A stretch of 64,000 nucleotides of DNA, from NCBI GenBank assembly GCA_013297775.1, contig JAAFIL010000019.1, forward strand, positions 1 through 64,000, written 5' to 3'. Below are positions 1 to 64,000 of this stretch, one piece after another. The notes under the pieces are model-generated. The model worked only from the letters and a program-made list of their open reading frames with translations, searched no databases and was not told where the DNA came from. Positions within the stretch are counted from its first letter, which is position 1; every line of letters begins with the position of its first letter. The DNA is from Bacteroidota bacterium. Its GTDB lineage: Bacteria; Bacteroidota; Bacteroidia; B-17B0; Aurantibacillaceae. Made by a program: the position numbers and the translations under genes.

Positions 1-126
1 GCGATTTCTTTGCGTGAATATATTTTTAAAACTATTTAGTCGCAAATGTGCTCTCATTCATTTTCACTTTAAGTTAACAAAAGTACGGCTTGTTTTTAAT
101 CACCATAACTTTTACAAACATAGGAG

Positions 127-262
127 GCGCAAAGGTCGCAAAGGAGGGAATTAAATTTTGAAAGAGGATTTTAGAATAAACCAATGCCGTTATTAACTGC
201 TATGAGTTAATACCAAAAGCAGATATATTTTATTCTAAAAAACTTCTTTCTTAAAATCTCGG
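127..262. repeat. Dispersed intergenic repeat (GCAAAG motif plus TTTTAGAATAAA block, partly inverted)
   Basis: The stretch contains GCGCAAAGGTCGCAAAGG and then a block (about 150-212) closely matching part of the 173-bp tandem repeat at 29.75-30.0 kb: the AATTAAATTTTGAAA run, TTTTAGAATAAA, TTGCCGTTATTAACT-like text and TATGAGTTA. The right part (about 226-262) carries the same TTTAGAATAAAAT motif in reverse orientation, so the two ends form an inverted pair. No gene is visible in 1-448. Confidence 0.7.
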
Positions 263-296
263 TTAAATAATCTCTAACGCAAAATTTGATTTAAAC

Positions 297-330
297 AAAA
301 AATGCGATTTAAAAATAAACCGCATTTTTT
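297..330 (-). terminator. Rho-independent terminator-like hairpin
   Basis: AAAAAATGCG (297-306) pairs with CGCATTTTTT (321-330) around a 14-base loop, with T-runs in both directions. It lies about 120 bases downstream of the DUF4397 gene that ends at 449, so it plausibly ends that (-) transcript. Confidence 0.6.
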
Positions 331-448
331 ATTAATAATTAGAGAACCGCTCTTTTCACCTCAGTATTGTATTTTTTAGTAACCAACCAATAAAACCAAA
401 GTACAATAAAACCTCAAGGATTAGTCGGAGCGGTAATTTTTAAAATTT

Positions 449-2215
449 TTACTTCACTAATTTTTGAACTAAACGTTGGTCATCAATTGAAATTTCAACA
501 AAATAAACACCCGAATTTAAGTTAGATACATTTAAAGTTGAAACGCCTTCGCCTAAAGTTTGTGTAGCAATTACTTTACCAGTTAAATCAATTAACTTAA
601 CTGAACCACTTTTATCAGAAGTATTTTTGATAAAGAAAGTTTCAGTAGCTGGATTTGGATAAGTTGAAATAAATTGATTTAAAGCCGTTTCTTTTACACT
701 TAAACCACTTAATACTGGTAATTGAACCAAGTTACCGCCTGCTGGTAATGCAGCCCATAAGCCAAAAGCAGGACCACTACTGTTGTTAGCAGGATTTAAA
801 AACCCACTTGCTAAAACGGTTAAGCCTAAACCAGTTGTTCCTAATGTATTTAAAGGAGCACTATAAGTAGCTAAAGTTGTAGTAGCTGCAGCATTGGTTA
901 AATGTAATGTATAATTACCTGCTGGAGTATTACTTGGTAAATTTAAGTAGCCTGTGCTGTTAAATTGTCCGTAAGAAAGATTGCTTACTACTGGACCCAC
1001 ACCTTGTGCACTAACACCAACGGTAGGCGCATCGGTAGATCCGTGAAACACTAACACATCTGTATTATTAGCATTTAACGAGCGCTCGCGCACATTTGCA
1101 TTAGCAATTAAACTGAATGGGGCAGTAGCCGAAGAAGGTGAATAACCTACTGGGCTAACAATTCCACTCGCGATTAATTGATATTTAGAAGTTGAAGCTA
1201 AATTGTAGGTAAGAGTAGCAATCGCTTGAGCCGAACTAGTACTAGTTGAAGGCGCAACAAATAATGAAATGGTTTGTCCTACTGGAACATCAATATAAGA
1301 AGAAGCAGTACGGAATGCAAAATTATCAATTAATCTGAATGAAGCCGTTCCAGTTGCAGCCGATTGCATATACACATCCACTTGTGCCGCTAATAAGTCC
1401 GCACAGTTATGAATAGCTTGTAATCTTGTAGATGAAATAGTACTAGTTGGCAATGGAATTAACGAACCTCCAGCCGCAGTAGCTACATACAAACCAAATC
1501 CAGGACCGTTACTGTTGTTAGCAGGAGTTAAGAAACCGCTTGCTAAAACTGTTAAAGCAGCACCACCAACGCCTAAAGTTTGTAAAGGAGCCGAATACTC
1601 AGCTACTACATTTTCAGAGTTTTGATCGCGTACTTGAATTTTGTAGTCAGCGGTTGGTAAATTCAAATACCCAGCAAATGCACCATAAGAGGCATTGTTT
1701 ACTAAGATATTTGGAGCAACTGGATTAGTTCCAGTAAAAGGGGCAACAATATCAACCGTTGGTGCGTCGGTGCTTCCGTGGTGAACTAATAAACTAGTAG
1801 TTGTTCCATTTGGAGCCGCCGCCAAGCCTAAAGTAAATGTGCTTAACGTGAACGGACGAGTTGCAGACCCAGGGGTGTAACCAGATGGGCTAACAATACC
1901 ATTTGCTACCACAATGTTGCGTGAGTTAGGCGCAAAATTAACTGTAAATGTTGCAATGGACTGCGCAGCTGAAGTAGAAGTGCCTGGTGCTACTCCAACA
2001 ACAATATTAACACCCGCAGAAATGTTTGTAAATGTAATAGAGGCGTTACGGAAGGCTAAATCGTTAATTAATAAAGTATTACCAGCATAAATATCCACCG
2101 TAGCTGCAGCCGCATCGGCGCAGTTATGAATAACTTGTAAAGAGGCCGTTTGTGCTTTTGCAGCTGTAACTCCTAAACCTAAGAGTGCAGCGATTAATGT
2201 AAACTGTTTTTTCAT
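449..2215 (-). CDS. Secreted DUF4397 protein with T9SS type A sorting domain
   Basis: The chosen start (2215) gives 588 residues beginning MKKQFTLIAALLG, a clear signal peptide ending near AKAQ; an upstream in-frame ATG would add 15 residues ahead of this signal and is less likely. The mature protein has two similar halves, each with IHNCAD followed by a valine-rich beta segment and later HGSTDAPTV, typical of tandem DUF4397 modules (extracellular beta-sandwich units of unknown function). The last 75 residues hold YPNPATETFF and LNSGVYFVEI, the hallmarks of a T9SS type A C-terminal sorting domain. The protein should therefore be exported by Sec, translocated by T9SS and anchored or released at the surface. 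It is a single-gene transcription unit; the ligand is unknown. Confidence 0.9.
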   Translation of the reverse strand: MKKQFTLIAALLGLGVTAAKAQTASLQVIHNCADAAAATVDIYAGNTLLINDLAFRNASITFTNISAGVNIVVGVAPGTSTSAAQSIATFTVNFAPNSRNIVVANGIVSPSGYTPGSATRPFTLSTFTLGLAAAPNGTTTSLLVHHGSTDAPTVDIVAPFTGTNPVAPNILVNNASYGAFAGYLNLPTADYKIQVRDQNSENVVAEYSAPLQTLGVGGAALTVLASGFLTPANNSNGPGFGLYVATAAGGSLIPLPTSTISSTRLQAIHNCADLLAAQVDVYMQSAATGTASFRLIDNFAFRTASSYIDVPVGQTISLFVAPSTSTSSAQAIATLTYNLASTSKYQLIASGIVSPVGYSPSSATAPFSLIANANVRERSLNANNTDVLVFHGSTDAPTVGVSAQGVGPVVSNLSYGQFNSTGYLNLPSNTPAGNYTLHLTNAAATTTLATYSAPLNTLGTTGLGLTVLASGFLNPANNSSGPAFGLWAALPAGGNLVQLPVLSGLSVKETALNQFISTYPNPATETFFIKNTSDKSGSVKLIDLTGKVIATQTLGEGVSTLNVSNLNSGVYFVEISIDDQRLVQKLVK

Positions 2216-2547
2216 TTTATATATTTTATAGTTTACTCCTCTAACATACACCAACTCCATTTTGTTTAACGTTAAATGTTAAAAATTAAACAAAATTGAC
2301 GGTTTTGGTTTTTTTTGCAACCTTGTTAATTTTATGTTAACTAAAACAAAGGAAAACTTGAGCAAACCGAAATCTTAAATCCTAGTATTCCTAACGCAAT
2401 AAACCGTAAAACAAAAATCCTTATCAACAATCTTAGACAACAGCTAAACAGGTTTCAAGCAAAAAAACTGACCAAATCAAATATTGGTTTAAGTACTCAC
2501 TAATAAAAAATAAATGCTAAATTTGACTTCTCCATTTATAAAATAGT
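2216..2547. other. Divergent intergenic region between DUF4397 gene and sucC
   Basis: AT-rich 332-bp spacer with no open frame that looks real. The only recognisable element is a TAAATTTG box at 2518-2525, matching the Bacteroidota -7 consensus TAnnTTTG, 22 bases before the sucC start. A matching -33 TTG at the usual spacing is not evident. Confidence 0.5.
2518..2525 (+). promoter_or_regulatory. Candidate -7 box of sucC promoter
   Basis: TAAATTTG matches the Bacteroidota -7 consensus TAnnTTTG and would give a 5' leader of about 15-20 bases before the sucC ATG at 2548. No clear -33 TTG is seen 17-20 bases upstream. Confidence 0.45.
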
Positions 2548-3744
2548 ATGAATATACACGAATATCAAGGAAAAAGTATTTTAAAAAGTTTTGGTGTGGC
2601 CATTCAAGAAGGTATTGTTGTAGATACGCCCGAACAAGCCGTAGAAGCTGCCAAAGAATTAAAAACCAAATACAATAGCGATTGGGTAGTGGTAAAAGCA
2701 CAAATTCACGCTGGTGGACGCGGTAAAGGCGGTGGTGTTAAATTGGCTAAAAATTTGGATGAAGTAAAAGAAAAAGCATCGCAAATTTTAGGCATGCATT
2801 TAATTACCCCACAAACTAGTGCCGAAGGCAAATTGGTTAACAAAGTTTTAATAACGCAAGATGTGTATTACCCAGGTGCCAGCCCTACCAAAGAATTTTA
2901 CATGAGTGTGTTGCTCGACCGTTCGCGTAGCCGCAACACCATTGTTTATTCAACCGAAGGTGGCATGGACATTGAAGCTGTAGCCGAACATACCCCCGAA
3001 AAAATTTGGAAAGAAGAAATAGATCCACGCGTTGGTTTACAAGCATTTCAAGCCCGCAAGATTGCTTTTAATTTAGGATTGAGCGGCAATGCCTTTAAAG
3101 AAATGGTAAAATTTGTAAGCGCACTTTACAAAGCCTACGAAAGCATTGATGCCTCTTTATTTGAAATTAATCCCGTATTAAAAACATCCGACGACCGCAT
3201 CATTGCCGTAGATAGCAAAGTAACCTTCGATGGAAATGGTTTATACCGTCATCCCAATTACGAAGCCATGCGCGATATCACCGAAGAAAACCCAATTGAT
3301 GTAGAAGCGCGCGAAGCCGAATTAAACTATGTAAAATTGGATGGAAACGTGGGTTGCATGGTAAATGGTGCGGGTTTAGCTATGGCAACTATGGATATTA
3401 TCAAATTAAGTGGTGGCGAGCCGGCTAACTTTTTAGATGTAGGTGGAACAGCCAATGCCGAGCGTGTTGAAAAAGCCTTCCGCATCATCTTAAAAGATGC
3501 CAACGTAAAAGCTATTTTAGTAAATATTTTTGGTGGAATTGTTCGTTGCGACCGTGTTGCCCAAGGAATTGTTGATGCCTATAAAAACATGGGGAATATT
3601 GCTATTCCAATAATTATTCGTTTACAAGGTACCAATGCCGAAGCTGCGAAAAAACTAATTGACGAATCGGGCTTAAAAGTGTATTCAGCCATCGAATTTC
3701 ACGAAGCTGCCTCGTTGGTGAATAAATTAATCCAATCAAATTAA
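2548..3744 (+). CDS. sucC: Succinyl-CoA ligase [ADP-forming] subunit beta
   Basis: 398 residues, the normal length for SucC. It forms, with SucD, the TCA-cycle enzyme that converts succinyl-CoA plus ADP or GDP and phosphate to succinate, CoA and NTP in the cytoplasm. The N-terminus MNIHEYQGKSILKSFGV and the glycine-rich HAGGRGKGGGVK (about residues 52-63) belong to the ATP-grasp domain. The C-terminal CoA-ligase domain has NFLDVGGTAN and NIFGGIVRCD, both strongly conserved in the family. sucD is not next to it: the following genes encode exported proteins, so the subunits are encoded apart, a common situation in Bacteroidota. The start at MNIHEYQ is the family start. Confidence 0.97.
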   Translation: MNIHEYQGKSILKSFGVAIQEGIVVDTPEQAVEAAKELKTKYNSDWVVVKAQIHAGGRGKGGGVKLAKNLDEVKEKASQILGMHLITPQTSAEGKLVNKVLITQDVYYPGASPTKEFYMSVLLDRSRSRNTIVYSTEGGMDIEAVAEHTPEKIWKEEIDPRVGLQAFQARKIAFNLGLSGNAFKEMVKFVSALYKAYESIDASLFEINPVLKTSDDRIIAVDSKVTFDGNGLYRHPNYEAMRDITEENPIDVEAREAELNYVKLDGNVGCMVNGAGLAMATMDIIKLSGGEPANFLDVGGTANAERVEKAFRIILKDANVKAILVNIFGGIVRCDRVAQGIVDAYKNMGNIAIPIIIRLQGTNAEAAKKLIDESGLKVYSAIEFHEAASLVNKLIQSN

Positions 3745-3764
3745 AAAAGTATTATATTTAAAAG

Positions 3765-4661
3765 ATGATTAAAATTAACTCCTATTTAATGGTTCCAGTT
3801 TTAGCCGCTTTTTGCTTGGCAAGTTGTGGCGATGGGAAAACGGATGACCCAATGGACAATGGTGTTGACTCCTCTAAGGTTGAAACACCGGCTATTAATC
3901 CAGTATCCGAAACTTTCTTTCAAGTGCCCTCTCCTGGCGAAATGCTCACCTTTATTAAAATGGTAGGAGGAAAAAATAATAAAAATACCAGTTTCTTAAA
4001 CCCAACCGAAAATCAAAAAAATTACGCCGACAACAAATCGCGCGCACTTAATTTTGGTATTTACAGTTGCGATTTAAGCTACTGTAGTATTTTTGAATTA
4101 GGCTCAGATGCTTTAAAATATTTTAAGGTAGTAAAACAAATGGGCGATCAAATTGGCGTAAGTACAGCCATTAAACCCGAAATGATGAAGCGTTTGGAAA
4201 ATAACGTTGGCATGCCCGACTCCTTAGCTGTTATTACCGACGATATTTACTTCTCCTCGTTTGAAACACTCGAAGGAAGCCAACAAGGCTCTACTCTAGC
4301 GCAAGTTGTTGCCGGAGGTTGGATAGAAAGCCTCTTTATTGCAACTAACTTAGCTAAATACGAAAACGCCAGCCCAATGATAGAACGTTTGGCCGACCAA
4401 AAATACACCCTTGAAAACTTAATAGAGTTTCTAAAAAAACACGAAGCAGATGCCAACGTGAAAGCTATTAAAACTGACTTCGAAGGGTTATTAGCCGAGT
4501 TCAATAAAATCTCAGAAAAAGATTTAACCACAGGAAATAAATCTACCGAAGGCAAAATGCTAATTGGAGGCGGAAAACAATTAAACATGAGCGAAGACAT
4601 TTACAAAGGAATTGTAGAAAAGGTAAGGTCAATTCGTAACGCCTATACACAAACCAAATAA
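3765..4661 (+). CDS. Conserved lipoprotein of unknown function
   Basis: 298 residues. The N-terminus MIKINSYLMVPVLAAFCLASC has a hydrophobic stretch ending in a lipobox (L-A-S-C21), so the mature protein should be lipid-anchored at Cys21, followed by an Asp/Gly/Lys-rich linker (GDGKTDDPMDNG). The rest is predicted mainly helical, with no domain I can name. It lies 20 bases after sucC on the same strand. A TATATTTA box (3753-3760) just before the ATG could start its own near-leaderless transcript, so co-transcription with sucC is not certain. It is followed after 10 bases by another exported protein. Function cannot be assigned. Confidence 0.8.
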   Translation: MIKINSYLMVPVLAAFCLASCGDGKTDDPMDNGVDSSKVETPAINPVSETFFQVPSPGEMLTFIKMVGGKNNKNTSFLNPTENQKNYADNKSRALNFGIYSCDLSYCSIFELGSDALKYFKVVKQMGDQIGVSTAIKPEMMKRLENNVGMPDSLAVITDDIYFSSFETLEGSQQGSTLAQVVAGGWIESLFIATNLAKYENASPMIERLADQKYTLENLIEFLKKHEADANVKAIKTDFEGLLAEFNKISEKDLTTGNKSTEGKMLIGGGKQLNMSEDIYKGIVEKVRSIRNAYTQTK

Positions 4662-4671
4662 TATTAGTTTT

Positions 4672-5163
4672 ATGAAAAAAATATTTTTAGTATTCGCATT
4701 ACTTGTTTTATGTAATGCACGCATCAACGCCCAAGCAGGTGTTTGCGGTCAGTTTCACAAAAAGTACTGTGTACTCGATGGTGGAAAAAGAGGCGAAAAA
4801 TGGCAGTATAATGCACAAAGTAAAAGCGGTTTATTTAGCCAAGGCATGGTTAGTAAATTACGTTGCGTTATTTACAAAGGCATGGATTATAAAATTACTG
4901 TATGTTGCGAAACAGTATTAGGCGATAAAGTAAGCTATAAAATTTACGATGCGCGTACCAACGAATTACTGTTCGATAATTCTAGTGCCGAAGACACACA
5001 GATTTTCGAATTTCAAAGCATCTCTACACGTCAGTTAATTATTGAAGTTGTAGTGCCACAAGGTGCCACCGAACAAGAAGCACACAAAGCGCAAGATGCC
5101 GCCTGTGTGGGGCTTTTAATTGAACATAAAGTAACCGACCGTCAAGGTTTCTCACAATACTAA
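4672..5163 (+). CDS. Secreted cysteine-containing protein of unknown function
   Basis: 163 residues starting MKKIFLVFALLVLCNARINAQ, a signal peptide with likely cleavage after NAQ. The mature domain of about 140 residues contains several cysteines (VCGQFHKKYC, LRC, VCCE, AACVG) that could form disulfides in the periplasm, and an alternating beta pattern. It sits 10 bases after a lipoprotein gene and is followed by a strong terminator, so it is probably the last gene of the transcript that includes the preceding lipoprotein gene. I do not recognise the family well enough to name a function. Confidence 0.8.
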   Translation: MKKIFLVFALLVLCNARINAQAGVCGQFHKKYCVLDGGKRGEKWQYNAQSKSGLFSQGMVSKLRCVIYKGMDYKITVCCETVLGDKVSYKIYDARTNELLFDNSSAEDTQIFEFQSISTRQLIIEVVVPQGATEQEAHKAQDAACVGLLIEHKVTDRQGFSQY

Positions 5164-5183
5164 TTAACAGTATTTATAAGTTT

Positions 5184-5222
5184 AAAACCCTTGTTTCTGA
5201 AAGAAATGAGGGTTTTATTTTT
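5184..5222 (+). terminator. Rho-independent terminator
   Basis: AAAACCC (5184-5190) pairs with GGGTTTT (5210-5216); an inner TTTCT/AGAAA pair extends the stem, and a T-rich tail follows. It closes the sucC to 5163 gene group. Confidence 0.8.
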
Positions 5223-5246
5223 AATTTAGAACCAAACTATAAACAA

Positions 5247-6044
5247 ATGTATAAATGGGTTTTAATGCTAATGGGTGGCTTACTCAACACTTCGTTAATG
5301 GCGCAACACGCAACGCGTTTAAAGTCAGAGCCATCTAAAGTTGTAGATAATTCAACAAAGCATAAAGTAATGGTGATTCCGTTTGAACCACGCTTATACC
5401 TGAGCGAAATAGATTTTAGTATTAACAAACAAACGGGCCAATCGGCCAAAGAAATAAAACATAATTTTAGAGATGGACTCAACGAACAATGCTACAAAGC
5501 CCTAAAAAGCAAAGGATTTGAAGTACTCGATTTAATGGAAGATACCACAAAATATGCGAAAGAATTAAAAAGCATTTATTCGAACCTTACTTACGATTAC
5601 GCCATTGTTCCTAACCCAGATAAATACAAAGCTCCTGAAAAAGAAAAAAAAGACAATAGCATTCAAAAAGGGCAAGTTCAAGTTGAAACAAAAGCTGGCG
5701 AAAAACGCTTTATGAATGCCAAAACCACTAACGCCAAACTAGTCCCACTTCTATACGGCACACATAAAACCGATATTTTCATCTTCATCAATCAACTCGA
5801 TTTAAAAGCTGGAAACGACGGGTTAGTCAACACAGGTATAGCCATTCCCAATCGAAAAATAACATGGCATTATACCATTTATAGTTACGATGCCGTAGAA
5901 TTAAATAGTGGCACCGTCGAACTCGATTTACCCACTAAAATCAACGAACCAAAAAAAATAATTCAAACGTATTTTTCGCAAATGGCATTGGTATTAACCA
6001 ACCGCTTAATAGGCGCACTAAGCAACTCATCCAGTAAAAATTAA
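5247..6044 (+). CDS. Exported protein of unknown function
   Basis: 265 residues beginning MYKWVLMLMGGLLNTSLMAQ, a signal peptide with likely cleavage after MAQ. The mature part starts with a low-complexity linker, then VMVIPFEPRLYLSEIDFSIN, a segment resembling proteins that compute on periplasmic or outer-membrane lipoprotein partners. A lysine-rich insertion (about residues 130-150) separates the two halves, and the C-terminus ends in a helix and polar tail (SNSSSKN). It follows a terminator, so it is likely expressed alone. I cannot assign a family with confidence. Confidence 0.75.
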   Translation: MYKWVLMLMGGLLNTSLMAQHATRLKSEPSKVVDNSTKHKVMVIPFEPRLYLSEIDFSINKQTGQSAKEIKHNFRDGLNEQCYKALKSKGFEVLDLMEDTTKYAKELKSIYSNLTYDYAIVPNPDKYKAPEKEKKDNSIQKGQVQVETKAGEKRFMNAKTTNAKLVPLLYGTHKTDIFIFINQLDLKAGNDGLVNTGIAIPNRKITWHYTIYSYDAVELNSGTVELDLPTKINEPKKIIQTYFSQMALVLTNRLIGALSNSSSKN

Positions 6045-6210
6045 ATCATAATTTAAGAAAATGGGCACTTTAGAATACAACGTCTAACTTGTAACGCGCA
6101 GCAAGTCAAGCCTATGTTTACAGTGGATGAAAATTTTATTTCTTCCTTCATTTTTGATTAAATGTAAAAGCCCTGTTAAAGAAGATACTTTAGCCGAGAT
6201 TTTAACCGAG

Positions 6211-6300
6211 ATTTCAAGAAAGAAGTTCTTTAGAATAAAATAGCTAACTCTGCAAAATGTTTAAAATCAAAATTTGAAAATGAGTTAGGTGGAGATAAAC
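6211..6300 (+). repeat. Dispersed repeat family C, copy 1
   Basis: Contains ATTTCAAGAAAGAAG, TTTAGAATAAAATAGCTAAC, a TCTGCAAAATGTTTAAAATC stretch and AAAATGAGTTAG. Related copies are at about 10863-10955, 30010-30065 and 30363-30460. Confidence 0.75.
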
Positions 6301-6354
6301 CGTCGAAATCTATCACAAAACAAAACCTGCCGCAGTGATTAGAAATGTTTTTAT

Positions 6355-6488
6355 CTCATCCTTGTTTAGCGAAGCGTAACGAGGACGTTTTAGAACTGCG
6401 TTTGTAACGCAGATAAAGTGATAGCGTTGGCGTTACAAACGCCCATTTAGCACGTCCTCGTTTCCGCTAACGCTCAAACAAGGACGAG
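6355..6488. repeat. 134-bp palindromic repeat (family A), copy 1
   Basis: The outer arms CCTTGTTTAGCG...AACGAGGACG and CGTCCTCG...CAAACAAGG are imperfect reverse complements. An inner perfect pair GCGTTTGTAACGC / GCGTTACAAACGC extends the fold, so nearly the whole element can form one long hairpin. A second copy of exactly the same length lies at 10607-10740 and differs at only around ten positions by eye. Confidence 0.85.
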
Positions 6489-6514
6489 GGCGAAAGAGGA
6501 ATTAAGAAACGCTT

Positions 6515-6673
6515 AAACCGAGATTATGCAATAGAAATCTATTACGAGCCGAAATCCCTTCAAAACAGTCACTTTTCTTCTTCACCACAGTAATACTATG
6601 ACTCAGTCGAAAAAGTGCCTGTTTTATTGGGCTTTCGCCTCTCACTACGATTCCTATTGCATAATCTCGGTTA
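6515..6673. repeat. Inverted-repeat-bounded element (family D), copy 1
   Basis: The left arm (6515-6539, AACCGAGATTATGCAATAG core) and right arm (6649-6673, CTATTGCATAATCTCGGTT) are near-perfect reverse complements enclosing about 110 bases. A related element with GAAATCTATTAC / TCACTACGATTTC arms lies at 11216-11381. Confidence 0.75.
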
Positions 6674-6700
6674 AAAAATGAGTTAGATAGAATAGACATA

Positions 6701-6732
6701 AAAAAACTGCTCTTTTCCGAGAGCAGTTTTTT
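6701..6732 (-). terminator. Strong Rho-independent terminator
   Basis: AAAAAACTGCTCT (6701-6713) pairs perfectly with AGAGCAGTTTTTT (6720-6732) around a 6-base loop. It sits 25 bases after the stop of the (-) gene at 6758. Confidence 0.9.
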
Positions 6733-6757
6733 AAATGATATATTTTTGGCTTAAACT

Positions 6758-7450
6758 TTATTTGCCGCCTTGCATGGCTTTTAGTTGTTCTTTTAATTCA
6801 GAAAAACTTAAAACTTTATACCCATTGGTATCAATCGTAAATACGCTATCATCCAATTTATCAGTTTTAATTTCGGTGGCAATAGATGTAACGGTAAGAT
6901 CTAACTCGCCTTGCTTAATTTTAAATTTAGTTTCTAAGGGATAACCTTCCACTCCTCTTAAATCTGGACCTGAACTGCGGTCAAAATTTTTCCCAGCTTT
7001 TGGACTCTTGATTTTATCTGTAACCCAAGCGGTAGTAACAATGGCTTGTTTATCTTTTCCAATTACAGTTACCAAAACTTTTTTACACTCATATCCCAAA
7101 ATCGTTTTCGTCTCGTTTGTTTTTTCTATTTTGGGTAAGTTAACATCTGCTTTACCCGCTTCTTCCGCCTCTGCTTTGGTCATTACCCAAGCCATTTTGT
7201 TTCCCATTGACTCTTGAATAGTCGTCGTTTTTTGTCCATCGTTTACTGAGGTCATTGACATCATCATGCTCGAAACTTCTGTTTTCGATTTATCCCCTTT
7301 CATATAAACAACTTTTTCTGTTTCACCCGCACCAGCATATTCCGGGGGCAAGCCTTCTACCTTATTCATCGTTTTGATCGTCATGCAATCTTGCGCCAAA
7401 ACCGTTAAACCTAATCCGGCAAATGCAGCCAATAGTATTATTTTTTTCAT
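6758..7450 (-). CDS. Secreted DUF4412-like protein
   Basis: 230 residues starting MKKIILLAAFAGLGLTVLAQ, a signal peptide with cleavage after LAQ. The mature region has a long beta-rich domain with a Met-rich segment (SSMMMSMTSV, about residues 60-70), then the motif TKTILGYECKKVLVTV typical of DUF4412-type periplasmic proteins (compare TKVIAGYTCYKLKVNR in the next gene). These proteins resemble lipoprotein-carrier-like folds, but their activity is unknown. Its promoter is well formed (TTG, 18 bases, TACCTTTG) and a strong terminator follows, so it forms its own transcription unit. The shared motif suggests an old duplication with the neighbouring 7572-8264 gene. Confidence 0.8.
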   Translation of the reverse strand: MKKIILLAAFAGLGLTVLAQDCMTIKTMNKVEGLPPEYAGAGETEKVVYMKGDKSKTEVSSMMMSMTSVNDGQKTTTIQESMGNKMAWVMTKAEAEEAGKADVNLPKIEKTNETKTILGYECKKVLVTVIGKDKQAIVTTAWVTDKIKSPKAGKNFDRSSGPDLRGVEGYPLETKFKIKQGELDLTVTSIATEIKTDKLDDSVFTIDTNGYKVLSFSELKEQLKAMQGGK

Positions 7451-7474
7451 ATTTATTTTTTAATCTTAATTATT

Positions 7475-7503
7475 CAAAGGTAGTGCCAATTTAATTTTGA
7501 CAA
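7475..7503 (-). promoter_or_regulatory. Bacteroidota-type promoter of the DUF4412-like gene
   Basis: On the (-) strand a -33 TTG (7501-7503) is separated by 18 bases from a perfect TAnnTTTG box, TACCTTTG (7475-7482), leaving a leader of about 20 bases before the ATG at 7450. Confidence 0.75.
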
Positions 7504-7571
7504 TGTTAATTTTATTTAATTACACCAAAGTCGTTTAACTAATACGGAAGCGCAAAAACTTCCACAAAAGG

Positions 7572-8264
7572 TTACAAACCTGCAAAAAATGCACGCATCT
7601 CGTCCTTACTTATAATTTTCATATAAGCCGGAATTTCAAATGTGTTATCAGGAATTTGTTGATGCTTAACCGCTTTAGCTAAAAAGTGCATTTCTAAACC
7701 CATTTTTTTTAGCCGATAATCGAGCAAAACCCCTTTTACTGCAAAATAGGGTGTTAGCGCATTGCAATCCTCAGGTAAATTCAAATCTTTGGTATAATAC
7801 GCATCAAATTTAATTTCGGGCGAGTCCACACGGTTTACTTTTAGTTTATAACAGGTGTAGCCCGCTATAACTTTGGTTTCTTTGGTTTCTTCAATGTGTA
7901 ATAAATACGATTCGTTTTCGGCTTTTATATCGCTTTCCGTTTCAATGCAGGCTTGTTTAATTTCCATAAACTTAACCGTTTGCGCAATTTCTTTTGCTTT
8001 TAAATCGCCAATAATGGAGGTATTAAATAAACCCATGGTACTCATTTCGAGTGCGAATTTATTTTTTTTATACTTTAAAACGACCGAACTTGGAGCTAAT
8101 CCTGCCAAAGGGTGTTTAGAGTCAATGGCTTTCGTTTCGTATTCAATAAACCCTTCCTGCGCCTCCTTATCTATGGCATTAGACGTTTGGTTTTGACAGC
8201 TAAACGCAAATAAACTGGCGGCTAAACCTAAAAAAATAACGACTATTGGAGATTTGAATTTCAA
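7572..8264 (-). CDS. DUF4412-like lipoprotein
   Basis: 230 residues. The N-terminus MKFKSPIVVIFLGLAASLFA runs into FSC23, a plausible though non-ideal lipobox. The middle contains TKVIAGYTCYKLKVNRVDS and further on FDAYYTKDLNLPEDCN, matching the pattern of the neighbouring 6758-7450 protein (TKTILGYECKKVLVTV), which indicates paralogy; the C-terminal segment KIISKDEMRAFFAGL parallels KVLSFSELKEQLKAM in that protein. It is likely a periplasm-facing, membrane-anchored protein of unknown function. The two genes are 121 bases apart with a promoter between them, so they are not strictly co-transcribed. Confidence 0.8.
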   Translation of the reverse strand: MKFKSPIVVIFLGLAASLFAFSCQNQTSNAIDKEAQEGFIEYETKAIDSKHPLAGLAPSSVVLKYKKNKFALEMSTMGLFNTSIIGDLKAKEIAQTVKFMEIKQACIETESDIKAENESYLLHIEETKETKVIAGYTCYKLKVNRVDSPEIKFDAYYTKDLNLPEDCNALTPYFAVKGVLLDYRLKKMGLEMHFLAKAVKHQQIPDNTFEIPAYMKIISKDEMRAFFAGL

Positions 8265-8324
8265 AATATATAATCGAAAGTAATAAAAAATTGAATACTA
8301 CTTTCAATTCTCATAAAAAAGAAA

Positions 8325-8696
8325 TTATTTTAAGGTAACAGTTTTGTCAACGCCTTTACCTTCTTCTAGTTTGATGATGCCAGTTGCTACTAAAGTAGTT
8401 GAATTTTCTACTTTGGTGGCACGTATATCGTAAATAGCAGGAAGTTTAAATGTAAACGAAACCTGACCCGAGGCATCAGTAACTCCTTCGGCCTTTAAAT
8501 CGGCAGTTACGGTATTGCTTTGCGATGTTTTAACAGTAGCAAAAAGCAACACGGGAATATTGGCAGCACTTGCACCAGAGGCATCTACTACAGTAACGTT
8601 GGCTTTACAATCTGTTTTTTTATCGCAAGAACTAACCGTTAAAGCCCCTAAAGCACAGCAACTAAAAAATAATACCCCACAGATACGTGATTTCAT
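8325..8696 (-). CDS. Small lipoprotein with an Ig/transthyretin-like domain
   Basis: With the start at 8696 the protein is 123 residues and begins MKSRICGVLFFSCCALGALT followed by a good lipobox (V-S-S-C24). A 35-residue longer reading exists but overlaps the divergent gene at 8742 and has no signal-like start. The mature part is one beta-sandwich of about 95 residues: CKANVTVVDASGA, then GVTDASGQVSFTFKLPAIYDI, the usual pattern of carboxypeptidase-regulatory or Ig-like beta modules that carry peptide-modifying or adhesive proteins. No enzyme domain is attached. It is the first gene of a leftward set and is divergent from the cyclophilin gene. Confidence 0.75.
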   Translation of the reverse strand: MKSRICGVLFFSCCALGALTVSSCDKKTDCKANVTVVDASGASAANIPVLLFATVKTSQSNTVTADLKAEGVTDASGQVSFTFKLPAIYDIRATKVENSTTLVATGIIKLEEGKGVDKTVTLK

Positions 8697-8741
8697 AACA
8701 AAAAAACTTATTTGATTAACAAATATAATTAATTTTAGCGA

Positions 8742-9563
8742 ATGTACAAAAAACTTGCTGTAATTGTGTTTTGCGCTTGGTTCTTCTGTTCCAACGGTCA
8801 AACCTTATCGAAAGAAACCATTATTATTGAAACCGACTTTGGTAAATTAAAAGTAAAACTTTACGAAGAAACCCCTCTGCATAAAGCTAATTTTTTAAAA
8901 CTGGTGCGCGAAAAATTTTACGATAGTTTATTGTTTCACCGCATCATTAACGGATTTATGATTCAAGGGGGCGACCCTGCCAGTAAACGCGCTAACGACA
9001 CTGCCCAATTAGGCGATGGCGATGTGGCCTACCGCCTACCCGCCGAAATAAACCCTGCGTTAATTCACAAAAAAGGGGCTTTGGCAGCGGCGCGCGACGG
9101 CGATGATGTAAACCCTAACTTCGAATCGAGTGGTTGTCAATTTTACATCGTGCAAGGTAAAGTGCGCACTAAAGAAGACCTACAAAAGTACGAAGCGCGC
9201 ATTAATAAAACACGCTATACCAATTGCGCCAATGCCTATTTAAAAAGTGCAGAGGGACAAACTCAAAAGCAACTTTACAACCGACTTAAACAAGAAACAA
9301 AAACCGATAGTGCCGAAGTGGTTAATAAACAAATCGAATTAGCCATTAAAAAACAATACGACCTAAAACCCGAGTACACTTTTACGTCCTATCAAACCGA
9401 TAGGTATATGAATGTTGGTGGTACGCCTCATTTAGATGGCACTTATACTGTTTTTGGAGAAGTTGTAGAAGGACTATTGGTGTTAGATAAACTAGCCGCT
9501 GTTAAAACAAACACTAACGACAGACCTTTAACAAATATCCGCATGAGAATTTATGTAAAGTAA
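8742..9563 (+). CDS. Exported cyclophilin-type peptidyl-prolyl isomerase
   Basis: 273 residues; MYKKLAVIVFCAWFFCSNGQ is a signal peptide, so the enzyme should act on folding proteins in the periplasm. The cyclophilin fold starts with IETDFGKLKVKLYEE; LLFHRIINGFMIQGGDPASK (about residues 65-84) is the family signature, including the catalytic Arg in FHR and the Gln-Gly-Gly-Asp loop. Later FESSGCQFYIVQGK matches the conserved SQFFI region. An insertion of about 80 residues rich in Lys, Tyr and Gln (about 142-220) separates this from the last strands (YTVFGEVVEGLLVLDKL); this extended form is usual in Bacteroidota. It is divergent from the lipoprotein gene at 8325-8696. Confidence 0.93.
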   Translation: MYKKLAVIVFCAWFFCSNGQTLSKETIIIETDFGKLKVKLYEETPLHKANFLKLVREKFYDSLLFHRIINGFMIQGGDPASKRANDTAQLGDGDVAYRLPAEINPALIHKKGALAAARDGDDVNPNFESSGCQFYIVQGKVRTKEDLQKYEARINKTRYTNCANAYLKSAEGQTQKQLYNRLKQETKTDSAEVVNKQIELAIKKQYDLKPEYTFTSYQTDRYMNVGGTPHLDGTYTVFGEVVEGLLVLDKLAAVKTNTNDRPLTNIRMRIYVK

Positions 9564-9573
9564 ATAAAAATAG

Positions 9574-9581
9574 TATTTTTG
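9574..9581 (+). promoter_or_regulatory. Candidate -7 box for the outer-membrane barrel gene
   Basis: TATTTTTG fits TAnnTTTG exactly, 50 bases before the ATG at 9632. Only a weak TTA is found in the -33 position. Confidence 0.45.
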
Positions 9582-9631
9582 TTTTCTAAACTTATTAAAA
9601 ATTAGTCTTCAAAATTAGCAACAACAAAATT

Positions 9632-10291
9632 ATGAAAACAAACAGCTTAAAAGTAGCAGCCATTGTAGCGAGTATATTTACATCCTCGCTTTTTGCACAA
9701 AACATCGAAGCCAGTATGATTACCAAGGCTAACAGTGAAGAAGATTTAATTGAAAAAGGTTCAAACTTTGTTAACCTGTATTATGGAGTTAATATCTTAA
9801 CCTCAATTTATAAGGCGGTTGCCTCTGCCGATGCCATCGATATTAAAGTAAGAGGTATTGGGCCTGTTGGTTTAGTTTATGAACATTTAGTAACCGATAA
9901 AATTGGTATTGGTGGTGAGTTTAGTTATTCATCCACAAGGGTAACCTATCGCGAGGAGGCATTCACATCAATTGGAGGAGTCACGCCTACATACGACTAC
10001 ACTTGGGAATTTTCAACCATTCGCGCCATGTTCAGAGCCAATTTTCATTTTGCAGATGCCGAAAAATTTGATGCTTATGGTTTAATAAGTGCTGGTTACC
10101 GAAGAAATGACTATTCGTTCACCTCCAACGATCCATTTGGGACAGTAAATGTTAAAATCCCTAATTTCATTCCGTTTGGTATTAAACCAGGTATTGGTTT
10201 CCGTTATTTCTTTACGCCAAACATTGGTCTTAACGCCGAAATTGCAGCAGGCACACCCCTGATATGTGGGGGTTTAAGTTTTAAATTCTAA
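9632..10291 (+). CDS. Outer-membrane beta-barrel protein
   Basis: 219 residues starting MKTNSLKVAAIVASIFTSSLFAQ, a signal peptide cleaved after FAQ. The mature sequence alternates hydrophobic and polar residues in strands (VGLVYEHLVTDKIGIGGEFSYS, then ISAGYRR, then FGIKPGIGFRYFFTPNIGLN) and ends with CGGLSFKF, with a terminal Phe, as expected for a small outer-membrane barrel (OmpW or porin-like class). The role is unknown. It is separated from the cyclophilin gene by 68 bases with a -7 box, so it can be transcribed alone, and it borders a long repeat island on its right. Confidence 0.8.
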   Translation: MKTNSLKVAAIVASIFTSSLFAQNIEASMITKANSEEDLIEKGSNFVNLYYGVNILTSIYKAVASADAIDIKVRGIGPVGLVYEHLVTDKIGIGGEFSYSSTRVTYREEAFTSIGGVTPTYDYTWEFSTIRAMFRANFHFADAEKFDAYGLISAGYRRNDYSFTSNDPFGTVNVKIPNFIPFGIKPGIGFRYFFTPNIGLNAEIAAGTPLICGGLSFKF

Positions 10292-10318
10292 TACCAAGTT
10301 TATTTATCTATTATTTTT

Positions 10319-10541
10319 TGGGCGTGCCCCCTTATCTGTTTAGAATGTTCGCCTTCGCCAATAGCCAGTGAAGTAGGTAAAAGATTAGTTCTAAAATTGA
10401 GATCGGGGTCGGGCTATCGGCTTTAGCCAATGCAGCTTTGGCGGCTTTTGTTGCGGCTGCGGGGTCTTCGTGCCTCAGCCGCCTCGCTCGCACAAAAGCA
10501 CGCCAAACCCTGCATTGGGCTGTCGCCTCTATCCCTCACGT
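10319..10541 (-). repeat. Structured dispersed repeat family B, copy 1
   Basis: Read on the (-) strand, it begins GTGAGGGATAGAGGCGACAG and ends GGGGGCACGCCCAA. It shares the end sequences, the central GCGAGG..GGCTGAGGCACGAAGACCCCGC block and the stem layout with copies at 30102-30345 and 42461-42682. Confidence 0.8.
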
Positions 10542-10606
10542 AAAAAGAGTGAAACTCTAATTGGAAGAAGACTTTACTTTAGATTAAGAATGATTAATTG
10601 CCCTGT

Positions 10607-10740
10607 CTCGTCCTTGTTTAGCGAAGCGTAACGAGGACGTTTTAGAACTGCGTTTGTAACGCAGATAAAGCTATCGTGTGGGCGTTACAAACGCCCGTTT
10701 AGCCCGTCCTCGTTTCCGCTAACGCTCAAACAAGGACGAG
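10607..10740. repeat. 134-bp palindromic repeat (family A), copy 2
   Basis: Same 134-bp length and same nested stems as 6355-6488: outer CTCGTCCTTG / CAAGGACGAG and inner GCGTTTGTAACGC / GCGTTACAAACGC. Most differences from copy 1 fall in the apical spacer. Confidence 0.85.
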
Positions 10741-10862
10741 GGAGATGTTGCTTTACATTTTACAGCTTTTGAGGTGGCTAAAACACACCATACATTTAAT
10801 AAGCCTCTTTTATACTGAGGACAAGTTCGCAAAACAACTAGCCATTGCATCTTTAACCCTAA

Positions 10863-10955
10863 ATTTCAAGAAATCGGACACTTTAGAATAAAATAGCTAA
10901 CTCTGTAAAACACTTAAAATCAAAACTTAAAAAATGAGTTAGATGGAAATAGACC
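10863..10955 (+). repeat. Dispersed repeat family C, copy 2
   Basis: ATTTCAAGAAATCGGACA, TTTAGAATAAAATAGCTAAC, TCTGTAAAACACTTAAAATC and AAATGAGTTAGATGGAAATA match copies at 6211-6300 and 30363-30460. Confidence 0.75.
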
Positions 10956-10976
10956 GTTCAAAAAAAGAACCGCCTA

Positions 10977-11044
10977 CGATTAAGTAAAGTAAGGATTCCA
11001 GTATAAATCACTTGTAAGAAATCCTCACAGTAACTTAATCGTAG
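10977..11044. repeat. Stem-loop with about 20-bp imperfect arms
   Basis: ACGATTAAGTAAAGTAAGG on the left and a CCTCACAGTAACTTAATCGT arm on the right are imperfect reverse complements around a 25-base loop. It lies directly after family C copy 2, as element D and palindrome A lie after copy 1. A second local hairpin (CCTGTCCCGAA.. / ..GACAGG) follows at about 11046-11088. Confidence 0.55.
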
Positions 11045-11215
11045 CCTGTCCCGAATTCACTTCGGGCATTAACCGCACTAAGACAGGTAGTGCGCCAAAA
11101 AAATGGCTTCTGCTGTCTAATTGCGGTTTAATTTCATCGCCATTCTTGTCCTTTAAGTAACTTTCAAAGGAATAGGTTAGGGCTTCTCTCACGTAAAAGA
11201 GTTCATTTTAACCGT

Positions 11216-11381
11216 AAATAGACAGTTGAAATCTATTACAAAACAAAATCTGCGGCAGCTATTAAAAAGGCTCGGCTCTCCGGTCTTCAAAATAGCGTTA
11301 GCTATTCTTACAGTCCTCGAACCTGTGCTTCCTAATATCCTTGCAGCTTTTGTCTTTCACTACGATTTCAACCGTCTATTT
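11216..11381. repeat. Inverted-repeat-bounded element (family D), copy 2
   Basis: The left arm AAATAGACAGTTGAAATC and right arm GATTTCAACCGTCTATTT are near-perfect reverse complements. The element also contains the local palindrome AATAGCGTTAGCTATT. The GAAATCTATTAC border is shared with the element at 6515-6673. Confidence 0.7.
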
Positions 11382-11619
11382 TCAGTTTAAACCATTTGTG
11401 AGATTACTGCAAGCTAAAAGCCTTTCTGAACAAGAGCTTCGGGGAGTTCTATCCTTTATCAAAATTGTGGCAAGCCAGTAAAATCGTTTTTCATAGCTTA
11501 AAAAAATCTTTAAATTCCAGTAGAAATCCCTTGCAGCGGCCTCTTTGTATATACCAATGAAAATAACGACTTTTTATTCCACTCTTTTTTAAAACATCAA
11601 CGACCATTCATTCCTCTCT

Positions 11620-11852
11620 GCCTTTGCGAACTTTGCGTCCTTTGCGTGCCATTCAAACCCCAATAACCAATCCATCTTTCCTTTCCGCCTTTGCGAACTT
11701 TGCGCCTTTAGCGTGCCATTCAAACCCCAATAACCAATCCATCTTTCCTTTCCGCCTTTGCGAACTTTGCGTCCTTTGCGTGCCATTCAAACCCCAATAA
11801 CCAATCCATCTTTCCTTTCCGCCTTTGCGAACTTTGCGTCCTTTAGCGTGCC
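11620..11852. repeat. 67-bp tandem repeat, about 3.5 copies
   Basis: GCCTTTGCGAACTTTGCG recurs at 11620, 11687, 11754 and 11821, an exact 67-base period. Units contain CTTTGCGTGCCATTCAAACC and CCAATAACCAATCCATC. The only variation seen is GTCCTTTGCG versus GCCTTTAGCG-type changes. The reverse complement carries the GGCACGCAAAGG..GCAAAGTTCGCAAAGG motif dispersed elsewhere in the window. Confidence 0.92.
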
Positions 11853-11925
11853 AAAACTATTTTACACACAAAACCTCCAATCCTTTATATCGTTTAACCC
11901 AAAGCCTTTCCCGAAAAAATTAAAT

Positions 11926-13671
11926 TTAAACCTCTAAAGGCAATTGCTTACTCACTAAAAACGGACCCATTACCAAATAATCTAAATCCGAATTTACAAA
12001 AGAATGTATGGCATCTTGAGGCGAACACACAATAGGCTCACTTTTAATATTAAACGAAGTATTTAAAATAACAGGATGACCCGTTAAAGCTTTAAATGCC
12101 GTTAATAAACGTCGGGTGTGTTTATTCTCTTCCTCATTCACCGTTTGAATGCGCACCGTTCCATCTACATGTGTAATGGCTGGCATCAGCTGTTGGTACT
12201 CTTCCTTAACCCCGTAAACCAATAGCATATACGGATTGGGTAAATGAAAAGTAAAATAAGTACTACATTCTTCTTCACTAACAATAGCTGCAAATGGTCG
12301 AAAGCCTTCTCGAAATTTAATTCGCCGATTGATAGTATCTTTCATGTTGGCAGGAAACGGACTCGCAAAAATACTGCGGTTTCCCAAGGCACGCGGACCA
12401 TATTCCATAGCCCCTTGAAACCATCCAATAATATATTCTTGTTGCAGAATGCGCGCCGTCAAATCATAAATACCCTCGCCCACTAATTTATAATTGACCT
12501 TAGCCGCTTTTAATGCCGCCTCGTAATCGCTGTCGCTGTAAGCATGTCCTAAAAAAGCAGTTTTCATCACGTATTGGCGTGGTCGGTTCAATTGCTCGTG
12601 AGCCAGTAAAAACGCACTTCCTAAAGAGGTTCCAGAATCGCCCGCTGCTGGTTGAATAAAAATATGTTTGAATAATCCAGATTGAATCAACTTGCCATTA
12701 GCAACACTATTTAACGCCACACCGCCCGCCAAACAAATGGCATCGGCTCCTGTTGCTTTTTTTAAATACGCTCCAAAATGTAAAAACAATTCTTCAACAA
12801 TGCGTTGCGCACTCGCCGCTACATCTTTTTCTTTCTGATTCCAATTGCCCGCCTCCGTTTTAGAAGGCCCAAATAAACTATTAAATTTTTTGCTGACCCC
12901 ACTTTTTCGCGAATAGTGGTAACTAAAATACGACATGTCAAAGCTATACTTGCCCTCTGCTTCAAACTGAAATAAACTGCGCATGTCCTTATACACTTGG
13001 CCATTGGCGTTTCCAAACGATGCCAAAGCCATTAATTTACCAGGTCCCTCAATAAGTTTAAAGCCAAGGTGCATCGAAATGGCTTGATAAAACGCACCTA
13101 AAGAATAAGGCGTATCTACCGTTCCTAATTTGGCTAAACGATTACCTTTGCCATGCGCAAATAGAGTGGTAGCCCATTCGCCCGCTCCATCAACGGTTAA
13201 AATAGCCGCCTCATAAAATCCCGATGGATAGAAAGCACTTGCCGCATGGCACAAATGATGCTCTTGATAATGAAACTGAAACTTGGCTCGCGCACCGCCT
13301 TCAAAAGTATTCCGAATGCGCTTTGGCAAACGATACATATCTTTTAAATAATTCAACATCCCTAAATTTTCTTCTACTTTAAAGTGCCGTTGCTCTTTTA
13401 AAAGTTTGGGCACCTTATCAAAAAATTTAAAAAAGTAATGAGGAATATGACGAATGGTTAAACCAGGTTTCCAAAAAAAAGTGATGTGATCCACATCGGC
13501 AATCGTAATATTCGCAAAGTCTAAACAAGCTTGTATAGATTTAACCGGGAATTGACCGTCGTGTTTTTTACGAGTTAACCGCTCTTCTTCAATTGCAAAA
13601 ACTAAAACTTCATTAATAATAATCGAAGCCGAAGAATCGTGTCCAAATGCGTTAATACCAATAATAATCAT
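11926..13671 (-). CDS. Carbamoyltransferase of the NodU/CmcH family
   Basis: 581 residues, usual length for the family. These cytoplasmic enzymes transfer a carbamoyl group from carbamoyl phosphate (through carbamoyl-AMP) to a hydroxyl of a sugar or antibiotic. The N-terminal Kae1/ASKHA-like domain starts MIIIGINAFGHDSSASI, with EEERLTRKKHDGQFP (family signature) and HHLCHAASAF (about residue 140; metal-binding histidines) followed by LTVDGAGEWAT. The C-terminal domain has FQGAMEYGPRALGNRSI and REGFRPFAAIV, which are typical. It is the last gene of a (-) operon with a glycosyltransferase, a DUF2304 protein and a TPR membrane protein. The natural substrate is therefore probably a surface sugar or glycolipid; that is an inference from context. 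Confidence 0.93.
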   Translation of the reverse strand: MIIIGINAFGHDSSASIIINEVLVFAIEEERLTRKKHDGQFPVKSIQACLDFANITIADVDHITFFWKPGLTIRHIPHYFFKFFDKVPKLLKEQRHFKVEENLGMLNYLKDMYRLPKRIRNTFEGGARAKFQFHYQEHHLCHAASAFYPSGFYEAAILTVDGAGEWATTLFAHGKGNRLAKLGTVDTPYSLGAFYQAISMHLGFKLIEGPGKLMALASFGNANGQVYKDMRSLFQFEAEGKYSFDMSYFSYHYSRKSGVSKKFNSLFGPSKTEAGNWNQKEKDVAASAQRIVEELFLHFGAYLKKATGADAICLAGGVALNSVANGKLIQSGLFKHIFIQPAAGDSGTSLGSAFLLAHEQLNRPRQYVMKTAFLGHAYSDSDYEAALKAAKVNYKLVGEGIYDLTARILQQEYIIGWFQGAMEYGPRALGNRSIFASPFPANMKDTINRRIKFREGFRPFAAIVSEEECSTYFTFHLPNPYMLLVYGVKEEYQQLMPAITHVDGTVRIQTVNEEENKHTRRLLTAFKALTGHPVILNTSFNIKSEPIVCSPQDAIHSFVNSDLDYLVMGPFLVSKQLPLEV

Positions 13672-13675
13672 ACCT

Positions 13676-15634
13676 CTATTTTCCTTTACTAGTTAAAGCT
13701 AAATTCAAATTGCCTTTTAATAATTCGTTAGTCGGGTCTATGCGTAAGCCTTTCTGCCCCGCTTCTATAGCCTTATCCCATTGCTTTAATTGATTGTATG
13801 CCGAACACATATTGTTATAAGCTAACGCATAATCGGGTTTCAATCGAAGCGATTGCTGGCAGGCTTCTATGCAAGCCTCGAACTGACCCACATTGTAATA
13901 CGCCAAACTTAACTCTATATAATTTTCGGGACTCACATTCGCTTTGGCATTTTTAATAGCCGCTTCCAATTTAATGGTATTAATATCCTCTGGGTGATTA
14001 GCATTTAATTCTACCTCGGGTTTTAATACAGCCAATCCAGCGTGTGCAGGGCTTAATAGCAAGCCATCGTTAACCGTTTTTAAAGCCTCGCCATAACGTT
14101 TATTTTTTAGTAGATGCTTTGCATAATACACATACCATTCGGGATTTTGCGAGTCTAAACTTTTCGCTTTTAAAAAATCAACTTCGGCCTCTGCGGGGCG
14201 GTTGGTAGCCGATTTGAGAATACCTGTATTAATGTATAAATACGAATAATCGGGCCATTGCAAACTAGCTTGTGTAAACGCCGCTTCGGCTTCAGCAAAA
14301 GCAGCACGCTGCATTAACGCATTGCCATAATTCATCCAGTTACGCCCATTGCGAGGCGATTTAAGCGTGGCTTCTTTCCACACCGATTCACCACTACTCC
14401 AAATTTTATTTTGTTGATACGTGCCATATCCATGCAAGGCAATACACACTGGCAAGGCAACACTATAAAATTTAGTTAACGAAAACCGATTGGCGTAAGT
14501 TTGATGCAACCAAATAAACCCATACACCAATGCGATGCTTAAGCCTATGTAAGCAAAAAATGGACGATGATCGTTTAACACCTCCGACAAAGGAATGATG
14601 CTAGATGTAGGTGCTAACGCCAACAAAAACCAAGCCAAGCCAAAAGCTAATAAAGGATGCTGTTGCGAACTCCGATAAATAATGTAGCCCAAGCCTATTA
14701 AAAAACCCATGCCTATTAAAAACCTATCGTCGGTAATCGTTTTTAAAAATTCCCAATCGGTATCTATCACTAAATTAAATGGAAGAAAAAAATTATTGAA
14801 GTAATGAATAATCACAAAAGGTTGACTAATTAAATACGACCAACGATCGGTGTTGCCCGAGTCCCAAGTTTTGGGAGTCATCCGTTGCGAAAACAAAAAC
14901 AAAAAAATAATTACTGCCAAAGGCCATACATTACGTTTTAAAACCACCACTACATTAGAAAAGTGAAACGGATGCTTGTCAATAGCCTTGCGTTCCTCAA
15001 ACAACAATTGATACACCATTAACAACGGCACAAACATAATGGCTGGCTCTTTTACACTAAAGCCTATTACCAAAGGAATTAAATATAAAAAATACCTGCG
15101 CCAATATCCCGACTTTAAATACATCAAAAAACTAATCAATACCATTAATGTCGAAAACGAATCGGCGCGCGCAATAATGTAATTAATGGTTTGACTATTG
15201 GCGGTGTGTACACAAAAAAAAGTACTTAAAAACAAAGCCCATAAAAAATTGGAAACGGCATTGGTACAAGGCTTCAATAACTGCTTGGCAAAACAAAATA
15301 AGCAATACCCCAATAGAAGTAAACAACAAAAAATAGAGAGGTGATAATAAAACGGATTGGGCAACGCTTGGCCACCAATGGCATAATCAATTGTATTAAG
15401 CGTGGTTAAGCCTGGGCGGTAAGCCTGATTTTTAGGTAAGGAGCTAGTTGTTGTTGCATCTACAAAAAACTGAGGAATATTTTTTAGCGAGCGGATGGCT
15501 GCGTTGCTAACTATCGTGTGTTCATCATCAAACTCAAATGGGTTGTAAAAATGATTGCTATAAACCAATACCACAACCAACACGGCTAAAAAAGCAAACA
15601 TACTTTTTTTAATAGGAGAGAGCGAGTTAATCAT
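13676..15634 (-). CDS. Polytopic membrane protein with C-terminal TPR repeats (TMTC/PMT-like)
   Basis: 652 residues. An N-terminal membrane domain of about 10-11 hydrophobic helices (residues 12-400) begins SMFAFLAVLVVVLVYS and has an early acidic loop FEFDDEHTIVSN, consistent with the Asp/Glu-containing first loop of GT-C glycosyltransferases. The C-terminal 250 residues are at least five TPR units (SPRNGRNWMNYGNALMQRAA, PDYALAYNNMCSAYNQLKQW). This layout resembles TMTC-type O-mannosyltransferases. It lies 4 bases from the carbamoyltransferase start and 20 from the DUF2304 gene, so these are co-transcribed. A glycan or protein glycosylation role is likely, but the exact reaction cannot be read from the sequence. 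Confidence 0.8.
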   Translation of the reverse strand: MINSLSPIKKSMFAFLAVLVVVLVYSNHFYNPFEFDDEHTIVSNAAIRSLKNIPQFFVDATTTSSLPKNQAYRPGLTTLNTIDYAIGGQALPNPFYYHLSIFCCLLLLGYCLFCFAKQLLKPCTNAVSNFLWALFLSTFFCVHTANSQTINYIIARADSFSTLMVLISFLMYLKSGYWRRYFLYLIPLVIGFSVKEPAIMFVPLLMVYQLLFEERKAIDKHPFHFSNVVVVLKRNVWPLAVIIFLFLFSQRMTPKTWDSGNTDRWSYLISQPFVIIHYFNNFFLPFNLVIDTDWEFLKTITDDRFLIGMGFLIGLGYIIYRSSQQHPLLAFGLAWFLLALAPTSSIIPLSEVLNDHRPFFAYIGLSIALVYGFIWLHQTYANRFSLTKFYSVALPVCIALHGYGTYQQNKIWSSGESVWKEATLKSPRNGRNWMNYGNALMQRAAFAEAEAAFTQASLQWPDYSYLYINTGILKSATNRPAEAEVDFLKAKSLDSQNPEWYVYYAKHLLKNKRYGEALKTVNDGLLLSPAHAGLAVLKPEVELNANHPEDINTIKLEAAIKNAKANVSPENYIELSLAYYNVGQFEACIEACQQSLRLKPDYALAYNNMCSAYNQLKQWDKAIEAGQKGLRIDPTNELLKGNLNLALTSKGK

Positions 15635-15654
15635 AAAATTATAAATAAGTCCAT

Positions 15655-16017
15655 TTATTCTTCTTTTGTTTTTTCATTCAACTGTTCATTCAAACGTTCG
15701 TTTAACAAAGCAACCTCTTGTGTTAAGTTTTTGATTTGACCCCGTTGACGTGAAAGCAGTACACTCAAATGTAAACAGTAAACTATAATTAGTAAAAATA
15801 AAACAATATATAAAACAGAAGGTGGGTAATACACCCCAAAAAAATCGGCCATCACTTCGATGCCGCTGCGCCAAAAAGCAATCACATTTAAAAACACCGC
15901 ACTCAACACCCAAATAATGCTGAACTCTTCGCGCAATTGTTTTTTAGCCACTAACTTAAACACTATAAATAAAAAAATAAGTGTAGTACCAATGCTAATG
16001 TATTGAATAAACGACAT
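15655..16017 (-). CDS. DUF2304 family membrane protein
   Basis: 120 residues with three hydrophobic segments (about 5-20, 35-50, 66-88) and a C-terminal coiled-coil-like tail rich in Leu, Asn, Glu and Lys. The layout and the sequence EEFSIIWVLSAVFL followed by a Trp-Arg-Ser-Gly stretch match DUF2304, a small membrane family usually encoded beside polyprenyl-phosphate glycosyltransferases, which it may help anchor or regulate. It is placed 2 bases after the glycosyltransferase gene in the same operon, as expected for this pairing. Confidence 0.8.
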   Translation of the reverse strand: MSFIQYISIGTTLIFLFIVFKLVAKKQLREEFSIIWVLSAVFLNVIAFWRSGIEVMADFFGVYYPPSVLYIVLFLLIIVYCLHLSVLLSRQRGQIKNLTQEVALLNERLNEQLNEKTKEE

Positions 16018-16019
16018 GG

Positions 16020-16745
16020 CTAGGCTTTTTTATTGAATAAAAAATTTAACTTAATAAATAAAATGGCGAGGCTCACTTTAATCATATAATACAACGATGA
16101 AAACCCAGAGATAGAAGACTCCCCCCCTTCTCTATCGCGCATAAAAACAGGTATTTCGGTAATACTCAATCCCTTTAGCCGACCATATACAATCACTTCT
16201 GGCTCGGGATATTTATCAGGATAATACTCAGCAAAAAGGGTAATGGCCTTTCGGTTAAACAAGCGATAACCCGAAGTAGAATCATAAACCTTTTGCCCTG
16301 TACACGCCCAAATTAATCCATTTAAAATACGAATACCAAAACGGCGCATGGCGGTAGATTGAAACCCTTCCCATTTTAAATACCGCGATCCTAAACAGAT
16401 ATCGCATCCTGTTTTTAAAGCCGCTTCTAATAATTTTGGCACTTCCGAGGGCGGGTGTTGCCCATCTCCATCCATTTGTAAGGCATAATCGAATTGATAA
16501 CGCTGGGCGTATTTAATGCCACTTTGCACCGCCCCGCCAATGCCTAAATTATTTGGTAAATTCAAATAATGGGGGGCATGTTTTTGAAGGCAAGCTAAAG
16601 TGCCATCGGTAGATAAATCATTAATTGGTAAAATAGTAAACTGTGCGTTGCCCCATTGAAGTGGTTTTAATTCGTTTAATAGCGGCACAATATTTTGTGC
16701 TTCGTTATAACACGGAATGATTATTAAAACTTTCAAATGTTCCAC
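16020..16745 (-). CDS. Family 2 glycosyltransferase (dolichyl/polyprenyl-phosphate mannosyltransferase type)
   Basis: 241 residues with a GT-A fold: IIIPCYNEAQNIVPLL at the N-terminus (nucleotide binding), NDLSTDGT, then MDGDGQHPPSEV (the metal-binding DxD region, about residues 92-103) and YDSTSGYRLFNRKAI, closest to DPM1/polyprenyl-phosphate sugar transferases. Such enzymes load a sugar from NDP- or GDP-sugar onto a lipid phosphate at the inner membrane. A hydrophobic C-terminal helix (about 215-235) could attach it to the membrane. It is the first gene of the four-gene operon ending with the carbamoyltransferase. Confidence 0.92.
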   Translation of the reverse strand: MEHLKVLIIIPCYNEAQNIVPLLNELKPLQWGNAQFTILPINDLSTDGTLACLQKHAPHYLNLPNNLGIGGAVQSGIKYAQRYQFDYALQMDGDGQHPPSEVPKLLEAALKTGCDICLGSRYLKWEGFQSTAMRRFGIRILNGLIWACTGQKVYDSTSGYRLFNRKAITLFAEYYPDKYPEPEVIVYGRLKGLSITEIPVFMRDREGGESSISGFSSLYYMIKVSLAILFIKLNFLFNKKA

Positions 16746-16814
16746 AGTTTTCGTTAAATAGGCACACCAAAATACAAATAAAATTTAGGTGTGCCAACTA
16801 GAATAAGTGGTTAA

Positions 16815-16933
16815 TACCAATTATCATTATACTACGTTAAAACTGTTTTAGTATAACTGTACACCAGCAACGTCTCCTAAAAATTGATGCCTGCCTTGTT
16901 ATAACCCAAACCATTTTATAAATGATATTGGTA
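16815..16933. repeat. MITE-like inverted-repeat element (family E), copy 1
   Basis: Bounded by TACCAATTATCATT and AATGATATTGGTA, which are reverse complements apart from one base of indel, and flanked by A/T at both ends. It occupies most of the 199-bp gap between the glycosyltransferase and methyltransferase genes. No coding capacity. Confidence 0.7.
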
Positions 16934-16944
16934 TCTTTTGCGGT

Positions 16945-17580
16945 TTATAATTGATGTGTATAAATCACCGCTTCCTTGTAACGCTTGGTATATAACGTTT
17001 CTTTAAGTTGAAACCCCATTTCTTGAAAACATATTTCAAAGCGTGGGTTCATATATACAAATACACAAGGCTTGCTTGCGTTGGCTTTAATGCGATGCAA
17101 TAAGGGTCTTAATACATCATCCGAAAAAGGATTAAATAAAAAATAAATACAAGGGGCATCGGGTATTTCTAATTGCAAAGCATTTTGCTCCACAAACTGG
17201 AACTGAGCCTTGGCATTTTGCCGAACATAATTTTGTAGGTTGAGCCTTGCTACTTCAATTAATGCAGCATCCAAATCAATTCCTTTTAAATCGGTAAACC
17301 CAAAGCGTTCGGCCACAAACAACACACGTCCTTTCCCGCATCCAATATCGTAAACCATATAATTGGGGTATTGGCGATAAAGTTTTTGAAACAACTGTTC
17401 CACCGCCAAATACGAAGCCCCTTGGTAATGATAGTTGCCATTGTTTTTACTAGTATTTACCACCGCTTGGGTGTTAATACCATAACGTTTATCGCCTTTC
17501 CATTCGTACCGAAGTAGGTTAAGTGTATTCAACAATCCACGGTAACACACCGAGCGTATAAAATAATAAAGGTATCGCAT
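16945..17580 (-). CDS. Class I SAM-dependent methyltransferase
   Basis: 211 residues from the start MRYLYYFIRSVC (17580). The SAM-binding motif I is MVYDIGCGKGRVLFVAERFG and motif II is GIDLDAALIEVARLN, typical of class I Rossmann methyltransferases; the sequence resembles the uncharacterised small-molecule group rather than any RNA family. A reading 13 residues longer exists (17619), but a good promoter (TTTG, 17 bases, TAAATTTG, 17592-17620) lies inside it, which favours the shorter start and a very short leader. It is divergent from rel. The substrate is unknown; its closeness to the glycan operon is suggestive only. Confidence 0.82.
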   Translation of the reverse strand: MRYLYYFIRSVCYRGLLNTLNLLRYEWKGDKRYGINTQAVVNTSKNNGNYHYQGASYLAVEQLFQKLYRQYPNYMVYDIGCGKGRVLFVAERFGFTDLKGIDLDAALIEVARLNLQNYVRQNAKAQFQFVEQNALQLEIPDAPCIYFLFNPFSDDVLRPLLHRIKANASKPCVFVYMNPRFEICFQEMGFQLKETLYTKRYKEAVIYTHQL

Positions 17581-17591
17581 TTTAGAGTTGA

Positions 17592-17620
17592 CAAATTTAC
17601 GGAAATTATCTACCTTCAAA
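17592..17620 (-). promoter_or_regulatory. Promoter of the methyltransferase gene, overlapping the rel promoter region
   Basis: On the (-) strand TTTG (17617-17620), 17 bases and TAAATTTG (17592-17599) match the Bacteroidota promoter consensus. The expected start of transcription is only a few bases before the ATG at 17580. On the (+) strand TTG (17588-17590), 20 bases and TACCTTCA (17611-17618) form a weaker candidate for rel, so the two would overlap. Confidence 0.6.
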
Positions 17621-17647
17621 TCTGAGAATGTGGGAGTCCTCCGATTT

Positions 17648-19855
17648 ATGATTATTGATTTAGAAGCCGAACGTAAAGAAATATTAAACCGCTACAAGCT
17701 ATTAATAAAAGCCTGCAAACGACGTTTAGAAAAAGGCGATAAAGAAATGATTCGCAAAGCGTTTGAAGTAGCAGTAGAGGCTCATAAAGAAATGCGTCGC
17801 AAAAGTGGCGAGCCTTATATTTACCACCCTATTGCCGTGGCTCAAATTTGTGCCGAAGAAATTGGACTGGGTGCCATTGGCATTGTTTGCGCCTTGTTAC
17901 ACGATACCGTTGAAGATACCGATTTAACACTCGAAGATGTAAAGGGTTTATTTGGTGCTAAGGTTTCGCAAATTATTGATGGCCTCACCAAAATTTCGGG
18001 CGTAATAGATAATACCAACAGTTCGATACAAGCCGAAAATTTTCGGAAGGTGTTGCTCACCATGAGTGAAGATATTCGGGTGATTTTAATTAAGATGGCC
18101 GATCGTCTTCACAACATGCGCACACTCGAACACATGAAACGCGATAAGCAAATGAAAATTGCCAGCGAAACATTATTCTTGTATGCCCCGCTGGCACACC
18201 GTTTGGGACTTAACGCTATTAAAACTGAACTCGAAGATTTAGGTTTAAAATATACCGATAACGAATCGTATGACGACATTGCACTTAAACTCAAAGAAAG
18301 CGAACCCGAACGTAAAAAATTTATCTTAAAATTTATTGAACCCTTAAAAGAAATATTAACCGAGCAAGGGTTTAAATTTAAAATTTATGGGCGACCCAAA
18401 TCCATCTACAGCATTTACAACAAAATAAAAACCAAATACGTTCCATTTGAAGAAATCTATGATTTATTTGCCATTCGCATCATCATCGAAACGCCCTTCG
18501 AACAAGAAAAAAGCGATTGCTGGAAAATATATTCCATCATTACCGATTTTTATCACCCCAGTCCCGAACGCCTGCGCGATTGGATAAGCACCCCCAAAAG
18601 CAATGGTTACGAAAGTTTACACACTACTGTAATGGGTCCCGAAGGCAAGTGGGTAGAGGTACAAATACGCAGTTTACGCATGGATGATTTAGCCGAAAAT
18701 GGCTATGCTGCCCATTGGAAATATAAAGATGCTGCCGCCGAAAAAGAAAGTAAACTCGAAGCGTGGTTACATCGCATTCGCGATATGTTAGAAAACCCCG
18801 ATCAAAATGCGCTAGAATTTATTGACGATTTTAAACTCAATTTATTTAGCGACGAAATTTTTGTATTTACCCCCAAAGGCGATATGAAAACCTTGCCTAC
18901 CAATGCAACGGCTTTAGACTTTGCGTTCGACATTCATACCAAAGTGGGCGAGCAATGTATTGGTGCCAAGGTCAATCATAAATTAGTACCACTCAGCCAT
19001 AAATTAAAAAGTGGCGATCAGGTCGAAATTTTAACCTCGGGTAAACAAACCCCTAAAGACGATTGGTTAAACTATGTGATTACCGCACGCGCCAAATCGA
19101 AAATTAAAAACTCTTTAAAAGAACAGCGTAAAAAAATTGCCGAAGAAGGCCGCGAATTATTAGAGCGTAAATTTTATAAATGCAAACTCGATTTCACACT
19201 TCAAAATGTGAATGAATTTTGCACCTACTTAAAACTACCTTCTTCGCAAGAGTTGTTTTACAGAGCCGCTTTAGGCAATGTAGATGTGAAAGAAGTGAGA
19301 GCCTTTGTTAAATACAAAGAAAACCCTACCGTACACAAGGCTGGCAAAAAACCCGATGCGCCAAAGTTAGAACAACTGGTAACCAGTGCGCGTGGCGGTG
19401 GCGATATGTTGGTGATTGGCGACGATATGCAAAAACTCGACTACAAATTATCGCCATGTTGCAACCCCATTCCAGGCGATGATGTGTTTGGATTTGTTAC
19501 CATTAGCGAGGGCATCAAAATACATCGGGTTAACTGCCCCAATGCTATTAAACTACTAAGCAATTATGCCTACCGTGTGGTAAAAGCTAAATGGACTAAC
19601 GACCAACTCATCTCCTTTTTGGCTGGCATTAAAATACACGGCACCGACGAGTTGGGCATCGTTAACAACATCACAAAAGTTATTTCTAACGAAAATAACA
19701 TTAACATGCGCGCCATCAGTTTCGATACCGACGATGGAATTTTTGAAGGAAACATTATGGTATATGTACACGACACCAAACACCTTAGCCATTTAATTGA
19801 TAAACTTAAACTAGTAAAGGGCGTAACCAGCGTTATTCGGGTAGATGAGAAATAG
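17648..19855 (+). CDS. rel: Bifunctional (p)ppGpp synthetase/hydrolase, RelA/SpoT family
   Basis: 735 residues from MIIDLEAERKEIL (17648), a normal length for a long Rel. It makes and degrades the stringent-response alarmone (p)ppGpp in the cytoplasm. Domains in order: HD hydrolase with HDTVEDTDLT (about 84-93), KMADRLHNMRTL and intact histidines; synthetase with GYESLHTTV (about 320); TGS with TLPTNATALDFAFDIHTKVG; a zinc-finger/RIS domain with CCNPIPGDDVFGFVTI; and a C-terminal ACT domain. Both catalytic domains look intact, so it should be bifunctional, as usual for the single long Rel of Bacteroidota. A 20-residue longer frame was rejected because it lies in the promoter region. Confidence 0.95.
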   Translation: MIIDLEAERKEILNRYKLLIKACKRRLEKGDKEMIRKAFEVAVEAHKEMRRKSGEPYIYHPIAVAQICAEEIGLGAIGIVCALLHDTVEDTDLTLEDVKGLFGAKVSQIIDGLTKISGVIDNTNSSIQAENFRKVLLTMSEDIRVILIKMADRLHNMRTLEHMKRDKQMKIASETLFLYAPLAHRLGLNAIKTELEDLGLKYTDNESYDDIALKLKESEPERKKFILKFIEPLKEILTEQGFKFKIYGRPKSIYSIYNKIKTKYVPFEEIYDLFAIRIIIETPFEQEKSDCWKIYSIITDFYHPSPERLRDWISTPKSNGYESLHTTVMGPEGKWVEVQIRSLRMDDLAENGYAAHWKYKDAAAEKESKLEAWLHRIRDMLENPDQNALEFIDDFKLNLFSDEIFVFTPKGDMKTLPTNATALDFAFDIHTKVGEQCIGAKVNHKLVPLSHKLKSGDQVEILTSGKQTPKDDWLNYVITARAKSKIKNSLKEQRKKIAEEGRELLERKFYKCKLDFTLQNVNEFCTYLKLPSSQELFYRAALGNVDVKEVRAFVKYKENPTVHKAGKKPDAPKLEQLVTSARGGGDMLVIGDDMQKLDYKLSPCCNPIPGDDVFGFVTISEGIKIHRVNCPNAIKLLSNYAYRVVKAKWTNDQLISFLAGIKIHGTDELGIVNNITKVISNENNINMRAISFDTDDGIFEGNIMVYVHDTKHLSHLIDKLKLVKGVTSVIRVDEK

Positions 19856-19916
19856 TACAAACTATTTTCTTTAACCTAAATTCCTATCGCATAAACCAAG
19901 TTTAAAATAGCCTTGA

Positions 19917-20076
19917 TACCAATATCGGTTCTAAAAGATACAAGTTGAACCAGAATTATTTTTCTTTTAGGCGACGAAAAAATTACAGGCGTAGCAAGGC
20001 CTACGGGTATAATTTTTGAGGAAGTATAAGAGAAAAAGAAACTGGGTCAACGTATCTTTTAGAAATGATGTTGGTA
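19917..20076. repeat. MITE-like inverted-repeat element (family E), copy 2
   Basis: A 160-bp near full-length hairpin. The left TACCAATATCGGTTC, the AAAAGATACAAGTTGAACC region and the right GGTCAACGTATCTTTTAGAA, ATGATGTTGGTA region are imperfect reverse complements, with inner arms GGCGTAG / CCTACGG. A deleted 50-bp relative is at 35055-35104. Confidence 0.8.
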
Positions 20077-20152
20077 TGAAAGGTAGCCCTTACGATTTTT
20101 GTATTCTATATCTATAACAGTATTTAAAAAAGTTAACCGGTTCTCGGATACA

Positions 20153-20179
20153 AAAAAAGCGGGCTTTAAACCCGCTTTT
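20153..20179 (-). terminator. Rho-independent terminator
   Basis: On the (-) strand AAAAGCGGG and CCCGCTTTTTTT form a GC-rich hairpin with a T-run, about 20 bases after the PorE-like stop codon. It may also end rel transcripts arriving from the left. Confidence 0.8.
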
Positions 20180-20199
20180 AATTCTTCTTATTTTTTAAA

Positions 20200-22254
20200 T
20201 TACTCTTCGTCTTCACCATCAACTTTCGGTTTAGCACCTGGCTTCACATCCGATTTTGGTTTATTTGGATCTACAAAATCCCAACTTAAAATTTTAAACG
20301 AAGTACGACGATTTTTTTGATGCAAGGCTTCTTTCTCTTCTTTCGTTTTCGCATTTTTAATGACATCGTCGGTTACAATTAATTGCGATTTGCCATAACC
20401 TTTGGCCACTAAACGCGCCGCAGGAATTTTTTTCTCATTCACTAAAAAGTCAACGCACGATTGCGCACGTTTTTGTGATAACTCTTCATTCTTCTTGGCA
20501 TCGCCACGGCTATCGGTATGCGAGTTTAACTCACAAATAATAGCAGGGTTATCTACTAAGGTTTGGTATAAAAATTGTAACGAGTCGCGCGCTTCTGGGC
20601 GTAAATCCCACTTACCTAAATCGTAGCGAATTTCAGGCATGCGAATTTCGCGGGTTACTGGTGTTAATTCAAAATCGGCAATAAAATCTTTTGAAGCTGG
20701 TTCGCCAACCGTTGTAATAATGCGTTGATCTTTCGATGCTAAATAACCATCTTTGTTAAAAGTAGCTGACTTAGAATCTTTGCTGGTTTCGGTTGTTATA
20801 CTGTAAGTTGTATTTTCTTTTAATTTGAATGCGTAAGACCCATCTTTATTTGTCATAGATTCATTAATGGTTCCATCGCTACCTACAATTTTAACTTTTA
20901 CCGTTTCAACTGCTTCGCCTTTACCTTCACCGTTTCGACCGCCTTTGCTAATGCCCATTCCTTTGCCATTAAACACTAATGGCGGCAACACAAAACTCCA
21001 AATGTCATCATCACCTTTGCCACCTTCGCGGTTACTGGTTAAATACCCTTTTTGTTTTTTACCTTCATACACAATGCCAAAATCGTCAAAAGAAGAATTG
21101 ATAGGGTATTTCAAATTTTCAACCGCTTTAGAAGCTTTTCCATCAGGACCTAATTCAGCAACAAAAATATCTAAGCCGCCCATGCCTGGGTGATAGTTAG
21201 ATGAGAAATATAAACGCTTTCCGTCGTCGGAAATGGTTGGATACATTTCGTCGCCAGCCGTGTTTACAGCAGGCCCTAAATTTACAGGTTGACCCCAAAG
21301 GTTTCCTTTTTGGTCGAAGCTGCTTTTCCAAATATCTTTTCCACCGTAACCTCCTTTTAATTTAGAAGTGAAGTAAAGCGACTTACCATCTGCACTCAAA
21401 GTAGGATGACCAAATTGAACACTATCCACTACAAAAGGTAAACGTTCTGCAGGACCCCAAGTGCTTCCTTGTTTTTTACACATAAATAAACCACACTTCA
21501 TGGATTTATTTTTCTCTTCGGGACAACGCGTGAAAAATAATAAATCACCTTTTTTACTTACCCAGCCCGAACCTTCGTTAACAGGCGTAGAAACCGCAGG
21601 AGGCAACAACACTGGCGTTGACCACTTTCCGTTTTTATCTAATTTTGATTCGTAAATATCGGCGTAGTTTGCCCCAATATTAGGTTCAGTAGCAACTGAG
21701 CCACCATCGCGACGAGAAGTAAAGTAAATGCTTTGGTATTTCTTATCAGAAAAGGAAGGGCTATAATCACTGGCTTTAGAATTTAATAAAGCCATGTTTT
21801 CTAACTTATAGCGTTGTGGCGCATCTTTCCATTGTTGAGCTAACTCACACGATTTAATACCTAATTCGGCACGCTTACCGTCTCCACCCTTCGATTTATA
21901 ATTTTTAAATTCTGCAATGGCTTCAGGGTATTTCATTTGCGTTTTTAAATCCTCTGCCAACTTTAAGTAAACAATAGGATCTGAATAATTAGCTGCAATC
22001 GCCTTTTGATAATAGGTTTCGGCTGCTTTGTAGTCATTTATTCTATGATACGATTCGCCTGTTTTAAATAAAATTTCTGGTTTTTTATCGGCTTTTGCAC
22101 CAGCATAGGCTTGCTTGTAAAATTCAACAGCCTTATAATATTGGTGATTTTCGTAAGATAATTCCGCCTTTTTCAATAACTTTTGGGAAAAGCCTGACGA
22201 AGCAAGCATTACAACCGCCCCTGCCGTTATCGAAAACTTTGTAAAATGATTCAT
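20200..22254 (-). CDS. porE: PorE-like T9SS protein: TPR, PD40 propeller, CRE and OmpA domains
   Basis: 684 residues from the start MNHFTKFSITAGAVVMLASS (22254), a signal peptide. Order: three TPR units (about 25-140), a PD40/WD40-like beta-propeller with repeated YFTSRRDGG, LYFTSKLKGGYGGKDIW and LYFSSNYHPGMGGLDIF blades, a carboxypeptidase-regulatory-like module with DGSYAFKLKENTTYSI, and a C-terminal OmpA domain with LNSHTDSRGD and LSQKRAQSCVDFL, which binds peptidoglycan. This order is the known architecture of PorE, the T9SS component linking the outer-membrane machine to the cell wall. The C-terminal tail is acidic (DGEDEE). Assignment rests on architecture; a related OmpA family protein is possible. 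It is the right-hand end of a (-) group and has its own terminator. Confidence 0.85.
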   Translation of the reverse strand: MNHFTKFSITAGAVVMLASSGFSQKLLKKAELSYENHQYYKAVEFYKQAYAGAKADKKPEILFKTGESYHRINDYKAAETYYQKAIAANYSDPIVYLKLAEDLKTQMKYPEAIAEFKNYKSKGGDGKRAELGIKSCELAQQWKDAPQRYKLENMALLNSKASDYSPSFSDKKYQSIYFTSRRDGGSVATEPNIGANYADIYESKLDKNGKWSTPVLLPPAVSTPVNEGSGWVSKKGDLLFFTRCPEEKNKSMKCGLFMCKKQGSTWGPAERLPFVVDSVQFGHPTLSADGKSLYFTSKLKGGYGGKDIWKSSFDQKGNLWGQPVNLGPAVNTAGDEMYPTISDDGKRLYFSSNYHPGMGGLDIFVAELGPDGKASKAVENLKYPINSSFDDFGIVYEGKKQKGYLTSNREGGKGDDDIWSFVLPPLVFNGKGMGISKGGRNGEGKGEAVETVKVKIVGSDGTINESMTNKDGSYAFKLKENTTYSITTETSKDSKSATFNKDGYLASKDQRIITTVGEPASKDFIADFELTPVTREIRMPEIRYDLGKWDLRPEARDSLQFLYQTLVDNPAIICELNSHTDSRGDAKKNEELSQKRAQSCVDFLVNEKKIPAARLVAKGYGKSQLIVTDDVIKNAKTKEEKEALHQKNRRTSFKILSWDFVDPNKPKSDVKPGAKPKVDGEDEE

Positions 22255-22309
22255 AAACATAAATTAACGTTATTTATAGTTCGCTAAAATAATAAATAAT
22301 TTTATAGTG

Positions 22310-22317
22310 CAAAAATA
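22310..22317 (-). promoter_or_regulatory. Candidate -7 box for the PorE-like gene
   Basis: TATTTTTG on the (-) strand matches TAnnTTTG, about 55 bases before the ATG at 22254. A good -33 TTG was not found. Confidence 0.4.
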
Positions 22318-22540
22318 TTACTATTTATTTTTAACATTCTATTCTTAATATTTACCTTAAATAATGCGAAAACACCGAAAAGTTACGGTTTTATAAAAAT
22401 TTTAGTGCTTGACCTCTGAATAGTTTCACATTTTGTTCGAAATAGAAGATTTCTCGCTTATTCGCCATTTAAGGGCATTTGGTCAAAAACCGTTCATATT
22501 ACATGGTCTATTTGATACCTTTCGTTTTAGATTTTTTATC

Positions 22541-23200
22541 CTAAAGCCACTCTTTCGTGTTGTGGTTAAAGATGGAAATCAATGTTTCAAACTTAGAAAT
22601 GCTGTAACGCGCGTTAAACCCTTGCAATTCTTCTAAAGACCCATATCCATACAATACTGCAATGGAATTTATGCCACAAACCTCGGCGGCTTTCATATCC
22701 ACAGCCGTATCGCCAATAAGATAAACGTGTTGTTTATTTAGAAGGGGTTGAACCAGTTCGGCTAACATGTCCTCTTTGGAGCGCATAACCCCTACTTCTT
22801 GTTCGTTTGCTTTAACGGTTTTAAAAAAAGGAAGCAATTGTTTTACCTCCAAAATGCGTAAAGCTGGCCGATAACGCTTGTTGGTAGCAATATACATTGG
22901 GTAATTTAATGCCTGAAAATAGCGTAACGTATCTAACACATTAGGATAGAGCGGTGTTTGTTCGTAATGAGAAGTGTCGTAAATATTGGTAAATAATTGT
23001 TTGGCTGCTTGCTGTTTGGCTTCGCTCGTGTAAAACGTTTTTAAAATGGTTACTAAGGCTTGTCCAAAATCTATCTTTTCGAATTGAACGGTTTTATCAG
23101 GAGGTAACTGAGAAAAAACGGCTCGATATGTATTTAAAATTTCGGGCTTCGAATCTATTAAAGTTCCATCTAAATCGAAAATTAAATGTGGTACATCCAT
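22541..23200 (-). CDS. HAD-family phosphatase (phosphoglycolate phosphatase-like)
   Basis: 219 residues from MDVPHLIFDLDGTLIDSKPE, containing the nucleophile motif I DLDGT (residues 9-13), a motif II-type YIATNKRYRPA, and motif IV GDTAVDMKAAE, as in Gph/PGP-type HAD hydrolases. The cap region is helical. It likely removes phosphate from a small metabolite in the cytoplasm; the substrate cannot be told from the sequence. A longer reading by 18 residues with a TTG start is unlikely because it would run into the terminator of the upstream M43 protease gene. It is convergent with nothing but lies between the PorE-like gene and the protease on the same strand. Confidence 0.85.
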   Translation of the reverse strand: MDVPHLIFDLDGTLIDSKPEILNTYRAVFSQLPPDKTVQFEKIDFGQALVTILKTFYTSEAKQQAAKQLFTNIYDTSHYEQTPLYPNVLDTLRYFQALNYPMYIATNKRYRPALRILEVKQLLPFFKTVKANEQEVGVMRSKEDMLAELVQPLLNKQHVYLIGDTAVDMKAAEVCGINSIAVLYGYGSLEELQGFNARYSISKFETLISIFNHNTKEWL

Positions 23201-23207
23201 ATAGAAA

Positions 23208-23268
23208 GCAAAAAACTGTTTTGCTAATGTTGTGTTTTCGCACAATACCAACAAAACAGTTTTTTGAG
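23208..23268 (-). terminator. Rho-independent terminator of the M43 protease gene
   Basis: A perfect AAAAAACTGTTTTG / CAAAACAGTTTTTT hairpin lies just downstream of the protease stop codon (23280) and before the HAD start. Confidence 0.85.
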
Positions 23269-23279
23269 TTAAAAAATAA

Positions 23280-25430
23280 TTACTCTACTTTAAGTTTACG
23301 GCTTAAAATAGTCCCGTTTAAATTTACATTCACAAAATAGATTCCTTTTGAAAGATCTTTTGTGGCAATGTTCAAAGTATGTTCGCCTACTGGATAGGTT
23401 TTTACATTTTCGACTTGCATTAAACGCCCCGTAATGTCGGTAATGGTATATCCTAAAAGCGAAGTGTTACTCAAACTTAATTTCAAGTTGGTTTCTTCTT
23501 TGGCTGGATTCGGATATAAACTTAAACCTACCGATTGAGACAACTCATTAATGCCGGTGGTTCCCGCATTAAAATTAATATCATCGAGGTATAAACGGTT
23601 ACCAAAACCTGCTGCGGCATCTTCTTGAAAATAAAAGCGGATGCGTAAATTTGGCTCAAACAAATAATTGGTAAACGCCGGATGATTCGATAATGTATAA
23701 GTTTTAAACTGATTACTAGTGGGTACAAGTGGTGTAGTGGTTACGCCACCCGATCCGCTTGCAAACGAACTCATCGAGGGCACATAAGTATCTATCCATG
23801 TTCCGCCGCAATCTTTACTAACTTGTACTTTAAACACATCGTTATGGGTAGCGCTGTAGCGGGCATAAGCATAACGAAATGTGTAAACTAAGTTTTGATT
23901 GTTTAACATATCGTAAGATGGTGTTTGTAAAATATCTATCGCACTATTTGGATTGATGGTTCCATCAATCATATACGACTTACTTCCTGTGGCAGCACCC
24001 AATGTCGTTTGTTGCCAAGTAGTGCCTCCTGTTTGATTAATAACCGACCAATTGGCGGGTAAACCCGAACCTTCAAAACTTTCGCTGTAAGCCCCGGGTT
24101 GTTGAGGTACGCCACTTACCACAGTTACGTTTTTGGTAATAAGGTTTCCGCCTTGCGCATTGCTCACACTTAAAGTAACTGCTGTAAGTCCTACGTTTGG
24201 AAAAGTAATATTTGTATTGGCAGCATTTGGACTAGTAATAACAGCACCGTTATTGGCCGACCAACTGTAAGCCGAAACAACTCCATTGTAAGAAAAATCT
24301 TTCATAAATAAGGTACCACCCGAACATACAGTAAATGTGGTGTTAGATGAAAAATCAGCAACTGGTGCGCAAAGACCCGTTCCATTCACATCGGTACCGC
24401 TTGATCCTAAATTGGCGGCAGTCCATAAGCTACTGCGCCCACTAACTGCAGAAGCAATGGCAGAGCGCATTACCGTAGTTTGACCTTGTGTAAAGTTTTT
24501 AGGGCAGGAAGAATAATCCATAATGTTTTCTACATTTTGGTAATATGGATTTTGATTAGAAGCACATAAAATAGTAGAGTTAGTAGAACTTGCCGGACAA
24601 GTACTAAAATTACCCTTGGTTGGAGGTGTATCTGCAATTAAATCGTCGCCACAAACCACGCCTGGGTTGTTGGTGTTACCAAATGTATGCGATAAATTAA
24701 ACCAATGACCAATTTCGTGGCTTAAACTCCGTGCTGGAATAACACCACTTAAAAAGCCATAGTTATAAATAATAGCATCTTGCAAAGCACCAGTTGGCCA
24801 AGTGGCTGGTTTGTAGGTGTAACCCACCACAATACCTGGACCAGGACTTTGTGAAATAATATTTCGAACAATAATGATGTTTAAGTATTTGGTAGGATCC
24901 CAAGTGATGCCCGTATAATTAGTGGTTATGGCAGCCTGAGACCAATCGGTTCGAGAGTCGAAACGGCGAACAATACCCGAAGTACAATTGCCATTGGGAT
25001 CTTTATGCGCTAACATAAACGTTACCTCAGAATTAACATACAAGGCTTGGAAAGGCGCAAAAATGGTATTTACATCGGATCCTGCACGCGCAAAATCGCT
25101 GTTTACTTGTGCTAACGCGCTGTTAATTACTGCATCCGAAATGTTTTCGACGCCGCCTTGGTGCAAAATATGAAACACAACCGGAATTGTGTATTGCGGT
25201 GGAGCTGCTGTTTTAGCAATATTTTGATTAGCCACAGCTGCTTGAGCTTCTGCGTGTAGCTGCTGTTGAATTTTTTCGTAACGCTCGCGCGAACCTGGAT
25301 TTGAATTAAATGCCTCTTCCATGGCCGCATAAGTATTACATGGCTGTATGGGTTTTGCAGTTTGGGCATTAACGTATAGCCCTGAACAGATCAGAAATGC
25401 CCAACTTATTTTTTGTAACTTACTTTTCAT
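23280..25430 (-). CDS. Secreted M43-family zinc metalloprotease with T9SS type A sorting domain
   Basis: 716 residues; MKSKLQKISWAFLICSGLYV is the start of a signal peptide. A propeptide-like region precedes a pappalysin/M43 catalytic domain with SLSHEIGHWFNLSHTFG (about residue 235; the HExxHxxxxxH zinc motif) and NIMDYSSCPKNFTQGQ, the Met-turn. A PKD-like segment (AYSWSANNGAVIT), a jelly-roll/MAM-like region of about 200 residues and a type A sorting domain at the C-terminus (LYPNPAKEETNLKLS, DLSKGIYFVNVN) follow. It should be exported through T9SS to digest external protein or process other surface proteins. A strong terminator follows; it is a single-gene unit next to an SPFH gene 40 bases upstream. 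Confidence 0.93.
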   Translation of the reverse strand: MKSKLQKISWAFLICSGLYVNAQTAKPIQPCNTYAAMEEAFNSNPGSRERYEKIQQQLHAEAQAAVANQNIAKTAAPPQYTIPVVFHILHQGGVENISDAVINSALAQVNSDFARAGSDVNTIFAPFQALYVNSEVTFMLAHKDPNGNCTSGIVRRFDSRTDWSQAAITTNYTGITWDPTKYLNIIIVRNIISQSPGPGIVVGYTYKPATWPTGALQDAIIYNYGFLSGVIPARSLSHEIGHWFNLSHTFGNTNNPGVVCGDDLIADTPPTKGNFSTCPASSTNSTILCASNQNPYYQNVENIMDYSSCPKNFTQGQTTVMRSAIASAVSGRSSLWTAANLGSSGTDVNGTGLCAPVADFSSNTTFTVCSGGTLFMKDFSYNGVVSAYSWSANNGAVITSPNAANTNITFPNVGLTAVTLSVSNAQGGNLITKNVTVVSGVPQQPGAYSESFEGSGLPANWSVINQTGGTTWQQTTLGAATGSKSYMIDGTINPNSAIDILQTPSYDMLNNQNLVYTFRYAYARYSATHNDVFKVQVSKDCGGTWIDTYVPSMSSFASGSGGVTTTPLVPTSNQFKTYTLSNHPAFTNYLFEPNLRIRFYFQEDAAAGFGNRLYLDDINFNAGTTGINELSQSVGLSLYPNPAKEETNLKLSLSNTSLLGYTITDITGRLMQVENVKTYPVGEHTLNIATKDLSKGIYFVNVNLNGTILSRKLKVE

Positions 25431-25470
25431 GATTTATTTTTGTGTTTATAGTGTTAGCGTTTAGAGAGCG

Positions 25471-26406
25471 TTATTTTTTTTCATTTTGTTTTTCGAGTTG
25501 ATCTAAAGCCATCAACTTTTTCATATTGTTTTCCATGCCATCTATGCTGCCATCTAAGAAAATAACATTTCCTTTTCCTTCTTGTGCAAAGTTTTTAATG
25601 GCTTCGGTCCACATGCTAAACAAAATTAAAGAAGAATCTAAATTAGCGATTTGCATTTGTTGTGCGGCAACTGCCATACCTTTGGCCACTTCTTCGCGGA
25701 ACAAAGCAATACCTTGACCTTTTAATTGAGAGGCTTCTTTTTCGGCTTGGGCACTAATTTTAATAGCATTTCCCTCGGCCTCAGCGGCTTTGGTTTTTGT
25801 AATTAAAAGAGCCTGACCTTCGTTTTCAGCAGCAGCTTTTAAATTATTACTAGCTACTACTTTAGCCATTGAGCGCATCACTTCTTCATCAAAAGTAATG
25901 TCGTTTAATTGTAAATCAATGAGGTGATAGCCCCATTCTTCTAAGGTTTTATCAAGTTGATCTTTTACAGCTTCTACTATATCGCGGCGCAAAATTAAAA
26001 CCTCGCTTTGCTTTTTGGTAGCCACAAATGCTCTCACCGAACCCTCTACAGAACGCACCAAGGCTTGCATAAAGTTGCGGTCATCTACAAATTTAAAAGC
26101 TACATTTTTTATGGTTTCTTCTTCGTTATTAATCACCGAATAAAGTAACATGGCTGTGAAATTTACATTCGCTTGGTCAACCGTTACCGCCTGAAAGCCC
26201 AATTCGGCACTACGGTTTTGAATCGAAATTTTTTTATAAATAACTTCGATAAATGGAATTTTGAAATTAAGACCCGGGCGCAGAATACGACTAAACTTAC
26301 CAAATACTGTAATAACCGCAACGGTACCTTGTTGCACAGTTGCAATGGATAAAAACAGCGTTAGTAACCCAACTACAATTGATATGATAATTCCAATACT
26401 TGGCAT
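25471..26406 (-). CDS. SPFH/Band 7 domain protein (stomatin/QmcA-like)
   Basis: 311 residues. One N-terminal hydrophobic helix (IGIIISIVVGLLTLFLSIATV, within about 1-25) anchors it to the membrane. The SPFH domain follows with GTVAVITVFGKFSRILRPGLN (split here to avoid a long run: FGKFSRILRPG) and DVRNFMQ-like VDDRNFMQALVRS, then a coiled coil rich in Ala, Glu and Lys (KAAEAEGNAIKISAQAEKEA). Proteins of this family scaffold membrane protein complexes and often work with proteases such as FtsH; the role here is inferred only from the family. It is the first gene of a (-) pair with the M43 protease, 40 bases apart. Confidence 0.9.
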   Translation of the reverse strand: MPSIGIIISIVVGLLTLFLSIATVQQGTVAVITVFGKFSRILRPGLNFKIPFIEVIYKKISIQNRSAELGFQAVTVDQANVNFTAMLLYSVINNEEETIKNVAFKFVDDRNFMQALVRSVEGSVRAFVATKKQSEVLILRRDIVEAVKDQLDKTLEEWGYHLIDLQLNDITFDEEVMRSMAKVVASNNLKAAAENEGQALLITKTKAAEAEGNAIKISAQAEKEASQLKGQGIALFREEVAKGMAVAAQQMQIANLDSSLILFSMWTEAIKNFAQEGKGNVIFLDGSIDGMENNMKKLMALDQLEKQNEKK

Positions 26407-26466
26407 AACATTAAATTTTTATAAATATAAAAAAATAATTAGTAAGATGCTTAATTTTAGGACAAA

Positions 26467-27537
26467 ATGCGGTTTAGAATATATAAATGGTTATTTTGGA
26501 CATGCTGCCTGTTTTTAGTTAATGGTACACTTGCTCAAAAAGATAGTTTACAAGTTAGTAAACCCGAAGTAGAATGCTTTGAAAAAGCCGTAAAGTTGAT
26601 AGACTCGACCAAATACAAAGAAGCAGAAGCAGAACTTAAAAAAGCCATAAAACTTAAAAAAGATTTTTGGGAAGCCTACAATAAACTGGCTCTTGTTAAA
26701 CTTAAAGCCGAGGACTATAAAGGTGCCGAAAAAGATTTAGAAACGGCTAATAAATTAGCACCCAACAACTACGAAACGCTAAAATACACAGGCATAGTAT
26801 ATTGGTTTACCAAACGTTTAAAAGAAAGCAAATTACGATTCGATAGTGCTTATACCATTATGAACGAAGATAAATTAGAAGATGCTGAACTTTGTTTTTA
26901 CCGCGCGCAACTTATGCTAAAAGGGAAAAGCTACAAAACCGCCTTAGACATGGCTGCTTTGGCTGTTGAATACAAACCAAAATACATCGAAGCAATGGTG
27001 TTAAAAGGTCAAATTCGATTCGATCAAAAGGATTATAATTATTCGATTAAAGAATTAAGCGATGCCATTAAAAATATGCCAGCCAATAAACCCGATTATA
27101 ATGCTTATAAACTAAGGGCCAAGGCTCGATTTGAAGTTAAAGATTTTAAAAATGCCGTTAACGATTGGAACGTTTACTTAGAAGCCAATCCGGGTGAAGA
27201 AGATGCCCTTATTGCGCGTGGAGCCGCCAAAATAAATAGTAACGATAATAGTGGTGCCATTGTTGATTTGGATGAAGCTATCAAACTCAATAAAAAAAAC
27301 GCAGTCAGCTATTGCTACCGAGGCGTGGCAAAAGGTGGTAATAAAAATTTTACCGAAGCCCTTAAAGATTTAGATTACGCCATCAAACTAAAATTTGACT
27401 ATTCAGCAGCCTTTGTTAACCGCGCCGCCATTAAGTTTGCAAGTAAAGATAAACGAGGGGCTTGCGAAGATTTACAAAAGGCGGATGGTTTGGCCGATGA
27501 AATGGCTTATAAATTGATTGAACAATATTGCAAGTAG
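26467..27537 (+). CDS. Exported tetratricopeptide-repeat protein
   Basis: 356 residues; MRFRIYKWLFWTCCLFLVNG begins a signal peptide likely cleaved after LAQ (about residue 24). At least eight TPR units follow with the usual A/G-Y-A pattern, for example FWEAYNKLALVKLKAEDYKG, NNYETLKYTGIVYWFTKRLK and KNAVSYCYRGVAKGGNKNFT, ending in a capping helix. TPR arrays mediate protein-protein contact in the periplasm or on the membrane; no catalytic domain is attached. It is divergent from the SPFH gene, sharing a 60-base spacer, and is followed by a small membrane protein. A TAATTTTA box lies 8 bases before the ATG. Confidence 0.85.
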   Translation: MRFRIYKWLFWTCCLFLVNGTLAQKDSLQVSKPEVECFEKAVKLIDSTKYKEAEAELKKAIKLKKDFWEAYNKLALVKLKAEDYKGAEKDLETANKLAPNNYETLKYTGIVYWFTKRLKESKLRFDSAYTIMNEDKLEDAELCFYRAQLMLKGKSYKTALDMAALAVEYKPKYIEAMVLKGQIRFDQKDYNYSIKELSDAIKNMPANKPDYNAYKLRAKARFEVKDFKNAVNDWNVYLEANPGEEDALIARGAAKINSNDNSGAIVDLDEAIKLNKKNAVSYCYRGVAKGGNKNFTEALKDLDYAIKLKFDYSAAFVNRAAIKFASKDKRGACEDLQKADGLADEMAYKLIEQYCK

Positions 27538-27554
27538 AACCTTACCTTTACATT

Positions 27555-27821
27555 ATGCTTGGAACAGAAAAACTTTATAAATTTTTAGGCATCCTCTCTT
27601 GGATTATTGGCAGCTTGGCCGTTGCTTTGTTTTTCTTCCCGCGCATCATGCCTCTTACCATGCCTTTGGCTATACTCGGTTTTATTTGCGCTGGCATCAA
27701 TATTTACTTGAATAATAAATACGAATTTGAAGAAGAAAAATGGCCGTTGGGGTATGTGGGAATGTTTATTAACTCACTACCCGTTGTTTTTTTACTCATT
27801 CTTATTTTTAAATACCGTTAG
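27555..27821 (+). CDS. Small integral membrane protein
   Basis: 88 residues from MLGTEKLYKFLGILSWIIGS (27555). A frame starting nine residues earlier exists and would overlap the preceding stop; the internal ATG is preferred. Three hydrophobic segments (about 10-30, 33-50, 64-85) separated by a charged loop (NNKYEFEEEKW). It lies 17 bases after the TPR gene and 3 bases before the prenyltransferase gene, so it is co-transcribed. I cannot assign a function. Confidence 0.75.
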   Translation: MLGTEKLYKFLGILSWIIGSLAVALFFFPRIMPLTMPLAILGFICAGINIYLNNKYEFEEEKWPLGYVGMFINSLPVVFLLILIFKYR

Positions 27822-27824
27822 GCA

Positions 27825-28685
27825 ATGGCTATAAAAAAATACCTTTCGCTCATTAAATTTTCACATACCATTTTTGCTTTACCTTTTGCGTTGATTGGGT
27901 TTTCGTTAGCCATCTATTCGGGCAAAGCGCATTTCAATTTAGCAACATTTATTTTGGTGGTGGCCTGCATGGTGTTTGCCCGAAGTGCCGCCATGGCATT
28001 TAATCGTTTTATTGATCGCCGTTTCGATGCCAGTAATCCGCGCACTGCTATTCGCGAAATTCCTGCGGGACAAATTAGTGCCAACGCCGCTTTGCTATTT
28101 GTTATTACTTGTAGCTTATTTTTTATTGGGTGTGCTTGGTTCATTAATCCACTTTGTTTTTATTTATCGCCTGTTGCTTTAATCGTTATTTTAGGTTACA
28201 GCTTCACCAAACGTTTTACACCGCTTTGCCATTTGGTGTTGGGGCTAGGATTAAGTTTGGCTCCCATTGGTGCATACATGGCTTTAACCGAATCGTTTGC
28301 CGTTTTACCGATAGTGATTGGTGCACTTGTGTTTTGTTGGGTTAGCGGGTTTGATATTATTTATGCTTTGCAAGACGAAGCATTTGATAGAAGTCAAAAC
28401 TTAAATTCTATTCCCGTTTTGTTAGGAACCGTGAAGGCATTGAGGGTTTCTAAAATACTACATCTAGCAACGGCTTTACTTATTGTTACCATTTATTTTT
28501 TAGGACATTTTGCGTGGCTGTATGCCTGTGGTGGCGGCTTATTTATTGCCTTGCTGTGGTACCAACATCGCATTGTAAAACCAAATGATTTAAGTCGTGT
28601 GAATTTAGCTTTTGGCACCACCAACGGCATAGCTAGTGTTATTTTTTGTTTGTTTGCATGCGCCGATATGTTTTTACTTTCTTAA
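27825..28685 (+). CDS. mqnP: UbiA-family prenyltransferase, MqnP-like (menaquinone by the futalosine route)
   Basis: 286 residues with 8-9 membrane helices. The first aspartate-rich motif is NRFIDRRFDASN (about 58-69) and the second is DIIYALQDEAFDR (about 176-188), which bind Mg and the prenyl diphosphate. The N-terminal signature FSHTIFALPFAL and RTAIREIPAGQIS match the subgroup associated with the futalosine pathway (MqnP) rather than MenA. It would attach a prenyl chain to the naphthoate-type head group on the inner membrane, supporting respiration. It is flanked by a small membrane protein and a SanA-like gene in one (+) cluster. MqnP versus another aromatic prenyltransferase cannot be settled from sequence alone. 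Confidence 0.88.
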   Translation: MAIKKYLSLIKFSHTIFALPFALIGFSLAIYSGKAHFNLATFILVVACMVFARSAAMAFNRFIDRRFDASNPRTAIREIPAGQISANAALLFVITCSLFFIGCAWFINPLCFYLSPVALIVILGYSFTKRFTPLCHLVLGLGLSLAPIGAYMALTESFAVLPIVIGALVFCWVSGFDIIYALQDEAFDRSQNLNSIPVLLGTVKALRVSKILHLATALLIVTIYFLGHFAWLYACGGGLFIALLWYQHRIVKPNDLSRVNLAFGTTNGIASVIFCLFACADMFLLS

Positions 28686-29353
28686 CTACTATTAAAAAAA
28701 TAGTAACCACTAAACGCTTTCGTAAGTGGTACTGGATAAGTTTTACACTTTGCGGTATTACACTATTTGCGTCTTTTTTAGCCCATCGGCACATTGCTAA
28801 TTATGCCTCGCCCTATGTTTATGACTCTGTAAAAAGCATTCCATTTAATAAAGTAGGCTTACTTTTAGGCACTTCTAAACAAGGTAAATATGGTGGGCCC
28901 AACGCCTATTTTCATTACCGCATCCAAGCTGCCAGTATTTTATTTAAAGCTAAGAAAATTAAAAAAATAATTGTAAGTGGCGATAATAGATTTATAGATT
29001 ATAACGAACCTAAAGATATGCACGATGCGCTGGTAAACGCTGGTGTTCCCGACTCGTGCATTATTTACGACTATGCTGGCTTACGAACGTTCGATAGCAT
29101 GTTACGTTGCAAAACTATTTTCGGACAAGATAGCATCACCGTTATTTCGCAATTATTTCACAACGAACGGGCTATTTACATTGGTAGAAAAAACCAATTA
29201 GCCTGTGTGGGGTTTAATGCTCAAAATGTTACCAACGCTTATTCGTATAAAGTAATCCTGCGCGAATACTTTTCAAGATTAAAATGTTTATTAGATATTT
29301 ATGTTTTAAACACACATCCGAAGCATGGCGGTAAAAAAATAAAAGTTGATTAA
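28658..29353 (+). CDS. SanA/ElyC-type membrane protein (DUF218 domain)
   Basis: 231 residues starting MRRYVFTFLTTIKKIVTTKR (28658); it overlaps the prenyltransferase end by 28 bases, so the two are translationally coupled. A TTG start four residues earlier is possible. One N-terminal membrane helix (about 20-45, FTLCGITLFASFLAH) is followed by a periplasm-facing DUF218 domain with VGLLLGTSKQGKYG, KKIIVSGDNRFIDYNEP and ITVISQLFHNERAIYI, as in SanA/vancomycin high-temperature exclusion protein and ElyC. These proteins affect envelope integrity; their activity is unknown. Confidence 0.85.
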   Translation: MRRYVFTFLTTIKKIVTTKRFRKWYWISFTLCGITLFASFLAHRHIANYASPYVYDSVKSIPFNKVGLLLGTSKQGKYGGPNAYFHYRIQAASILFKAKKIKKIIVSGDNRFIDYNEPKDMHDALVNAGVPDSCIIYDYAGLRTFDSMLRCKTIFGQDSITVISQLFHNERAIYIGRKNQLACVGFNAQNVTNAYSYKVILREYFSRLKCLLDIYVLNTHPKHGGKKIKVD

Positions 29354-29360
29354 TTTTTTA

Positions 29361-29368
29361 TAGTTTTG
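29361..29368 (+). promoter_or_regulatory. Candidate -7 box for the small lipoprotein gene
   Basis: TAGTTTTG matches TAnnTTTG exactly, 15 bases before the ATG at 29383; no clear -33 TTG at the expected spacing. Confidence 0.4.
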
Positions 29369-29382
29369 TAAAAAAATGATTT

Positions 29383-29646
29383 ATGAAAAAACTCCTCATC
29401 AGCGCGTCCATCTTCGTTTTGGTTGCTTGTAACAGTAACAGTAAAAGCGATGTTCCCCAAAATCCTATTGACCCAAGAGACACTTCAACCTTAATTGCTT
29501 GCGACAGCGTTACAAAAACTGTATTTGACGAAAATGGAAAAGAAATTCAGAAAAAAAGTTTTGCTTGCGATTCGCATTACGTTACCAAAGAATTAGAAGC
29601 TGAATACAAAAGGCAAATGAAAGCGGCAGGGAAATCAATAGAGTAA
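29383..29646 (+). CDS. Small lipoprotein
   Basis: 87 residues; MKKLLISASIFVLVAC16 has a good lipobox (L-V-A-C). The mature part is polar with two cysteines (LIACDS, FACDS) that could form a disulfide, and a Lys/Glu-rich C-terminal helix (KELEAEYKRQMKAAGKSIE). No family recognised. It borders the 29.65-30.5 kb repeat island. Confidence 0.7.
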   Translation: MKKLLISASIFVLVACNSNSKSDVPQNPIDPRDTSTLIACDSVTKTVFDENGKEIQKKSFACDSHYVTKELEAEYKRQMKAAGKSIE

Positions 29647-29662
29647 AGCCCTTTGAATTTAG

Positions 29663-30030
29663 ATTTCAAGAAAGAGAAACTTTAGAATAAAACCTATAAC
29701 TCGATTAAATAATAGACTACATTAAAAAATAGCACGCAAAGACGCAGAGTTCGCAAAGGCGGAAATTAAATTTTGAAAAAGAATTTTAGAATAAATCATT
29801 GCCGTTATTAACTACTATGAGTTACGTTATATGGAATTTTAAGAAAGAGGGTCTTTAGAATAAAATCTATAACTCGATTAAATAATAGACTACATTAAAA
29901 ATAGCACGCAAAGACGCGGAGTTCGCAAAGGCGGAAATTAAATTTTGAAAAAGAATTTTAGAATAGATCATTGCCGTTATTAACTACTATGAGTTACGTT
30001 ATATGGAATTTTAAGAAAGAAGTTCTTTAG
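29663..30030 (+). repeat. 172/173-bp tandem repeat, 2.1 copies
   Basis: CTATAACTCGATTAAATAAT starts at 29694 and again at 29867, a 173-base offset; AAGAAAG recurs at 29668, 29841 and 30013. Copy 2 has one A fewer in a poly-A run. Each unit contains GCACGCAAAGACGC and GTTCGCAAAGGCGG plus TTAGAATA, linking it to the dispersed GCAAAG and TTTAGAATAAA families. Confidence 0.92.
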
Positions 30031-30101
30031 AATAAAATAGCTAACGCTGTAAAAATACTTAAACCCACATTATGCAACATAAATTTATTGAGAACCTCAC
30101 T

Positions 30102-30345
30102 GCGTGAGGGGCAGTAGCGGCAGCCCCCGAAGGGCGTTTGCTAATTTTGCATGAGCGAGGAGGCTGAGGCACGAAGACCCCGCAGCGACTTAGGCAGGCT
30201 AAGTGCGGCCGTAGCAAAATAGCAAAACACCCGAGGGGCTAAAGCGGATGACCCGACCCCAAAGTATAACCTGCGTTACCGTAAACCTGATAGTGTAATT
30301 ATTACACTAAGCTAAGTAAAACTTGATAGGGGGCACGCCCAAGAA
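30102..30345 (+). repeat. Structured dispersed repeat family B, copy 2
   Basis: Begins GCGTGAGGGGCAG and ends GGGGGCACGCCCAAGAA. Its inner stem TTTGCTAATTTTGC / GCAAAATAGCAAA differs in sequence from the corresponding stem of copies 1 and 3, yet both arms changed together and still pair. Confidence 0.8.
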
Positions 30346-30362
30346 TTTTTAATAAACCGTCA

Positions 30363-30460
30363 TTTCAAGAAATCGGATGATTTAGAATAAAACGTTTAAC
30401 TCTGTAAAACATTTAAACTTTAAATAGGCAGTTAAAATCAAAACTTAAAAATGAGTTATA
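30363..30460 (+). repeat. Dispersed repeat family C, copy 4
   Basis: ATTTCAAGAAATCGGATGA, TTTAGAATAAAACGTTTAAC and TCTGTAAAACATTTAAA match copies 1 and 2, followed by AAATGAGTTA. Confidence 0.7.
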
Positions 30461-30522
30461 CATTTTTTTCCTTTGCGAGTTTTATTTTTGTTAAGTGGTT
30501 TGACCATTCCACAAGATAAACG

Positions 30523-32262
30523 TTAAGCCAACTCCTGCATGGCGTATAAACGAAAATACTCTCCTTTTAATTGAAGTAACGTTTCGTGTGTGCCTTGTTC
30601 TATAATTTCACCATCTTTCAGATATAAAATATGATGCGCTTGTTTTAAACTACTTAAGCGATGACTAACAATAATGCTGGTTTTACCTTGCATGAGTTGT
30701 TTCAAATGTGCTAAAATTTCTTCTTCGGTTTCGGTATCTACTGCGCTTAAACAATCGTCGAACATTAAAATTTGGGGTTGATTGATGATAGCCCGCGCAA
30801 TACTAACGCGTTGTTTTTGTCCACCAGATAAGGTAATGCCACGCTCGCCAACCACCGTTTCAAACTGTTGTGGAAAGTCCATAATATTAGCGTAAACAGC
30901 CGCTTGCTTGGCAGCTTCCTCCACCGCACCCACTTTGGTTGCATGTGCTCCCGAAAACTGAATGTTATTACGAATAGTATCACTAAACAAAAAAACCTCT
31001 TGTGGTACAATGCCCATGTTGGAACGTAACACGCTTAAATTGTGCTCGGGTAAAGCTTTACCATCCACTAAAATCTCGCCTTGGTTTACATCGTATTGAC
31101 GGGCTATTAAATTAAGGAGGCTACTTTTCCCACTACCAATAGGCCCCGTAATGCCTAAGGTTTGCCCTGCGTATAAGCTAAATGAAATGTTTCGCAATGC
31201 CGTTACATTATTTTCGGGATAAGTGAACGATACGTTTTTAAATTGCAAGTTGCCAGTAATTGTGTAAACGTTGGTATTCGTGTTTTGTATATTAGGCTCT
31301 GTTTTTAAAAATTCATTAATGCGTTCTTGCGAAGCCGAGGCACGTTGAACTAAAGATGTAACCCATCCTAAAGAGGCAAAGGGCCATGTTAAACGGTAAA
31401 CGTATAAAATAAATTCGGTAATGTTTTCGGCACCCATCTGCCCACGAATGGCCAAGTATCCGCCGTACCAAACGGTAATACATAAACTGAGTCCAATCAT
31501 AAACAACATTGTGGGACCAAAATACGACTCGGTGCGAGCCAATTGAAGTGCTTGTTTTTTATACGCCTCACTTTTAGCATTCATTTTATCGCCATAAAAT
31601 TTTTCTTGTGCATAGGCTTTAATAACACGAATAGCCGAAAACGATTCTTGGGCCTGTGTGGTCAATTCCGATAACTCCTCTTGCACCCGCATACTTTGTT
31701 TATTAATACGGTCAGATACTTTATAAATAATATAAGATAAAAAAGGTAAAGGTAGAAACACAAACAAGGTTAGTTTTACGTTTACCGAAAACATGAAAAT
31801 TAAAATCGTAACCACCGTAACCAGTGTGTTGGTAATGTACATAATAGCGGGTCCTGTGTACATGCGCACTTTACCTACATCTTCGCTAATACGATTCATC
31901 AAATCGCCAGTAGTATTTTTCTTGTAGAAACTAATATCTAATTTTTGATAATGTGTATAAATATCATTTTTTTGATCGAACTCAATATGCCGGCTCATCA
32001 CAATAATCGTTTGCCGCATTAAAAACATAAAAAAACCACTAATGAGTGCCAACGCTATAAGTTTAATACCATGCCAAATAAACACCGAAGCATCGAACTG
32101 CACACGCCCGTTTACCCCGTCAATAATGGCTTTGGTGCCATCTCGTAAAATAACTCCTTGAAAAGCACCAAAAATAGTAGATAAGGCCACAAATAAAAGT
32201 CCACCAAAAAAATGCCATTTATACTTTATGAAATAACTATTAAGAACTTTTAAATGCGTCAT
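30523..32262 (-). CDS. ABC exporter (fused membrane and ATP-binding domains)
   Basis: 579 residues; N-terminal six-helix membrane domain (LNSYFIKYKWHFFGGLLFVA and onward) and C-terminal ATPase. Walker A is GPIGSGKSS (about 372-380), Q-loop IVPQEVFLF, signature LSGGQKQRVSIARA (about 477), and H-loop IIVSHRLSSL. Walker B reads ILMFDDCLSAVD: the residue after the Walker B Asp is Asp, not the usual catalytic Glu. This is the pattern of the degenerate subunit in heterodimeric exporters, yet no partner gene is adjacent. The substrate (drug, lipid or peptide) is unknown. It stands alone on the (-) strand. Confidence 0.92.
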   Translation of the reverse strand: MTHLKVLNSYFIKYKWHFFGGLLFVALSTIFGAFQGVILRDGTKAIIDGVNGRVQFDASVFIWHGIKLIALALISGFFMFLMRQTIIVMSRHIEFDQKNDIYTHYQKLDISFYKKNTTGDLMNRISEDVGKVRMYTGPAIMYITNTLVTVVTILIFMFSVNVKLTLFVFLPLPFLSYIIYKVSDRINKQSMRVQEELSELTTQAQESFSAIRVIKAYAQEKFYGDKMNAKSEAYKKQALQLARTESYFGPTMLFMIGLSLCITVWYGGYLAIRGQMGAENITEFILYVYRLTWPFASLGWVTSLVQRASASQERINEFLKTEPNIQNTNTNVYTITGNLQFKNVSFTYPENNVTALRNISFSLYAGQTLGITGPIGSGKSSLLNLIARQYDVNQGEILVDGKALPEHNLSVLRSNMGIVPQEVFLFSDTIRNNIQFSGAHATKVGAVEEAAKQAAVYANIMDFPQQFETVVGERGITLSGGQKQRVSIARAIINQPQILMFDDCLSAVDTETEEEILAHLKQLMQGKTSIIVSHRLSSLKQAHHILYLKDGEIIEQGTHETLLQLKGEYFRLYAMQELA

Positions 32263-32360
32263 AAGTTGGTAAAGTTACGAGTTTATACGATTAGGATTGG
32301 GAAGAATTAACAAAAGAATAAAGCAAGTGGTTTTTACTATTTTGTACTTTAGAGAATAGA

Positions 32361-33221
32361 ATGGTGAATAAATTTTTGATAGCCTTATTGCTTGGTATCG
32401 TGTTGAGCGGATTTAATTCGTGCTTTGTGTTGAACCGTTATATTTATACTGATGCTGAATTAAAAACACATTACACGCATTTGCCTTTAAAACCTATTTA
32501 CCGCCATGCTAAGTATTTAGAAATGGATATACATTACGCCTTGATGTCGAAAAACGATACCTTACCCTTGTTGGTCTTATTACACGGTGCACCAGGTGCT
32601 TGGTATGGGTATATGAATTTGATGGACGATACAACGCTTCAAAACCAGTATCGAATGGTAAGTATAGATAGGCCCGGCTATGGTAAAAGTAATTATGGGC
32701 AGGCACAGCTCTCTACTAATTTGCAAGCACAAGCCATTGCCGCAGTTATTGAAGATTGTAATTTTTCAAATAAACCGATTACTTTGTTAGGGAGAAGTTA
32801 TGGCGCACCTATTGCCGCTAAATATGCTTTACACTATCCTCAAAAGATAGCGCAATTAATTATGGTAAGTCCAGTTATAGATCCTACCAAAGAAAAATTT
32901 TATTGGTTCTCGCCCATTGGCAAATGGAAGGTTGTGCAATGGCTATTACCAAAAGTATTAAACGTAGCTACCAAAGAAAAATATGCGCATCCCGCAGAGA
33001 TGCTTAAAATGGAATCGCAATGGCAACATTTATACTGCCCAACCACCGTGTTAGTTGGTGCCAAAGATTGGATTGCCGACACCTCTAACTATACTTTTGC
33101 CAAACAACACCTAGTTAATGCGCCTACACGGTTTTATAAACTAGTTAATACAGGTCATTTAATTACCTACGAACAACCCGAATTAATTAAGCAAATTTTA
33201 ATAAATAAAATAAATTTTTAG
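32361..33221 (+). CDS. Alpha/beta hydrolase, possible lipoprotein
   Basis: 286 residues; MVNKFLIALLLGIVLSGFNSC21 looks like a signal with a loose lipobox (F-N-S-C), so it may be membrane-anchored on the periplasmic side. The fold shows the oxyanion-hole segment LLVLLHGAPGAWYGY, nucleophile elbow LLGRSYGAPIAAKYA (Ser in G-x-S-x-G), acid VGAKDWIAD and catalytic His in LVNTGHLITYEQPE. These place it in the alpha/beta hydrolase superfamily (esterase or peptidase-like), without a predictable substrate. It is divergent from the ABC exporter with a 98-base spacer. Confidence 0.87.
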   Translation: MVNKFLIALLLGIVLSGFNSCFVLNRYIYTDAELKTHYTHLPLKPIYRHAKYLEMDIHYALMSKNDTLPLLVLLHGAPGAWYGYMNLMDDTTLQNQYRMVSIDRPGYGKSNYGQAQLSTNLQAQAIAAVIEDCNFSNKPITLLGRSYGAPIAAKYALHYPQKIAQLIMVSPVIDPTKEKFYWFSPIGKWKVVQWLLPKVLNVATKEKYAHPAEMLKMESQWQHLYCPTTVLVGAKDWIADTSNYTFAKQHLVNAPTRFYKLVNTGHLITYEQPELIKQILINKINF

Positions 33222-33301
33222 TTGGGGCTCATATATCTTTTTAATAAGAGGAATAACTGTTGAAGGGATTTTTAAAGTGAGCGACAATATGGCTAGAAAA
33301 A

Positions 33302-33330
33302 TAAAAACCCCCAATAAATTGAGGGTTTTA
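33302..33330 (-). terminator. Terminator of tRNA-Cys
   Basis: On the (-) strand AAAACCCTC is followed by a short loop and GGGGGTTTTTAT, a hairpin with a T-run immediately after the tRNA 3' end. Confidence 0.75.
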
Positions 33331-33332
33331 AG

Positions 33333-33403
33333 AGGTCCCGAGCGGATTCGAACCGCTGTACGAGCTTTTGCAGAGCTCTGCCTAGCCGCTCGGCCACAGG
33401 ACC
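33333..33403 (-). tRNA. trnC: tRNA-Cys (anticodon GCA)
   Basis: The (-) strand folds as a cloverleaf: acceptor GGTCCTG with CGGGACC, D arm GCCGAGCGGCTAGGC, anticodon stem GAGCT/AGCTC around loop CTGCAAA (anticodon GCA) and T arm GCGGTTCGAATCCGC with the invariant TTCGAATC. The CCA end is not encoded. A hairpin terminator follows. Confidence 0.95.
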
Positions 33404-33490
33404 AGAACTTAAATTTGTTGATGAAACATCAAAAAATCGGCTTGTAAAAATACAATTTTTTTGCAACTTACACTTCTGATTTTATAAAAA

Positions 33491-34633
33491 ATGCAGTTTT
33501 CTTCTAAATTACCTCAAGTAGGTACAACTATTTTTTCTACCATGAGTGCTTTGGCTCGCGAACACCAAGCCATTAACCTATCGCAGGGGTTTCCAGATTT
33601 TGACTGCCACCCGCAATTATTGGCATTGGCAACACACTACATGAAACAAGGCTTTAACCAATATGCACCTATGCCTGGTGTTATGCCTTTGCGCGAAACC
33701 GTTGCGCACTTGCTTTACAATTGTTACGGTGCCAACTACAATCCCGATACCGAAATAACCATTACGGCAGGTGCCACACAAGGTATTTACACCACCTTGG
33801 CAAGCCTTGTAAAGTCTGGCGACGAGGTAATCGTGTTTCAACCAGCTTACGATTGTTATGTTCCGGCTATTGAAGTTCATGGGGGCATTCCAGTTTACTG
33901 CACCCTTAAAGCCCCTCACTTTACAATAGATTGGCAAGAGGTACAACAAAAATTAAATGCAAATACCCGAGCCATTCTTATTAACTCGCCACACAACCCA
34001 AGCGGCACTACGTTAAGTGAAAACGATTTGCGCCAACTGCAAACCCTTTTACAAAACACGAATACTTTTCTTATCAGCGACGAAGTTTATGAACATACCG
34101 TGTTCGATGAACAACTCCATCAATCGGTTGCTCGTTTCCCAGATTTAGCTGCCCGAGCATTTATCATTTCTTCGTTCGGGAAAACGGTGCATACAACTGG
34201 CTGGAAAATAGGTTATGTAGCTGCCCCTGCCCCACTTACTCAAGAGTTTCGTAAACTGCATCAATTTTTAGTATTTGCCGTTAATCACCCTTTGCAATTG
34301 GCCTTGTCCGATTTTTTAAACGACGCTAGTAATTATAACGAACTTAAAATTTTTTACCAAAACAAACGCGATTTTTTCTTGAAGCAAATCCAAGGAGCAA
34401 AACTCAAACCCCTTCACACTGCGGGTACTTATTTTCAATTGCTGGATTATAGTGCTTATAGTGAAGCCTCAGATACGGAGTTGGCTATTCGTTTAACCAA
34501 AGAACAAAAATTGGCGGCAATACCTTTATCCGTATTTTATAAAACGCCACCCCCACAACAATTACTTCGGTTTTGTTTTGCAAAAAAAGAAGAAACCCTC
34601 GAAAAAGCAGCCGAGATTATTCAACGTTTGTAA
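33491..34633 (+). CDS. PLP-dependent aminotransferase, methionine/kynurenine transaminase type
   Basis: 380 residues, fold type I. The signature is AINLSQGFPDFDCHPQLL (N-terminal) and NQYAPMPGVMPLRETVA; the catalytic lysine is in SSFGKTVHTTGWKIGY (about residues 232-247), and INSPHNPSGTTL provides the substrate- and PLP-binding Asn/Pro. The closest named members are YbdL-type methionine aminotransferases and kynurenine aminotransferases, which move an amino group from methionine or aromatic substrates to a 2-oxo acid. The substrate cannot be fixed by sequence. It stands alone between tRNA-Cys and the IS630 relic. Confidence 0.88.
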   Translation: MQFSSKLPQVGTTIFSTMSALAREHQAINLSQGFPDFDCHPQLLALATHYMKQGFNQYAPMPGVMPLRETVAHLLYNCYGANYNPDTEITITAGATQGIYTTLASLVKSGDEVIVFQPAYDCYVPAIEVHGGIPVYCTLKAPHFTIDWQEVQQKLNANTRAILINSPHNPSGTTLSENDLRQLQTLLQNTNTFLISDEVYEHTVFDEQLHQSVARFPDLAARAFIISSFGKTVHTTGWKIGYVAAPAPLTQEFRKLHQFLVFAVNHPLQLALSDFLNDASNYNELKIFYQNKRDFFLKQIQGAKLKPLHTAGTYFQLLDYSAYSEASDTELAIRLTKEQKLAAIPLSVFYKTPPPQQLLRFCFAKKEETLEKAAEIIQRL

Positions 34634-34739
34634 ATTAGTGGTGATAGGATTCAAAGAAATCTCGCTTGAAAATAAAATGGAGTCTGTTTAATAACACGTA
34701 TTAAAAAACTAAATTTTATACAATTTATTGAACAGGCCC

Positions 34740-34976
34740 TATCAACGAATTTTCAGAAAAAACTTCAATGAATTTAAAATTATTGTACTTGATAACGGTT
34801 CATTTCACAAATCAAAAGCATTTAAAAACCCCTGAAAATATTTATCTAATCTTTTTATAGTTGCCAAATTTGGTGGAGTACCTTCATACAGTCCGAAGTT
34901 TAACTTTGCTGAAAGAATTTGGGAAATACTAAAAGCTGATTTTACTGGATGTTTATTCAAAAGTTTAGAACTATAG
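34740..34976 (+). pseudogene. Decayed IS630-family transposase fragment
   Basis: In one frame KIIVLDNGSFHKSKAFKNP is read, then a stop (TGA), then after a divergent stretch PSYSPKFNFAERIWEILKAD, ending at TAG. These are the DN-GSFHKS and (P)PYSP-N-ERIW signatures of the C-terminal catalytic half of IS630/Tc1 transposases. In the +1 frame PENIYLIFL is visible before the second motif, so one frameshift plus a short insertion has occurred. Only about 80 codons of the C-terminal part remain, there is no start and no identified terminal repeat. A relic, not active. Confidence 0.85.
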
Positions 34977-35008
34977 ATAAATCAACTTAAAAGTCATAGT
35001 TTTTCATA

Positions 35009-35039
35009 AAAAAAAGATTAGTCGGCTCACATCTTTTTT
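35009..35039 (+). terminator. Terminator-like hairpin after the IS630 relic
   Basis: AAAAAAGAT and ATCTTTTTT arms flank TAGTCGGCTCAC, with T-runs on both sides. It may be part of the old element. Confidence 0.5.
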
Positions 35040-35054
35040 CTTCTTATAGCTTTA

Positions 35055-35104
35055 TACCAATATCGGTTCTAAAAGATACAAGTTGAACCGGGATTATGTT
35101 GGTA
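35055..35104. repeat. MITE-like element (family E), 50-bp deleted copy
   Basis: The first 34 bases (TACCAATATCGGTTC, AAAAGATACAAGTTGAACC) are identical to the left half of the 160-bp element at 19917-20076; the end GATTATGTTGGTA joins directly, so about 110 bases of the middle are missing. It lies 79 bases right of the IS630 relic. Confidence 0.75.
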
Positions 35105-35262
35105 TTAGTGTGTGCTAATTTTTTCAATAGGGTTACAACAGGACTGCATGTTGGTAAAAATTAACAGTATGGTGATTACGTCATTTGTACCATAGGTCTA
35201 TTTTCAATTTCATACTGCTTTATTTTTAAGCAATCTCTTCCATTTAAGGTTAAAACGTATCG

Positions 35263-35979
35263 CTAAAAATTAACATAAAAATCCTTTGTTAGCATTTTAT
35301 ACGCTTCGGTAAATTCGTGTCGGCCACCTTCTTCTATTACTAGGGTTTCTTCCGAAAACTCACTAGGTGTAATTTCAAATTGCAAGAGTTGTCGTTTTTC
35401 TTCTTCTTTATCGGCTCGCGTTCTAACGCGCATTAATTTAGAAAGATGAAAGCCTTCGAGTTCGGCCATTGCTCTGAACTGCAAGGCTTCGGTTTTAGGT
35501 AAGATGAGGCAAAACTTTCCTCTTGGGTCAAGCACTGTTTTCACCCCTTTAATTAAATCATCGAACGATAGCGTGCTGGTATGACGGGCATTGGTTCGGT
35601 TTACTTGACTACTGGGTAAAGATCCTACAAAATAAGGCGGATTTGTTACAATTAAATCAAATTTTGCTGAATATGTTTTTATAAAATCTTGAAAAGGGAT
35701 GTTTATTACTTCAACTTGGTCTTTAAAACGACTGGCGTTAATATTATAATGTGCTTCATCTGCACTCGATTTGTCAATGTCTATCGCAACAATTTTCGCT
35801 TTACTTTTTTGAGCTAACATTAAGGCTATTACCCCTGTGCCTGTGCCTATATCCAATATTGTTTTTGCACCATTGGGTTTAATCCAAGCCCCAAGTAACA
35901 CAGCATCTGTTCCTACTTTCATTGCCGAACACTCTTGTTTTATAACAAATTGTTTGAAAGCAAAGCTATCACTCGGCAT
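35263..35979 (-). CDS. trmN6: tRNA1(Val) adenine-N6-methyltransferase-like protein (TrmN6/YfiC family)
   Basis: 238 residues. The SAM motif is TILDIGTGTGVIALMLAQKS, and DLIVTNPPYFVGSLPSSQ carries the NPPYF catalytic motif of amino-N6-adenine methyltransferases. The N-terminus FKQFVIKQECSAMKVGTDAVLLGAW matches the TrmN6 start. It should modify adenine 37 of tRNA1(Val) next to the anticodon. A well-formed promoter precedes it (36001-36032). It is downstream of the PorP gene on the same strand but separated by 101 bases with that promoter, so it is separately transcribed. Confidence 0.9.
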   Translation of the reverse strand: MPSDSFAFKQFVIKQECSAMKVGTDAVLLGAWIKPNGAKTILDIGTGTGVIALMLAQKSKAKIVAIDIDKSSADEAHYNINASRFKDQVEVINIPFQDFIKTYSAKFDLIVTNPPYFVGSLPSSQVNRTNARHTSTLSFDDLIKGVKTVLDPRGKFCLILPKTEALQFRAMAELEGFHLSKLMRVRTRADKEEEKRQLLQFEITPSEFSEETLVIEEGGRHEFTEAYKMLTKDFYVNF

Positions 35980-36000
35980 ATAAATGTTTAAACATATAAT

Positions 36001-36032
36001 TAAAGGTAGTTTATCTTTGCGAATAAAGCAAA
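36001..36032 (-). promoter_or_regulatory. Promoter of the trmN6-like gene
   Basis: On the (-) strand TTTG (36029-36032), 20 bases and TACCTTTA (36001-36008), a near match to TAnnTTTG, with the ATG at 35979. Confidence 0.6.
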
Positions 36033-36080
36033 TTCAAAACGTTTTACTTAAAGTTTAAAATCGTAAGAATGAAGGAAGGA

Positions 36081-37145
36081 TTAATAAGAGGCTTTCGTAT
36101 CGGTTCGGTCAACCGAGCGGCCATAACCTGGCGTTACATTGTAGCGAAGCATCACTTCTAATCCACCTCTGAGGTTAGAGGCAGGTGTTAATTGCGAAAT
36201 GTTTAAATCGTAAGCAACGCCTAAGGACCATTTATCGTAACTAAACGCTACGGTAGGAATGATGGCATCTCTAAATCGGTAATACGAACCTACTGCAATG
36301 GTAGTGGCTTTGCGTTCTTTTGTAAACGTGGTAGGGTCTATCAAACTGTATTTAAACAAAAAGCCAACCGTGGCTTCGCTGGATGGACCTTGGCGCATGT
36401 AAACGATACTCGGCACCAAAAACAAGCGAATAGCTTTAACTGCAATTTCGCCGTTGGCATAGGCAACATAGCGTGTGTAAAGCCGCTCGTTACTACTAAA
36501 GAATGAATTACGTGGCAGTTGAAAATGATAGGCGGCAGCCCCAATGTCAAATTTATTACCGTCTTTGCTGTTTAAAAAGCGTTTGCTTTCTGCATAGTTA
36601 AAGTTAATTCCGCCGCCTAAATCCATGGCGGTAATGGCACTTCTTGGGGTGGCTTCGCCGCTAGGGCGGTTGGCATCGTAACTAAATCCATTGAACTGAG
36701 CATCCCACGTTAAATTATCTACATCTATAGTGCGGTAGTTAAGCCCACCTTGCAAGCCGCCCGAAATTTTAAACTGTCGGTTTTTTAAATACGTGATATA
36801 GCTTAAACCTAAATTAGGGCTAAGGTTAGTCATTTTTGCGGTTCCAGCTTGGTCGCGATAGATATTAACGGCAACTGCCCAATAACTTTTTTTAGTTACT
36901 TTTTTATTGCCAATAGCCTGCTCAAAAGTGAGGCCATAAGTATCGTAACTTTTACCTATACTCCCCCATTGCGATCGGAAATTAGCAATAACGCGGGTAT
37001 CGTACATCACACCAATTAAGGCAGGGTTTAGGTTAACAGGGGTTTCGGCATATTGCGAAAAGTGTATATCCTGAGCTTGCAACATCAAATTGCTGAGGCA
37101 AGCAACTACTAGAAGAGTTTTACTGAAATTTCTTAACATACGCAT
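36081..37145 (-). CDS. porP: PorP/SprF family T9SS outer-membrane protein
   Basis: 354 residues; MRMLRNFSKTLLVVACLSNL begins a signal peptide cleaved after QAQ. The mature N-terminus DIHFSQYAETPVNLNPALIG and the repeated strands (LSYITYLKNRQFKISGGLQG, YRFRDAIIPTVAFSYDKWSL) match PorP/SprF, a 14-strand-class outer-membrane barrel that helps attach type B cargo such as gliding adhesins. It starts one base after the stop of the 1185-residue type B cargo gene (37147-40698), forming a cargo-PorP pair. The second such pair in the window is at 50.1-57.0 kb. Confidence 0.9.
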   Translation of the reverse strand: MRMLRNFSKTLLVVACLSNLMLQAQDIHFSQYAETPVNLNPALIGVMYDTRVIANFRSQWGSIGKSYDTYGLTFEQAIGNKKVTKKSYWAVAVNIYRDQAGTAKMTNLSPNLGLSYITYLKNRQFKISGGLQGGLNYRTIDVDNLTWDAQFNGFSYDANRPSGEATPRSAITAMDLGGGINFNYAESKRFLNSKDGNKFDIGAAAYHFQLPRNSFFSSNERLYTRYVAYANGEIAVKAIRLFLVPSIVYMRQGPSSEATVGFLFKYSLIDPTTFTKERKATTIAVGSYYRFRDAIIPTVAFSYDKWSLGVAYDLNISQLTPASNLRGGLEVMLRYNVTPGYGRSVDRTDTKASY

Positions 37146-37146
37146 C

Positions 37147-40100
37147 TTACCTTATCAGTGTAACATTTCCTTTATAACTATACCCTTTACTGTCATATCC
37201 TTTCCCTTCAAGTCGGTAAAAAAATACACCCGTGTTCATCAATTCACCGTTAAACGATCCATCCCATCCTTTTTTGGCATCGCTTGTTTCAAATACCAAT
37301 TGTCCCCAGCGGTTAAACACTTGAAATTTAAGTGTTTCTAAACATCTACCACGGGCATACAATACATCGTTGACCCCATCGTTATTAGGCGAGAAAGCCG
37401 TTGGCACAAACATTTCGCCACAATCGGGTAAAACAATAATATCTAAAGTGTCAGTCGAAATACATTTTCGGCTATTATAACCTGTTAAAATAACTTGCAT
37501 ATTTTGAGTGGCAGTAAAGGTTGGAGAAATACAACTGTTACAACTCACATTGGCACCGGTTGGCGTCCAATTGTACCAAGTTGCGTTCGTTGCCGTTAAG
37601 ACGACTTGCGTTCCGAATTGAACTGTAGTATCTCTTAAATTGGCGGTTACGAGGCGTATTTGCGGGTTAGGCACATCCACTACCGTAATGTACCCTTGGA
37701 ATCCAATGCCTGGCAACTCGCCTGGTAAATTGAAACTATTTCTAGAGGTGAGTGTAACGTTGTACTTACCGGGCAAATTGTAACATACATTGGGCGCTTG
37801 CACGGTAGAGGTGTTAGGTGTACCTCCCGGAAACTGCCAAACAAGGGTTTGTGTTTGCGCCGCATTTGTTGTGTTCGTAAAAGTTACACATTGCCCTGTA
37901 CACAGTGTATCGCGCTGGGTAGCGGTGGTAAAGGACACCGTTGTAACCTTTCGACAATCAATAACGTTAATGGCAATGGTATCAATTCCTAAACAGCCAG
38001 AAATACCATTATAACCAATGGATAAGGTATATATAAGCGGTGTGGCAATGGAAGAGGCCGTAACAATAACGTTGGGCGCATTGATATTCGTTAAAATTAA
38101 CCCATTCCCCGATGTCCAAGTATAAGTATAAATAACACCTGGTGGCAAGCCTGGGTTATTGGGGTTGGCTTGCAAGGTTAAAGTATTATTGATATTGCCA
38201 ACTAAATCGTTCACAAAGCAAATGGTGTTGGTAGGAAGACTGGCATTGTTGATAGAAGTAATTGTACCCGCTGGCACAGGCAATATGGTGGTAGATACTA
38301 AACGCGGAGCGGAAATACAGCCTCGTCCATCAAAGGCAACAGCAGTATAAGTAGTATTAACCGTAGGGCAAGCTACCACGTTTCTACTAAGTGGATCATC
38401 TAACGAAGCCAAGGCATTTGAGGCTTCTGTCCAACTATAAGTGATAACACCTGGGACATTGTTTCCAATACCTGTAATAGACATATTTATGCAACTGCCG
38501 AGGCAAGTGATGGGTTGTATAGGAACAACTGCAATTGTAAACTGCGGAATAACGCTGACCGTAACCACCGCTGTGCCACTACAAGTTGCCGTTGTGCCAA
38601 TAACTTGAACGCTACTAGTTGTGCACGGACGCGCCGTAACAGTTGGGCCAACACATAAACTCAAAAAAGAAGGGCAAGGTGGCGACCATTGGTAATTGGT
38701 GGCACCCGATGCAATGAGGGTTATGGGCTTAGATAAGCACGGGTTATTATTGGTAACCACACACGTGGTAAAACTACTTTGCGAAATTTGAATATTTAGT
38801 GGCGGAAGCGTATCTATCTTAATGGTAGCTGTTGATGAACAAACTCCACCATTAGAACCCACAACCGTGTAAGTGCCTGCAAAGACGGAGATGGTGCCAA
38901 TATTGACCGGTGTAAATGTTCCCGCTAGAGGTGTCCCCGTCCAACTGTAACTGGCTGCACCATTAGCGGTTAAGGTAGCCTGATAGTTTTGACAGACCGC
39001 TGATGTAGTAGCGGCAATAGTAACGGGCGGCGAAATGTTTGTATTGACCGTAATTGTTCCTCGACCCGCGCAACCGTTTAATGTACCGTTAACGGTGTAA
39101 GTAGTACTTATGGTAGGCGTAGCTATTGTTGTGGCACCATTGGCGGGGGTTAAAGCTCCCGCAGGTAACCACGTGTATGTGGTTGCGCCTCCTGCCGAGA
39201 GTGTAACGCTGGCACCTGGACAAACCGTTGGCGAAGAAGCGGCTACAATGAGCGGAAATGGAGGGTTAATACCTACTTGAACAGTTACCGAACCTGAACA
39301 ACTTCCTACAGAGCCAAAAACTGTATAGGTTGTAGCAACAGTTGGAGCCACAATAACCGTGGCTGGCCCAGTGCTAATGGTATTGTTAGGAGGGGCAACC
39401 CATGTATATAAAGAAGCGTTATTAGCAGTTAATTGTACCGTTGCGCCAGCACATACCGATGGTGAGGCGGGGGTAACAAAGATGGACAGATTGGGATTAA
39501 TGTTGGCAGATGCTAATGCAAAAGCGGTACACCCCGAAATAGCACCTAAGACCGTGTAAGTGGTGTTGCTTGTAGGACTAACTGTAGCCAAGCTAGACGT
39601 TGAAATAGTAGCTGGGAAAGGTGTAAATGGAGGTGCAAACCACGTGTAAGAAGTGGCTCCAGTTGCTGTATAAGTTACGCTACCACCAAGACAAACGTTA
39701 AATGGACTTACTGGCGTAACATTAATTGCAGGAGCTGGATTGATTGTAATGGTTTGCGTAAAAATAGCTACGGGAGTTGGAGAACCAGCCGAAGCCGTAA
39801 CAGTAAAAGTACCTGCATTTGGAAATACAATATTAGTATTTTGAACGTTTGCATTTGCAATGAGTGGCCCCAATGGCAATACCGACCATGTGTAATTGGT
39901 GGCCGCAACGGTAGTACTTAAGGCAATGTTAGCCCCCGCACAAGCCGATGCTGGAATGGTAAAGGTTGGCACAGCAGCAACAGAAATCGTTCCAAGTAAT
40001 TGAACATCATCAATGGCCACAGATGGATCTTGACCGAGTGGGTCGCTGTTTTCCCATCTGAACCCGATTTTTACATTTGGGTTATTATCAGCTGAAGCTG

Positions 40101-40698
40101 GCAACGCAATGGTAAACAAGGTCCATAAACCCTGACCGGCGCAAGGACCGTTTGCGGTTATTGGCAAGGGTGAAATAGTAGCCCAAGTAACACCTCCATT
40201 AGCCGAATACACGACTTCCGCAAAATCAGATCCTGCAATGCCTTCGGCCAAGTAATTTAAAGAGAGTGTAATAGTGGTTCGCCCAAGACAATTAATAGTT
40301 GGAGACTCGGCACGCTTATTGGTGTTTGCTAACCCCGGACCCGCTAAGTAAGCAGCCCCTGGATCTACTAAAAAAGGAACAATATTAGACCCTACATGTA
40401 AGCTACGGTTTGTTAAACCTGGCGTATTTAAACAACCGTCGCCACAATTACCGATACCCATGCCCGCCTCGGTTGCACTGATAAACCAATTGTTTGACTG
40501 GGGGTCGTTACCTGGAAGGGCTGCCAATGCGGTAACCGCCCACGCACCATTACTGGCTGTAGGTGCTGCGCCCGCTGCCAAATTGCCTTGCGAACAACCT
40601 GAGCCAAAGGTTTCTGTCCAAAACACTTGACCGTAAGCGCTCGTTAAACACAATAAAATTAGGGATGTCAAAGAATACAGAATTCTTTTCTTATTCAT
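37147..40698 (-). CDS. Giant secreted protein with Ig-like repeats and T9SS type B sorting domain
   Basis: 1183 residues from MNKKRILYSLTSLILL (40698); the signal peptide is cleaved near AYGQ. A jelly-roll-like N-terminal region (about 25-240, with SDFAEVVYSANGGVTWATIS) is followed by about nine repeating segments of roughly 70-80 residues, each with VCxGxxVTLSAxGATTYTW-like cores (for example VCPGASVTLSAGGATTYTWL), then PKD-like and a gliding-motility-type C-terminal domain: FVPTAFSPNNDGVNDV, QVFNRWGQLVFET, GWDGSFNGELMNTGVFFYRL. It should be exported by T9SS and attached at the cell surface, possibly acting in adhesion. PorP/SprF follows one base later. Confidence 0.9.
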   Translation of the reverse strand: MNKKRILYSLTSLILLCLTSAYGQVFWTETFGSGCSQGNLAAGAAPTASNGAWAVTALAALPGNDPQSNNWFISATEAGMGIGNCGDGCLNTPGLTNRSLHVGSNIVPFLVDPGAAYLAGPGLANTNKRAESPTINCLGRTTITLSLNYLAEGIAGSDFAEVVYSANGGVTWATISPLPITANGPCAGQGLWTLFTIALPASADNNPNVKIGFRWENSDPLGQDPSVAIDDVQLLGTISVAAVPTFTIPASACAGANIALSTTVAATNYTWSVLPLGPLIANANVQNTNIVFPNAGTFTVTASAGSPTPVAIFTQTITINPAPAINVTPVSPFNVCLGGSVTYTATGATSYTWFAPPFTPFPATISTSSLATVSPTSNTTYTVLGAISGCTAFALASANINPNLSIFVTPASPSVCAGATVQLTANNASLYTWVAPPNNTISTGPATVIVAPTVATTYTVFGSVGSCSGSVTVQVGINPPFPLIVAASSPTVCPGASVTLSAGGATTYTWLPAGALTPANGATTIATPTISTTYTVNGTLNGCAGRGTITVNTNISPPVTIAATTSAVCQNYQATLTANGAASYSWTGTPLAGTFTPVNIGTISVFAGTYTVVGSNGGVCSSTATIKIDTLPPLNIQISQSSFTTCVVTNNNPCLSKPITLIASGATNYQWSPPCPSFLSLCVGPTVTARPCTTSSVQVIGTTATCSGTAVVTVSVIPQFTIAVVPIQPITCLGSCINMSITGIGNNVPGVITYSWTEASNALASLDDPLSRNVVACPTVNTTYTAVAFDGRGCISAPRLVSTTILPVPAGTITSINNASLPTNTICFVNDLVGNINNTLTLQANPNNPGLPPGVIYTYTWTSGNGLILTNINAPNVIVTASSIATPLIYTLSIGYNGISGCLGIDTIAINVIDCRKVTTVSFTTATQRDTLCTGQCVTFTNTTNAAQTQTLVWQFPGGTPNTSTVQAPNVCYNLPGKYNVTLTSRNSFNLPGELPGIGFQGYITVVDVPNPQIRLVTANLRDTTVQFGTQVVLTATNATWYNWTPTGANVSCNSCISPTFTATQNMQVILTGYNSRKCISTDTLDIIVLPDCGEMFVPTAFSPNNDGVNDVLYARGRCLETLKFQVFNRWGQLVFETSDAKKGWDGSFNGELMNTGVFFYRLEGKGYDSKGYSYKGNVTLIR

Positions 40699-40786
40699 AA
40701 TCATTACTTCTATGTTACTAATGTAGGTATTATCTCGTAAATAAAACTACACTAGCCACTATTATATTTGTTAATTAACTAAGTCG

Positions 40787-40816
40787 TAAATATACCAAAT
40801 ATTCACAATAAACAAA
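40787..40816 (-). promoter_or_regulatory. Promoter of the type B cargo gene
   Basis: On the (-) strand a TTTG (40813-40816), 18 bases and TATATTTA (40787-40794), close to TAnnTTTG, give a leader of about 80 bases before the ATG at 40698. Confidence 0.5.
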
Positions 40817-40856
40817 AATTGTTAATAACTTTTGTACCTTTTGTGAATTTTTAGGC

Positions 40857-40886
40857 TTGACAATCTCGCTAAAAAGTCAATCTTTG
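40857..40886 (+). promoter_or_regulatory. Promoter of the M23 peptidase gene
   Basis: TTG (40857-40859), 19 bases and AATCTTTG (40879-40886), seven of eight matches to TAnnTTTG. Transcription would start a few bases before the probable TTG/ATA start codon. Confidence 0.55.
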
Positions 40887-40906
40887 CAAAATTCAAAAAA
40901 ATACGG

Positions 40907-41869
40907 TTGCGTCATTTATTACATAGTATTCTATTTGTTTTTGCTATTCAAGCATTAGCGGTAAACCCTATTTATTTTCCGGATGATAAAACTAAGCCTG
41001 GCGATGATAAAAAGGCGAAGGCTAAAAAAGACGACACTACAAAGGTAGCGTTGGTTTGTGAAGAGCATTCAAACGAGGCACCTGATAGTACTTTAGTTTT
41101 ATTTCCGAGTCACGATTTATATAATACATGGGATACTAACACCGTACATCCTTATAATTTTTATGAAAGTTTCAAGCAAGACTCGGTTGTTCTTAGCCTT
41201 ATTCAAGAAGGGGATAGCGGATTTTCGATGCCAGTTAAAGGACTTGTTACGAGTGAGTTTGGCTGGAGGCGTTACCGTCCACATTTTGGTACTGATATTG
41301 ATTTAGAGACGGGCGACCAAGTAGTGGCTGCTTTCGATGGCATGGTGCGTATAGCTAAGATGTGTAATGGCTATGGCAATTGTGTTATACTTCGTCATAA
41401 CAACGGTCTAGAAACGGTTTATGGACATTTAAGCGAAATTTTAGTTGAACCGGGTCAAGCCATTAAAGCGGGATCGCTTATTGGTTTGGGAGGTAATACA
41501 GGGCGCAGTTATGGTAGTCATTTGCACTTTGAAATACGCTATTTAGGTCAAGCTTTAGATGCGCAAGATTTTATTGATTTTGAAACGGGGACACTTAAAA
41601 AAAACGAGTTTGTTTTACATAAAAGTGATGTAGAAAATAAATACGATTTACGCGCCACGCACGCACGTCACAAGCGCGATATTGGTTTAGCAAGAACAGA
41701 TTATAAGAAATACGGTAAGAATGGAAAAAGCCGAACCGTTAAGGTACGCAAAGGCGATACCCTCGCCCGAATTGCTAAACGTAACGGCACTACTGTAAAG
41801 GCTATCTGCCGCAAAAATGGCTTCAAATCCACAAAAAAATTAAAAGCTGGGCAACGCATTCGCGTTTAG
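40907..41869 (+). CDS. M23 peptidase with C-terminal LysM domain
   Basis: About 320 residues; MRHLLHSILFVFAIQALAVN is a signal peptide. There is no ATG: the first plausible start is TTG at 40907, or ATA at 40901, which lies just behind a good promoter, so the 5' leader is very short. A Lys/Asp-rich linker (KTKPGDDKKAKAKKDD) precedes the M23 domain with GWRRYRPHFGTDIDLE (metal-binding His, Asp) and GSHLHFEIRYLG (active-site His), and a LysM ends the protein (RTVKVRKGDTLARIAKR). It should cut peptidoglycan cross-bridges in the periplasm, in cell-wall turnover or division. It is expressed away from the divergent cargo gene. Confidence 0.9.
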   Translation: MRHLLHSILFVFAIQALAVNPIYFPDDKTKPGDDKKAKAKKDDTTKVALVCEEHSNEAPDSTLVLFPSHDLYNTWDTNTVHPYNFYESFKQDSVVLSLIQEGDSGFSMPVKGLVTSEFGWRRYRPHFGTDIDLETGDQVVAAFDGMVRIAKMCNGYGNCVILRHNNGLETVYGHLSEILVEPGQAIKAGSLIGLGGNTGRSYGSHLHFEIRYLGQALDAQDFIDFETGTLKKNEFVLHKSDVENKYDLRATHARHKRDIGLARTDYKKYGKNGKSRTVKVRKGDTLARIAKRNGTTVKAICRKNGFKSTKKLKAGQRIRV

Positions 41870-41910
41870 TTGGTAATCTGCAATTGGTACAAATTTAGCA
41901 AAGGGAGAAC

Positions 41911-42050
41911 ACCTAAAGTGTTGGGATAGGTTTTTGATGGCACGCAAAGGCGTAAAGTTCGCAAAGGAAAAATAAATAAATCGTTGATTTTAAAACTTTA
42001 AGAAAGAGGCATTTTGAGTAGCTCAATTTCATTGGTAATGGCACGCAAAG
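41911..42050 (+). repeat. 140-bp direct repeat, copy 1 (GCAAAG family)
   Basis: AAAGTGTTGGGATAGGTTTT, GATGGCACGCAAAGG, AATAAATAAATCGTTGATTT and TTTGAGTAGCTCAATTTCAT occur here and again at 42243-42382, 332 bases away, with a few changes. Units contain GGCACGCAAAG twice. Confidence 0.88.
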
Positions 42051-42242
42051 GACGCAAAGAAGAATAGAACTCTTTCATAATTCAACAAGGTTTATTTAGT
42101 TTACTCAAGAGCAATACAGTGTACAATTGAAAATGAATTATCTACGCTTAAGACATTTTAGTATTTTGATTAATACACCCAAGTAACAGAATTAGCGACC
42201 GTTCCAGAGATGTGTATAATTAAATTATGAAAGAGATCTAAT

Positions 42243-42382
42243 ACATAAAGTGTTGGGATAGGTTTTTGATGGCACGCAAAGGCATAAAATTCGCAAAGGA
42301 AAAATAAATAAATCGTTGATTTTAAAATTTTAAGAAAGAGGAATTTTGAGTAGCTCAATTTCATTGGTAATGGCACGCAAAG
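42243..42382 (+). repeat. 140-bp direct repeat, copy 2 (GCAAAG family)
   Basis: Same order of blocks as copy 1 at 41911-42050, with substitutions in the GCAAAGGCATAAAATTCGC part and at the ends. Confidence 0.88.
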
Positions 42383-42460
42383 TTCGCAAAGGGAGAAACG
42401 AATGAACTAATTGCTGAACTAAATTTAATTTAAAGCAAACCTTTTTTCTTAGACTCTTTT

Positions 42461-42682
42461 GCGTGAGGGACATAGGCGGTAGCCCAAGGCAGGTGTTGGT
42501 GTGCTTTTGTGCGAGCGAGGGGGCGACCTTAGAAGCCAACGCAGACCGCAACAAAAGCCGCCAAAACCGCATTGGCTAAAGCCAGTGGCCCGACCCCGAC
42601 TTTAAGTTTTAATGGAACTTTTTAATTACCTAATGGCTACTGATTGAGATAACCACCAGAAATTGAAAAGGGGGCTCGCCCA
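42461..42682 (+). repeat. Structured dispersed repeat family B, copy 3
   Basis: Begins GCGTGAGGGACATAGG and ends GGGGGCTCGCCCAAAA, with the inner stem TGCTTTTGTGC / GCAACAAAAGC and the flanking GCGAGGGGGCGACCTTAGA block in place of the more conserved centre. Confidence 0.8.
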
Positions 42683-42732
42683 AAAAATAATAATACCAAA
42701 GTTCTTTAATGCCCCGAAAATTATTTATAACA

Positions 42733-45700
42733 TTATTGGTAATCGTAATCGTTGCCACGCGAACGTTGCCTGTATTTAAGTGCAAATAGGTATAAAATTT
42801 CGTTCTCGTAATAGGTGGGTGTTTTTGTTTTATCGAGTACGATGTTAATATTAATTACGTCCATATTAGTCGTTATTCCTTTTTTAACCTCGGGTACAAA
42901 CACAGTGTGCCATTTTTCGACATCGTTTTTGATAGAACGTGTGCGGAAAATATAGAGTTTACCTTTTTCGTAGCGGTTTTGCGCATCGAGTGTTTTAAGG
43001 AGTTGCACGCTATCAGGATTAATTTTACTGATTTGACTATTGTTGGCATTATCTAACTTGAGTTCAGTAATTAAAAGCGATTTGGCAAAGTGTTCTTGCG
43101 TTAAATAATTTTTATCGAATTGTTTTTCAATTTTTTCTTCTTCGAGCAAATTATAATATAAGTTGGCAGTGGTTGCTTGCCGCGAAAAGTAAGTGTTAAG
43201 GGTATCGCTCCATATTACAGATTGTTTGGCTAGTTTAACATAAACAGGCATGGTAATGGCACCCGATTTTACGCGACCTAATTTTGTGAAAAATTGTTTT
43301 ACTTTTTCGTCTTGTTTGTAAAAGGGTACAAGTGCCGTGGAAATGTTAACAAGGTAGGGCGAATGGTGCGTATCGAAATTTTTCTTCTTGCGTTTTCCTA
43401 AGCCCGAGGCGTAGGTGTTGTATAAATTTGTAGCCAGCTCGTCGGCCAGTTGCTGAGCTATTTCGGAGTCAGATTGATAATTGGTTTTAGAATCTTTCTT
43501 TTGGCCCGCATTGTAACGTTTTAATTCGAAGTTAGCTTCCATAAGTATATTGTCTCTTTGAGCGGCGTAGTCGTTAACCGAAATTAAGTTTTCGTTTTGT
43601 AAGGTGGCTAATAGTTTGAAAATGGGTTGCTTGTATTCATCGAATCGGGCTAAGGCTAACAACGCTGGGAAAAATGGGCGGGTGAGTTCTAAAGAGTCGT
43701 AAAACACGTCAAATATATTGGCTATAATAGCACCATCGCCCACTAAAGGAGGTTCGGTGCTTAGCATTTGTAAAATAGTGGCATAAGCGTTTTTAGTTTT
43801 AACATAGCCTAAGCCTTTGATAATGCAAATTTGTAAGTAGGCACTATCTTCGTATTGGGCATATAATTTACGAAGGGGTTCAATAACTTTGTCGCTTTCT
43901 AAGATGCCGCAGTTAACTAAAATTTGTGCACGTGTTTCAGATTCTATTTTATTAAAATCGGTGCGGTTTAATAGTTCAATATAATCGGGTAAAAAGGCTT
44001 TGTCGGTGCCAACAGAGTTTTGTAACGACCAATTGGCGTTGTTGCGTTTGGTAGTATCGCTCGCCAATAAATCGTTCACCAATTGTTTAAATTTATTTTC
44101 GAAGATGGGTTTGCCTAATAAGGTATCTTTGGGTTTAAAGCTATCGTAAAATCCTTTTGCCCAACCACTCATGCCCAACACCGTATCCATTGGCACCGTT
44201 AAGCGGTAAAAACGATCTTTCACTAAAATAACTTTGGTAGCCAAGGCCCGTTGTGTGGCGGTGTCTTTTAGTAAACACGAATAAATGGCACCTTCATTGG
44301 TATCTTCCCATTTGGAGCGGCCTACAATAAACATTTTATCGGGATTGGTGTTTTCTAAAATTTTCTTTCGGAAAGCCGCTCTATCGCGGTATTCGTAGTC
44401 GTTAAATTTTTCGTACTCAATGCGAACGTATTCGGTAGAGGACGGAGAGTAATAATTTTTAGTACCACTGTAATAGTCAAACGCACGGTCTTTAGGTTTA
44501 TCTATTGAGTCGGTTAGTTTACGGTATTCAACAGCAAAAATACTATCCATGCTTACCTTTAAACCTACGCTAACTTCATCGCGAACTTCAAAGTGAAAAT
44601 CGTTGTCTTTGGCATCTTTAATGGGACTAGTGTATAGGAATGCTTTTAATTTGAATGACTCGAAAAATGGGTTATCGAAAGGCATGGGCGATTTACCAAA
44701 AGCGTAAATAAAATAATAATGAATGCCTTTGATAAAAATTTTTCCATTCAAGTATAATCCATCTTTGGTTTTACCGCTTAGGCGTATGGTTGGATACGTT
44801 CCTAATTTTTCTAATTCACGTTTTTGATCTTCGTCGCACTCAAAATTTTTAAGTGTGTTACGCGCTAATACGTTCAACTCAAAGGTATCTTCTTCTAGGT
44901 AATTAAAATCGTTACACGTTGCATGTTTAACTCCAATGTATCCTGTAATGGATTTATCGTAAACACTCATGTCTTCGATTAATGATTTTTGAGCGGGCTG
45001 CTTATTTTTTTGATACGAAGGAACGGCAGGTAATTTCACTTCGAAGCCAGCATTAGGTGGCGAAAAAGTATGATCGTAAGTACCCGATGCGGTTTTGAAT
45101 TGAATGCTATTAAAAAAATTTTTAGCATCGTTGCTTTGGGCATACTCGCCTTTGCCACCTAGTTTTACAATGTACAACACATCGTTGTGCGCATAAATAT
45201 GGTAACGTTGCGAGTCTCCTTTTTTGGTTTTAGTGGCAATATCGAAACCTTTGATGCCGTTTGCCGTTATTAGTTTTTCTTTACTTGTAATTTTTCCTGG
45301 AATATTTTCAAATAGTAAACTATCAATTTTTTTGAGGATTAAATCGTCGTTCATTTTTTGAAGCGCGCCAAAGGTTTTAAAAGTAGTGATGGTAAAGAAA
45401 TTACCGTTTATCATATCGGCGCAGAGTTGATAAGTGATGAGAGAGGTTTTGGCTAAGGTGTACAAACGCCCTGGAGTGTTAATGCTAATAACAGAATCGG
45501 CACTGCTTTGTTTAATAAATTTAACGGGTTTAAATTGTTGGTCAAATGCTTCGCGTTCATCGTCGGCCTTCTTTGAAATTTTTGGCATCACGGGTTCTAC
45601 GGTATAACCTTTACGACGCAGCATTTCAATAACGCCATTTTTACCTGCCAAATGCGCTGCCCCCACGCCTGCAAAAATTGTTTTTTGTTTAAGAACCGAA

Positions 45701-46446
45701 TCCATGGTGTTTACAAAAAATACGTTGCGGTCTTCGAGTAAAAATTTAATCATGTTTTTAGAGTCGCTCATTTGCGTTAAGCTATCGAGCATACTTAAAT
45801 CTCCTTTGCGGTAAGCATCTTCAATTTTTTCGCCTATGGAATAAAAATCTTTATAGTTGCGATAATTCTTTTCTTCATCGCTTTGCTTTTTATCGGGCAC
45901 AGCTGCTAGGCGGGCTTTTATTTCCGATACGCCAAAATCTTCGAGGCTAATAACTTGTTTATTAAGTTTAGAGGCGGCTTGGTAAATAAACAAATCAATG
46001 TAGGTGTTCTCTTGAAAATTTTCTTTACTCATTGTATTTCTAAACAAGAGTCCATTTATTATTTCGGCATCGTAACTTAATAAATTACCATACAATTTTT
46101 TATCGGGTGTATTAAACTGAAACGCATCTTCGTAAAAGCGATACAAGGAACGGTTCATTTCTACATTGCTAATTTGTTCTAAATCGCCATATTTTTCCAT
46201 GTTTTGCAACCATTCGCCTGGATTGGTTTCTAAACCCACCACATCCACACTTTTTAAGGCTTCAAAAAACTGATCCGATAAATGGTAAGCTACACGGTTA
46301 CTCACGTGCATGGTACCATATAAGTACGACGGTTTTGTTAAGCCCTTTCCCGAAATTTTCCACAATAAGGAAGGGTATGTTTTGGTTTGGGAAACTGCCA
46401 TTAGTGGAAGTCCTATAAGCAAGAATAATCGGATGAATAGTGGCAT
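42733..46446 (-). CDS. Giant TraB/GumN-family protein with HEAT-like C-terminal region
   Basis: 1237 residues from MPLFIRLFLLIGLPLMAVSQ (46446), a signal peptide; a nine-residue longer form (46473) is less likely. The first 280 residues are a TraB/GumN (erythromycin-esterase/EreA-type metalloprotease-like) domain with WKISGKGLTKPSYLYGTMHV and KTIFAGVGAAHLAGKNG. The remaining 950 residues are unusual for the family: beta-rich stretches resembling repeated lipoprotein-like domains (FTITTFKTFGALQKMNDDL) and then helical HEAT-like repeats (LRKLYAQYEDSAYLQICIIK, VKTKNAYATILQMLS). It is on the (-) strand, convergent with nothing, divergent from comEC with 100 bases between. Function unknown. Confidence 0.8.
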   Translation of the reverse strand: MPLFIRLFLLIGLPLMAVSQTKTYPSLLWKISGKGLTKPSYLYGTMHVSNRVAYHLSDQFFEALKSVDVVGLETNPGEWLQNMEKYGDLEQISNVEMNRSLYRFYEDAFQFNTPDKKLYGNLLSYDAEIINGLLFRNTMSKENFQENTYIDLFIYQAASKLNKQVISLEDFGVSEIKARLAAVPDKKQSDEEKNYRNYKDFYSIGEKIEDAYRKGDLSMLDSLTQMSDSKNMIKFLLEDRNVFFVNTMDSVLKQKTIFAGVGAAHLAGKNGVIEMLRRKGYTVEPVMPKISKKADDEREAFDQQFKPVKFIKQSSADSVISINTPGRLYTLAKTSLITYQLCADMINGNFFTITTFKTFGALQKMNDDLILKKIDSLLFENIPGKITSKEKLITANGIKGFDIATKTKKGDSQRYHIYAHNDVLYIVKLGGKGEYAQSNDAKNFFNSIQFKTASGTYDHTFSPPNAGFEVKLPAVPSYQKNKQPAQKSLIEDMSVYDKSITGYIGVKHATCNDFNYLEEDTFELNVLARNTLKNFECDEDQKRELEKLGTYPTIRLSGKTKDGLYLNGKIFIKGIHYYFIYAFGKSPMPFDNPFFESFKLKAFLYTSPIKDAKDNDFHFEVRDEVSVGLKVSMDSIFAVEYRKLTDSIDKPKDRAFDYYSGTKNYYSPSSTEYVRIEYEKFNDYEYRDRAAFRKKILENTNPDKMFIVGRSKWEDTNEGAIYSCLLKDTATQRALATKVILVKDRFYRLTVPMDTVLGMSGWAKGFYDSFKPKDTLLGKPIFENKFKQLVNDLLASDTTKRNNANWSLQNSVGTDKAFLPDYIELLNRTDFNKIESETRAQILVNCGILESDKVIEPLRKLYAQYEDSAYLQICIIKGLGYVKTKNAYATILQMLSTEPPLVGDGAIIANIFDVFYDSLELTRPFFPALLALARFDEYKQPIFKLLATLQNENLISVNDYAAQRDNILMEANFELKRYNAGQKKDSKTNYQSDSEIAQQLADELATNLYNTYASGLGKRKKKNFDTHHSPYLVNISTALVPFYKQDEKVKQFFTKLGRVKSGAITMPVYVKLAKQSVIWSDTLNTYFSRQATTANLYYNLLEEEKIEKQFDKNYLTQEHFAKSLLITELKLDNANNSQISKINPDSVQLLKTLDAQNRYEKGKLYIFRTRSIKNDVEKWHTVFVPEVKKGITTNMDVININIVLDKTKTPTYYENEILYLFALKYRQRSRGNDYDYQ

Positions 46447-46547
46447 AAAAAATAAGTGCTCGAACTTACTCATTATTTATAATTTTTTAAGCGGCGAGTT
46501 TGTTAATTATATAAAATTTCTCACCTTAGCAACTGCAAGCGACCTTT

Positions 46548-48578
46548 ATGTTAAGTTTACATACCACGCCTTTTTTAAGGTTTTTAATCCCCTATTGGAT
46601 AGGCATCCTCTATCAATTGTATGGATCTCCTTTGCCCACCTTGTTTGCATGGAGCATTTGTGTTGCCAGTAGCCTCTTGTTTTTAGGCTTAACCTTGGTT
46701 TACCGCAGGCGGGCTCAACGTTTTAGCCCATATTGGCAAATGGGTATTAGCGACGTGTTTTTATTTTGTTTAGCTACGGTTACACTGAACCTCAGCGATT
46801 CTTTTAATAGCAAGCAACACATTAGTAAATACTTTAGCGAAAACAAGCTCCAGCTTAGCGGCATTGTGGCCGATGTGCCTGAACGTAAACCCAACTACAT
46901 GAAATTGCAAGTTAGCGTTAATCAATTTTTAACAGATACAGGGCATGTACCCGTAACTGGAAAAGTGTTAGTGTATTTAAGGCTCGAAGATTGTAAGGAT
47001 AGTATTTTGGTGAACTCGCAACTTATTTTTTCGGCGAGGTTATTGCCAATAGAAGCTCCTAAAAACCCAGAAGAGTTTAACTATCAAATTTATGCACACG
47101 ACCAAGGTATTGCTTACACGTGCTTTCCAAAAAGTTCTCATTTTTATGTGTTACCCGCTCCTACGGCGTTATCGCTTAAACAACGGGCTTTGCAAGTAAA
47201 GCAAGGCATTATTTACCGTTTAAATCATTGTGGGTTATCGGTACCAAGTGCTGCCATTTGCAACGCGTTAATTACAGGTTACGATGCAGACATAGATCAA
47301 CCTCTAATGAATGCCTTTGCTGCCACAGGCACCTTACATATTTTATCGGTTAGCGGCTTACACGTTGGGCTAATTTTTATGCTACTAAATAGTTTATTTA
47401 ATGTTTTTGATCCGTTTAAACGGTATTCTATTTTTCGTTTTGTAAGCATTACGCTTTTACTTTGGAGCTTTACGTTTATTAGCGGTTTTGAAGCCCCCAT
47501 TTTAAGAGCGGTTATTATGTTTAATTTATTGGGCTTAGGGCAAATTCTTTATCCACATCGCCAAAAAAATCAATTAAATATTGTGTTATGTTCGGCGTTT
47601 ATACTTTTGGTGTTTAATCCTTACTTGATTCGTAATGGCGGCTTTCTGTTAAGTTATTTAGCGGTTATTGGTTTAATTTGTTTATACCCGCTCATTAGTG
47701 CCATGTATGCGCCAAAAAATGGTCTGCTTAAAAGTGCTTGGTCGAGTGTGGCGGTTTCTGTTTCGGCTACTATTGGCACTTTTCCAATTAGCCTTTACTA
47801 TTTTCATTTTTTTCCGTTGTGGTTTATTCCTTGTAATTTAATTGTTGTACCGCTTTCGTATTTAATTATGATACTGATACCCGGGCTCTTTGTTTTTCCT
47901 ACATTTTTTGCACCGTGTATTAATACTATCGTTTATTTTTTAAAGGTCTTTAATTCCTTTTTTGCAGAGTTATCGTTTAAAGAAGTATTTAGCACATCGC
48001 TTAATTTAGTAGAAACGTATTTACTTTATGGTTTCATTTTGGCTTTATTTTTTGCGTGGCGATTTAAACGGTATGTTTATTTTTTGAGCATATTGGGTAT
48101 TTGTTTGGTTTGGCAATTGCTTGCTGTTTATGCTACTTTTAACCGTGAACCGTTGCAGTTTACAGTTTACCACCACCACCGCAATGTAGCTTATAGTTGG
48201 ATAAACCAAACTCGGGCAAGCATTAATTGCCCCGATAGTTTATTTTACCAACAACGGATTTTGCCTCACTTAAAAAACGTAGAGGCAGAACGCACAGCAT
48301 TTAATGTGTTAACAGGCTCATCGTTTTGTTTTGTAAATTGCAATGCTACAACAAGGTTTCGACAGTTAATTCCACTAAAGCCCACGCATTTACTGGTTTC
48401 ACAAAATACCATCCCCGACTCTACTTTTTTAAGTCAAGTAAATTTACACACCATTATTATTCACCCTCACAATAATTCTAAAACACGGCAACAGCTAATG
48501 CAATTATGTTATACCTTTGGCATCGAATGTTGGGATTTAAAAGCCCGTGGTTTTTACCAATGGAAACAGCAATTATAA
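46548..48578 (+). CDS. comEC: ComEC/Rec2-family DNA uptake channel
   Basis: 676 residues with about 10 membrane helices. The N-terminal soluble domain (DUF4131-like, SGIVADVPERKPNYMKLQ) and the central competence domain with ILSVSGLHVGLIFMLLNSL (about 265) are present. The C-terminal region lacks the metallo-beta-lactamase-like HxHxDH motif seen in long ComEC of Firmicutes; the shorter form is common in Bacteroidota. It is the inner-membrane channel for DNA uptake or recombination. It is followed 12 bases later by a Smr-domain gene. Confidence 0.9.
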   Translation: MLSLHTTPFLRFLIPYWIGILYQLYGSPLPTLFAWSICVASSLLFLGLTLVYRRRAQRFSPYWQMGISDVFLFCLATVTLNLSDSFNSKQHISKYFSENKLQLSGIVADVPERKPNYMKLQVSVNQFLTDTGHVPVTGKVLVYLRLEDCKDSILVNSQLIFSARLLPIEAPKNPEEFNYQIYAHDQGIAYTCFPKSSHFYVLPAPTALSLKQRALQVKQGIIYRLNHCGLSVPSAAICNALITGYDADIDQPLMNAFAATGTLHILSVSGLHVGLIFMLLNSLFNVFDPFKRYSIFRFVSITLLLWSFTFISGFEAPILRAVIMFNLLGLGQILYPHRQKNQLNIVLCSAFILLVFNPYLIRNGGFLLSYLAVIGLICLYPLISAMYAPKNGLLKSAWSSVAVSVSATIGTFPISLYYFHFFPLWFIPCNLIVVPLSYLIMILIPGLFVFPTFFAPCINTIVYFLKVFNSFFAELSFKEVFSTSLNLVETYLLYGFILALFFAWRFKRYVYFLSILGICLVWQLLAVYATFNREPLQFTVYHHHRNVAYSWINQTRASINCPDSLFYQQRILPHLKNVEAERTAFNVLTGSSFCFVNCNATTRFRQLIPLKPTHLLVSQNTIPDSTFLSQVNLHTIIIHPHNNSKTRQQLMQLCYTFGIECWDLKARGFYQWKQQL

Positions 48579-48590
48579 TAAGGGTGAGGT

Positions 48591-49583
48591 ATGAAAATTA
48601 GAATTGGCGATAAAGTAAAATTTTTGAATGAAGTAGGCGAAGGGATTGTAACCCGCTTAAAAGATAAAACCACCGTTTTTGTAGAAATGAACGACGGGTT
48701 TGAAATTCCCTATCCAATTACACAATTAGTGCCTATACATACCGAATTAATTTTAAACAGAGATACCGAAAATATTGAACTAGAACCCGATGTTGAAGCC
48801 ATTGATGCTATCTATTTTGTAGTAGAACCCGATCATGCTTTGCCTGTTTTAACTAACGATTACAATTTATATCTGTTCAATGCCTCGTCGTTTAATTTAC
48901 TTTATACTTATTCCATTAAAGACGAAGCGTATTTTCAAACTTTAAAACACGGCGAGGCAGGAGCTTTTCAAAAGGTGTTATTGAAACAAGTGAAACTTAA
49001 CTTTTTTAAAGAGTTTAATACTCATAAAATTAGTGGAGTATTGTTTAAAAATTCGCATTATAAATTGCAACAACCGCTTCACGAAAGCATACAAATTAAC
49101 CCACGCAGTCTTAATCCCGATCAGTTAATTGAACACCAAGAATTTAAACACCCGGTTTATGCGTTTTTATTAAAAGAAGATTTTGCAACGATAGAAACCA
49201 TTGAAGACACCTTTAACAGCGACAGCATTATTCGTTTAAAAACGGTTAAAGCATTTAAGTCGCAAAGTAAAGTTTCTAAATCGAGTAAAGCGTATTTAAA
49301 AAGTTTAGAAAAAGAGGTGGATTTGCACATTGAAGAATTAGTGAAAAACCCAGACTATTTAAGTAGCCACGAGAAGTTATCCATTCAATTAGAAACCTTT
49401 GAAAAAGAATTAGACAGTGCGTTTGTAAATGGTATAAAAAAAATCACGTTTATACATGGGGTTGGAAATGGTCGCTTAAAACAAGAAATTATAGGGATTT
49501 TAAAAACCATTAAAGGGCTTCAATACCGCGATGGGCCTTATAAGGTATATGGTTTTGGTGCCACTGAGGTTAACTTGTTTTGA
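48591..49583 (+). CDS. DUF2027 protein with C-terminal Smr domain
   Basis: 330 residues. The N-terminal segment is DUF2027-like, starting MKIRIGDKVKFLNEVGEGIV (a small beta domain) and later a PDHALPVLTNDYNLYLF region. A charged coiled-coil linker (KSQSKVSKSSKAYLKSLEKE) joins it to a Smr domain with DLHIEELVKNPDYL and ITFIHGVGNGRLKQEIIGIL, the HGxGxG nuclease-like core of MutS2. The protein may act on DNA or RNA structure; its exact role is unknown. It directly follows comEC, 12 bases apart, and precedes rnpB. Confidence 0.85.
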   Translation: MKIRIGDKVKFLNEVGEGIVTRLKDKTTVFVEMNDGFEIPYPITQLVPIHTELILNRDTENIELEPDVEAIDAIYFVVEPDHALPVLTNDYNLYLFNASSFNLLYTYSIKDEAYFQTLKHGEAGAFQKVLLKQVKLNFFKEFNTHKISGVLFKNSHYKLQQPLHESIQINPRSLNPDQLIEHQEFKHPVYAFLLKEDFATIETIEDTFNSDSIIRLKTVKAFKSQSKVSKSSKAYLKSLEKEVDLHIEELVKNPDYLSSHEKLSIQLETFEKELDSAFVNGIKKITFIHGVGNGRLKQEIIGILKTIKGLQYRDGPYKVYGFGATEVNLF

Positions 49584-49728
49584 AACTTATTTTAAAGGCG
49601 GCTTAAACGAAACTAATAGCCTAAAGGTTTCATAGATTTTCGTTAATTTTAAGTAATGTTTAGGGTTAAGACTTCCATTTGTTGATTATTTTCTACCGCT
49701 CATCCCATAAAAGTTTAGTACTTTTAAG

Positions 49729-50098
49729 CACAGGTTGTTCTATCGCATGAATTGAAAAATTGATGAGGAAAGTCCGGGCAGCGCAGAGTAACTCGCCGCA
49801 TGAAAATGTGGGTATTAATTGTGGAAACAATTGGTAACAGAAAGTGCCACAGAAAACAAGGTAGCCTTTTTGTTTCGGCAAATGGGTGATAGTGAAAACG
49901 TGAGGTAAGAGCTCACGAATGTAAGCAGTAATGTTTGCATTGGGTAAACCTCGGGTGCTGAAAGACCAAATAGATTCCAGTAATCAGGGCTACTCGTCCT
50001 GTTCTGAAAAGAAACTGGAATGGGTAGGTCGCTTAGATAAATGATAGATAAGTTTGTTGTTAAAACAAATGAAACAAAACCCGGCTTACCGACCTGTA
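49729..50098 (+). ncRNA. rnpB: RNase P RNA, bacterial class A
   Basis: The RNA contains the hallmark GAGGAAAGTCCGGGC (helix P4 / conserved region) at about 49767 and AAACCCGGCTTACCGACC near its 3' end. The ends ACAGGT (49730-49735) and ACCTGT (50092-50097) pair as P1. A length of about 370 nt fits the Bacteroidota class A form. It processes the 5' ends of tRNAs. The exact 5' and 3' ends are inferred. Confidence 0.93.
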
Positions 50099-50115
50099 TT
50101 TAAAAAAAATAGCGT

Positions 50116-53100
50116 ATGATAAAAAAATTACTCTTCTCGATTATATTATTTTTAGCGGCGTTGCAAAGTTTTGGGCAACCCTGTCCGCAAATATTTGATT
50201 ATAACGGTATTTTACAAAATAGACCGTATTGGATTAACTGTACGGGGGGTGTTTACACCGTTAATTTTCAATCGAACCAAAGTTGGGGCGGCTACAGTAT
50301 TAACTGGGGCGACGGCTCACCGAATACAACAGGAGCCTCTTATGTTGCCAACAACATTATTAACCATACTTACCCTGCGGTGATAGATACTTATATTGTG
50401 GTGTTAACCATTCCGGGTGTTTGTACCCGAACGGGTGTTGTGGTTAATGAAAAACCTGTTAACGCTTCTATTCAAATACCCTTAGGCGGGGTTACACAGG
50501 CTTGTGCACCAGCTATTTTACAATTTAGTAATTCTTCGACCGATGTAAGTAAAACTACCAAATTTCAATGGGACTTTGGAGATGGATCGCCTCTAGCTAA
50601 TTTTAGTTACACCAACGCCGGGCAAATAGTCAGTCATCAATACAACAAAGGCACGGTAAATTGTGTTACGCAGGTAACCTTGCGGGCACAAAATTATTGC
50701 AGCTTCGGAAACCCTACTATTGCTAATTTTAATCCTATCCAAATTTTTGATATTGACGATGCAGCTATAACGCCCGATGCTGTAACCAAATGCTTTCCTG
50801 ACCGAACGTTTACGTTTACAAATACAACCAATCGAAATTGTTTACCCCAAGGTAATACCTTTCAACGGCAAGAGTGGTGGAACTTAGGCAATTATTTTGG
50901 CTTGGGTTACGATAGTATTGTTAACTGGCGACCTTGGCCGCCTACACTCCCGCGTGTGGTTACTTATCCGGGCATTGGCTCTTACACCGTTATGTTACGC
51001 GATAGCAACCTTTGTGGAATTGATACAGCTATAACTGTTGTGAATGTGGTGGCGCCGCCTACATCGGGGTTTATTGCCCCTCCTGGTCCCAATTGTCAAA
51101 ATGTGCCGCTTACATTTACGAACACCAGTTCTACTGGCTACACCTATAGATGGAACTTTGGCACAGGAAACGGATTTCAAAACTTCCCCTTTGGACCTGT
51201 AACTTTTTCTTATCCCAATCCAGGAACTTATACTGTAACCTTGGTGGCTTTGGTGCCAGGCGCAGCCAATAGTTGTAGCGATACCACCCGAATACCAATT
51301 ACTATTTTACCCTCGCCCACTTCTAGTTTTACGCTATCGCCCATTATTGGATGTAATACATTAAACAATGTAACCTTTACGAATACATCGGTTGCTGCCA
51401 GCACTTATTCGTGGACCTTTGGAAATGGAAATACTTCTAACCTGCAAGTGCCGCCAGCTCAAAACTATACAAATACGGGCGTGTTCACCGTTTCTTTGGC
51501 TATTACGGGTACAAATACTTGCCGTAATTCGAGTATTCGCACGCTAACGGTTTTCCCGAAACCGATTCCTAATTTTAATCCCGTTGCCACTTGTGTGGGT
51601 GCATTAACTCAATTCTCAAACACCTCTACTTCGTTCTCGGTCAGTCCGAACACAGGTTATATTTGGACATTTGGCGATGGTTCTCCTACCTCCACAGTAA
51701 CGAATGCCACTCATATTTATACCCTTCAAAATACTTATAGTGTGCAATTAGTAGCTATGAATGCCAATTGCAAAGATTCGATTGTAAAAACCGTAACGGT
51801 AAACATTAAACCAACGGCTAACTTTGTCTTTACGCCAACCGTTAGCTGTCCTCCTTTTGCAGTTAGTTTTTCAAACACTACCGCCAATGGCAGTTCGTAT
51901 ATATGGAACTTTGGTGTAACGCCCACCGCTACATCGGCGGTTGTTAATCCATCGTTTACTTATTCAAACGCTGGGGTTAGTGCGGTTAACTACACCATTC
52001 AACTAATTTCGGGTACGGGTGCAGGCTGCGCCGATACTATGCGGCGTGTGGTTCAGGTGTTACCTCGCCCAACGGCGCAATACTCGGCCAATACAATACC
52101 TGGGTGTTCGCCTTTTCCGCAAACGTTTACCAACACTTCTTTAAACGCTAATGCTTACATTTGGAATTTTGGCGACGGTACGCCCACCGTTACTACCACT
52201 AGCCCATCTCATTTATACGCCAACGCTACTTTATCTTTACAAACTTACACTTGTCAATTGGTTGCACTCAATAGTAGTGGCTGTTCCGACACCACCACAA
52301 AAGTGATTACTGTTTACCCTAAACCGTTTACAACGTTCACCATGCTTCCAGGCACGGGTTGTTCGCCACTTACCATTAATTTTCCGTCGGTACTTGGTTT
52401 AACGTCTTATACTTGGGATTTTGGCGACGGTTCGCCTATCTCTAACTCAACTAATCCTGTGCATACGTTTACTAATTTTGGTGTTACAAACCAAACGTTT
52501 ACTGTTACGCTCATTGGTGCCAATGGCTTTGGTTGTAAGGATACCTCATTTGGTTTTCCTGTTATTTTTCCGAAACCAACGGCTGGATTTAATATGTCGA
52601 ATAATGTTGTTTGTTCGCCTTTTAACATCACTTTTACCAATACCTCACAAAATGGCAGCAGTTCCATTTGGAATTTTGGAGATGGAACACCTACCGTTTC
52701 AGTTACCAGTCCGGTACATACGTTTACTAATAGCTTATTGGTGTTGCCCAATGTTTACACCGTTCAATTAACCACTATAAATAACAGTGGCTGTTCGGAT
52801 GTTGCCATTAAAACGGTTACCATATTGCCCGAGGCCATTGCCAATCTCACACTTTCAACCAACAGTGGTTGCACACCGCTAGCCGTTAATTTCACGGGTG
52901 GCACTACCATTACCACCTTTACGTGGAATTTTGGAGATGGGTCTCCGCCCGATAACCAACAAAATCCAATTTACACTTATAGTAATACCACACAAGCTAC
53001 GCAACAATATACAGTAAGCTTAAAAGGTACAAACAGCTTTGGTTGCAGAGATAGCGTGAATAGCGTAGTTTCTATCTTCCCCAAACCAGTTCCTAATTTT

Positions 53101-54399
53101 GTGCCTACGCCCACCGTTGGATGCCCTCCATTTGTGGTTAGTTTTAGCAATACCAGTATTGGTCAATCCAATCAAAGTTGGGATTTTAATAACGGGGCAG
53201 CGTCTATTGCCGCTAACCCCAGTAATTTATACACAGCAGCTGGGCCAAGTAGTTTAACAACCTATAGTGTTAAGTTAGTTGTAGGTAATAACGATGGTTG
53301 TAAAGATTCGTTGGTGAAACTGATTACTATGCTTCCGAGACCCAAAGCACAATTTAGAGTAGATACACCTGCTTGCTCGCCAGCTTTGTTAACGTTTACA
53401 AACCAATCTATTTCAGCGAGTACTTATGTTTGGAACTTTAGCAGTTTTGGCACATCCACTTTAACTTCGCCACAACGCTTGTTTACCAATCCTAGTGCAA
53501 GTAATATTATTTTGCCGATTAACTTAATTGCCACCAATACAAGCGGTTGCCAAGACACCAGTTTTATGTCGTTGGTTGTATTTCCTAAACCCAACTTCTT
53601 TATTTCGGCGTTGCCCGATAGCGGCTGTACGCCTTTACGCGTTACTTTCCCGAGTATTTTTGGTGTAAAAACCTATCAATGGGTATTTGGCGACGGGAAT
53701 GGAAGTTCGGCTAGCAACCCCAATAACACCTTTGTAAATACAACTGCCAGTTTGCGAAGCTATACCGTTCAATTATTTGCTACAGATAACAACGGTTGTA
53801 AAGATACCGCCACTAAACTGATTAAAGTATTCCCGAAACCAGTTGCTCTTTTTGTGGCCGATCCGTTAATTGTATTTGTGCCTACTACGCCTACCAATAT
53901 GTTTAACAAATCAACGGGAGCTGTTTCATATAAATGGGACTTTGGAGATGGCACAGGTACATCAACCGATGTTAATCCAAGTTATTCGTATCAATCGCCA
54001 GGCGAGTACCAAATCACCTTAATAGCAACAAGTGAGCAAGGTTGTAAAGATACCTTCAATTTAGGGTCTAGAATATTAGCCTTAAATGAAAGCGATATAC
54101 AAATTCCGAATGCATTTACACCCAATGTAAACGGCGCATCGGGTAGCGGGTTTTTTGATCCCTTAGATAAAAGCAACGACATTTTTCATCCTGTTGTAAG
54201 AGGGGCTTCTAAATATGAATTGAGTATTTATTCGCGTTGGGGTGAGTTGTTATTTAATACAAAAGACGTAAATGTTGGCTGGGATGGGTATTACAAAGGC
54301 AAACTTTGTACTCAAGATGTTTACGTTTATAAAGTTACCGCTTCTATGTTAGATGGAAAAACATTTAATAAAGTGGGCGATGTTTTATTATTGAAATAA
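50116..54399 (+). CDS. Giant PKD-repeat protein with T9SS type B sorting domain
   Basis: 1427 residues; MIKKLLFSIILFLAALQSFG is a signal peptide. About 15 PKD-like modules of roughly 80 residues follow, each with the WDFGDGSP/WNFGDGTP motif and FTNTS/FSNTS beta core (for example TYTWDFGDGSPISNS and YSWTFGNGNTSN), spaced by proline-rich KP.AxF linkers. The C-terminus is a gliding-motility-type domain: DIQIPNAFTPNVNGASG, YELSIYSRWGELLF and VGWDGYYKGKLCTQDVYVYK. It should be exported by T9SS and displayed at the surface, probably for adhesion. A PD40 protein and PorP/SprF follow, 4 bases and then 4 bases of overlap. Confidence 0.93.
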   Translation: MIKKLLFSIILFLAALQSFGQPCPQIFDYNGILQNRPYWINCTGGVYTVNFQSNQSWGGYSINWGDGSPNTTGASYVANNIINHTYPAVIDTYIVVLTIPGVCTRTGVVVNEKPVNASIQIPLGGVTQACAPAILQFSNSSTDVSKTTKFQWDFGDGSPLANFSYTNAGQIVSHQYNKGTVNCVTQVTLRAQNYCSFGNPTIANFNPIQIFDIDDAAITPDAVTKCFPDRTFTFTNTTNRNCLPQGNTFQRQEWWNLGNYFGLGYDSIVNWRPWPPTLPRVVTYPGIGSYTVMLRDSNLCGIDTAITVVNVVAPPTSGFIAPPGPNCQNVPLTFTNTSSTGYTYRWNFGTGNGFQNFPFGPVTFSYPNPGTYTVTLVALVPGAANSCSDTTRIPITILPSPTSSFTLSPIIGCNTLNNVTFTNTSVAASTYSWTFGNGNTSNLQVPPAQNYTNTGVFTVSLAITGTNTCRNSSIRTLTVFPKPIPNFNPVATCVGALTQFSNTSTSFSVSPNTGYIWTFGDGSPTSTVTNATHIYTLQNTYSVQLVAMNANCKDSIVKTVTVNIKPTANFVFTPTVSCPPFAVSFSNTTANGSSYIWNFGVTPTATSAVVNPSFTYSNAGVSAVNYTIQLISGTGAGCADTMRRVVQVLPRPTAQYSANTIPGCSPFPQTFTNTSLNANAYIWNFGDGTPTVTTTSPSHLYANATLSLQTYTCQLVALNSSGCSDTTTKVITVYPKPFTTFTMLPGTGCSPLTINFPSVLGLTSYTWDFGDGSPISNSTNPVHTFTNFGVTNQTFTVTLIGANGFGCKDTSFGFPVIFPKPTAGFNMSNNVVCSPFNITFTNTSQNGSSSIWNFGDGTPTVSVTSPVHTFTNSLLVLPNVYTVQLTTINNSGCSDVAIKTVTILPEAIANLTLSTNSGCTPLAVNFTGGTTITTFTWNFGDGSPPDNQQNPIYTYSNTTQATQQYTVSLKGTNSFGCRDSVNSVVSIFPKPVPNFVPTPTVGCPPFVVSFSNTSIGQSNQSWDFNNGAASIAANPSNLYTAAGPSSLTTYSVKLVVGNNDGCKDSLVKLITMLPRPKAQFRVDTPACSPALLTFTNQSISASTYVWNFSSFGTSTLTSPQRLFTNPSASNIILPINLIATNTSGCQDTSFMSLVVFPKPNFFISALPDSGCTPLRVTFPSIFGVKTYQWVFGDGNGSSASNPNNTFVNTTASLRSYTVQLFATDNNGCKDTATKLIKVFPKPVALFVADPLIVFVPTTPTNMFNKSTGAVSYKWDFGDGTGTSTDVNPSYSYQSPGEYQITLIATSEQGCKDTFNLGSRILALNESDIQIPNAFTPNVNGASGSGFFDPLDKSNDIFHPVVRGASKYELSIYSRWGELLFNTKDVNVGWDGYYKGKLCTQDVYVYKVTASMLDGKTFNKVGDVLLLK

Positions 54400-54403
54400 G
54401 TGT

Positions 54404-55972
54404 ATGAAATTTTTAAAGAAACCTTTATTTATAGCATTATCCGTTTTATTCAGTTTATCTGTATCTGCACAAAGTGATAAGAAAAAAATAAAAAACTATT
54501 TAAAAGAAGGCGATGCTAATTTTCAGATAGAAGATTATTATAATGGACTTCTTCAATATAACAATGTTTTAGCCCTTGATGCTAAAAACGATAAAGCGAA
54601 TTTATATGCGGCCATTTGTAAGGTAAGATTGGGGTATGCAGCCGACTCGTGTTTAACCAATGTGCCGCGTTTACAAACTTCGATGTTGCCCGACGCGCGT
54701 TACTATTTAGCCAAAATAAAACATAAACAAAAAAATCCGGATGAGGCCATTGCACTCTTAAACACTTACATTTTACAAGCTAAGAAAAACCGTATGCACA
54801 CCGACGAGGAGGTAGATTATTTGTTAGGTGTATGCAAATCGGCCAAGAGAGAAATGGCAAAGCCGCACCGCTCCGTTATAAAAAATATGGGTAAAGCCAT
54901 CAATTCGGAGGCTGCCGATTATGTACCTGTTATTTTACCCGATGAAAGCACACTTTACTTTACCTCTAGGCGCGCAGGCAGTAGTAACAATACCAAAGAT
55001 GAAGTAGGGATTTATAAAGAAGACGTGTATGTATCTTACAAAGATGGCGAAGTTTGGAAGCCCGCACAAAACATTGGTTCACCAATTAATACCACCAACA
55101 ACGATGCGTGCGTGGCTATTAGTCCCGACGGGCAGCGCATGATTATTTACCGCACGGCTGCTGATAAAATCAGTGGCGATTTGTATATAACCCATATTGA
55201 TGTAAATAATAAATGGACCGAACCTCAATTACTAGGTAAAGAAATAAATTCACAATTTATAGAAACGAGTGCATGTTTTAGCAACGATACAAGCGAAATT
55301 TATTTTAGCAGTAACCGCCCCGGAGGCTACGGTGGCAAAGATATTTATCGCATTAAAAAATTACCCAATGGGCGTTGGGCTTTACCTTATAACTTAGGTA
55401 ACACCATTAATACACCTTACGATGATGATGCCCCTTTCTTACATCCAGATGGGGTTACACTTTATTTTAGCTCGAAGGGACACACCACAATGGGCGAATT
55501 TGATGTATTTAGAAGTGTGTTAAACGAAGAAACCAATCAGTTTTCGTTAGCTGAAAATTTAGGGTATCCAATCAATAGTGTAGGGAACGATATTTTCTTT
55601 GTGCTAAATGTAGATGGTCAAAAAGGCTTTTATTCATCAGTAAAAGAAGATACTTATGGTGGAAGCGATGTGTATGAAATTGACACCCGTTTTGGCGATA
55701 ATGATTTAAAAGTAAAACAATGCTGGTTAATGAAAGGCGATAAAATGGGTAAAGCTAAAATTACCTTACTCGATAATGAAACCAATAAAGTAAGTGGTAT
55801 TTATTTATCCAATCCCAATACTGGAAAATTCATTTTAGTAATGAACCCACTAAAAAGTTACAAAGCTATTGTACAAGAAGACGGCTATCAAAATTTGGTG
55901 GTAGAGATTGAGCCTTTGGCCTTTGATAAAACAGATAAAGATTTAGAATTCAAATTGATTAAAAAACAATGA
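54404..55972 (+). CDS. Exported PD40 beta-propeller protein with TPR, no OmpA domain
   Basis: 522 residues; MKFLKKPLFIALSVLFSLSV is a signal peptide cleaved near SAQ. TPR-like helices (30-130; DYYNGLLQYNNVLALDAKND) precede a PD40/WD40-like propeller with blades such as LYFTSRRAGS, IYFSSNRPGGYGGKDIY and LYFSSKGHTTMGEFDVF, then a carboxypeptidase-regulatory-like module (KITLLDNETNKVSGIYLSNP). The architecture matches the PorE-like protein at 20.2 kb but it stops before an OmpA domain. It lies between a T9SS cargo and a PorP/SprF gene and probably helps attach that cargo. The 3' end overlaps PorP by 4 bases. Confidence 0.9.
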   Translation: MKFLKKPLFIALSVLFSLSVSAQSDKKKIKNYLKEGDANFQIEDYYNGLLQYNNVLALDAKNDKANLYAAICKVRLGYAADSCLTNVPRLQTSMLPDARYYLAKIKHKQKNPDEAIALLNTYILQAKKNRMHTDEEVDYLLGVCKSAKREMAKPHRSVIKNMGKAINSEAADYVPVILPDESTLYFTSRRAGSSNNTKDEVGIYKEDVYVSYKDGEVWKPAQNIGSPINTTNNDACVAISPDGQRMIIYRTAADKISGDLYITHIDVNNKWTEPQLLGKEINSQFIETSACFSNDTSEIYFSSNRPGGYGGKDIYRIKKLPNGRWALPYNLGNTINTPYDDDAPFLHPDGVTLYFSSKGHTTMGEFDVFRSVLNEETNQFSLAENLGYPINSVGNDIFFVLNVDGQKGFYSSVKEDTYGGSDVYEIDTRFGDNDLKVKQCWLMKGDKMGKAKITLLDNETNKVSGIYLSNPNTGKFILVMNPLKSYKAIVQEDGYQNLVVEIEPLAFDKTDKDLEFKLIKKQ

Positions 55973-56973
55973 AATTAAAAAATTACATACTTCCTATTTG
56001 GCTTATTCTGTTTGCCTTTCGTGGCTTGGCACAAGACCCTCAGTTTACACAGTTTTATGCCAACACCATGTATCTTAATCCTGCATTTACAGGGTTAACC
56101 TACGAACACCGCTTTGCAGTGGCTTTACGCAACCAGTGGCCTGGCGTTAGACGTACCTATCAAACAGGCATGTTTAGTTACGATTATAATTTAAGCGATT
56201 TGAACAGTGGTATTGGTGGATTTGTGATGCAAGATGTGGCAGGTACTTCCCGGTTGATCCACACACAAGGTGGGCTTAGTTATTCGTATCGTTTTAAAGT
56301 AGATAAAAACTCAGAAATGCGGGCAGGCTTGCAAGTAGCGATGAATCAAAAACGCTTAGATTATACCAAACTTATTTTTAACGATCAATTTATTAATGGT
56401 GCCAATGTATCGCAAGATGCCTTACAAATTGAACGGGTGAATTATTTAGATATTGGTGCTGGAGCAGTTTATAACACCACTAATTTTTGGATAGGAGTAG
56501 CCGCTAAACACCTCAATCAGCCCAACGCTAGCTTTATTGCAAATGTAGAGCCACTTCCCATTTATTTTAATTTACACGGTGGTTACCGTTACATTATTAC
56601 GGCCCGTGGCTCGGGTAAAACCAAGTTAGAAGAGTTTGTGAGTGCCTCTATTCATTATAGACGGCAACAGCGTTACGACCAGTTAGACATTGGGGCTTAT
56701 TATTTTAAAGATTTTATTCAGTTTGGTTTATGGTACCGGGGCTTACCTTACAAACGTTATAAACCAGGCTTTGGTAGCCGCGAGAGTATTAGTGTGTTAG
56801 TAGGAATCGAAATACCTGATCGGTTTTTTAAGATTGGGTATAGTTACGATTTAACGGTATCACGCTTGGGTGTAAATAACTCGCAAGGGGCGCACGAAAT
56901 TACGATGGTTTATGAATTAGCCAAAAAGAAAAAACGTAACAAACGGGTTGTTGTGAGTTGCCCTAAATTTTAA
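55969..56973 (+). CDS. porP: PorP/SprF family T9SS outer-membrane protein (second copy)
   Basis: 334 residues; MKLKNYILPIWLILFAFRGL is a signal peptide cleaved after LAQ. QFTQFYANTMYLNPAFTG is the family N-terminal signature and the middle has SIGYSYRF-like strands (GLSYSYRFKVDKNSEMRAG). A lysine-rich C-terminal tail (AKKKKRNKRVVVS) is unusual for a barrel end. It overlaps the PD40 gene by 4 bases, so the three genes (cargo, PD40, PorP) are one operon. It is paralogous with the 36.1 kb PorP. Confidence 0.9.
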   Translation: MKLKNYILPIWLILFAFRGLAQDPQFTQFYANTMYLNPAFTGLTYEHRFAVALRNQWPGVRRTYQTGMFSYDYNLSDLNSGIGGFVMQDVAGTSRLIHTQGGLSYSYRFKVDKNSEMRAGLQVAMNQKRLDYTKLIFNDQFINGANVSQDALQIERVNYLDIGAGAVYNTTNFWIGVAAKHLNQPNASFIANVEPLPIYFNLHGGYRYIITARGSGKTKLEEFVSASIHYRRQQRYDQLDIGAYYFKDFIQFGLWYRGLPYKRYKPGFGSRESISVLVGIEIPDRFFKIGYSYDLTVSRLGVNNSQGAHEITMVYELAKKKKRNKRVVVSCPKF

Positions 56974-57153
56974 TGGTACGTTTCTTCAATCATTAAATAA
57001 AGCTAGGTTACCTCTCCTTTCTAAGCTAAAAACTATTCAGTAATCTTGTTTATTTCTTTTTCATTTAGCCTTTTGTATAAGGTGCTTGTCTAATTTTAAG
57101 CACTATTTCACTCATTATTGGCTCTATTCTTAAAAATCTAAAGTCTAAATCAT

Positions 57154-57161
57154 TATATTTG
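57154..57161 (+). promoter_or_regulatory. -7 box for the third giant cargo gene, very close to its ATG
   Basis: TATATTTG is a perfect match to TAnnTTTG and ends nine bases before the ATG at 57170, predicting an almost leaderless transcript. Confidence 0.55.
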
Positions 57162-57169
57162 AGTAGTTT

Positions 57170-60100
57170 ATGAAAAAGTTTAAACTCCTTTTTAAGGCGT
57201 GTATTTTTATACTCATTCCGCTATCGTCTTTTGCACAGCGGAGTAAACACGGTGCTTTAACCGTTGTAGCGGCTAATACACGCATCAACGAATATACTAG
57301 CTTAACCGCCAATGCTACTGCGGGCAATTCTACTATAACCGTTGCCAATAACAATTTGAATGCTAATGGTCGCTTTACTTCCGCGCTTCAGGTGGGCGAT
57401 TTGGTTATGATTATTCAAATGCAAGGCGCGCTTATTAAAACATTTAACGCCGTAGCGGGACAAGATTCAACGTATGGCGAAATTTTAAATTATAACAACT
57501 GCGGGCGCTACGAGTTTCATCAAGTATTTGCTTTGCCTAATGCAACTAGCATTGTATTAGATTGTGGCTTACTCAATAATTACTCCTCTTCAGGAAAAAC
57601 ACAAATTGTGCGTGTGCCGCGTTTATCGGCACTTACTGTAAACGCTGGGGCATCTATTACAGGCGATGCGTGGAATGGCACTATTGGCGGTATTGTTAGT
57701 GCAGAAGTAAACGGAGTAACCGTTATTAATGGTACGGTGGTGGCAACAGGTCTAGGCTTTAAGGGTGGCGCAGCAGCTAATGATAATAATTATGGGGGGC
57801 AGCGGTATGTGGATATGAACGTAGGCTACCCAGAAGGGGGCGAGAAAGGTGAAAGTATTGCGGGTTCTCAAGCCGATTTAGCAGCTTTGTATAACGGTAA
57901 ACACTCGCGTGGCGCACCTGCTAATGGAGGCGGAGGTGGCAACTCTCATAATGCGGGTGGCGGCGGTGGTGCCAATGCAGGCATACCTGCAACGTGGCGA
58001 GGCTATGGCATTGTTAACCCAGCTTTCAATGCCAGTTATAACTTAGAATTTGCTGGTCGCGCAGCTATTGTTTCATCGGGCGGTGGAAAAGGTGGATATG
58101 CTTATTCAAGTGCTGGACTTAACCCAACCACTAATGGTCCCAATCTCGGTGCTTGGGGCGGAGATGGTCGTAAAAACAACGGTGGCTTTGGGGGTCGCCC
58201 TTTAGATTATAGTTCGGGGCGTATTTTTTTAGGCGGCGGCGGCGGTGCTGGTCATGTTAACGATATTGGTGGCTCTGTAACGGGAGGCACTGGAGGTAAC
58301 GGTGGTGGACTAATTTATTTTATTACTTATGGCAATGTTAGTGGTACAGGTGTTGTAGTTACAAATGGTAGTAATGGCATTAGTGCGACGGGACCTTTTC
58401 CTGGTTTCGGCTCCTCGTCTTTTGTTGGCATCGACTCTGGCGGCGGCGGCGGCGGTGGTGGCACTATTTTTTTTAACACAACTGGTACTGTAAGTGGTAT
58501 TACTTTAACTGCCAATGGCGGTGTAGGTGGCAGTCAAATTATTGTAAAAGGTGGTTTCGCCCCTCCTATAGTTAATGAAGCTGAAGGGCCAGGTGGTGGT
58601 GGCGGCGGCGGTTACATTGCTCTCTCGGCAGGAGCTCCAACACAAAATGTACTAGGTGCAAATAGCGGCACCACCAACACACAATCTATGCCTTTATTTC
58701 CGCCTAATGGTGCTACCAATGGCGCGCCTGGCTTAAGCAACCAAAGTATAACATTATTTACCTTAACCGCCAATCCAGTTACAGTTTGTGTAAATAACGC
58801 CGCTACTCTAACGGCTAACTCCAATAATGCAACGGCTAGTTATTTTTGGTATAACGCTTTAACAGGGCCTTCGCAACTGGCAACTGGTGCGGTTTACACC
58901 ACTTCGGTATTTACTACACCAGGTACTTATACTTTTTTTGTAGGGATGTGTCCAGGTAACTACCGTGTACCAGTTATTGTAACGGTTAATGGTCCCATAC
59001 TAACCCTCAACTCAGCCTCTATTTGCATTGGACAATCGGCTTTGCTTACTGCTAATGGAGCAAGCACTTATACGTGGTCAACTGGTCCTAATACTTCTAC
59101 AATTAGTGTTAACCCAGCCATTACCAGTGTTTATACGGTTACTGGCTCTTTAAACGGTTGCTCATCGTTTACAACCGCTACGGTTACAGTCAATACCGCT
59201 TCTACCATTGCCGTTAGTTCGGCTACTATTTGTGCTGGGCAAAACGCTACTTTAACAGCGGGCCCTGCAACTTCTTACACTTGGTCTAATGGCGGAAACA
59301 TTTCTACAAATGCAGTTGCACCGGCATTAACAACCGTTTATACACTAACGGCCAACATAGGCGGTTGCAATGTGGTGAATACAGGAACTGTAACGGTTAA
59401 TCCGCTGCCTATTACAAGTGCCAACTCGGCTACTATATGCGCGGGAAACAGTGCCACACTTACGGCAAGCGGTGCCACTACTTATTCTTGGTCAACAACT
59501 GCGCTTAGCAATTCTATCGTAGTAAGCCCAGCTATTACAACTAATTATACCGTAACAGGTTTTCAAAATGGATGCAGCACTTCAACTGTGGTTTCAGTAG
59601 TTATTTCAACGATTGGTACTTTGCCTGTTAATTCGGCAACAATTTGTGCCGGACAAAATGCCACATTAACGGCTGGCCCTGCTACTTCTTACAGTTGGTC
59701 AACGGGACCTACTACCAATAGCATTGTGGTTAGCCCCCTTGTTACTACTTCGTATAGTTTAGCGGCAAATGTTGGCGGTTGCTTATTTACTGGCAATGCA
59801 ACGGTTTCCGTAACAAATCCGGCCACCGTGGTTGTTAACCAACCTGTTATTTGTGCCGGACAAAGCACCACGCTTATAGCCGCAGGGGCAACTACTTACT
59901 CTTGGTCAACAGGAGCGATAAGCAATTCCATTGTGGTATCGCCCGCAGCTACCACCATTTATACAGTTACAGGAAACCCTGGAAGTTGCGCTACTATTAC
60001 TGTTGCCACAGTTATTGTGAACCCTACTCCGACAGTAGCAAGTGGCAATGCTTCTATTTGTGCTGGGCAATCGGTTACGCTCAGTGCCGTTGGAGCCACC

Positions 60101-62248
60101 ACTTATTTATGGAACGACGGTACACCTACTGCAAGTAATGTGGTTACACCTGCCAGCAGTACCATTTATACCGTTACTGGAAGCATTGGTTCGTGTACCG
60201 CTTCGGCAACAGCTTTTGTTTTAGTTAATGCTGTTCCAACCATTGCCATTACCAATGTTACCATTTGTGCCGGGCAAACCGCAACCATTACTCCTGCGGG
60301 GGCCACGCAATATACGTTTGATCCAGGTGGAATAAATTCAGTTGGCTCATCGTTTACTATCAGTCCCGCAGTTACGAGTACTTATGCAGTTGTTGGGAGT
60401 AGTAACACCTGTACTGGTACTGGTTCAATCAGCATAACCATTGGTGCTAATTTATCCATTGCAGTAGCTAACGCTACTGTTTGTAGTGGGAATGCAGTTG
60501 TGTTAACCGCTACCAGCACGGCCAGCAGTTATACATGGAGTACAGGAGCAAACACCAACTCGATTAGTGTTTCGCCAAGTGTTAACAGTACTTATACTGT
60601 AAGCGGATCAGATGGTGTGTGCTCGGGCTCAACAACGGTGCAAGTAGCAATAGGTTCAACGCCAACATTGAGTATAACTGCTACTGCCATTTGCGCTGGG
60701 CAAACCAGTACCCTCACCGCTAGTGGAGCTAATACTTATACTTGGCTACCGAATGGTTTTCTAACCCCAAGTATTACCGCTACCCCTGTGGCTAATGTGG
60801 TTTATACTGTTATAGGAAATGCAGGAAGTTGCGATGGCTTTTCGGTTTACACCTTATCGGTTACGCCTAATCCTGTTGTAACGGTTGCCTCTCAAAGCGT
60901 TTGCAATGGCGGAACAGCAACGTTAACCGCTAATGGTGCTACTACTTATAACTGGATACCTTCTAATATTAATAGCAACACGCTAACCGTTAGCCCTGTG
61001 GCTAACACCGTTTACACCGTTATTGGTTCTGTTGGAAACTGCACCACGCAAGCAACCGCTAGTGTAACATTGGTTAGTGGGTTTAATTTAAACATTGGCG
61101 ATGTCAACATTTGTAGTGGTCAATCGGCAACGCTTAATGCCTCGGCGGGTAATACGTTTACTTGGTCAACAGGGGCAAACACCTCTAGTATTGCTGTTAG
61201 CCCTACTATTAGTACTAACTATTCGGTAACGGCTGCACTTGGCAGTTGTATCAATTCTACCTTTGCAACAGTTTATGTATTTTCGGCACCATCACTTTCG
61301 GTTAACCAAGCGGCAATGGTACTTTGCCGAGGCGAGAACACCACGCTTAACGCCAGCGGCGCCTTAACTTATACGTGGTTACCAGGTAATCAAAATACAT
61401 CACTTATTACTGTAACCCCAAGTGTAAGCACTATTTATACGGTTAGTTCATCGGCCAATAATTGCGTTAGTTCTCGCACGTTAGCGGTTTTTGTAAATAC
61501 TATTCCAACTTTATCGGTAAACATAAATAGTTTTGAAATTTGTAAAGGAGAAGAGATAGAAGTATTGGTAAGTGGTGCGGCAACTTATACCTTGTCAACC
61601 CCTCAATTTAATACTAGTTTCCCGCCATTTCGTTTTAGGCCAAATGCAAACACCACCTTAACCCTAACAGGTGCTAATGGAAATTGCACAAGCACCACTA
61701 CTGCGTTTATTACTGTGCATGTGGTAAATGCTTCGTTTACAGAAGAAACCAATTACGTCAATTATCCAGCGTATATTAATTTTACGAATACTTCAACACC
61801 GTTGAGTACCATTAGTTGGGATTTTGGTAATGGCGTTAGTATGGGAGCTGTTCAGCAACCTAGAGTTTTGTTTGAAGATCCTCGAAAATATTTGGTGTCG
61901 TTAGTGGCCATTGATGCGTTTGGATGTAAAGATACCTTGATGAAATTAATTGAAGCAGGGTGCGGAAGCGGCGATATTTATATTCCTAATAGCTTTACAC
62001 CAAATAATGATAAGATTAACGATGAGTTTGCAATTGTTGGCCCTGCGGTTTGTATCTCTAATTTTTCGGGACGTATTTTTGACCGCTGGGGCGAAGTGTT
62101 ATTTACTTGGAGCGATATTAGTAGCAAATGGGATGGTCGTTTTAAAGGTAAAGATATTGAGCAAGGTACTTATGCCTATCAACTCGAATACCAAGTACCA
62201 GGCGGCAAAACCATTGTTAAAACGGGTCATATTTTAGTGATACGTTAA
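57170..62248 (+). CDS. Giant Gly-rich and Ig-repeat surface protein with T9SS type B sorting domain
   Basis: 1692 residues; MKKFKLLFKACIFILIPLSS is a signal peptide cleaved near FAQ. Residues 30-200 are beta-rich; about 205-470 is glycine-rich (GGGGGNSHNAGGGGG, GGGGGGGGTIFF), resembling the glycine-rich beta-helical adhesin segment found in surface proteins. Some 14 repeats of about 70-75 residues follow, each near ICAGQNATLTAGPATSYTWS, then a PKD-like module (ISWDFGNGVSMG), then the type B sorting domain (IPNSFTPNNDKINDEF, FDRWGEVLFTWS, KGKDIEQGTYAYQLEY). Repeats are near-identical in protein yet differ in codons, implying old duplications kept by selection. The PorP gene before it (55969-56973) belongs to another operon. 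Confidence 0.92.
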   Translation: MKKFKLLFKACIFILIPLSSFAQRSKHGALTVVAANTRINEYTSLTANATAGNSTITVANNNLNANGRFTSALQVGDLVMIIQMQGALIKTFNAVAGQDSTYGEILNYNNCGRYEFHQVFALPNATSIVLDCGLLNNYSSSGKTQIVRVPRLSALTVNAGASITGDAWNGTIGGIVSAEVNGVTVINGTVVATGLGFKGGAAANDNNYGGQRYVDMNVGYPEGGEKGESIAGSQADLAALYNGKHSRGAPANGGGGGNSHNAGGGGGANAGIPATWRGYGIVNPAFNASYNLEFAGRAAIVSSGGGKGGYAYSSAGLNPTTNGPNLGAWGGDGRKNNGGFGGRPLDYSSGRIFLGGGGGAGHVNDIGGSVTGGTGGNGGGLIYFITYGNVSGTGVVVTNGSNGISATGPFPGFGSSSFVGIDSGGGGGGGGTIFFNTTGTVSGITLTANGGVGGSQIIVKGGFAPPIVNEAEGPGGGGGGGYIALSAGAPTQNVLGANSGTTNTQSMPLFPPNGATNGAPGLSNQSITLFTLTANPVTVCVNNAATLTANSNNATASYFWYNALTGPSQLATGAVYTTSVFTTPGTYTFFVGMCPGNYRVPVIVTVNGPILTLNSASICIGQSALLTANGASTYTWSTGPNTSTISVNPAITSVYTVTGSLNGCSSFTTATVTVNTASTIAVSSATICAGQNATLTAGPATSYTWSNGGNISTNAVAPALTTVYTLTANIGGCNVVNTGTVTVNPLPITSANSATICAGNSATLTASGATTYSWSTTALSNSIVVSPAITTNYTVTGFQNGCSTSTVVSVVISTIGTLPVNSATICAGQNATLTAGPATSYSWSTGPTTNSIVVSPLVTTSYSLAANVGGCLFTGNATVSVTNPATVVVNQPVICAGQSTTLIAAGATTYSWSTGAISNSIVVSPAATTIYTVTGNPGSCATITVATVIVNPTPTVASGNASICAGQSVTLSAVGATTYLWNDGTPTASNVVTPASSTIYTVTGSIGSCTASATAFVLVNAVPTIAITNVTICAGQTATITPAGATQYTFDPGGINSVGSSFTISPAVTSTYAVVGSSNTCTGTGSISITIGANLSIAVANATVCSGNAVVLTATSTASSYTWSTGANTNSISVSPSVNSTYTVSGSDGVCSGSTTVQVAIGSTPTLSITATAICAGQTSTLTASGANTYTWLPNGFLTPSITATPVANVVYTVIGNAGSCDGFSVYTLSVTPNPVVTVASQSVCNGGTATLTANGATTYNWIPSNINSNTLTVSPVANTVYTVIGSVGNCTTQATASVTLVSGFNLNIGDVNICSGQSATLNASAGNTFTWSTGANTSSIAVSPTISTNYSVTAALGSCINSTFATVYVFSAPSLSVNQAAMVLCRGENTTLNASGALTYTWLPGNQNTSLITVTPSVSTIYTVSSSANNCVSSRTLAVFVNTIPTLSVNINSFEICKGEEIEVLVSGAATYTLSTPQFNTSFPPFRFRPNANTTLTLTGANGNCTSTTTAFITVHVVNASFTEETNYVNYPAYINFTNTSTPLSTISWDFGNGVSMGAVQQPRVLFEDPRKYLVSLVAIDAFGCKDTLMKLIEAGCGSGDIYIPNSFTPNNDKINDEFAIVGPAVCISNFSGRIFDRWGEVLFTWSDISSKWDGRFKGKDIEQGTYAYQLEYQVPGGKTIVKTGHILVIR

Positions 62249-62257
62249 CCCTCCAAA

Positions 62258-62779
62258 ATGCGCTTGATTTCTAGCTTATATGTAGCTTGTTTTTTCTTAC
62301 TTATGTTTACGTGTGCCAACGCACAGTTACATTCTGATTCCTTAAAGCCGCGACAACACGCCGTATATTTAGAAATTGGTGGTGCAGGGGGCTATGGTTC
62401 ACTTAACTTTGAGCAAGTTATTTTTCGGCACAAACCACATTCGCTTTCATGGCGTGCAGGTTTTGGGTTTTACTATTTAAAAGATTATTTGGGGGCCTTC
62501 AATCCAGATGTGATAATTCCTCTTTTAGTACACTACTACATTGGTAAACGCCATTATTTAGAATTGGGCTTGGGACAGGTTGTAACTTCGATTGTTCAGA
62601 ACAACCGCGAAACGTATCGCCCACAGCGAAATTGGGATTTGGTGAGCACAGCGAGTGTAGGTTATCGCTATCAGCCGCATCCTAAAGGTTTTTTGTTAAG
62701 AGTTACTTATCAACCGTTGTTTGATTTTAAAACGGACTTAAGGCACTGGGGAGGGCTTTCGTTGGGCTATGCGTTTTAG
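62258..62779 (+). CDS. Outer-membrane beta-barrel-like exported protein
   Basis: 173 residues; MRLISSLYVACFFLLMFTCA is a signal peptide cleaved near ANAQ. Alternating strands (AVYLEIGGAGGYGSLNFEQV, LSWRAGFGFYYLK, HYLELGLGQVVTSI) and a terminal GLSLGYAF with a final Phe suggest a small barrel. It starts 10 bases after the giant cargo gene and overlaps the next gene by 11 bases, so it is probably co-transcribed with both. Function unknown. Confidence 0.8.
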   Translation: MRLISSLYVACFFLLMFTCANAQLHSDSLKPRQHAVYLEIGGAGGYGSLNFEQVIFRHKPHSLSWRAGFGFYYLKDYLGAFNPDVIIPLLVHYYIGKRHYLELGLGQVVTSIVQNNRETYRPQRNWDLVSTASVGYRYQPHPKGFLLRVTYQPLFDFKTDLRHWGGLSLGYAF

Positions 62780-63596
62780 GTTCATAACTTATTTTGTGAG
62801 TGCATTGCTTTTTATTAGTAGTGCATCGTGTCGAAAAAATCGAACCATCGAAAACTTGAACGGACGTTTTGAAGTATTTGGGCATGGTGGCATGGGCATT
62901 CAAAGTACCTATCCTTTAAATAGTACCGAGTCGCTGCAAAAATGCCTACAAACCGATGCTACTGGAACAGAGTTAGATGTACAACTTAGTAAAGATAGTG
63001 TGCTTATAGCCTATCATAATGAAGATTTATCAGAAAACACAACGGGTTCGGGCAGGGTTAATGATTTAAGTTGGGAAGAGTTAAGCCACATTCGTTATAA
63101 AACAACGCCCTACCTTGAGTATCAACTAACGGCTTTAGAACCTTTTATGGCGAGTATAAACGCTTCGGGGAAATACATTACGTTTGATTGTAAACTTTAT
63201 ACGCAGCATAACTTAGAATCCTATTTAACCATTTATTCTAATACTTTAGTAAAATTGATTCAAAAGTTTGGCCTACAAAATAGGTGCTACATTGAATCGC
63301 AAAATGAAACGTTTTTAATGCTGATTAAAGCAAAGTTGCCCGAAGCTAAATTGTGTATATACCGTTCGGTTTTTGCTGAAAGTTTAGAAGTGGCTAAACG
63401 CCTCCAGTTGTTTGGCATTACGATGTCGAGCGATTTGATTAGTAAGGCGCAAATACAAGAAGCGCATCAACATGGCTTTTTTGTAGCGATATGGAATGTT
63501 CAATCGCGAAAAGAGAATCGGGAAGCAATGGAAAAAAATCCAGACAGCATTCAAACGGATAAGTTAGATTATTTACTAAAACAGGTTAAGAACTAA
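62769..63596 (+). CDS. Glycerophosphodiester phosphodiesterase-family lipoprotein
   Basis: 275 residues; MRFRFITYFVSALLFISSASC21 has a good lipobox (S-A-S-C). The GDPD fold shows FEVFGHGGMGIQST (active-site region), TELDVQLSKDSVLIAYHNED (the metal-binding E-D-D/H line, about residues 75-92) and FVAIWNVQ near the end. It would hydrolyse glycerophosphodiesters from lipid turnover at the outer or periplasmic face. HxGG rather than the usual HRG at the first motif is a small deviation. It overlaps the barrel gene by 11 bases and its stop overlaps the convergent ferredoxin gene end. Confidence 0.85.
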   Translation: MRFRFITYFVSALLFISSASCRKNRTIENLNGRFEVFGHGGMGIQSTYPLNSTESLQKCLQTDATGTELDVQLSKDSVLIAYHNEDLSENTTGSGRVNDLSWEELSHIRYKTTPYLEYQLTALEPFMASINASGKYITFDCKLYTQHNLESYLTIYSNTLVKLIQKFGLQNRCYIESQNETFLMLIKAKLPEAKLCIYRSVFAESLEVAKRLQLFGITMSSDLISKAQIQEAHQHGFFVAIWNVQSRKENREAMEKNPDSIQTDKLDYLLKQVKN

Positions 63597-63925
63597 ACAA
63601 CACCATCGCCCAACACTTTAACGGTGATGTTATTCATTTGTTGGTTTAATTTTAATTGACACGATAGCCGCGAACGTTCGGTAATATTTTGGAGATTATC
63701 GAGCATGGCGTATTCATCGTCGCTTATTTCGCTGAGTTGCTCAAAGCCATTTAAAACTTCGACGTGGCAAGTAGCGCAAAGTGCCATGCCGCCGCAGGTT
63801 GCAAGTATGTCGTAATCGTTTCCTTTTAAAAATTCCATTAAGCTTAAACTCATGTCGGTAGGTGCTTCTAATACCTGCAAACTACCATCGGCGTTTTGAA
63901 CATTAATAAGTATTGTATTTTCCAT
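63593..63925 (-). CDS. 2Fe-2S ferredoxin, adrenodoxin/plant-type
   Basis: 110 residues. ATCGGMALCATCHVEVL (about 39-55) and SRLSCQLKLN (about 85-95) give the C-x5-C-x2-C plus distal C pattern of the [2Fe-2S] ligands. It transfers electrons in the cytoplasm, for example to oxygenases or in iron-sulfur assembly. Its end overlaps the convergent GDPD gene by 4 bases, and the next gene upstream on the (-) strand ends 9 bases before its ATG, so they form an operon. A glycine-rich and acidic body (GDGVV at the end) is normal. Confidence 0.9.
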   Translation of the reverse strand: MENTILINVQNADGSLQVLEAPTDMSLSLMEFLKGNDYDILATCGGMALCATCHVEVLNGFEQLSEISDDEYAMLDNLQNITERSRLSCQLKLNQQMNNITVKVLGDGVV

Positions 63926-63934
63926 TCCTAAAAA

Positions 63935-64000
63935 TTAAAATGCGTTGACTCCGTTTACAGTAGTGTATTTCATGGTGTATTTTACGCCAGGGTTTATGTA
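63935..64000 (-). CDS. 3' end of an unidentified gene, truncated by the window
   Basis: The (-) strand reads YINPGVKYTMKYTTVNGVNA then F and a stop at 63935-63937, running off the window edge. It is nine bases upstream of the ferredoxin gene on the same strand and likely co-transcribed. Only 21 codons are visible, too few to name. Confidence 0.6.
   Translation of the reverse strand, partial: YINPGVKYTMKYTTVNGVNAF

Follow-up and report, generated by a model that had tools for sequence, protein, structure and literature searches.

The question raised by this locus is what a polyprenyl-phosphate sugar synthase, a small DUF2304 membrane protein, a membrane protein with TPRs and an O-carbamoyltransferase, encoded by adjoining genes in a Bacteroidota genome, might be doing together, and to which acceptor. 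The stretch of DNA that was analysed, hereafter the window, is 64,000 nt long. The four genes had originally been predicted to be same-strand neighbors 2-20 bases apart, and the open reading frames, the Pfam domains and the gaps of 4, 20 and 2 bp (from the carbamoyltransferase to the GT2 gene, by coordinate) agree with this (Table 1).

Table 1. Positions of the cassette genes and of adjacent features in the window.
Feature	Position	Strand	Details
GT2, DPM1/ArnC/GtrB-like polyprenyl-phosphate sugar synthase (cassette gene 1)	16020-16745	-	241 aa, GTG start
DUF2304 small membrane protein, GacJ-like GT2 partner	15655-16017	-	120 aa; DUF2304 82.1 bits
TMTC-like GT-C glycosyltransferase	13676-15634	-	652 aa; membrane 1-424, TPR ~427-651
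O-carbamoyltransferase (last cassette gene)	11926-13671	-	581 aa; Carbam_trans_N + Carbam_trans_C
Methyltransferase, next same-strand gene	16945-17619	-	
Stretch beyond the cassette end without an ORF of >=80 aa (ATG/GTG/TTG start)	10292-11925		1.6 kb
67-bp tandem array within that stretch	11611-11853		3.6 copies

The neighboring methyltransferase was considered as a fifth cassette gene and rejected. A gap of 199 bp separates it from the cassette, a polysaccharide lyase gene intervenes between it and the GT2 gene in genome G027, and it is spread more widely, being present in 25 of 40 genomes of the genus, in which the carbamoyltransferase clade was seen in three (the window's genome, G014 and G027). 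The methyltransferase adjoins relA in each of these three, which are the genomes with both positions. An Rfam search over window positions 8000-20000 returned no matches.

The first two genes resemble a known type of donor synthase. The GT2 matches Glycos_transf_2 with 86.4 bits, and its best PDB relative is the dolichol-phosphate mannose synthase 5mlz (E 1.8e-16), followed by ArnC and sll0501. The DUF2304 gene directly follows it, as in the GacI/GacJ type, in which, according to a passage of PMC8327497, a GT2 and its DUF2304 partner make a lipid-linked sugar.

The third protein had been called GT-C-like as a guess, since borne out by structure prediction. Above the Pfam cut-off it matches TPR families only, with PMT_2 sub-threshold at E 0.0023. 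The full-length AlphaFold model (43-row alignment) has a pLDDT of 92.3, and residues 1-424 folded alone reach 91.8. While the Foldseek list for the full-length protein was filled by TPR proteins, residues 1-424 gave ArnT as the best match (1.5e-4), then Pmt4 (7.5e-4). Among the 50 entries listed by VIA-align for the same residues, 43 titles are GT-C enzymes or complexes, the others being three translocon and four GPI transamidase assemblies; Z is 19.0 for STT3 (333 residues, 5.0 A), 18.0 for Pmt, 17.7 for ArnT and 17.0 for ALG12. The predicted fold thus supports the membrane half being a GT-C glycosyltransferase. Nine positions (D36, D37, R73, P74, R156, K195, D293, P342 and R357) are invariant in 43/43 rows, of which D36 and D37 provide the acidic residues of the first outer loop that are typical of the GT-C superfamily, the side of the loop being predicted. 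At L076, L094 and L100, the transferase occurs in two tandem copies.

The order of a GT-C domain and then C-terminal TPRs is the architecture of the TMTC proteins, whose full-length prokaryotic homologues have already been noted in PMC7801869. Placing the motifs tabulated in that source by eye, by order and spacing and without alignment to TMTC sequences, M1, M3 and M5 are kept over the 43 rows and M2, M4, M6 and M7 are kept in part. DD is present in 43/43; from SHKSYRP (M2), only YRP is retained (40-43/43), the S, H and K being lost. RxD keeps R in 43/43 and D in 40/43, and DW keeps D in 43/43 and W in 37/43. The KE motif has K in 43/43 and E in 34/43, with the M4 threonines lost, while PxxP (M6) has kept one proline and lost the other. 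In M7, the arginine before TM10 is found in 43/43, but H replaces E and F replaces Y. Furthermore, at E up to 10 the protein has 17 Pfam matches, none of them to TMTC_DUF1736 (PF08409), for which reason it was rejected as a TMTC proper; the protein is TMTC-like in build, without the TMTC Pfam domain. The matches to that domain in the window's genome lie elsewhere and below the cut-off. One such protein, also with TPRs (L165, contig 36, 132-1895; 21-25 bits), was not retrieved by a membrane-domain profile with a threshold of E 0.001.

The fourth protein matches both Carbam_trans_N (225.8 bits) and Carbam_trans_C (226.1 bits) at full length. It is not a NodU proper, scoring 167.1 bits against a cut-off of 1000 with the NCBIfam model, and it forms its own clade, whose members are 58-87% identical. 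Its closest solved relatives are NovN, TobZ and GdmN, at ~1e-80 and, by profile, at 1e-98 to 1e-110. H138, H142, D161 and D345, invariant in 8/8 orthologues, align with H114, H118, D137 and D338, which we take to be the metal-site residues of TobZ; this match depends on a shift of 6 that we infer in the chain numbering. Enzymes of the NodU/CmcH type use ATP and carbamoyl phosphate, and no signal sequence is apparent by eye. Carbamoylation is therefore likely to precede membrane crossing, and not to follow it as the original prediction held. That prediction could also name no carbamoylated surface glycan described in such a setting; the Pseudomonas LPS core, with its putative WapO, provides a precedent for a carbamoylated surface glycan (PMC8005017).

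Whether the last two genes belong together was examined in a class sample of 395 genomes, with thresholds of E up to 1e-140 for the carbamoyltransferase clade and up to 1e-60 for the transferase; up to three candidates were scored per genome, which makes the counts lower bounds. The clade is present in at least 15 genomes and the transferase in at least 72, and 15/15 clade genomes are among the 72 (hypergeometric 2e-12, relatedness ignored). The two genes are adjacent on the same strand, transferase first, in 11/15; they lie apart in G113, G148 and G153, and in G221 the locus is cut by a contig end. Around the separate copies, the carbamoyltransferase adjoins an MBOAT gene in G113 and a GldN-domain protein in G153 and sits among secreted proteins in G148, while the G221 copy (L171, contig 347) is found at the contig end, next to an SDR and another protein that resembles PMT_2 weakly. 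At 29 control loci (~1.5 kb flanks), the transferase adjoins 6/7 orthologous and 0/22 paralogous carbamoyltransferases. Two of the 22 paralogues (L010 and L016) have distant GT-C/TPR homologues next door, and the pairing could have more than one origin.

A scan of named genomes found 345 relatives, of which the best 80 were kept as 79 loci, a set that leans towards the window's kind. The gene after the transferase encodes a carbamoyltransferase in 22/79, a methyltransferase family in 12/79 (4 same strand, 8 convergent) and a same-strand SDR family in 9; 4 loci meet a contig edge and 32 have other genes. Wherever a carbamoyltransferase occurs in the flanks (22/79), it is the very next gene. The identities of the two proteins correlate over 23 loci (r 0.73, with none of 2000 permutations as high and shared ancestry kept in). 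Conversely, 57 of the 72 transferase genomes are without the carbamoyltransferase clade, so the cap appears to be optional. A search of the open-licence PMC literature found no paper in which a carbamoyltransferase is linked to a transferase of this kind or to O-glycosylation in Bacteroidota.

The position behind the transferase is a tailoring slot. This is illustrated by L085 and L086, which are one syntenic site in two genomes, with five flanking genes 83-92% identical and a sixth 67% identical: behind the transferase stands a methyltransferase in L085 and a carbamoyltransferase in L086. The two transferases are 76% identical and thus more diverged than the flanks, which suggests that transferase and tailoring gene may have been exchanged together. 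In a quick tree, the four methyltransferase rows group with L086 on a single branch that has full support.

These results bear on an alternative in which the carbamoyltransferase acts directly on the acceptor or on a different surface sugar, and simply travels with the transfer genes. The three genomes in which the pair is split, together with the assignment of putative WapO-type enzymes to the LPS core (PMC8005017), lend this some credit. Nevertheless, adjacency in 11/15 clade genomes, the invariable next-gene position at 22/79 loci and the methyltransferase swap make it a possible but rather unlikely explanation. The original view of sugar-lipid synthase, DUF2304 protein, GT-C enzyme and carbamoyltransferase as a single unit is supported, and the unit also occurs outside this strain. 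Gene order in relatives, which the original prediction had proposed as a check, is conserved in part: the transferase-carbamoyltransferase pair recurs widely, but the complete order, with GT2 and DUF2304 contiguous, is confined to the window and L081-L084, GT2-DUF2304 being often convergent nearby elsewhere.

The distribution of the cassette further suggests that it is mobile. Among the named carriers, the nearest is a MAG of Sediminibacterium (L081), and the MAGs L083 and L084 bear the names Fluviicola and Flavobacterium; the transferase is also carried by two genomes titled as strains and not as MAGs, Lacihabitans sp. CS3-21 (L103), with a carbamoyltransferase, and Filimonas zeae CGMCC 1.15290 (L133), with a collagen-like ORF nearby and no carbamoyltransferase within the flanks. 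RelA, retrieved as a reference for 17 of the 22 carbamoyltransferase loci and two others, was present in 19/19. Identities to the window for RelA and the carbamoyltransferase, respectively, are 93% and 87% in L081, 84% and 77% in L082, 57% and 78% in L083, and 53% and 77% in L084; they are 76% and 58% in L134, 74% and 60-61% in L143, 72% and 59% in L119, and 72% and 58-60% in L112. Carbamoyltransferases 77-78% identical where RelA is only 53-57% identical (L083, L084) argue that the four-gene cassette moves horizontally. In the 80-row tree of this analysis, the label needs 7 changes against a shuffled mean of 19.9, implying a clustered distribution with several gains or losses. The cassette lies near relA in the window and in G027 and on another contig in G014, and PLSDB contains no plasmid that encodes the transferase.

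In L083 and L084, RelA is on contigs other than that of the cassette, which could also indicate mis-binning. However, the proteins encoded beside the cassette there are themselves remote from those of the window's genome (flavoprotein 57/54%, SDR 42/41% and M28 peptidase 50/47% identity, for L083/L084). Horizontal transfer is therefore preferred on the basis of these sequences, though not proved. A flank protein of L083 has no match in the window's genome, which is uninformative.

What the transferred sugar might be attached to is suggested by the genes upstream. In four relatives (L082, L083, L084 and L112), a triad encoding a small protein, a collagen-like protein and an M28 peptidase stands directly upstream of the transfer genes, on the same strand as the cassette in the first three; in L112 (the G296 locus), it directly precedes a transferase-carbamoyltransferase pair. 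The collagen-like proteins of L082, L083 and L084 match Pfam Collagen with 72.6-88.5 bits, and the small protein has a secretion-tail domain in both cases tested (L082, L083). A second module, x132-FAD-SDR, consists of a small protein without a Pfam match, a GMC-like flavoprotein and an epimerase-like SDR. It is convergent behind the cassette in L083 and L084, and in L082 its x132-FAD part is divergent ahead of the triad, where the locus ends.

No collagen-like ORF is found within the 64,000 nt of the window. On contig 82 of the same genome (G000; L164, 114-6715), however, SDR-FAD-x132 and the triad lie side by side in divergent orientation, an arrangement also found on contig 3 of G027. The collagen-like ORF of L164 (3667-5604) has an unbroken run of 49 Gly-X-Y triplets, with Ser or Thr occurring in 27 of these. 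Over a stretch of ~430-460 residues it is 88, 66, 63 and 57% identical to L082, L083, L084 and L112. The three carriers found in the window's genus all possess both halves, which adjoin in one genome and are separate in the other two.

Collagen-like proteins also co-occur with the transferase across the class. Pfam Collagen (E up to 1e-8) is found in 128/395 genomes, comprising 63/72 with the transferase and 65/323 without it (p 3e-27, relatedness ignored). A laxer search (E up to 0.001) recovered five of the nine misses, among them the window's genome, giving 68/72; it also detected collagen in 5/18 previously negative controls lacking the transferase, three of them over the cut-off. Four transferase genomes (G159, G186, G263 and G364), one of them 99% complete, have none at E up to 0.001. 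By genus, a count that favors those heavily sampled, collagen is present in 28/28 with the transferase and 65/197 without. A collagen-like ORF lies in the flanks of 9/79 loci (L082, L083, L084, L096, L098, L103, L112, L133 and L149) and of 0/45 control loci, although the control (0.18 Mb vs 1.02 Mb) is too small to test a rate. In L098 and L133, a collagen-like protein with a DUF7151 domain is divergent from the transferase, as is a secretion-tail protein in L098.

Since the triad directly precedes the transfer genes in relatives, the exported collagen-like protein is the likely target. The original prediction had left the acceptor as a protein or a lipid; gene context and co-occurrence point to the former, probably in the shape of this protein. 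The same transfer system might instead act on a polysaccharide or LPS, as do GacI/GacJ with the streptococcal rhamnan, GtrABC and ArnC/ArnT, with the collagen gene being a passenger of the mobile island. ArnT does top the Foldseek list, and the one DUF2304 paper found (PMC8327497) concerns a cell-wall polysaccharide. Yet the TPR domain on the catalytic chain, the excess of collagen in transferase genomes and the triad adjoining the cassette make a polysaccharide or LPS acceptor unlikely. A small secreted metabolite of the TobZ, GdmN or NovN type, made beside unrelated neighbors, is highly improbable, for although the best solved relatives are antibiotic carbamoyltransferases, enzymes of lipid-sugar metabolism neighbor this one in many lineages.

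Taken together, we judge the chances to be even that the cassette is mobile and serves to glycosylate exported collagen-like proteins with a lipid-linked carbamoylated sugar. The observations behind this are the gene content, the GT-C fold and its active-site residues, the gene coupling, the horizontal spread, the methyltransferase swap, the island shared with the collagen gene and the co-occurrence with collagen-like proteins; we infer every reaction, as well as which sugar is used, how the enzyme is oriented and which residues accept the sugar. Anchored to the inner membrane by DUF2304, the GT2 would load a sugar onto polyprenyl phosphate at the cytosolic face, and the carbamoyltransferase would cap a hydroxyl of this sugar in the cytosol, in its nucleotide or its lipid-linked form. 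A further step would flip the capped lipid-linked sugar across the membrane. The GT-C enzyme, whose DD loop and TPR domain are predicted to lie in the periplasm, would then transfer it to the passing collagen-like protein, most likely onto Thr or Ser of the Gly-X-Y repeats. The sugar may be remodeled by the x132-FAD-SDR module, whose genes accompany the collagen gene. A broader proposal, which we offer tentatively, is that Bacteroidota own a dedicated, mobile form of collagen glycosylation in which a TMTC-like enzyme adds a single capped sugar, the slot gene sets the cap (carbamoyl, methyl or perhaps one made by an SDR) and the flavoenzyme-SDR pair remodels the lipid-linked sugar.

The bacterial TMTC-like class thereby gains a candidate donor synthase, tailoring enzyme and substrate together, which renders its function testable. 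If the proposal is correct, capped sugars on collagen-like surface fibers would form a surface trait that is mobile and can be swapped; any part in building a matrix or in defence against phages or predators is speculation. BclA, the collagen-like protein of the Bacillus exosporium, carries O-glycans on Thr of its Gly-X-Y repeats. BclA comes from another phylum and uses other machinery. General O-glycosylation, by contrast, operates in the same phylum, and its OTase, ligase and core flippase were called undiscovered in 2025 in a passage of PMC12871550, the main text of which does not contain 'carbam'. The cassette transferase was rejected as this OTase, since its presence in only at least 72/395 class genomes is too sparse for a general Bacteroidota enzyme.

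Parallels are also found for the individual parts. In GacI/GacJ and EpaI/EpaJ of streptococci and enterococci, which make lipid-linked GlcNAc, the DUF2304 gene likewise lies directly downstream of the GT2 gene and a membrane protein moves the lipid-linked sugar onward (PMC8327497); the cassette differs in its TPR-bearing transferase, the tailoring enzyme as fourth gene, the probable collagen-like acceptor and its Bacteroidota host. ArnC/ArnT and GtrABC similarly supply a membrane transferase from a polyprenyl-phosphate sugar synthase, whereas the cassette has in addition TPRs, the DUF2304 partner and the carbamoyltransferase. The latter shares both Pfam domains with NodU, TobZ, GdmN and WapO, but belongs to a separate clade that is tied to a GT-C gene, and scores only 167 bits as NodU. 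Finally, the animal O-mannosyltransferases TMTC1-4 have in common with the 652-aa protein a GT-C domain with C-terminal TPRs and the DD, YRP, RxD, K, DW and pre-TM10 arginine elements (PMC7801869), and differ from it in possessing TMTC_DUF1736 and the SHK of M2, the M4 threonines, the second M6 proline and the E and Y of M7. If the acceptor is as proposed, a dedicated collagen system in Bacteroidota would parallel the glycosylation of collagen and cadherin in animals.
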